Under the pieces are notes generated by a model, which did no database searches, was not told where the DNA came from, and saw nothing but the letters and a program-made list of their open reading frames with translations. Positions 1-25,212 of a stretch of 25,212 nt of DNA are shown here, in pieces. The translations under genes and the position numbers were made by a program. The DNA is from a virus. The stretch covers positions 1 through 25,212 of the IMG/VR virus record IMGVR_UViG_3300024262_000221; one strand, 5' to 3'. Position 1 is the first letter of the stretch; every line of letters begins with the position of its first letter.

Positions 1-96
1 GATATAGTATGTAGCCTCTGCTTGCGAGTCGAACTTAATGCCGTCAATAATTGTTTTGCGGTTATTGTACTTATTGCCTTTTGTGCGGTAAAACAT
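1..96 (-). CDS. DUF1064-type nuclease-like protein, N-terminal fragment
   Basis: The gene starts at the ATG at 96-94 and runs off the left edge, leaving about 32 residues. The visible part has a lysine/asparagine-rich start, KYNNRK, then a segment reading IDGIKFDSQAEATYY. This matches the opening of phage DUF1064 proteins (basic K-Y-x-N-K-K-T start, then DGIxFDSKxEAxxY), which belong to the restriction-endonuclease-like (VRR-NUC/Holliday-junction-resolvase-like) group and usually sit among replication or recombination genes. Its start overlaps the stop of the antirepressor-like gene by one base (TAATG), so the two are probably co-transcribed and coupled. Catalytic residues lie outside the window and could not be checked. 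Confidence 0.7.
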   Translation of the reverse strand, partial: MFYRTKGNKYNNRKTIIDGIKFDSQAEATYYI

Positions 97-749
97 TAAA
101 TATCAAAATTAAATTTTTTAATCCAACCGTTGATTATGTTAATTGCTAATTGATAATCCTCAAACACATATTCGTTAATTGAACGTCTGCCTACTTGTTC
201 ATGTAGTTTATTCCATATATTGTGATATGGTTGTTGACTTCTAATTGCCAAGGCTCTTACTCTCTCATTAAGTATATCTTTTTGTCCTTTACGTATGGGG
301 AAGTTAGCAGTATCCCCCTTAAGCATGGCAACGTCACCCTGTAGCTCTCTAATATCACTTTGATTTCTTTCTGCAAGTTCAACAACCGCAAGTAATGCCC
401 TCACAGTATCACTTAATCCACCCGTTACAATTTGTTGAGGAGGTTTGTTTTGTTGAATTACTTCTTTAGCAATATGTTTTTTGTAGTTCTTTTCATTTTC
501 ATTTACGCTAGGATTGATTGAAAACTGATTACCTCTATTAGAGTCTTTCATATTTAGTAAAATTGCTAAACCCTCTTCACTAATATATCTAGACCTCCTA
601 TAATCACCCTCACCCTTTGTGTAAATTATATTATTTTTAATATGTCCAATATAATTTTGAATCAACCTATGTATTGATGTAATTGATACATTTAATTTAC
701 CTGCTATATCTTTAGCATTGTAATAATTTTGACCATTTATATTTTGCAT
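96..749 (-). CDS. Antirepressor-like DNA-binding protein (HTH + ORF6C-like)
   Basis: A 217-residue protein. Residues 9-31 (YYNAKDIAGKLNVSITSIHR region) look like a winged helix-turn-helix, followed by a YISEEGLAILL segment typical of phage antirepressor N-terminal domains. A middle linker contains a short coiled-coil stretch. The last 60 residues (RVRALAIRSQQPYHNIWNKL ... YVFEDYQLAINIINGWIKK) resemble ORF6C, the C-terminal domain of phage antirepressors. The reading frame stays open back to 899, but that stretch crosses a transcription terminator, so I take the ATG at 749, which lies just downstream of a good promoter (780-808). No Shine-Dalgarno site is seen. The role is probably lytic/lysogenic control or control of the downstream early genes; this is inference from domain architecture. 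Confidence 0.65.
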   Translation of the reverse strand: MQNINGQNYYNAKDIAGKLNVSITSIHRLIQNYIGHIKNNIIYTKGEGDYRRSRYISEEGLAILLNMKDSNRGNQFSINPSVNENEKNYKKHIAKEVIQQNKPPQQIVTGGLSDTVRALLAVVELAERNQSDIRELQGDVAMLKGDTANFPIRKGQKDILNERVRALAIRSQQPYHNIWNKLHEQVGRRSINEYVFEDYQLAINIINGWIKKFNFDI

Positions 750-779
750 GTATAATGTTGTTAGTTTATATGCAAAACT

Positions 780-808
780 ATTATACCATTTTGTCGAGCC
801 AATCGCAA
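780..808 (-). promoter_or_regulatory. Promoter for antirepressor-like gene
   Basis: Minus-strand TTGCGA (808-803), a 17-bp spacer and TGGTATAAT (788-780, extended -10). Predicted transcription starts about 25 bases before the ATG at 749. The same stretch also fits the Bacteroidota pattern (TTG at 802-800, 19-bp spacer, TAGTTTTG at 780-773), so the sigma-factor type cannot be settled from this site alone. Confidence 0.6.
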
Positions 809-826
809 TTTGGTATTTTTTGTTGT

Positions 827-861
827 AAATAAAACCCCCTGTGCTGTAGGCATACAAGGGG
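827..861 (-). terminator. Rho-independent terminator at end of late operon
   Basis: Minus-strand hairpin with an 8-bp stem, CCCCTTGT (861-854) against ACAGGGGG (842-835), one T-G wobble, an 11-base loop, then TTTTATTT (834-827). The plus strand has no T-run after the stem, so it acts on minus-strand transcripts. It separates the lysis module and the control region from the antirepressor-like gene. Confidence 0.75.
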
Positions 862-868
862 CGTGACA

Positions 869-905
869 GTCCAATTAGGACAAATATTAACAGTCCCATA
901 AGGAC
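869..905. promoter_or_regulatory. Tandem dyad sites GTCC-N5-GGAC
   Basis: Two 13-bp dyads, GTCCAATTAGGAC (869-881) and GTCCCATAAGGAC (893-905), set exactly 24 bp apart with similar flanks (CAGTCC...GGACAAATA). They lie at the predicted start of transcription from the TGATATAAT box at 912-920. They could be a double operator, or two small hairpins in a short RNA that ends at the terminator at 827-861. Confidence 0.5.
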
Positions 906-911
906 AAATAC

Positions 912-920
912 ATTATATCA
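912..920 (-). promoter_or_regulatory. Extended -10 box TGATATAAT
   Basis: Minus-strand TGATATAAT at 920-912, matching the other extended -10 boxes of this window. No good -35 box is present at 16-18 bp. No gene starts before the terminator at 827-861, so a transcript from here would be about 75-80 bases. Confidence 0.4.
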
Positions 921-995
921 TAAAACACACCAAGGAGTACAGACTAATCAAGATATTCTTGCACCCCTGAATGTTAGAATTGTCATCTCATTGTA

Positions 996-1014
996 GCTAA
1001 TACTTAGTACTAGC
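996..1014. promoter_or_regulatory. 19-bp dyad, possible operator
   Basis: GCTAATACT-T-AGTACTAGC: nine-base arms matching at eight positions around a central base. It lies about 25 bases downstream of the start predicted for the promoter at 1046-1074. The loop is too short for a stable RNA hairpin, so a protein-binding site is more likely. The flanking ATTGTAGCTA (990-999) recurs at 24061-24070 in the other control region. Confidence 0.4.
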
Positions 1015-1045
1015 GTGTGCGAGTATATAGACTTTTCTTTACTTT

Positions 1046-1074
1046 ATTATAACATAAAGAATTAACCTTGTCTA
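1046..1074 (-). promoter_or_regulatory. Strong sigma70-like promoter after holin gene
   Basis: Minus-strand TAGACA (1074-1069), exactly 17 bp, then TGTTATAAT (1054-1046): five of six and six of six consensus matches plus an extended -10. The -35 box overlaps the holin stop codon. The roughly 210 bases that follow up to the terminator at 827-861 contain no credible gene on either strand. Confidence 0.65.
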
Positions 1075-1278
1075 CTTATCAGTTCGTAAGAACTCTTTAA
1101 GCATATTAATTAAAGTTGGAACTAGAGCTGACACTACCATAGATAGAGTAGGGTCTCCAAGTTCTACTTGACCTAACCAATCAAGAAAACCTAAAGCGAA
1201 AGCACCAGTTGAGGCTATTGCTAACCCTTTCAAGGTGTTGATTAGATTTTCTTTGCTGAATTGTCGAGATTTAGTCAT
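1072..1278 (-). CDS. Holin-like small membrane protein
   Basis: A 68-residue protein with a charged N-terminus (MTKSRQFSKEN), a hydrophobic stretch at about residues 15-35 (GLAIASTGAFALGFLDWLG) and a second, weaker one at about 44-60 (LSMVVSALVPTLINML), ending in a charged tail (KEFLRTDK). Size, two-helix pattern and its place after the endolysin gene fit a phage holin, which would open the inner membrane for the M23 endolysin. It starts three bases after the preceding gene ends. No family was recognised with certainty, so the call rests on topology and context. Confidence 0.55.
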   Translation of the reverse strand: MTKSRQFSKENLINTLKGLAIASTGAFALGFLDWLGQVELGDPTLSMVVSALVPTLINMLKEFLRTDK

Positions 1279-1280
1279 AA

Positions 1281-1502
1281 TTATAAAGTTAAATCATCTT
1301 GATTACTTGGTACTAAGTAGTCACCGTCTAGAATAGATAGAGGGTTCACTTCTACTACTTCACCAGTAGCTTTATTGGTTACTTTAGCTGTGAATTGAGA
1401 TACCCATCTTTTTTCAGCCTCTGTAACTGTTCCATCTGATAATACAGTACGTCTTAACCTCCAAAACCAATACACTACGCCGTTTTTGCTTTGTAAATCC
1501 AT
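1281..1502 (-). CDS. Small protein of lysis module, function unknown
   Basis: A 73-residue soluble protein with an aromatic, basic N-terminal part (VVYWFWRLRRTVLSDG) and a beta-rich middle (FTAKVTNKATGEVVEVNPLS), acidic at the end. No motif was recognised. It lies between the endolysin and holin-like genes with gaps of about 28 and 2 bases. Its ATG is preceded by the A/T-rich leader AATTTAATTTAATATT, found before several genes here, and not by a Shine-Dalgarno site. Confidence 0.6.
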   Translation of the reverse strand: MDLQSKNGVVYWFWRLRRTVLSDGTVTEAEKRWVSQFTAKVTNKATGEVVEVNPLSILDGDYLVPSNQDDLTL

Positions 1503-1529
1503 AATATTAAATTAAATTGTGCAATTGTA

Positions 1530-2180
1530 TTATACCAGCTTTTTAGCTTCTTGCATAATCAAGTCGTACATCCTTTTATTCATTACCGCTTGTTCCTCTC
1601 TAGTTACATTGTCTTGAGGTTTACTGTTGTCAATCATAATACCATTATCTCTATTCCATTTTACGGCTTCTTCTGCCCAAGCCGAAGTAACTTGTTTATC
1701 CATTTCTTTTATCATTAATTTATATAGTTTTGGGTCAATAAACGTGTCAAACAATCCTTGTATTGTTTTTGCTTTGTTTCGTTGTTTTGCATGATAGCTT
1801 ATTGCCTCTTGTAGTGTCTTGATGTGGCTACAATTAGGCAATATATCCCAGTGAATGTGAGGGTTGGTGGTTAGGCTTCCAGTGTTACCAGCAATTGCAA
1901 ATAACTCATCTCTTTTTTTTCTTCCAGAAGGTACGTCAGTAGTAGCATAATCACAATGACCGAAACGGTGCAAATAACCCATATCATCAAGAAAATACAC
2001 CCAATTACCGCCTTGATTGCCCCAGCTTACACCAAGCAATATACCGTCATATACAGCATACATCTTATCGCCTATCTTACACGCAAGGTCTACACCTAAG
2101 TGCCAAGCACCATACCACGTTTTTTTAGCAAAATCATAATAAAGCACTTCATAATTATCTACTAGGAATCTTTCACTCAT
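1530..2180 (-). CDS. Endolysin: M23 peptidase with SLH-like C-terminus
   Basis: A 216-residue protein. The N-terminal domain (about residues 20-120) is a LytM/M23 metallopeptidase with the full motif set: HLGVD (H27, D31, zinc ligands), GH at H75, and HIH at H108/H110. Such enzymes cut peptide cross-bridges in peptidoglycan. The C-terminal part (about 167-205), with WAEEAVKWNRDNGIM and VTREEQAVMNKRM, resembles an S-layer-homology repeat, a cell-wall binding module. There is no signal peptide, so release would depend on the holin-like protein downstream. The start is preceded by AT-rich DNA that also holds a divergent promoter (2200-2228). Confidence 0.85.
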   Translation of the reverse strand: MSERFLVDNYEVLYYDFAKKTWYGAWHLGVDLACKIGDKMYAVYDGILLGVSWGNQGGNWVYFLDDMGYLHRFGHCDYATTDVPSGRKKRDELFAIAGNTGSLTTNPHIHWDILPNCSHIKTLQEAISYHAKQRNKAKTIQGLFDTFIDPKLYKLMIKEMDKQVTSAWAEEAVKWNRDNGIMIDNSKPQDNVTREEQAVMNKRMYDLIMQEAKKLV

Positions 2181-2199
2181 GTTTAATTGTTAAATAATA

Positions 2200-2228
2200 T
2201 TGACTTGTCTACTTATTAAGTATATACT
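2200..2228 (+). promoter_or_regulatory. Plus-strand promoter TTGACT-17-TATACT
   Basis: TTGACT at 2200-2205 and TATACT at 2223-2228 with a 17-bp spacer, each matching five of six consensus bases. It points away from the endolysin gene, opposite to every other transcription unit, and towards a small open frame at 2255-2392. Confidence 0.5.
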
Positions 2229-2254
2229 AGGATTAAGATAGTTTAATTTAATAT

Positions 2255-2392
2255 ATGAATATTTTTTCAATTTGTGCGTTAATGTATATTTCTGTACAGA
2301 TTTTTGGTTTAGGTGCTGGTATTTTTTATGCTTTGTTGTTTGCGGTTCTTGACGAACTAATCACTTTTTTAATTATGAAATATAATCGTTAA
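2255..2392 (+). CDS. Possible plus-strand 45-residue membrane protein
   Basis: The ATG at 2255 opens a 45-codon frame ending at the TAA at 2390-2392. The product is hydrophobic from about residue 3 to 32 (ISVQIFGLGAGIFYALLFAV in the middle), then DELITFLIMKYNR, so it could span the membrane once or twice with a basic C-terminus. Its stop shares TTAA with the stop of the minus-strand gene ending at 2389. It lies 27 bases after a good plus-strand promoter and fills most of a 208-bp gap that has no minus-strand start. Against it: the plus strand is T-rich here, which makes any frame look hydrophobic, and there is no ribosome binding site. Confidence 0.4.
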   Translation: MNIFSICALMYISVQIFGLGAGIFYALLFAVLDELITFLIMKYNR

Positions 2393-4335
2393 TTCAGCGG
2401 GGTAAATATAGAGGGTATCTCTTCTTGTGTTATTGATGAATTAGGTAAAACATTATCTAAAGGTGTAAATATAGAGGGTATTTGTTCTGTAGGCTGATTT
2501 TGCTGTTGAATCTGACTTGCTTGTGATGAGGTTATGTTTTGAGTTATAGCTGGTATTAAACCTGGTAAAATTCTCTCTAATGCTTGATTAACTATATTAG
2601 CTTCTACTTGTGGGATATCTTTTAGTGCGGTTTCTATAATTTCTTTTGCGACAACTACTTTATCTCGACCAAACAGTTTATCGATTTTATTTAAAATTGT
2701 AAATTGAGGTGTAGTAGTGGCTTGTGCAATTTCTTGTCCTGCTTTAGTAATTCCACTTTCAATTCCCCCAACAAAAGATGATGGCGGTTTAATATCATAA
2801 ACTTTTTCTAACACATCCGAAAAGTTAATTTGGCTTTGTATTTCTTTAAGTCTTTGTGACGGTGAAATATTTGGTTTATATATGTTTAAAGCTTTGTACA
2901 TGTCATTAAGTAGTTGGGTAGGTCTACTAGTATTTCTATTAATCAATGGACGTACAATTTCAGCTGCTTTTATATTTTGGCTAGCTTTATCAGAAAACCC
3001 TGTATCTTTTAAAGCTTTTTTAATCTGATCAACGGCTTGTTTAGATACTGCATATTTTTTATTTAAATCTACGTATTCTTTGTTTGTTTTACCTATTGAA
3101 TTAACAATTCTATTGCGTAATGTGCTAAACAAAGTATCTATTGGAGACTTACCTGTAACTTGTTGATTTAATTTTGCAATATCTAGTTTTTTGCCTAGCT
3201 CTTCAACTAAATCTAAAGCTTGATTAGAGTTTTTAAGATTATTTATTTTTGTAAAAGCTGTATTGATTAATTCACGCTCCCCACCAGTAATTGATCCAGG
3301 AAAAACAAGTTCTTTTGTTTTATTATCAATTTTAATATTTAAATCATCAAGAGTACGAGTTAAAAATCGTTTAGCAGGATTAACATCTATTGCAGTAGGA
3401 TTTTTACGTATTTGTTGTTTTGCATTATTTAACAATTGACCAACTTGCCTAGTATTATTTTGTAATTCTTGGTATTCATTTAGTACCCTTTTACCTATTG
3501 CGACAATAGGTTGTTCCGCTGTATCATCTAGTGAACGTTGAACAGCTTTTTTTTGCATTTCTTGGAATATGCTTTTTTGTTGCGGATTAGCTCTGAGCAA
3601 CTTATTTACGGTTGTTTTAGGTATTCCAACGTCATCAGCTGATGTCCGTAAATAATTAAATAATTCTTTTGTTGTCTTAGGTTTACTTATAGATCTAGTA
3701 ATAGGTCTAGCAACAGTCCCCAGTAAACCTAAAGCACCAGTTGCCCCTGCTGTAATTACACCAGTTGCTTTTGCTCCTTCTGTATCAGTTAACCCTGAAG
3801 TCGCTAGTTGAGTACCAGCTGAAGTTAAGCCTTGTGAAGCCATGTTAGCTAATCCACGCCCTATAGCTGGTAGTTTTTGCACTGCTTGACTTGCTTGTGT
3901 AGCCCTACTTGCTTGTGTAGCTGGCGTAGCAAAACTTGCAACGTTTACAATGGTTCCTCCTATTTTTTGTGCTGTATTAGTAGGTTGTAAAGCTGGTGAT
4001 GTTCTGATTGCTTGTGTAGCTTGTATTGCACTTTCAGCTCTAGTTGGTTGATTTAAGCCTAAGCTTGTGCCGTATGCTGATTCCTCAATAGATTTAGGTA
4101 GTACTGCTTTAATAACATATTGTTTTAATTTTTCTCTTGGCTTTTGAATTTTAGCAACTGTTTCTGCAACACCAGCACTAATTCTTGTTGCTTCTTTTAC
4201 AGCTCCTACTCCAATATCTTTAGCTCCAACAACTGCTTTTTTAGCTAAACCAGTAGTCTCCTCAAAAAATCCTTTTTTTTGTGGTTCACCAGTTAAAGCT
4301 TTAAGTGCTTTTTTTTGTTCTTTAGTTAAATTCAT
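2389..4335 (-). CDS. Putative internal virion / ejection protein
   Basis: A 648-residue protein rich in Ala, Gln, Thr and Lys. Near the N-terminus are amphipathic and glycine/alanine-rich stretches (about 28-60 and 190-205, AGATGALGLLGTVARP), the kind seen in podovirus proteins that enter the host envelope with the DNA. The middle is predominantly helical. The extreme C-terminus holds two copies of [EQ]IPSIFTPL (617-626 and 638-647), spaced 21 residues apart. It follows the M23-fold virion protein after one base. No named family was recognised; the call rests on size, composition and position between the tail fibre and lysis genes, as in P22 and T7 gene order. Confidence 0.55.
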   Translation of the reverse strand: MNLTKEQKKALKALTGEPQKKGFFEETTGLAKKAVVGAKDIGVGAVKEATRISAGVAETVAKIQKPREKLKQYVIKAVLPKSIEESAYGTSLGLNQPTRAESAIQATQAIRTSPALQPTNTAQKIGGTIVNVASFATPATQASRATQASQAVQKLPAIGRGLANMASQGLTSAGTQLATSGLTDTEGAKATGVITAGATGALGLLGTVARPITRSISKPKTTKELFNYLRTSADDVGIPKTTVNKLLRANPQQKSIFQEMQKKAVQRSLDDTAEQPIVAIGKRVLNEYQELQNNTRQVGQLLNNAKQQIRKNPTAIDVNPAKRFLTRTLDDLNIKIDNKTKELVFPGSITGGERELINTAFTKINNLKNSNQALDLVEELGKKLDIAKLNQQVTGKSPIDTLFSTLRNRIVNSIGKTNKEYVDLNKKYAVSKQAVDQIKKALKDTGFSDKASQNIKAAEIVRPLINRNTSRPTQLLNDMYKALNIYKPNISPSQRLKEIQSQINFSDVLEKVYDIKPPSSFVGGIESGITKAGQEIAQATTTPQFTILNKIDKLFGRDKVVVAKEIIETALKDIPQVEANIVNQALERILPGLIPAITQNITSSQASQIQQQNQPTEQIPSIFTPLDNVLPNSSITQEEIPSIFTPLN

Positions 4336-4336
4336 A

Positions 4337-6907
4337 TTATCTTGGAGTTATTAATCCTTGTTGTATTGCTGTATCAATCCCTGCTTTATTAGCCAACAAT
4401 GTTTGTAAATTTTGCAATTGTGCAGGTGTTAAACCAGCTTTAGTTTGATAATTTTTGCCTTGCAAAGTTACGCCAAAGACTTGGTTTTGGGATGTTGCTG
4501 TTGATTGATTATTTGGTAATGCAAACGCTGCAAACTCATCTACATTAACATTAGGGTATAGTTGCTGTACGGTGTTTCTCGCTGTATTGTAGTTTTTTTC
4601 CGCCAAACTTCGCCCTGTTCTAAGGGCTGATAATACATTTTCTGCATTAGCTTTACCTGATACTATATCATTTGCTAAATTTGTGAGTTTAAATCGTGGA
4701 GATATTGCATCTATTAAATCCCAATCGGCACCAACTAAAGCTCCTAGTTCTGCTGCGTTTTTATAGTCGACTGCGATTTGCGAAGAGATTGTATTAATAT
4801 CTGCTAATTTTTGTCCAGTATAAGCAATTCCGTTTGTTTCGATGTAATCAATTAAACGGTCTATATTTTGAATTAATCCAGTTGCTCCCTTTAAAGCTGT
4901 TCCAGTTCCTGAATTTATTAATTCTCTTTTTTCTTTGGTAAGCGTTTCTTCTTGTTTTTGTTGATTTTGCATTGCCTCTTTCATCATTTCTTCAGATCTT
5001 TTTTGTTGATCTAAGTTAGATTGAATTTGCCATTGTGGCGTTAAAGCTAATCCTTGTCCTCCTTCTTGTTGCCCAGCGAAAGGACGTTCACCAATACCAG
5101 CATACATTCGTGCTGTTTCTAACCCCATAGGCGAACCATCTGAAGAATAAACTGTATAATCAAGATGTGTTCCTCTACCTGCTGCTAATTCTTCTGATGT
5201 AGGAGGTGTTCCATCTCCTTTTAATACATTACCAGTGTTACCCATACCCCCTAAATATGCTAATTGATTAACTCTTTGCCCAACTTGTACTCCGATATTA
5301 TCTAAATGTGCAAATTGATGTATTTTTCCGTCTGCTGCTCTTACCTGAACAACATTACCCCAACCACCTTTAGGTCCAGCAAATACAACTTCACCAGCAA
5401 TTGAACTTGTAATAGGAGACCCTTTTTTACCTGCTAAATCCACACCGTTTGCATTCATAGATGATCCATTGAATATTTGTGTATATTCAGCCACTAAAGA
5501 ATTTTGATTTGGGTTTCCTGCAAATTCCATATTGCTACTATTACCTACCATAATAGGTTCAGCAAATATGTTTCCGCTTGCATCTTGTTTCACTGCAAAG
5601 AATTGTCCTGTAATTGGATCTTGTTGTGTATTTAGGTATTTTGCCCCTGCTGTTACACTTGCTCCATAAGGTATAGTTTGACCATCTCCTGATAATATAG
5701 GTGCACCAAAGTCATCAACTAAATACCCCAAACCTTCAGATAATTTATCATTTGCTTTTTGTCCTGCAGTGGTTGTTTCAACCATAGCATTACTTAATAA
5801 TCCCATTAAGTTTTCATTGCCGACTTGCTCTGCTTCCATACGTAAAGCAGATAAAGTTTGTAAGTTTTGCATTTTTAAATCGTCCGCTTGAGCTTTTACA
5901 TTTTGTAAGGATTGTTGCATTGCTGATATAGTATCAGCGTCAACCCCTTCTCGCCTTGCTTCCTCTATTCGAATAGCCATTCTTTTTTCAGCTTCAATAG
6001 CATTAATCATTCCTGTTACTTCTTGATCTATTTTTTGCATTGCTTGTACCCCAATAGACCCAGTTAAAGCACCAGTTGCCCCTAACAATCTTTCTTGTGT
6101 AGAAGTAGCTTGTTCTCCTTGTTCTCTAGCTCTAGCAATTACTGGAGCATATTGTTGTTCAATATCTCTTTCAAACTGTTCTAATTCTCTAGTTCGTCTT
6201 TCATCTTGTTGTAGTCTTGTTTGTTCAATTTCTTGTTGTAAAGCTTGTTTTCTTCTTTCTAACTCGCCTTCAAGTTCTTTAGCTGATTGTTCAAATTGAG
6301 TAACCTGTTGTTGTGGTGCAAATAATTGCTCTGTTTGCATAGCAGCAGCAAAAGCTCTTTGATCGTCTGTTAAAGGCTTACCTGCCAACTGATTTTCTAA
6401 AATTGATTGCGTTATCATCATTCTTTCATCCATGCTGTATTGGCGTCTAGTCGGACCTGATACTTCTGATGTACTGCCAACTAAGCTTGGAGCTGGAGTA
6501 ACTGGTCTAACACTCGGTCTAGGAGTGCCGAACTCTTGTTCTGGTGTCATACGACCTTGACTAGTCAATTGCTGTAAGCTTGGAGATTGTGTTGTTTTAG
6601 TTACACCATTAATCGTTTCTGTATTCGATAATATAGGAGAAGGAGCTTTAGCTGTTGGATTCCCTCCTACCATAGAAACATTTTGCGTTCTAGGTGTACC
6701 AAATTCCTGCTCTGGTGTTAACCTTGCATTTGTTCTAGGAGCACCAAACTCTTGTTCTGGTGTTAGTCTAATTTGTGGTGTTGTTGGTTTAGGTGTTTGA
6801 TTTTGTGGTAGTCTATTTGTTGGCAATGCGGAAGGCACAACTGGTTTAGGAGCTGGCGTTGGTTTAGGTTGCGTTCTGGTAAATCCATAAGGTCTTTTTA
6901 TTGCCAT
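4337..6907 (-). CDS. Large virion protein with degenerate M23 (LytM-like) domain
   Basis: An 856-residue protein. Residues 1-150 are Pro/Thr/Gln-rich and contain three copies of R[LM]TPEQEFG[AT]PR (47-58, 62-73, 119-130). Residues about 200-370 form a long Glu/Gln/Arg-rich coiled coil. Residues about 465-600 have the M23 fold (GVDLAGKKGSPI, GWGNVVQVR, HQFAHL, GNTGN, GRGTHLDYTVY), but the first zinc ligand position is Ala486 where His is expected, and the last His of HxH is Asp583; H534 and H581 remain. The C-terminus is helical. The family resemblance is to phage ejection or tail-tip proteins that help cross the cell wall; peptidase activity looks doubtful. Confidence 0.65.
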   Translation of the reverse strand: MAIKRPYGFTRTQPKPTPAPKPVVPSALPTNRLPQNQTPKPTTPQIRLTPEQEFGAPRTNARLTPEQEFGTPRTQNVSMVGGNPTAKAPSPILSNTETINGVTKTTQSPSLQQLTSQGRMTPEQEFGTPRPSVRPVTPAPSLVGSTSEVSGPTRRQYSMDERMMITQSILENQLAGKPLTDDQRAFAAAMQTEQLFAPQQQVTQFEQSAKELEGELERRKQALQQEIEQTRLQQDERRTRELEQFERDIEQQYAPVIARAREQGEQATSTQERLLGATGALTGSIGVQAMQKIDQEVTGMINAIEAEKRMAIRIEEARREGVDADTISAMQQSLQNVKAQADDLKMQNLQTLSALRMEAEQVGNENLMGLLSNAMVETTTAGQKANDKLSEGLGYLVDDFGAPILSGDGQTIPYGASVTAGAKYLNTQQDPITGQFFAVKQDASGNIFAEPIMVGNSSNMEFAGNPNQNSLVAEYTQIFNGSSMNANGVDLAGKKGSPITSSIAGEVVFAGPKGGWGNVVQVRAADGKIHQFAHLDNIGVQVGQRVNQLAYLGGMGNTGNVLKGDGTPPTSEELAAGRGTHLDYTVYSSDGSPMGLETARMYAGIGERPFAGQQEGGQGLALTPQWQIQSNLDQQKRSEEMMKEAMQNQQKQEETLTKEKRELINSGTGTALKGATGLIQNIDRLIDYIETNGIAYTGQKLADINTISSQIAVDYKNAAELGALVGADWDLIDAISPRFKLTNLANDIVSGKANAENVLSALRTGRSLAEKNYNTARNTVQQLYPNVNVDEFAAFALPNNQSTATSQNQVFGVTLQGKNYQTKAGLTPAQLQNLQTLLANKAGIDTAIQQGLITPR

Positions 6908-6910
6908 ATT

Positions 6911-8461
6911 TTATCCTATTAATTTTATTATTATATAAGCTACAGTTAAATTACTGCCTACTGCATCACTAAATTGTGCATCAATAGTAAAATTTAACAA
7001 AGTTGTTGAATCTTCTGTTGCTGTTCCTATAGATTTTGAATAAACAAAAGCAGCATTGCTAGTAGAGCTAAACTTTTCTTCATATTCTAAAATTGCTTTT
7101 TGATTGTTTGTTGTGTCTCCTAACAACAATCCATTAATATTTATTATAGCACTTCCAGTAGCACTAGCTGATCTTAAATAATTAATTAAATCAGTTGATC
7201 CATATCGTACAAAAATATTTAAAAAATCACCTGTACCTACGGCTAAACTTGAAGTGTAGACTTCAAACTCAATAGCTTTACCTCGTAACATATTTGCAGG
7301 TATAGCAACCGTTGCTAAATTTGTTCTAGCTGTTGTTCCACTTACAGTTACACCGTCATAATCTAGTAACAACAACTGATTTTTCCAATCTGTTTTTACT
7401 CCTTTAGTTTCTCCACTATCATATATCACTGTTTGCCCATCGCTTCCAGCTGATAAAGTTGTTACATCACCACTTCCTCTTCCTACAACTAAATCTCCTT
7501 TGTTTGGAGCGATATTTGGGTTTAATATGTTAAAATTTGTTCCGTCATATATAAGGATATAACCTCCATCTACTTGGATCTCACCTCCTTCTAAATTCTC
7601 ACCTAAAGGCTTTTTAATATCTACCGCACCTAAACTATTAACATTAAGTGTTGCACTTCCTGAATTAGCATGATTTGCTTTAATTCTGATTGTAAATCCA
7701 GCAACTAAACTTGTTGGTGCTGGTGTCAATGTCGCAACATAAACACCTCCGCTTCCAGTGGTAATAGCACTTGTTTGTGTTTGATTTTGGTTAATCACCG
7801 CTAGTTTATCTGGTGTAACAACAAGACTTGCACCAGTTCCACCTGTTACAGTACCTGCGTTAGCTTCCGATTGAGTCGCTAACTCTACTTTCCCTGCTAC
7901 TGTTTCGCTTGCATTTGGTTGAGTAGAACCTGATGCTACACTTGCCCACGCCCCACTCTGATATGCTTGAAATTCACCATCAGCTGTATTATACACTAAA
8001 AGACCATTTGCTGGACTTGGTATTGCTGCATCTCTTGCTGTATCATCTGCAAAAACTGGTACTTGTATTCTACCACTTCCGCTAAAATCTAATAATCCTG
8101 TTAAAGTTCCACCTGTCTCATCTATCTTACTATTTACGGCTGTTTGTATATCTTCGTAAACCTGAAAAGGATCAGACAATACAATTGTTACACCAGACCC
8201 ATGTGCGGTAGCAACTCCTGCTACTCCATCTGCTAATTCAAGCCCCCTAGTTACGCCTGTTAGCTCTCCGCTGGAATTTTGTCCAGTACAACTTATTACT
8301 TCTGGATTACTTGGATCAAGAATAGAAAGATAAAAAACACCTGATGGTGTAAAGTCTATCACATCACTTAAGACAATACCGCTAGTTTGTACAGCGTTAA
8401 TAGGCGACTGTAACGTCGTCTGAAATAATGATTGTCTAGGTATACTTGTAAGATTTGGCAT
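6911..8461 (-). CDS. Tail fibre protein
   Basis: A 516-residue protein. The N-terminal 110 residues (through LTGVTRGLE, GVATAHGSG, VYEDIQTAVNSKID) match a virion-attachment segment widespread at the start of phage fibre proteins. It continues with TARDAAIPSPANGLLVYNT (about 141-159) and GSTQPNASETVAGKVELATQ, common fibre shaft modules, then beta-rich repeats and a C-terminal domain with no recognised enzymatic motif. Placement directly after the tail hub gene fits a receptor-binding fibre. The C-terminal host-contact part was not assigned to any family. Confidence 0.75.
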   Translation of the reverse strand: MPNLTSIPRQSLFQTTLQSPINAVQTSGIVLSDVIDFTPSGVFYLSILDPSNPEVISCTGQNSSGELTGVTRGLELADGVAGVATAHGSGVTIVLSDPFQVYEDIQTAVNSKIDETGGTLTGLLDFSGSGRIQVPVFADDTARDAAIPSPANGLLVYNTADGEFQAYQSGAWASVASGSTQPNASETVAGKVELATQSEANAGTVTGGTGASLVVTPDKLAVINQNQTQTSAITTGSGGVYVATLTPAPTSLVAGFTIRIKANHANSGSATLNVNSLGAVDIKKPLGENLEGGEIQVDGGYILIYDGTNFNILNPNIAPNKGDLVVGRGSGDVTTLSAGSDGQTVIYDSGETKGVKTDWKNQLLLLDYDGVTVSGTTARTNLATVAIPANMLRGKAIEFEVYTSSLAVGTGDFLNIFVRYGSTDLINYLRSASATGSAIININGLLLGDTTNNQKAILEYEEKFSSTSNAAFVYSKSIGTATEDSTTLLNFTIDAQFSDAVGSNLTVAYIIIKLIG

Positions 8462-8463
8462 AT

Positions 8464-10020
8464 TTATAATATATTATTATTTGGGTAGTGATCTTTTGGT
8501 AGTAACTCTGCGTACACAACCATTGCCCTAAATACCACTCTTACATCTCGTTGGTTATTATACAACACAACTTGTAGTTTTTCCAGTGTTTGTTGTATAT
8601 TAATTCGCACATTGAATGGCTTAATTGCAATATCATCAGTTTGATTATTCATACCTCCAAGTGAGGTTGCTCCAAGTGAAGTAGAGCCTAGTCCCATAAG
8701 AATAGAATTATCATTAGTCCACTGATTCTTAGTTATAGTACGTGTTAAAAATGGCACTGATTCATCATCTTTATACATTTCTATATTCCATTCTCCAGCT
8801 TCTGAAATAAAACCTGTTAAATCTGCATGTAATACTTTTTTGTATTGTCCTGGACTATCCATATCATCTTTCTTGAATGCTAACCTTGAGAATATTGGTG
8901 CTCCGTTGTCGTTTCTATCCTTGAACAATTCCCAAACTTTATCAGTTGCATTATCAGCAAACAACACATGTTTGTCTTGATCACTATCTTCATATATTGT
9001 CCAATCACTAGAGTTTACCCCAGTAAAATATGTCCATACAGACTGATCATAATCTAAATTTTTAACTAAGACTATTTTGCCTTTTTCGGTTGTATCTAAA
9101 TTAAACAATGCGTAATTTTCGGTTGGTACATATACAGTATTAATTTGACTATAATCTGTACAAGTGTCATATAAAGACATAACAGGTGCATTCTCTGGGT
9201 TACCAAAGTAAGTATTAGAGCCAATTTGAGTTTTAGCTATGGCATATATACCTTGCCTTCCTGCTACTAATACAGAATTGAGTTGAGTTTGCACTAACGC
9301 TCTGCTTGATTCGCAACCACCTGCCCAGTCAAGCGTTGTTCTACTAAGTGAGGCTAAATCTACAAGGTAAGTTTGATTTGTTTTACATACAACAATATTT
9401 GCTCCTAAAGATTTAATAGATTGTATGTTTTCACCGTTACCTATGTCTACATTAAGCGTGTTGTTTGTGTCAAATTCCCAAGGATTAGCTGGTGCACCTC
9501 CTGAAAGATAAAATTTGTTTGGTTCTGCTACAATTCCACTAAAAGATACAAAGTCATTACCCACTTCTAATAAACTAGCTTTTACAACACTACTACCACT
9601 TCGTGATGTAAATGTAGAATTATCTGTTGTTGAATACATATTATCAACACCATTACCCAATACTAATATATCTCTATATACTATAGAGTCCCACTGACTA
9701 GTAGATGTAAGCGTTTGTCTAGAAGTATAAGTTCCATCATTGTATGTTGACCCCTCTGTGTAAGAATATATATCCGTATCAGTTCCAAGTGTTAAATATC
9801 TTGTCCCACTTTCGGTCTTCCAAAATCTCAAAGAATGTATAGGCTTGCCACTACCGACATTATCTCCAAACTGCTGTATACCTTTGCGGTTTTCCCACAG
9901 TCCATCGGTACGTCTAACCATATTTTGGCTATCCGCAAAATGATTACGTGGAATAAGTGTTGGATCAGCTGTATTCATGGTGACCATGTCGCTATACACA
10001 ATAGGTTTAACTTGTTTCAT
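8464..10020 (-). CDS. Tail hub / stabilisation protein (P22 gp10-like, T7 gp12-like)
   Basis: A 518-residue beta-rich protein with an opening (MKQVKPIVYSDMV ... HFADSQNMVRRTDGLWENR) typical of podovirus tail hub proteins, where FxxxxNMxxxxDGxxxxRxG begins a beta-propeller-like fold. Later segments such as NKFYLSGGAPANPWEF and SVLVAGRQGIYAI are also typical. In P22 and T7 this protein forms the nozzle below the adaptor ring. It lies five bases after the adaptor gene and two before the fibre gene. Length fits the family. Confidence 0.75.
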   Translation of the reverse strand: MKQVKPIVYSDMVTMNTADPTLIPRNHFADSQNMVRRTDGLWENRKGIQQFGDNVGSGKPIHSLRFWKTESGTRYLTLGTDTDIYSYTEGSTYNDGTYTSRQTLTSTSQWDSIVYRDILVLGNGVDNMYSTTDNSTFTSRSGSSVVKASLLEVGNDFVSFSGIVAEPNKFYLSGGAPANPWEFDTNNTLNVDIGNGENIQSIKSLGANIVVCKTNQTYLVDLASLSRTTLDWAGGCESSRALVQTQLNSVLVAGRQGIYAIAKTQIGSNTYFGNPENAPVMSLYDTCTDYSQINTVYVPTENYALFNLDTTEKGKIVLVKNLDYDQSVWTYFTGVNSSDWTIYEDSDQDKHVLFADNATDKVWELFKDRNDNGAPIFSRLAFKKDDMDSPGQYKKVLHADLTGFISEAGEWNIEMYKDDESVPFLTRTITKNQWTNDNSILMGLGSTSLGATSLGGMNNQTDDIAIKPFNVRINIQQTLEKLQVVLYNNQRDVRVVFRAMVVYAELLPKDHYPNNNIL

Positions 10021-10025
10021 AATTT

Positions 10026-10733
10026 CTAATAGTTATAAAATGTGTTACCTGTAATAGCTTTAGGATTTGGATTTACTCCTTTATTTCTTCTTTGTGTACC
10101 AAAACGTAAAGAATGTCTATTGTAAGTAAGAGTGTTAGCTAATAATGATTTACTTAGTTCTTTGTATGCTTGATAATTACTATTAGCTTGTTGTTCGTAA
10201 CCGCTAATACGTCTTAATGTAAGATAAGCTGCATATAACACTATCACCTCATCATATTCACTCGGTAGTGGATTATCTTGTGCGTGTGACATCTCGGGTA
10301 AACGTCTCAAATACGGGATAGTAGCTGTTTCGTTTGCTTGTGGTGTTGGGTAGAAACCTATCTTCCAATCTGCATTTATCTTTCTAATATAATAATGTGT
10401 AGGTATGGCTGATTGATCATTCATATCATACAAACCCAGTAGGGTGGTGTAGTCACTTGAATACACTGGTGTACTAGAACCAAATTTAACTGAAGACGGT
10501 TCTGCCATTCTTTTAAAATCTTCAGGTAGATTATATTCTCTTACACTTGCTTGAGTTGTCATGACAAAATATTCAGCATTCTCGGCTAAATCATAAGAAA
10601 CATCTTCTTGTATTTTGCGTAATGCTTTATTAAGATTTTGTTCAATTAGTGAGTTAGACGCAATAGTTCCTGTTGGATCTATTTTAATCTCGTCTCGCAC
10701 TTCTGATATCAATGCTTGTAATGTTGTAGACAT
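10026..10733 (-). CDS. Head-tail adaptor (gp4/gp11-like)
   Basis: A 235-residue protein starting with a helix (TLQALISEVRDEIKID), then SLIEQNLNKALRKIQEDVSY, a pattern shared by podovirus adaptor proteins. It continues with REYNLPEDFKRM, IGFYPTP and EYDEVIVLYAAYLTLRR, the last a helix also typical of this family. It would form the ring joining portal and tail hub. Context supports this: it is followed directly by the hub gene. The C-terminal extension is basic (RFGTQRRNKG), as expected for a part reaching towards the neighbouring ring. Confidence 0.75.
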   Translation of the reverse strand: MSTTLQALISEVRDEIKIDPTGTIASNSLIEQNLNKALRKIQEDVSYDLAENAEYFVMTTQASVREYNLPEDFKRMAEPSSVKFGSSTPVYSSDYTTLLGLYDMNDQSAIPTHYYIRKINADWKIGFYPTPQANETATIPYLRRLPEMSHAQDNPLPSEYDEVIVLYAAYLTLRRISGYEQQANSNYQAYKELSKSLLANTLTYNRHSLRFGTQRRNKGVNPNPKAITGNTFYNY

Positions 10734-10734
10734 G

Positions 10735-11103
10735 TTATATTAAATTAAATAATTCATTTGCTATACCTAGTATCAACATTGAGACAACACCCCACACTAT
10801 CTTATGCGTAAACTGATATGATACATTATCAGCTTTTTCTTTAAGTCTGTCTTCTATTTCTTTTTTAAGTGTTTGTATTTTTTGTTCCGTATTTAAAGAA
10901 AGTTCTTTAACCCTTATTTCGTTTGTTTTACTTTGTTCTTGCATATGTCCATGGAATTCACCTCTTATATCTTTTAATTCAGTTTGTAACAATGTCTTAA
11001 TTGAGCTAATCTCTTGCATTAAGAATGATTGATTCTTCCCAAACGTATCCATTTGCGTTTGTATAACAGCAATTGATGTTTTTATGGCATTTTCATTCAT
11101 CAT
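10735..11103 (-). CDS. Coiled-coil protein with C-terminal membrane segment
   Basis: A 122-residue protein. Residues about 5-95 are a coiled coil rich in Lys, Glu and Gln, followed by one hydrophobic segment at about 104-121 (KIVWGVVSMLILGIANELFN). The layout resembles XhlA-like haemolysin-associated or spanin/holin accessory proteins, but no motif proves that. It overlaps the stop of the preceding gene (ATGA) and ends one base before the adaptor gene, so it is probably translationally coupled. An alternative start is the next codon. Confidence 0.6.
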   Translation of the reverse strand: MMNENAIKTSIAVIQTQMDTFGKNQSFLMQEISSIKTLLQTELKDIRGEFHGHMQEQSKTNEIRVKELSLNTEQKIQTLKKEIEDRLKEKADNVSYQFTHKIVWGVVSMLILGIANELFNLI

Positions 11104-11426
11104 AAAAAACTAACCACTATGTATCTACCAGTGCCCACTTCTTGTTGTTGCTTAGTTATAACCTCGTTACCTTCTTCATCATAATCAATATTGTCAATCT
11201 CTTCAGTCATAGTTTCTTCTTTTAATTTAAAGAAATTCTCGTACTGCTCCTTGCAATCAGCATTAACAATAAAACCTAGTTGTATTTCGTTATCCTTCAT
11301 GTATTGGACCACTTCCTCACACTTAGACTTAATTACTAGTTGTGCTTGAGTTCCAATGAAACTACCATTGAATTCTTGCGGTGGTATTATCACCTCTTTA
11401 TTTTTGTTATGTACAAAATAAAACAT
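11100..11426 (-). CDS. Small acidic protein, function unknown
   Basis: A 108-residue protein with a beta-type N-terminal half (MFYFVHNKNKEVIIPP, LGFIVNADCKEQYENFFKLK) and an acidic linker (EEIDNIDYDEEGNEVIT) before a final strand (GRYIVVSFL). Not recognised. It is coupled by a four-base overlap to the membrane coiled-coil gene and follows the LRR protein gene by ten bases. Small genes of this kind next to fibre or decoration genes are sometimes chaperones, but nothing in the sequence shows this. Confidence 0.6.
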   Translation of the reverse strand: MFYFVHNKNKEVIIPPQEFNGSFIGTQAQLVIKSKCEEVVQYMKDNEIQLGFIVNADCKEQYENFFKLKEETMTEEIDNIDYDEEGNEVITKQQQEVGTGRYIVVSFL

Positions 11427-11436
11427 ATTATTAAGA

Positions 11437-12984
11437 TTAATTAGTTGTTACAGTCCACCCCTTACCGATTAGATTGTTTCTTGCCGTTATACCAGCTCCA
11501 GTAGGTGCTCCATTTGTTCCACCTGATACGTTCAGTACTCCACCTGTCCAACCCTTAGTATCTAAGTCAATTAGCAACTGATTAACATCAGAGGTAGGTA
11601 TGGCACAACCATCAACTCTTATACTGATTCCATTAAGAGTACCTGTTAGTGGTGTAATATCGAATGTCTCTAAGGAACAATCATAGAATAACATTTGAGT
11701 TATTGCTCCGCTACTAGCAGGCAATATAACTTCAGTCATCAATGGATTAGCATAGCCTTGAACTAATCCAGATAGATTTTGAACAGGTGATAAATCTAAA
11801 ACACCTGTAATATTGCAAGTGTGGAAGTAGAAATTATTAAAAGTAGAAGTAGTAGAATTTGGAAATGTAACTCCTGTTAATTTAGGATTATTCTCTAATC
11901 GTAACGTGTTATGCAATCCAGTCATAGGTGATATATTTATAGCACCTGTGAGGTCGCAATTATACAATTCACAAGTAATATTTTTAGAGGTTGCAGGGAA
12001 AAGAACGGTTGTTAGCTTAGGGCAAGAATGACTCCTAAATGTACCTGATATATTACTGCCCAAACCTGATGTATCTAATTCTGTAATATTATCACTATTA
12101 TTAGTTAAAAGGCTGGTTATATCCAAACCACTACCTGATAATACAGGGAATAATATCTCATCCCACGTGTTGGTATTAAGATTAACAATCGAGCGTAAGC
12201 GTTTAAACCGCCGTAAATCCAGTGTTCCTGTTGCACTTGTTAGATTATTAGCCGTAATAACTACGTCACGTGTGTTATTTTCTGTTGCAGAAAATGTTAC
12301 AGTCTCAAGCAACGGACAACCTCCAATATCATATGCACCATAAGCATATATTCCTTCACCTGTCATATCTAAGCTTGTAATCTTAGGATTGTCTCTAGTA
12401 CGGAGTGTATTACCATCACCAGTAAGACTTGGTAACAATAATTCAACTAATTCATCACAATTATTAGCTAAAAAAGTTAAGTTATTTAAAAAGCTAGCTC
12501 CTGAATAATCAGCTCGCACAATATTGGTTTCATGAAGTTCGTGTCTCGGTGAAGAATTAGGTATCACTCCAGTAATAGTTAATTGAGGCATTCTTATATC
12601 GTTATTCGATATAATTAATCTATTCATCACATCATTATCCTCAAGATTAATTATATCTGTTACATATCCGCCAGCATCAAAGTTAGATAATTCGAACCTT
12701 GTAACATCGTTAATATCGTTGAAGATAAAATCAACATCGTAAAATCCAGCCGATGAATAAGTCTTAGTTTGAGTCGTCAACCCTGACCCTGATACACCAT
12801 TATATGTAGTGCTATCACCATAATCAACAGTGTAATTAGCTGTATTATTCCTTAAGGCCCAAGTGAAACTTGTTCCATAGAACTTAACACGGATAACATT
12901 ATCTGGAACTGGTGGGGTTCCGCCTCCACCAAAGTTTCTACCTTTACCTATATGTATTTTTTTAACTGGGGTAATTAATACCAT
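11437..12984 (-). CDS. PKD-like plus leucine-rich-repeat surface protein
   Basis: A 515-residue protein. After a short Gly/Pro-rich N-terminus (GRNFGGGGTPPVP), residues about 30-90 look like a PKD-type Ig fold (VDYGD at 53-57 and TYSSAGFYDV at 75-84). The remainder has about ten irregular repeats of the BspA-like LRR kind (NNLTFLANNCDELVELLLP; NPKLTGVTFP; DLSPVQNLSG), then a C-terminal cap ending GKGWTVTTN. BspA-like LRR proteins bind surfaces and are common in Bacteroidota and their phages. No signal peptide is seen, so it is probably a virion protein: a head decoration, appendage or receptor-binding protein. Its gene lies between the head and tail modules. Confidence 0.65.
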   Translation of the reverse strand: MVLITPVKKIHIGKGRNFGGGGTPPVPDNVIRVKFYGTSFTWALRNNTANYTVDYGDSTTYNGVSGSGLTTQTKTYSSAGFYDVDFIFNDINDVTRFELSNFDAGGYVTDIINLEDNDVMNRLIISNNDIRMPQLTITGVIPNSSPRHELHETNIVRADYSGASFLNNLTFLANNCDELVELLLPSLTGDGNTLRTRDNPKITSLDMTGEGIYAYGAYDIGGCPLLETVTFSATENNTRDVVITANNLTSATGTLDLRRFKRLRSIVNLNTNTWDEILFPVLSGSGLDITSLLTNNSDNITELDTSGLGSNISGTFRSHSCPKLTTVLFPATSKNITCELYNCDLTGAINISPMTGLHNTLRLENNPKLTGVTFPNSTTSTFNNFYFHTCNITGVLDLSPVQNLSGLVQGYANPLMTEVILPASSGAITQMLFYDCSLETFDITPLTGTLNGISIRVDGCAIPTSDVNQLLIDLDTKGWTGGVLNVSGGTNGAPTGAGITARNNLIGKGWTVTTN

Positions 12985-12990
12985 GATTCA

Positions 12991-13410
12991 TTATAGGTTA
13001 TATCCTTTTGCCCAAGCACTGTATGTCCCATCCGTTCTGGCATCTAACTCAATACATACCCACATTACACCGTTTGTGTTTAACTCATATGCTGTAAGTC
13101 CATTTGCTGATATAGTAATATCCGTTAAAGGATCAGCTGTTGTTGAACCTACTGGAATAACCGCTGACTGATAATATCTATTAGTTGCAGATAATGCTGC
13201 AGTAAAATCTGGTTTTTCGTATTGATCACTCACCCAAATCTTAAATGTTCCGCCTGATGTAACACTAGCTGCTAGAATGTTTAACTTAATAGAGGCATAA
13301 TTCCCTAATGGTATAGCTAAACCATATCCAGTAGCAACTACACCCTGTAAAGACGGTTGTAACTCACTTTGTGCGCGTAAATCTTTTTTTAAGACATCTA
13401 ATTTTGACAT
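12991..13410 (-). CDS. Structural-type beta protein, function unknown
   Basis: A 139-residue protein with a helical N-terminus (KLDVLKKDLRAQSEL) and a beta-rich body ending WVCIELDARTDGTYSAWAKG. Composition (Gly, Ser, Thr, Ala; few charges) and position after the decoration-like gene and before the LRR protein suggest a virion component. Not recognised. The gene is six bases upstream of the LRR gene and is preceded by the leader TTTAATTAAAAACT. Confidence 0.6.
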   Translation of the reverse strand: MSKLDVLKKDLRAQSELQPSLQGVVATGYGLAIPLGNYASIKLNILAASVTSGGTFKIWVSDQYEKPDFTAALSATNRYYQSAVIPVGSTTADPLTDITISANGLTAYELNTNGVMWVCIELDARTDGTYSAWAKGYNL

Positions 13411-13433
13411 AGTTTTTAATTAAATTAGTTGCC

Positions 13434-13583
13434 CTAGCTTTTTTTTGTTTTTCTTGTCTTTGGTTTTTTTTCTTCGTGTTGACTTGCCAATTCATGTATT
13501 TCTGAATTAAACCTGTCTAACCAAATTAAACGTTCTTCACCTGTTGGTTTGTGTATTACTAACACTGTTTTTTTATCATTCAT
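13434..13583 (-). CDS. Small 49-residue protein with basic tail
   Basis: The ATG at 13583 opens 49 codons to the TAG at 13436-13434. The product begins MNDKKTVLVIHKPTGEERLI, has an acidic middle (FNSEIHELASQHEE) and ends in a strongly basic tail (KKPKTRKTKKS). It lies between the terminator after the decoration-like gene and the gene at 12991-13410 and shares the minus orientation and AT-rich leader of its neighbours. No function recognised; the basic tail could bind nucleic acid. Confidence 0.5.
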   Translation of the reverse strand: MNDKKTVLVIHKPTGEERLIWLDRFNSEIHELASQHEEKKPKTRKTKKS

Positions 13584-13596
13584 ATTATACAATTAT

Positions 13597-13626
13597 ATTT
13601 AAATTAAATAAAGGGGGAAATCCCCC
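13597..13626 (-). terminator. Terminator after decoration-like gene
   Basis: Minus-strand hairpin GGGGG-ATTT-CCCCC (13626-13613) followed by TTTATTTAATTT, nine bases after the stop codon at 13635. The short five-bp all-GC stem with a T-rich tail fits an intrinsic, perhaps leaky, terminator closing the coat/decoration transcripts. Confidence 0.55.
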
Positions 13627-13634
13627 TCTATCGG

Positions 13635-14000
13635 TTATGCAAGGGTTGCAGTTCCTCCCATAAAATACCAATTTCCATTAGTGAATATTAAATGTGCTGA
13701 TTCACCTGCAGCATCAAATGTTAGAGTAGTTCCATTGCCTAGATTAGCTGGTGTAAGAGTTCCATCTCCACCGTCTGTTTTCATTACAATGTATTTTACT
13801 TGACCATCTTCACCATCTGCTAAAGTAAGAGCATTTGCTCCAGTAGTAACTAAGTGAGTGATAGGACTAAGTAAATCAACTGCTCCAGCACCTGTTAATG
13901 TTTGTACGCCTTGTAGTTCTAAACCTTGCGGTCTAACTACACCCTGTACATCAATATCTCTGTATTCTAATAATGTAGCAACATTCCTTCGATTATTCAT
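13635..14000 (-). CDS. Putative capsid decoration / head fibre protein
   Basis: A 121-residue beta-rich protein. After a short N-terminal arm, residues 33-121 (QTLTGAGAVDLLSPITHLVT, DGQVKYIVMKTDGGDGTLTP, FTNGNWYFMGG) read as a trimeric beta module found in phage decoration and fibre proteins. The gene follows the major coat gene, the usual place for a decoration protein, and is set off by hairpins on both sides (14027-14045 and 13613-13626), suggesting separately tuned expression. The leader is ATATTAATTTAATTTATAATC, without a Shine-Dalgarno site. Confidence 0.6.
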   Translation of the reverse strand: MNNRRNVATLLEYRDIDVQGVVRPQGLELQGVQTLTGAGAVDLLSPITHLVTTGANALTLADGEDGQVKYIVMKTDGGDGTLTPANLGNGTTLTFDAAGESAHLIFTNGNWYFMGGTATLA

Positions 14001-14026
14001 GATTATAAATTAAATTAATATAGGGT

Positions 14027-14045
14027 GGGGTGTATATAACACCCC
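14027..14045 (-). other. Intercistronic hairpin between coat and decoration genes
   Basis: Perfect inverted repeat GGGGTGT-ATATA-ACACCCC, seven-bp stem with a five-base loop, 13 bases after the coat stop codon. No T-run follows directly on the minus strand, so it is more likely an mRNA-end stabiliser, processing site or leaky terminator than a full stop. Confidence 0.55.
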
Positions 14046-14058
14046 TTAAACTAAAGTA

Positions 14059-15288
14059 TTATTTTAATTTTAATCTGATATCTACTAATTGTTTAGCACC
14101 GTCATCATACGTTTTAATTCCGTATAGAGATAGTAGTTTTACGTACATACCAAATTGTAAAGGTATTTCAGTAGACCTTACAGTTGGTGCGATTTGATTG
14201 ATCATGTCAATCGCCCCTTTTCTACCAAACAATAAATGTTTAGTCGCTTTATCAGCATCAAATCCATCAGCTGCAGCAGTTAATGTTTCAGATACAGTCA
14301 ATTTTCCACCTTTATAGTAGATAGTAGCTGTATTTGCTGTATCATCGTTAACTGCAGAGAATTTCAACACTGCTTCTTTTTGGTTTTGACCAGTAAGAGC
14401 AACGTGATTAGCATTAGTTAATGCAGGATTGTTAATAGCTGACACTAAGTTAGCTCTAGTAGCATCCGCACTAGCACCAATCAATACGTTACCAGCAGTT
14501 GAACCAATTGTAGATACAAAAGTATAAGTGTTAGTTTTTACACCAGTAGGTGATACATAAGACAATACTACTGTATCTCCATTTGTTGGATTAGTTGCAA
14601 GGTTTAGTACTTGAGAAGATGTATAGTTGTTAGTCAAGAATTGATCCATACCATTGTAGGCAATCATATTCCCAGTAAAACCATCTTTAGTTATTTTATC
14701 ACCAAAAGCTGTAGCTCTAGAACCAACTTGAGAATTAATTACTGACCATTCTTGAGGAGAAATACAACCGAATAAATTGCTTAACTCTACATTTTGGTCA
14801 GCTAACTTCTCAAACACTTTAGAAAATACATCAAAAGCATTTCCACCATTAAAATCAATTGCGTTACCTGAAGTTCCACCAAAGTCACCCATGTCAATTA
14901 CAGAAGTAGCATTGATAGCTTCAAATTGTACATCAGCATCCATTACATTAGTAATGTTAATCATGGCATCTTTACCATATTGAGCCATGATATTGTAATG
15001 CGATTGAGCCTCCTCAACATCATCTACTGAGAATAATGCTGCTGCTTTTTTGTTAACTTGTAAGGATTCTTGTGTAGATGTAATATCTTGTACATCCATA
15101 TCAGAACCTAAAGCATACGGTTGTACATAAGTAGAACTTGGTAGTGGTCTGTTAAATGTATCACCATCTTTAAGAACCGCTTCACCTCTAAAATTTGTAA
15201 ATTGTCTATAAATAGCACTTTTTTTATGCAAAATTTGCATTGTTTTAGCCCAATAAGCTGGGTTAAAAGCTGTCAATGAATTACTCAT
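14059..15288 (-). CDS. Major capsid protein, P22-like HK97 fold with inserted domain
   Basis: A 409-residue protein. The N-terminal part (NPAYWAKTMQILHKKSAIYR; GDTFNRPLPSS; VNKKAAALFSVDDVEEAQ) and C-terminal part (GKKGAIDMINQ-like segment at about 356-366, then QFGMYVKLLSLYGIKTYDDG) match P22-type coat proteins of podoviruses. Between them, residues about 226-345 form a separate Ig-like or accessory module (NGDTVVLSYVSPTGVKTNTY, GNVLIGASADATRANLVSAI) that is widespread as an insert in phage coat proteins. It follows the scaffold gene and precedes a decoration-like gene. A six-bp stem with an AT-rich loop (15290-15316) lies directly before the ATG. Confidence 0.85.
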   Translation of the reverse strand: MSNSLTAFNPAYWAKTMQILHKKSAIYRQFTNFRGEAVLKDGDTFNRPLPSSTYVQPYALGSDMDVQDITSTQESLQVNKKAAALFSVDDVEEAQSHYNIMAQYGKDAMINITNVMDADVQFEAINATSVIDMGDFGGTSGNAIDFNGGNAFDVFSKVFEKLADQNVELSNLFGCISPQEWSVINSQVGSRATAFGDKITKDGFTGNMIAYNGMDQFLTNNYTSSQVLNLATNPTNGDTVVLSYVSPTGVKTNTYTFVSTIGSTAGNVLIGASADATRANLVSAINNPALTNANHVALTGQNQKEAVLKFSAVNDDTANTATIYYKGGKLTVSETLTAAADGFDADKATKHLLFGRKGAIDMINQIAPTVRSTEIPLQFGMYVKLLSLYGIKTYDDGAKQLVDIRLKLK

Positions 15289-15289
15289 A

Positions 15290-15316
15290 CTAAGTTTATT
15301 ATTAATTATTACTTAG
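15290..15316 (-). other. Hairpin in coat-gene leader
   Basis: CTAAGT (15290-15295) and ACTTAG (15311-15316) pair around a 15-base A/T-only loop, ending two bases before the coat start codon. A modest six-bp stem; it could affect initiation or mark processing, or be chance in AT-rich DNA. Confidence 0.35.
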
Positions 15317-15330
15317 CATATTCCTTAACA

Positions 15331-15981
15331 TTAACCGAATAGTTGCATGAATTGTTCGTCTGACATATCTACAGGATTAGTTGGTTTAGCATTCATATTA
15401 TCACCTAGTTGTGTAGGTTTACTTGGTGCTTTACCGCCTGTTGCTGGTCTTAACCCTGCATTTTCCTTAATAAACATATCAATTTCAGGTATAGATTTAT
15501 TAGCAAATTCATTTGTGTCTTTTAGGACTTGAATAAGATTCAATCTATCCTTAGCAGTTGGATCTTGGGCAAGGTACAAATCAATTTGTTCTTGCTCGTA
15601 TTTCTGTTTATCCAATTCATCACGTGACACAAAGCCTAAGTTTTTTAGGGCTTGTTTCATCTGCATCGTTTCTTCATCTTCTTCTACAGCTAGCTCGCCT
15701 TGTTGACGTAACCGTGTAAAATCCGACTCAATCTCCTTATAAAATCCTTCTAGGACTTCATCAGGCATATTCTTAAATGCTAACTTTTCTGATGGTGTAG
15801 GATCTTTTCCTTCTACTTTACGGAACAATTCTACAGTAGATTTTTCAAGTTTATCTCGATCTTGAAACTTCCCTGCCAACAATACCTTGTCCTCTTGTGG
15901 GGGTGTTGTTGCTTGTTGATCGGCGTTGATATTCAAATTATCCTCTGAGAGGGTTTGGTTATCGAAAACGTTGTCGTTCAT
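15331..15981 (-). CDS. Scaffolding protein
   Basis: About 216 residues, acidic and helical, with few hydrophobic clusters: an Asn/Gln-rich N-terminus, central charged helices (DKLEKSTVELFRKVEGKDPT, ELAVEEDEETMQMKQAL) and a Pro/Lys-rich linker before a C-terminal helix (PVDMSDEQFMQLFG). Size, charge and position just before the coat gene are those of podovirus scaffolding proteins, which guide procapsid assembly and leave before DNA packaging. The frame opens at 16008, but that ATG lies inside a hairpin (16002-16016), so I prefer the ATG at 15981 (MNDNVF). Confidence 0.7.
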   Translation of the reverse strand: MNDNVFDNQTLSEDNLNINADQQATTPPQEDKVLLAGKFQDRDKLEKSTVELFRKVEGKDPTPSEKLAFKNMPDEVLEGFYKEIESDFTRLRQQGELAVEEDEETMQMKQALKNLGFVSRDELDKQKYEQEQIDLYLAQDPTAKDRLNLIQVLKDTNEFANKSIPEIDMFIKENAGLRPATGGKAPSKPTQLGDNMNAKPTNPVDMSDEQFMQLFG

Positions 15982-16001
15982 TTTATTTTGGTTATATGTT
16001 T

Positions 16002-16055
16002 TTGGCAATATGCCAACCGAGAGGAGCCACTAGGGCAATAGTTATCTCCCCTCGG
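16002..16055 (-). other. Two adjacent hairpins before scaffold gene
   Basis: TTGGCA-ATA-TGCCAA (16002-16016) is directly followed by a ten-bp stem (16017-16026 with 16046-16055) around a 19-base loop; in minus-strand RNA this stem is complete with one G-U pair. The outer stem overlaps the end of the preceding gene. No T-run follows, so a processing or attenuation role is more likely than termination. Confidence 0.5.
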
Positions 16056-16320
16056 TCGAAATATTCCCGTCTGCTAAATTCTTCATAAATAAATAATGCT
16101 TCCTTATTACTGCACGTTCACGTGTTAAATTATATACTTCTTTTGGGCATGTAGAATTGTCTATTTTAACCTCAATAGCATTGTATAAATTTTCCCAATG
16201 ATTAATTAATTCTTGAAAACCTTTTGTGTTTTTAATTTCTTGAATAGATTCCAAAAGAATTTCATATTGTCTATTAAGCTTATCACTTCTAATATTTTTA
16301 TTTTGAAACAAATTAAACAT
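16042..16320 (-). CDS. Small helical protein between portal and scaffold genes
   Basis: A 92-residue, predominantly helical protein (DKLNRQYEILLESIQEIKNT; LINHWENLYNAIEVKI; LTRERAVIRKHYLFMKNLAD). Not recognised. It overlaps the end of the portal gene by eight bases, so it is coupled to it, and ends inside a stable hairpin (16017-16055). Small genes in this position in phages often act in head assembly, but nothing here proves that. Confidence 0.6.
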   Translation of the reverse strand: MFNLFQNKNIRSDKLNRQYEILLESIQEIKNTKGFQELINHWENLYNAIEVKIDNSTCPKEVYNLTRERAVIRKHYLFMKNLADGNISTEGR

Positions 16321-18145
16321 TGTTTTGGAGGTTACCTTGTACTACTTGTTGAGTTAACTCTGCTACATTACCTAGTCCTGGTTGTTCTGGATTAAGTTGT
16401 TGTTCTAAAGGAGGGTTTCCGCCTCCTACTATATCACCAATATCTAAATCAGATTTAATATACTTATCTACATTAATTCCTTCAAAGGTTCCTAGTATAT
16501 CTTTTAATGCTGCGGCAAAATCTACATTTACTCCAGCTCCTGCAGCTCTTTCTAACACAGCAAATTTAGCTAGAGCATCTTCCCTTCTATTCTCAATAGA
16601 GTCAAAAGAAGAAGAACCAACTTCTACTCTGATAGCATATCTCAACGGACCATCCTTAAACACTTCTGGCTTAGCCCACTTATAATCACCATTTCCCAAA
16701 TGCTTAACTACTACATCATTCTCTGCATTCATAGCTACACAATCTAATATATCATAAGCTATACGAGTTAAAAATTCTTCAAAATGTTTAAGTGTGTCAG
16801 AATAGACAGAGGACACCTCGTAAAACTTAGCTCTTACCGCCGTTGCTGTATCAGTACTTCCCGCTCTACTCATTGGATTGCCACTATCAATAGTAAATGA
16901 TAATGATTGAATATCAGCTTTAATCTCATTTTGTTGACTGAAATAAGATGAATCAATAGGTGACCTAGGTATTTCTCGCAATCCATTAAGTGCCATCTCC
17001 ATACCATTAGTTGCTTGTATAATTGCACCAGGTGCGGAAGCATTAGCTAATGCTCTTGGATCAATCCCACTAGCTGGATCATAAAACCATGATTTGTTTA
17101 GGTTTGTATTGATAAACTGAATACTAGAATTCATTTTAAAGTTGTATTCTCTCTGTAGTCCCAGTATCGGTTCAACATATCCTATACCGTAATGTTGTTC
17201 TGGATCTTCAAAGCAAGTTACTGAGTTAACTGGTATTTTTGGTACTTCTTTTAGCTTAATACATACATTACCGTTTACTGTCCATATCTCATAGATTTTT
17301 TCATCTTTTACCTCACCACTTTCACTAAAATACCCATAAAACATATCAACAGTAAAAGCTGATGTTTGATTGTTTTGTTCCACGTTTTCCTGAATATTGT
17401 CTGAGAATAGAGATAATACTTTTTGATCTTCTGATCGTGTAGATATATCACTTGACCTCATGTTTTTAATTTCGTCTAAATTAAATAAATCATCAAAACT
17501 GTAAAGCTCTGATAATCTCACATTTTTTCGTGTACGTATTACAGCAGGTGAATCAGCAATTTGTGGAAACCTTGGATCTAACCAAACATCCCTCCATGAT
17601 ATATCAAACAACATAGGGTATTCATCAGCTGTTTGTCTGTTAATTTTCCCCTCTTTGTAGTTTGCGTATGTATCAACTTGATATTGTACCATACCATAAG
17701 CATTACCATACCTAACTAAAGATTTAGCTATTCGTCTAAGTGCTGCATTGTAATAATATGAATCAAACAAGGTATTAAGATATTCTTGTATACTTGTAGA
17801 CCACTCCTCAACTTGTTTCACCATTCTTAGATATTCTGGACTAGATTTATCCGATGCAGGATAATACATTGAAGCTATTTTTTTAGCTGAATCTTTTAAT
17901 GAAACAATAAATTTAGGACTTCTAGCTGTAATACGACTAGTAACAGTTTGTTCCACTTGGTTTGCGTAATTTACCTTTAATACAGAGTCCCAATCGGCCT
18001 CTTTTACCCCTTGGTAACTCATTGTTTCTTCGTATATCTCTGCTAGTTGTTCTTTTCGTTTACTGTTTTTTTGTTCGTATAAAGTCTTGGTTTTTTTAAC
18101 CATTTGAACGGCACGTTGTAGAATATCATCTTTTGGTTTTCTCAT
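16313..18145 (-). CDS. Portal protein (P22-like)
   Basis: A 610-residue protein. It opens with charged helices, then DWDSVLKVNYANQVEQTVTS (about 51-70), RYGNAYGMVQYQV (145-157) and ISWRDVWLDPRFP (182-194), which follow the portal pattern of a conserved D-P-R site after a beta region. A long stem helix region includes GIGYVEPILGLQREYNFKMN, and SAGSTDTATAVRAK-like residues lie in the C-terminal half. The Gln/Asn-rich tail could be the barrel end. It would form the 12-fold DNA entry ring with the terminase. It follows the large terminase gene by 41 bases, with a possible hairpin (18148-18172) directly before the ATG. Confidence 0.85.
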   Translation of the reverse strand: MRKPKDDILQRAVQMVKKTKTLYEQKNSKRKEQLAEIYEETMSYQGVKEADWDSVLKVNYANQVEQTVTSRITARSPKFIVSLKDSAKKIASMYYPASDKSSPEYLRMVKQVEEWSTSIQEYLNTLFDSYYYNAALRRIAKSLVRYGNAYGMVQYQVDTYANYKEGKINRQTADEYPMLFDISWRDVWLDPRFPQIADSPAVIRTRKNVRLSELYSFDDLFNLDEIKNMRSSDISTRSEDQKVLSLFSDNIQENVEQNNQTSAFTVDMFYGYFSESGEVKDEKIYEIWTVNGNVCIKLKEVPKIPVNSVTCFEDPEQHYGIGYVEPILGLQREYNFKMNSSIQFINTNLNKSWFYDPASGIDPRALANASAPGAIIQATNGMEMALNGLREIPRSPIDSSYFSQQNEIKADIQSLSFTIDSGNPMSRAGSTDTATAVRAKFYEVSSVYSDTLKHFEEFLTRIAYDILDCVAMNAENDVVVKHLGNGDYKWAKPEVFKDGPLRYAIRVEVGSSSFDSIENRREDALAKFAVLERAAGAGVNVDFAAALKDILGTFEGINVDKYIKSDLDIGDIVGGGNPPLEQQLNPEQPGLGNVAELTQQVVQGNLQNNV

Positions 18146-18147
18146 AT

Positions 18148-18172
18148 AAACTATACCGCCCTAGTGTAGTTT
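18148..18172. other. Dyad in portal-gene leader
   Basis: AAACTATAC (18148-18156) and GTGTAGTTT (18164-18172) flank CGCCCTA. The plus strand pairs over nine bp with one U-G; minus-strand RNA has one A-C mismatch. It ends two bases before the portal ATG. Function unknown. Confidence 0.3.
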
Positions 18173-18186
18173 TATTTAATTTAACT

Positions 18187-19680
18187 TTACCACTTTATTA
18201 AGCTTTCGGCAAATGAATTCACCATTGGTCTACCCAAAGAATCATATTGAATCTTGAAGTCCTGATTAGTTGGTTGATTAGTTGGTTTAATATGATAAAC
18301 CGAAAATAACATCTGTAACGCATCTATAACATCATCATGTCTACCCCTCGGAAATGTTTTTAGCTGGTGTTCTATGTCATACATATCTTGTCGCCAATAT
18401 ATAAGTCCATTACGGATAGGATAATCTAACTTTCTAATCTTCTCCTCTTTACTTCCTTTTTGTGTTAATTCTTCAACGATTGTATATATGTTTTTTTCAC
18501 GTAAAGCCTGTTTAAGAAATTGACCCAACACTGTTTGTGCTTGATACGCTTCTACCCCTATTTTTTCTGGTTTCCATTTGTTAGCATGATATATAATTTT
18601 ATTAATTACATCACTAGCCTGCATACGTATATTAGAATATTCCAATACATACATTTTCCCCTCTGTATCAAATCCGCCTGTAAGTATGCACGTTGGGTCA
18701 TTATGGTCTTTTGTCTTGAATCCTGGATCAACAACCGTAAACACTCTAAGCCCTTTTGGTATTTCTTCATAATATCTAAAAAATTCTTCATGAAATTCTT
18801 GAGCATCTTTATTAGTTGGTTCTTGCTGATATTGAGTAGAAAACACCGCAGGATTATTACTTCTTATCAATTCTAAAGCCGACAAAGGAAACCTTTCAGG
18901 ATGTATAGGTTCGCCTGCTTTACGGTGGTCTTCATCATGCGTAGCTATCGCTGGTACTATTACTGTGTCCCACTGCATACCGCCTATCTTAGCTTTGTCC
19001 ATTAAATAACCGCACAAATCATTTTCATGCGTTCTTTGCATGATTATAATAACCGCATCTTTCTCAGGATTAAACAACCTAGACATCACAGTGTTATCAA
19101 ACCATCTATTGACTGCTTCACGTTTTATGTCAGAATTCGCTTCATCTGGTTTTATTGGATCATCGATAATAAATATATTAGCCCTTTGTCCAGTGATTGT
19201 TCCCCCTACCCCAGTAGCTAAATATTGTCCACCGTCTACATTCTTCCACAACGCTTTTGTGTTTTGATCGTCTCTAAGACTTGGTCTACGAGGGAATATT
19301 AATTTGTACGTATTAGAATTATAATAATCTCTGGCTTGACTACCGAATGACTGTGTAAGATTAGCTGAATAACCGCTAGCTATGATTTGCAAATCTGGAC
19401 GTTTACCTAAAGCCCATGTTGGAAAACATTTAGTCACTAATTCTGTTTTACCAGTACCAGGTGGAATGTTAATAATCAATCTATTACATTTACCCTTTAG
19501 CACCTCTGTTAGCTTTTGTGCTATTAACTCATAATGCCAGTTCATTTGAAACGGCTTGTTTATTTCATTAGCAAAAAAGAACTCAATAAACGATAAAAGG
19601 TTTTCTCTTTTATCTTCATGTCTTTTTTCTAAAACTCTGATAGCAGTTTCTCTTACTGCTGCATGTTTTAAATCGTTCAT
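18187..19680 (-). CDS. terL: Terminase large subunit
   Basis: A 497-residue packaging motor. ATPase domain: Walker A PPGTGKT (73-79), Walker B IFIIDDP (169-175) and a coupling segment IIIMQRTHENDLCGYLM (211-227). Nuclease domain: VVDPG with D318, KIGVEAYQ with E377, and GRHDDVIDAL with D449/D450 and D453, the three acidic metal-binding positions of RNase H-like terminase nucleases. Length and motif order match Terminase_6 family proteins. It cuts genome concatemers and pumps DNA through the portal. Its start overlaps the small-subunit stop (ATGA), so the two are translationally coupled. Confidence 0.95.
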   Translation of the reverse strand: MNDLKHAAVRETAIRVLEKRHEDKRENLLSFIEFFFANEINKPFQMNWHYELIAQKLTEVLKGKCNRLIINIPPGTGKTELVTKCFPTWALGKRPDLQIIASGYSANLTQSFGSQARDYYNSNTYKLIFPRRPSLRDDQNTKALWKNVDGGQYLATGVGGTITGQRANIFIIDDPIKPDEANSDIKREAVNRWFDNTVMSRLFNPEKDAVIIIMQRTHENDLCGYLMDKAKIGGMQWDTVIVPAIATHDEDHRKAGEPIHPERFPLSALELIRSNNPAVFSTQYQQEPTNKDAQEFHEEFFRYYEEIPKGLRVFTVVDPGFKTKDHNDPTCILTGGFDTEGKMYVLEYSNIRMQASDVINKIIYHANKWKPEKIGVEAYQAQTVLGQFLKQALREKNIYTIVEELTQKGSKEEKIRKLDYPIRNGLIYWRQDMYDIEHQLKTFPRGRHDDVIDALQMLFSVYHIKPTNQPTNQDFKIQYDSLGRPMVNSFAESLIKW

Positions 19681-20108
19681 ATTGTTAACTCACCTATAAT
19701 ATCCATTAATTCATCATCAGTGGCTTGAGCTATCTTATTGATATTATGCATAAATACTCTCTTATTGTCCTTCTCAAAATAGCCTAAGTGCTTGCCAATT
19801 AGCTCGTACCCTTTAAGGGCGACATTTATTTGACCTGTTTCTTTTCCTATGTTGATAATCTCAACAATACCATTAGTTACATATTGTATATCAACTTTCA
19901 CACGTTTAGCTTCTTCTTCTCTTAATGCAGTCAAGTGTTTTGCAATTTTTGGACGCTTTAAAACATTGCAACCATTATCAGCATGCCGTAAATCATTACT
20001 ACAATTATACCCTGCTACTTTAGAGGCTTCTGTTGCGTTGCCAGTTTTAAAATAATGTAAACAAAAACGACGTTCTTTTTCTGATAAATTACCTTTTTTC
20101 TGCATCAT
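19677..20108 (-). CDS. terS: Terminase small subunit
   Basis: A 143-residue protein with the N-terminal pattern of the Terminase_2 family: LSEKERRFCLHYFKTGNATE, ASKVAGY and a conserved helix-turn-helix extending to LKRPKIAKHLTALREEE. The central helices would form the oligomeric ring, and the C-terminus (MDIIGELTI) could contact the large subunit. It recognises the packaging site on the genome. The start could be either of two consecutive ATG codons (20108 or 20105). Confidence 0.85.
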   Translation of the reverse strand: MMQKKGNLSEKERRFCLHYFKTGNATEASKVAGYNCSNDLRHADNGCNVLKRPKIAKHLTALREEEAKRVKVDIQYVTNGIVEIINIGKETGQINVALKGYELIGKHLGYFEKDNKRVFMHNINKIAQATDDELMDIIGELTI

Positions 20109-20133
20109 GTTGCCCTGATTAATTCTATAGTTA

Positions 20134-20370
20134 TTATACTATAATAAATCCACCTGCACAAATGATATCTACATCGTCCATATCTTCGTACCCCATGGTT
20201 ATACTTGGTGGCAAATCTACGCCATAATCATACGACGTGCAAAAGCCACTTACAATCAATTGTGAATCATACAATTTTTGTATAGTGGCTGATAAGACAT
20301 TATAGACAAAATCTATATTATCTTTGTCTAGTATCACTGATATTTCTAATTTATACTTTTTGGCAATCAT
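20134..20370 (-). CDS. Small protein upstream of terminase, function unknown
   Basis: A 78-residue protein from the ATG at 20370 (the frame could open at a TTG at 20379). Sequence of mixed helix and strand, LEISVILDKDNIDFVYNVLS, with an acidic C-terminal half (MGYEDMDDVDIICAGG). Not recognised. It overlaps the preceding gene by 20 bases in a different frame, so coupling is likely. Confidence 0.55.
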   Translation of the reverse strand: MIAKKYKLEISVILDKDNIDFVYNVLSATIQKLYDSQLIVSGFCTSYDYGVDLPPSITMGYEDMDDVDIICAGGFIIV

Positions 20371-20554
20371 TATATACAACTTTAACCGCTTGATTCATTA
20401 ATTTTTGCCTAGATACTTTTTTGTTTTGTTTCTTTAATTTGTTGTACACTTTTTTAATCGTTTCAGTTAAAGCAATAACTACTAAAGGATTATACTCATT
20501 GATTTTATCAAAAGGGAAATCGGCTTCCTTAAGAGCTGTATCTAACATAGACAT
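20351..20554 (-). CDS. Small basic helical protein, function unknown
   Basis: A 67-residue protein, MSMLDTALKEADFPFDKINE then NPLVVIALTETIKKVYNKLK and a very basic end (KKQNKKVSRQKLMNQAVKVV). The frame also opens at 20575, but that would overlap the preceding gene by 20 bases; the ATG at 20554 comes one base after its stop (TAATATG). No family recognised; a DNA-binding or structural role would fit the charge but is not shown. Confidence 0.55.
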   Translation of the reverse strand: MSMLDTALKEADFPFDKINEYNPLVVIALTETIKKVYNKLKKQNKKVSRQKLMNQAVKVVYNDCQKV

Positions 20555-20555
20555 A

Positions 20556-20708
20556 TTATTTTTTCTTTTTACCAAACATAATTGAAACCATAGGCATGAT
20601 CATTTTAGATTTTCTTTCTAGCTTTGGTTTTTTCTCCATCATTTTCTCCATTTGTTTTTTTGAAGGTCTTCCTTTTTTTGACCCATATGTCCCTTTACCT
20701 TGTGGCAT
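20556..20708 (-). CDS. Small Lys/Met-rich protein, MxxGKGTYGSKxGRP type
   Basis: A 50-residue protein from the ATG at 20708 to the TAA at 20558-20556. It begins MPQGKGTYGSKKGRPSKK, an opening I know from many small phage proteins of unknown role encoded near packaging genes, and continues with a Lys/Met-rich helix and a tail MVSIMFGKKKK. The Gly/Lys-rich start resembles an AT-hook-like or nucleic-acid contact segment, but this is inference. Confidence 0.6.
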   Translation of the reverse strand: MPQGKGTYGSKKGRPSKKQMEKMMEKKPKLERKSKMIMPMVSIMFGKKKK

Positions 20709-20860
20709 AATATATGCGTTAAATCTATTATGATTTTAACATATTTTAGTTTTTTAAACTAACTTAAATATTAAAACAATCACTTAAATCAAATCCGTCA
20801 TACCTATAAGTAGCTTTATATGCCTAATTAATTGTTCTTTTTTAGCTTTAGATTATTTAG
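20709..20860. other. Gene-free gap, 152 bp
   Basis: No open frame of useful length on either strand. It contains an AT-rich inverted repeat, TTAGTTT-TTT-AAACTAA (20746-20762). I see no convincing promoter with proper spacing; a start site for the packaging genes here is possible but not supported. Confidence 0.4.
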
Positions 20861-21112
20861 TTAAATTCTCATAAAAGCAACATGATCAATAGGCACAAAA
20901 TGATATATATTATCTTCATCATGTATAATTTCGTGTGCTTGATTTAGAAAATATATGTGAGTATCGAGAGTGTAATTATCCTCTACATCACCCACTGCAA
21001 CCACTACTCCGTGATTAGTATATTTTTTTTCGCTAGATATATGTATGCCTGATGCTGTTGTGTCATTAAGTTGTTTAACCACAATATACCCTGGTCTTGG
21101 ATCATATTTCAT
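20861..21112 (-). CDS. GroES-like co-chaperonin
   Basis: An 83-residue protein (start at the ATG at 21112, four bases after the previous stop; the frame extends to a TTG at 21130). It follows the GroES/gp31 pattern: basic-proline start and first strand RPGYIVVKQL (6-15), a mobile loop at about 17-31 containing SGIHI (21-25) at the place of the GGIVL contact motif, then HGVVVAVGD (34-42), a turn region, a strand with THIYFLN, and the closing FVPIDHVAFMRI (72-83) at the place of the family's final strand. Phage co-chaperonins cap host GroEL to fold the coat protein. Its place directly upstream of the packaging and head genes fits that role. Recognised by motif, without a search. Confidence 0.75.
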   Translation of the reverse strand: MKYDPRPGYIVVKQLNDTTASGIHISSEKKYTNHGVVVAVGDVEDNYTLDTHIYFLNQAHEIIHDEDNIYHFVPIDHVAFMRI

Positions 21113-21116
21113 TTTA

Positions 21117-21335
21117 TTACCCATTATCAATTGTGTTAAGTATTATTTTTTTATATCTATCAACTAACTTCAACATATCGACCTTCACGCTGTCTGTCTT
21201 TTCGCACTCCATAATAAGCGATTCCAACCTCTTTATACTTTCTAATTGTTGAGCAACTGGTGTATTATCACTAGTTGTCAACTCTTGAGTATCTAGTTCT
21301 ATAGTAAACCCTCCCACTCTTATTTTATTTGTCAT
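21117..21335 (-). CDS. Small protein upstream of co-chaperonin, function unknown
   Basis: A 72-residue protein: a beta N-terminus (IRVGGFTIELDTQEL) followed by a helix with coiled-coil character (VAQQLESIKRLESLIMECEK, KVDMLKLVDRYKKIIL). Not recognised. It overlaps the preceding small gene by 11 bases and lies four bases before the GroES-like gene, so the three are probably one operon segment. Confidence 0.55.
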   Translation of the reverse strand: MTNKIRVGGFTIELDTQELTTSDNTPVAQQLESIKRLESLIMECEKTDSVKVDMLKLVDRYKKIILNTIDNG

Positions 21336-21465
21336 TTGATTCTTTGTTTATTGATTCTTGACGTTCTAATTCTTCTAATTCTTGTTCTTCAAGATATTGT
21401 TCTTGCTCCCACTCTTTTCTAGCTTGGTCTTCAAAGTATTGTTCTTGCTCTCTTGATTCACACAT
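21325..21465 (-). CDS. Small Glu/Gln-rich coiled-coil protein
   Basis: A 46-residue protein from the ATG at 21465 to the TAA at 21327-21325. About half the residues are Glu or Gln (REQEQYFEDQARKEWEQEQY, then LEEQELEELERQES), giving a strongly acidic single helix. It overlaps the next gene's start by 11 bases. Phage proteins of this kind can mimic nucleic acid or act as assembly partners, but no function can be read from the sequence. Confidence 0.5.
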   Translation of the reverse strand: MCESREQEQYFEDQARKEWEQEQYLEEQELEELERQESINKESNDK

Positions 21466-21491
21466 TTGTTTTTTGGTTATATTGTATTAAA

Positions 21492-21965
21492 TTATTCTGC
21501 TTGAGTCTCTAAAACATTTTCAATTATTAATGGTGGCAAATTATCAGGTAATTTATCTATTATTTCGCCGTCCATCCACCCCCCATAATAGCCGTTAGAA
21601 TAATTTCTAAAACTAAAAACTGCCGTTCTGTCTCCAAACTTTGGGTCTAAATAATTTATCTGATATCCGTAGACTTCGATATCTTCATCAGAGCATTTTT
21701 TATCTTTTTTACATCCAGAATATTCTGGATCTTCAATAATGTCAGACGGTGTTAATCCAACTTCTTCTATTGATACAATTTGTTTATTTAACAAATCTTT
21801 TACCCCTATAAAATCATAAAAATATGAATTTGAGCAACAATCACCCCATACGGTAAACAATGCAATTTTATTTTTAGTTTGTATTATTAATCTATCTTCT
21901 GACATATAGATGTTAGAAACAATTTCTTGTTTTAACTTATCTAAAGTTTTTTGTAATTTAATCAT
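21492..21965 (-). CDS. DUF7448-like protein
   Basis: A 157-residue protein with the features I associate with DUF7448: a helix then beta strands with LFTVWGDCCSNSYFYDFIGV (about 36-55), NKQIVSIEEVGLTP, YGYQI, and near the end FSFRNYSNGYYGGWMDGEI. The paired cysteines in GDCCS and the SNGYYGG segment are the strongest marks. Such proteins occur in phages and bacteria with no known activity. An extended -10 box (21995-22003) lies about 30 bases before the start codon, so it may have its own promoter. Confidence 0.6.
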   Translation of the reverse strand: MIKLQKTLDKLKQEIVSNIYMSEDRLIIQTKNKIALFTVWGDCCSNSYFYDFIGVKDLLNKQIVSIEEVGLTPSDIIEDPEYSGCKKDKKCSDEDIEVYGYQINYLDPKFGDRTAVFSFRNYSNGYYGGWMDGEIIDKLPDNLPPLIIENVLETQAE

Positions 21966-21994
21966 TTTCTTTTAAATTATATAAATAATTAGCG

Positions 21995-22003
21995 ATTATA
22001 TCA
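21995..22003 (-). promoter_or_regulatory. Extended -10 box TGATATAAT
   Basis: Minus-strand TGATATAAT (22003-21995), identical to the box at 912-920 and overlapping the stop codon of the 33-residue gene upstream. No good -35 box at 17-18 bp. It would start transcripts about 23 bases before the DUF7448-like gene. Confidence 0.4.
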
Positions 22004-22102
22004 AAGTCGGCTTCGTGACTCCGATTGTCTCACTAATTCTTGTATTTGTTTGTTAGACAAATGTAACTCTACACCGTCTATTATGTATTTTCTTTTATTC
22101 AT
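22001..22102 (-). CDS. 33-residue small protein
   Basis: The ATG at 22102 opens 33 codons to the TGA at 22003-22001: MNKRKYIIDGVELHLSNKQI then a charged, Arg/Ser-rich end. It fills most of the gap between two recognised genes, shares their strand and AT-rich leader, and begins like many small phage proteins with a short beta hairpin (KYIIDGVELHLS) followed by a helix. No function known. Confidence 0.4.
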   Translation of the reverse strand: MNKRKYIIDGVELHLSNKQIQELVRQSESRSRL

Positions 22103-22109
22103 TTTTGTA

Positions 22110-22394
22110 TTAATTAAAATAATTTTGCACCATTGTATCTACTACCTCACCTGCTTGCACCATAGAATACGTCATAACTTCATGACATATCTTACCTGTT
22201 TCATGTTGTATTAATGACACACTGTATATAGCCTTTTTCGTTGTTGATTGATTCGCAACTAATATAATGTAGTGACCATTGTATAGTCTAAAATCCTTAT
22301 CAATCGAACAAACGTATTTATCTTTATATTTTCTGTATAATCTACGCATGGTTGCGTGTAAATCCATGCGTTTATACGCTTTAGTTTTTTGCAT
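22110..22394 (-). CDS. Small protein, function unknown
   Basis: A 94-residue protein, basic N-terminal helix (MQKTKAYKRMDLHATMRRLYRKY) followed by strands (YVCSIDKDFRLYNGHYIILV, KKAIYSVSLIQHE) and a C-terminal helix. Not recognised. The HATMRRLYRKYKDKY segment loosely echoes MHRLYKIYNGHLYRV at the start of the neighbouring gene upstream. It overlaps that gene by 14 bases. The leader is purely A/T (AAATTTAATAAAATTAAAAT). Confidence 0.55.
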   Translation of the reverse strand: MQKTKAYKRMDLHATMRRLYRKYKDKYVCSIDKDFRLYNGHYIILVANQSTTKKAIYSVSLIQHETGKICHEVMTYSMVQAGEVVDTMVQNYFN

Positions 22395-22764
22395 ATTTTA
22401 ATTTTATTAAATTTAATTTATGTTGTTTCTTTTCTTTTTCTGCTTTATTTAAAGCTATAAAATCTTGTTTTAACTTTGTTAATTCTTCAGTTGAAAGGTC
22501 TAAACAACCAACCTTGACTAAGAAATCTATGTATTCATTATCTGGCAATAATTCAGCAAAACTAATAGCTGTATGAGGTTGAGAATGTTTTACTTTTCCG
22601 TTCCGTACGGACAACAATTGATTAGCTGTTATTATCATCTCAAAAGCCATTTTCTCAAAAGTTGTCTCGTAATCCTCTTTATATTTATCAATTCTATCAC
22701 GGAAGTACTCCATATCCTTAACTCTATATAAATGACCGTTGTATATCTTATATAATCTATGCAT
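22381..22764 (-). CDS. Small helical protein, function unknown
   Basis: About 127 residues from the ATG at 22764 (the frame also opens at a TTG at 22782). It begins MHRLYKIYNGHLYRVKDMEY, has helices (KEDYETTFEKMAFEMIITANQ; EYIDFLVKVGCLDLSTEE) and a lysine-rich C-terminal helix (KAEKEKKQHKLNLIKLKYAK). No family recognised. It lies between the homing endonuclease gene and the preceding entry. Confidence 0.55.
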   Translation of the reverse strand: MHRLYKIYNGHLYRVKDMEYFRDRIDKYKEDYETTFEKMAFEMIITANQLLSVRNGKVKHSQPHTAISFAELLPDNEYIDFLVKVGCLDLSTEELTKLKQDFIALNKAEKEKKQHKLNLIKLKYAKN

Positions 22765-22784
22765 TGTAGTATTGGTTAACAATT

Positions 22785-23309
22785 CTATTTATATTCCCAT
22801 ATATACCCCCCTGCAGTGTGTTGCCTACCTTTTAAAGCATCGCTTATAGTAACAATTCCAGTTTCATGGACGGCAGATTTTATGCTTTTATACTCTGCAA
22901 TTTTTTTATTATCTACTGTAAACTGAATAACTGGTCTATATCTCCTCCAAGACCCATTTCTTCCTTGTTTATCTCTATAAATTGAGTTTTCTTTATAGGT
23001 AACCCATTCTAAATTATTAACATGGTTGTTACTTGGGTTGTTATCTATATGATTAATACAAGGTTTGTTTTTTGGATTAGGAATAAATGCCATAGCAACT
23101 AACCTATGTACTTTTTTCATTAAACATCTTCCATTACATAATCTAAGTAATAAGTAACCATCTTTATCTAAAGACTGGCTCATAACCTTTCCTTTTCTAT
23201 AAGCGACAAAATTTTTATGAGCTGTTTTTCTATTTAAAGACCTAACACGTCCTAAATTGCTAACTTCATATCTTCCTTCATATCCAATTACAGATTTCCA
23301 TATCTCCAT
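22785..23309 (-). CDS. NUMOD4-HNH homing endonuclease
   Basis: A 174-residue free-standing HNH endonuclease of the phage homing type. Residues 1-26 are NUMOD4 (EIWKSVIGYEGRYEVSNLGR with RVRSL after it). The HNH_3 core spans about 66-105: KVHRLVAMAF (H68), CINHIDN (H87), NPSNNHVNNLEWVT. The C-terminal 45 residues (VIQFTVDNKKIAEYKSIKSA to the final GGYIWEYK) form a NUMOD1-like DNA-binding repeat. Such enzymes cut phage DNA lacking the gene and spread it by repair. An in-frame GTG at 23315 is an alternative start. It separates two small-gene groups, which fits an insertion. Confidence 0.85.
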   Translation of the reverse strand: MEIWKSVIGYEGRYEVSNLGRVRSLNRKTAHKNFVAYRKGKVMSQSLDKDGYLLLRLCNGRCLMKKVHRLVAMAFIPNPKNKPCINHIDNNPSNNHVNNLEWVTYKENSIYRDKQGRNGSWRRYRPVIQFTVDNKKIAEYKSIKSAVHETGIVTISDALKGRQHTAGGYIWEYK

Positions 23310-23335
23310 AAACACAAGGGTTAATTATCCATGTC

Positions 23336-23710
23336 TTAATTGTAATAATAAAAAGTTACATTATCAAGCCACGTCTGAACATTATCAGAACCTGTCCAGC
23401 GATTAGCCATTTCCCATGTTGGAAATCCTCCATAATATTTAGCCCATATTTTTTTAAAATCTGCATAACTATCTTCACACTTCGCATAAGTACGTCCCTC
23501 TCTAAACCCTCTTTCCCATGTCATTATGCCAAACGCATTGTTACGAGATAAACCCATACCACGTGTACAATTTTTAGTTTCTGCCATAGCAACCGCATAC
23601 GCTAATTTATCTAAATCAACACTAATATGTTGATTAGTTACAACTACTGGTGCAACTTCTGCCTGTGCTACTGGTTTTACTTCTGCTTTAGTGGTGGGGG
23701 TGTTCACCAC
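23336..23710 (-). CDS. Lysozyme-like (transglycosylase-fold) protein
   Basis: A 124-residue protein. Residues 1-28 are a Pro/Val/Ala/Lys-rich linker (TKAEVKPVAQAEVAPVVV). Residues 33-123 look like a small lysozyme-fold domain: LAYAVAMAETKNC with Glu44 as candidate acid, GMGLSRNNAFGIMTW, then SYADFKKIWAKYYGGFPTWE and WLDNVTFYYY. C48 and C79 could form a disulphide, implying work outside the cytoplasm. There is no signal peptide; the only start in frame is GTG at 23710 (or 23707). The membrane-anchored gene just upstream may be its partner. Substrate presumed to be peptidoglycan. Confidence 0.6.
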   Translation of the reverse strand: MVNTPTTKAEVKPVAQAEVAPVVVTNQHISVDLDKLAYAVAMAETKNCTRGMGLSRNNAFGIMTWERGFREGRTYAKCEDSYADFKKIWAKYYGGFPTWEMANRWTGSDNVQTWLDNVTFYYYN

Positions 23711-23727
23711 TTCTTCATTCTCCCCCT

Positions 23728-24042
23728 CTATTTCTTTACTTGTGTTTCTGCCAAAAGCACCTCTGCGGTAAATCTAAAACAACCGTCATCAGTAGATAAT
23801 TGGTCAATTACTCTCCCCAATTGTTCAGCTGAACCTGTTCCGTTAACGATATTATCTAGGCTTTCTTGTTTTTTACTCGCACAAAGATTCTGTGCAGATA
23901 AAAACAAATCTTGCTTGTCCCCTTGTACCACTTCACCAGCACTGACTTTAGGTTGTGAAGCGAAATTAAACGTACTAAACGCTCCAAATAATACAAGTAA
24001 TACTATAACAATACTACCTGCTACTTTTTCTCTTTTTTCCAT
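23728..24042 (-). CDS. Membrane-anchored small protein, function unknown
   Basis: A 104-residue protein with a basic start (MEKREK), one hydrophobic segment at 8-25 (AGSIVIVLLVLFGAFSTFNF) and an exported-type remainder with two cysteines (C54, C88). It reads as a signal anchor or signal peptide followed by a small helical domain. It is the first gene after the promoter at 24088-24116, and a lysozyme-like gene follows after 17 bases. A role in the envelope, such as superinfection control or entry, is possible but only inferred. Confidence 0.6.
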   Translation of the reverse strand: MEKREKVAGSIVIVLLVLFGAFSTFNFASQPKVSAGEVVQGDKQDLFLSAQNLCASKKQESLDNIVNGTGSAEQLGRVIDQLSTDDGCFRFTAEVLLAETQVKK

Positions 24043-24062
24043 ATTATTTTGTTAAACTATAT

Positions 24063-24082
24063 TGTAGCTAGATTAAGCTACA
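24063..24082. promoter_or_regulatory. Palindrome at transcription start, likely operator
   Basis: TGTAGCT-AGATTA-AGCTACA: perfect seven-base arms over 20 bp, lying at about +1 to +20 of the promoter at 24088-24116. This is a typical place for a repressor site; the XRE-type protein encoded at 24557-24775 is a natural candidate. The same RNA could also fold as a seven-bp hairpin. Confidence 0.55.
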
Positions 24083-24087
24083 TATAT

Positions 24088-24116
24088 ATAATACCACGTG
24101 TTGGATAGATAATCAA
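24088..24116 (-). promoter_or_regulatory. Sigma70-like promoter for accessory operon
   Basis: Minus-strand TTGATT (24116-24111), 17-bp spacer, TGGTATTAT (24096-24088, extended -10). It follows the terminator at 24146-24170 and precedes the gene starting at 24042 by about 40 bases. Confidence 0.65.
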
Positions 24117-24145
24117 GTATTATTTATACTTTTTTATATATAACC

Positions 24146-24170
24146 AAAAAGACAAAGGTTACCCCTTGTC
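24146..24170 (-). terminator. Rho-independent terminator after regulatory genes
   Basis: Minus-strand eight-bp stem GACAAGGG (24170-24163) with CCTTTGTC (24158-24151), one G-T wobble, GTAA tetraloop, then TTTTT. It ends the transcript carrying the XRE gene and its neighbours. A second dyad, TTAACCCA-ATATA-TGGATTAA (24181-24201), lies just upstream of it. Confidence 0.7.
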
Positions 24171-24273
24171 CTATTGTAGTTTAACCCAATATATGGATTA
24201 ACCAAAACATAACATATAAATATTATTTTGGCAATTATTAATTGTTGGAAAATTCACTAAGTCCGTACTCTAT

Positions 24274-24564
24274 TCATGTGTTCGTTTCTTTTGAGTCAAA
24301 TGGACGAAAGTCAAAGCCGTAATAATCCTCTTTATGCTTAATTTCTGTGTTATGTGCTTCTACATCTTCATTTTCCAATTCTTCATCGAAAGCTCCATGT
24401 TCTTTTTGGAACTTTTCATTGATAATTGCCCCTTCAATCAAGTGTCTTATATCTGATTCTACCTCTGATATAATCTTCAACACTTCACGTGTAGATTTAT
24501 CGTCTAATCGTGAGTATTCAATTCGCTCCTTAATAATGTTCAATAGTTCTAGTTTTTTATTCAT
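24274..24564 (-). CDS. Small acidic protein next to repressor-like gene
   Basis: A 96-residue protein: helical N-terminal half (LELLNIIKERIEYSRL, REVLKIISEVESDIRHLIEG) and an acidic tail (FDEELENEDVEAHNTEIKHK) ending with DYYGFDFRPFDSKE. Not recognised. Its start codon lies in the 18-bp block TTAACGAAAACAAATGAA, shared with two neighbouring starts, and overlaps the stop of the XRE gene. It is the last gene before the terminator at 24146-24170. Confidence 0.55.
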   Translation of the reverse strand: MNKKLELLNIIKERIEYSRLDDKSTREVLKIISEVESDIRHLIEGAIINEKFQKEHGAFDEELENEDVEAHNTEIKHKEDYYGFDFRPFDSKETNT

Positions 24565-24775
24565 TTGTTTTCGTTAAATTATTAATGTCTACACCTAGTA
24601 TATCACACAATGCAATAAGTGTATCAGCACTTACTGTATGTCTGCCAGATTCTACATTCGATATATACTTGATGTGCTTACTTATTAATCTGGATAAATC
24701 AAACCCTGTAATACCTTTAGCCCGTCTATATTTTTTAATATTTTGAGCAATAATTTTTTTTTGTTCGTCTTTCAT
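24557..24775 (-). CDS. XRE-family (Cro/CI-like) DNA-binding protein
   Basis: A 72-residue protein made of a single helix-turn-helix domain of the Cro/C1 type: IIAQNIKKYRRAKGITGFDL (about 8-27), recognition region SRLISKHIKYISNVESGRHT (28-47), then VSADTLIALCDILGVDINNL. The pattern of R-x-x-x-G, the hydrophobic spacing and E-S-G-R-H are standard for the family. Such small proteins act as repressors or Cro-like switches. Palindromes at 24063-24082 and near 996-1014 are possible targets. It lies in a tightly packed string of small genes at the right end. Confidence 0.85.
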   Translation of the reverse strand: MKDEQKKIIAQNIKKYRRAKGITGFDLSRLISKHIKYISNVESGRHTVSADTLIALCDILGVDINNLTKTNE

Positions 24776-24777
24776 TT

Positions 24778-25128
24778 TTATTCGTTAATTAATTGTAAAT
24801 AATGTTCGGCTTCGTTACGATTAGACCTTTCCTCATCGTTTTTCAAGTGTTGCCAATCCCCGGTAGCCTGTGCGTATTCTCGACGATTATCACTATCTTC
24901 ATCGTTTTTCAAGTGTTGCCAATCCCCGGTAGCTTGTGCATACGCAAGACGATTCAACCAGTTTTCATCATCCTTAAGGTGATTCCAATCACCAGTCGCC
25001 TTAGCATACTCTCGGCGATTCAACCAGTTTTCATCATCCTTAAGGTGATTCCAATCACCCGTAGACTTAGCATATTCAAGACGATTATACCTACCCTCAC
25101 TATTTTTTAATTCTTCTAATTTGTTCAT
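24778..25128 (-). CDS. 22-residue-repeat protein (NRxxYAxATGDWxHLKxDE)
   Basis: A 116-residue protein made almost wholly of five tandem 22-residue units (residues 7-28, 29-50, 51-72, 73-94, 95-116). The consensus is LKxDExxxNRxxYAxATGDWxH; the last unit diverges and ends in EAEHYLQLINE. Each unit probably forms a helix and a loop, giving a solenoid or a repeated peptide-binding array. Strongly charged, no membrane segment, no recognised family. The gene just upstream, cut by the window edge, encodes the same repeat and overlaps its start (ATGA). Unit identity at the DNA level suggests recent repeat expansion. Function unknown; the company of an XRE regulator suggests an early, host-directed role. 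Confidence 0.7.
   Translation of the reverse strand: MNKLEELKNSEGRYNRLEYAKSTGDWNHLKDDENWLNRREYAKATGDWNHLKDDENWLNRLAYAQATGDWQHLKNDEDSDNRREYAQATGDWQHLKNDEERSNRNEAEHYLQLINE
24781..25110. repeat. Five in-frame 66-bp coding repeats
   Basis: Five consecutive 66-bp units encoding the 22-residue repeats. Units two and three from the gene start share long identical stretches (around 24961-25058), as do the next pair (24833-24863 against 24899-24929). Period is exactly 66 bp, so changes in copy number keep the frame. Confidence 0.8.
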
Positions 25129-25212
25129 TTGTTTTCGTTAATTAATTTCAAATAATATTTAGCTTGTTCACGATTAGACCAACTCTTATCGTTCTTAAGG
25201 TGTTCCCAATCA
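25125..25212 (-). CDS. Second 22-residue-repeat protein, C-terminal fragment
   Basis: The last 28 codons of a gene running in from the right edge, ending at the TGA at 25127-25125. It reads DWEHLKNDKSWSNREQ then AKYYLKLINENK, the same repeat and the same C-terminal cap as the gene at 24778-25128 (EAEHYLQLINE). The two genes overlap by ATGA. This shows a tandem gene duplication; how many more copies lie to the right cannot be seen. Confidence 0.7.
   Translation of the reverse strand, partial: DWEHLKNDKSWSNREQAKYYLKLINENK

Follow-up and report, generated by a model that had tools for sequence, protein, structure and literature searches.

The window analysed here, a linear IMG/VR record of 25,212 bases, encodes on its minus strand an 83-aa protein (20861..21112) that is a divergent member of the GroES/Cpn10 family. 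We consider it very probable that this is a phage co-chaperonin, presumably a ring that lids the GroEL of the host, and that it serves as an accessory function and is no constant component of head assembly in this phage group. Phage carriage of GroES in general is already well known, and viral GroES proteins of 78–90 aa are already in databases; the present case contributes a co-chaperonin that has diverged strongly, from a phage lineage in which no other copy was found. It is also a case of gain or loss, in which near relatives share the coat protein and apparently not the lid, and it raises the question of what a GroES of its own gives a phage.

According to the list of open reading frames and their translations, the gene runs from an ATG at 21112 to a stop codon at 20861, and the plus strand has no open frame over 20861–21112. 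A small conserved gene for a 72-aa protein (21117..21335, minus strand) lies upstream, its stop codon ending 4 nt ahead of the start of the GroES-like gene. Downstream, and read in the same direction within about 7 kb, are the genes for the terminase small subunit (terS, 19677..20108; Pfam Terminase_2, PHROG 51), the terminase large subunit (TerL, 18187..19680; PHROG 38, E 8e-109), the portal and the 409-aa major capsid protein (14059..15288; PHROG 267, E 9e-15), all on the minus strand. A GroES-like co-chaperonin beside the packaging genes, as proposed in a preliminary description of this DNA, is thus borne out by profiles, by the predicted fold and by the place of the gene, some 0.75 kb upstream of terS. 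Two further minus-strand features of this end of the window are a free-standing NUMOD4-HNH homing-type endonuclease amid small genes (22785–23315) and a 116-aa protein consisting mostly of four near-identical repeats around YAxATGDWxHLKxDE (24778–25128).

Family membership and predicted fold

The 83-aa protein matches the Pfam Cpn10 profile (PF00166) with 21.9 bits (E 1.9e-4) against a curated cut-off of 21.1, a thin margin of 0.8 bit, and the match spans mainly residues 9–45; in the search of the genome the score was 20.6 bits, or 21.4 when in-frame neighbours were included. PHROG 3188, "co-chaperonin GroES", also matches (E 2.7e-4), and all eight NCBIfam matches are GroES models, albeit with low scores, none of which reaches its cut-off (best 20 bits, versus 96–142 for the listed models). 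Two GroES profiles built without the query, one from ten sequences (E. coli and nine phages) and the other from 41 viral GroES, gave 17.6 and 18.2 bits, respectively, whereas the best of 5,000 shuffles of the same protein reached 10.7 and 12.0 bits. Direct homologues were found neither by protein search of viral contigs and annotated phages nor in the related records described below, and phmmer returned no match among PDB sequences.

Structure prediction agrees with this assignment. AlphaFold2 without an alignment gave a model with a pLDDT of 47.7, for which 10 of 36 Foldseek matches in the PDB, including ranks 1 and 2, were Cpn10/GroES proteins; none was significant, and the scoring also uses amino acids, not shape alone. 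The pLDDT rose to 78.7 when the input alignment held 36 GroES homologues taken from viral contigs, four of which were included despite a host-like look. This more confident model is biased toward the GroES fold because its alignment consists of GroES proteins, and it shows compatibility with a GroES barrel, short of proof. Its top PDB match is the Cpn10 structure 1p3h (probability 1.00, TM 0.73, E 2.5e-3), and among viral proteins it matches best GroES of about the same length (78–88 aa). GroES-like domains of quinone oxidoreductases were matched as well, as expected for a fold that also occurs in those enzymes. A Cpn10 match above the Pfam cut-off together with a GroES-like model is the opposite of what would have spoken against the preliminary assignment, namely no such match and another fold. 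That the resemblance is fortuitous and the protein a small beta-rich one of some other fold might be suggested by the weak score and the low-confidence single-sequence model, but is scarcely credible in view of a score above the curated cut-off and above all shuffles, the agreement of three libraries, and a Foldseek list enriched in GroES even without an alignment.

A probable lid without a roof

The motifs listed in the preliminary description are found in the order given there: RPGYIVVKQL (residues 6–15), TASGIHIS (19–26), HGVVVAVGD (34–42) and FVPIDHVAFMRI (72–83). Identity to E. coli GroES is 20%, the retained parts being P5, the strand YIVVK, the loop TASGIHIS, the strand GVVVAVG and the last strand. 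The core of the mobile loop, TASGIHIS (21035..21058, minus strand), aligns to KSAGGIVLT of GroES, and within it SGIHI (residues 21–25) falls on GGIVL, so that a hydrophobic tripeptide follows a glycine as in a GroES mobile loop; from this alignment, the IHI patch should bind the apical domain of GroEL. Residues 21–30 form the block of lowest confidence in the aligned model (mean 61). A histidine in the middle of the tripeptide also occurs in the GroES (SGLHI) of L058 (4001–5910), a 381-kb jumbo-phage contig in which an adjoining GroEL gene completes a chaperonin pair of the phage's own. A lengthened mobile loop of the gp31 type is absent: 21 residues separate K13 from G35 here, versus 24 between K13 and G38 in E. 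coli GroES, and the loop region is thus about 3 residues shorter.

Two further elements are missing. Alignment to 41 viral GroES shows that the roof beta-hairpin, which is not obligatory in the Cpn10 family, is absent at GDVEDNYT (residues 41–48; 20969..20992, minus strand), where about 9 residues are lacking. In the same alignment, the query also lacks the VxVGD turn that follows the roof, with YTLDT (residues 47–51) in its place; this turn is typical of Cpn10 and no formal criterion of membership, and its loss, as read from the sequence, lowers confidence in membership and marks divergence. In an alignment of 37 sequences, five of six nearly invariant columns are off consensus (47, 49, 50, 51, 53), with V37 and the sole invariant glycine, G41, retained.

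The protein therefore shares with cellular GroES/Cpn10 the loop signature, the GVVVAVGD strand, the closing strand and a predicted barrel, and differs from it in length (83 versus about 97 aa), in the missing roof hairpin and in the replaced VxVGD. T4 gp31 is likewise phage-encoded, very divergent and roofless, being functional at 14% identity to GroES (PMC6318259), and its structure (1g31) matches the aligned model with a TM of 0.70 in Foldseek. However, the mobile loop of gp31 has 22 residues versus 16 in GroES, and the lack of a roof together with this longer loop is believed to let the cage accommodate the 56-kDa gp23 (PMC6318259). Since gp31 is roofless too but longer-looped, the likeness is confined to the roof side.

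Rooflessness is shared with 6 of the 41 aligned viral GroES (L079, L091, L095, L096, L099 and L110; IMG/VR, 84–88 aa), which, like BFVD entries of 78–90 aa, belong to the same length class and carry the same deletion. Unlike the query, however, these six keep VKVGD; that of L096 scores 45 bits on Cpn10, far above the query, and in L096 and L110 the gene lies among replication genes, whereas in the window it lies ahead of the terminase. Comparable arrangements in small phages include podoviral HTVC023P-type pelagiphages, of which GroES is a core gene (PMC9599517), Shewanella phage 1/44, Psychrobacter phage D'Alembert and Pseudoalteromonas phage B8b, a siphovirus whose authors cite previous examples from myo- and podoviruses (PMC4294664). 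All have a GroES gene without an annotated GroEL in the stretches examined, and in D'Alembert it lies about 2.3 kb before TerL; these phages nevertheless belong to other lineages, and the GroES of 1/44 and D'Alembert are longer and better recognised than the query. Where annotated small phages carry GroES, it lies within the head-tail module or close to TerL. PF03237 recognised a TerL in only 4 of the 41 viral GroES records, too few to gauge how often the two genes are neighbours. At least 73 viral contigs had GroES relatives, though a number of these contigs are probably of host origin; Southern Ocean viruses often carry GroEL/GroES analogues (PMC8407431). Phage GroES genes are thus common, including in podoviruses and in roofless forms of 78–90 aa.

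By analogy with GroES and gp31, the protein would be made during infection and assemble into a heptameric ring. The SGIHI-bearing mobile loops of this ring would attach to the GroEL apical domains, so that it caps the folding chamber. Neither the window nor six relatives searched yielded a GroEL gene, and the GroEL of the host must therefore be assumed. The phage lid may act instead of or beside host GroES, so that phage proteins would fold better; alternatively, the benefit may lie in securing the supply of lids during infection. Because the roof hairpin is missing, the lid should be open-topped as in T4 gp31, and because the loop is not lengthened, a taller chamber is not expected. The clients are most likely one or more phage proteins, as these precedents suggest.

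The same anatomy could be read as a GroES barrel that has been repurposed and is no longer a lid, for example as a binding or assembly protein or as a decoy that blocks host GroEL. The loss of the roof and of the near-invariant VxVGD would fit such a change, as would a polar histidine amid the binding tripeptide and the lack of a detectable copy in relatives, whose shared head genes do without it. We regard it as unlikely, since the T-A-S-G-I-x-I loop signature is among the best-kept parts of the protein, as expected under selection for GroEL binding, GLHI also occurs in the jumbo phage that encodes its own GroEL, and gp31 shows strong divergence to be compatible with lid function (PMC6318259). 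Similarly doubtful is an open ring or plug that sits on GroEL without acting as a folding lid, a reading that takes up both the retention of barrel and binding loop and the loss of roof and turn motif.

A variable slot ahead of the terminase

The nearest relative found is the 33,566-base record L002 (IMGVR_UViG_3300038701_001372), whose genes are collinear with the window and whose TerL, portal and coat are 75%, 67% and 67% identical, respectively; L005 (a record of 34.3 kb) has a TerL 63% and a coat 48% identical to those of the window. The order of the genes points to circular permutation of the genome. The window is without about 8 kb that L002 has, comprising what we take, by eye, to be RusA-like, Erf-like and NinB-like genes.

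The GroES-like gene occupies a variable slot between collinear genes. This is bounded upstream by the 72-aa gene (homologue at 778–969 of L002) and, toward the terminase, by a conserved 74-aa gene (20351..20575, minus strand; homologue at 1732–1926 of L002, 40% identical). In the window the slot holds the GroES-like gene and, as second occupant, a lysine-rich 50-aa ORF (20556..20708, minus strand) with no match in L002, whereas the corresponding interval of L002 is filled by a pair of unrelated genes (79 and 105 aa). TerL, portal or coat matches led to 35 related records, 11 of them at least 30 kb long and some possibly incomplete; Cpn10 searches detected no copy in any of these. Sensitive profile searches of the whole of L002, L005, L034 and L031 and of parts of others gave noise, no match outside the window being better than an E of about 0.5, although a divergent lid in these relatives could be missed, as the query itself barely passes. 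Near relatives thus appear to manage without Cpn10. Scans of 84,980 species genomes with TerL and portal for prophage relatives found none.

These relatives bear directly on the earlier proposal that this coat protein, which carries an inserted domain, depends on a modified form of the chaperonin cage. The gene does share strand and direction with terminase, portal and coat, and gp31 provides a precedent for coat folding (PMC6318259). Nevertheless, the proposal is not supported: L002 and L005 have the same insert-bearing coat, aligned throughout, and no detectable Cpn10. An enlarged cage was likewise considered and rejected, since the loop is shorter than that of GroES and the coat, judged from its 409 residues, has a mass of about 44 kDa, versus about 56 kDa for T4 gp23, the client for which the larger cage of gp31 is invoked (PMC6318259). 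With a short mobile loop and a coat smaller than the size for which enlargement is invoked, a dedicated factor for folding this coat is very improbable, and nothing ties the lid to it. We thus retain an accessory co-chaperonin as the preferred reading.

Other genes and start signals

Other parts of the window also differ from L002. A 515-aa protein with weak BspA-type leucine-rich repeats (11437–12984, minus strand) shares about 22 N-terminal residues with its counterpart in L002 (8916–9656), which has a different body; its sequence suggests a virion adhesin in which a shared anchor carries interchangeable domains. An anti-repressor-like protein (96–899, minus strand; 52% identical to 22730–23386 of L002) and an HTH regulator (24557–24775) hint that the phage is, or once was, temperate.

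Shine-Dalgarno sequences are absent from most genes of the window. In 10 of its 28 genes, TTTAAC or TTTAAT occurs about 8–18 nt before the start (e.g. 24564, 24042, 13410, 10733 and 1502), compared with a mean of 1.6 and a maximum of 6 in 2,000 shuffles. This motif could be a non-Shine-Dalgarno initiation signal of the host group, and few Shine-Dalgarno sequences would fit a host that initiates without them, such as one of the Bacteroidota, as a hint only. The same motif precedes the start of 11 of the 33 genes of L002.
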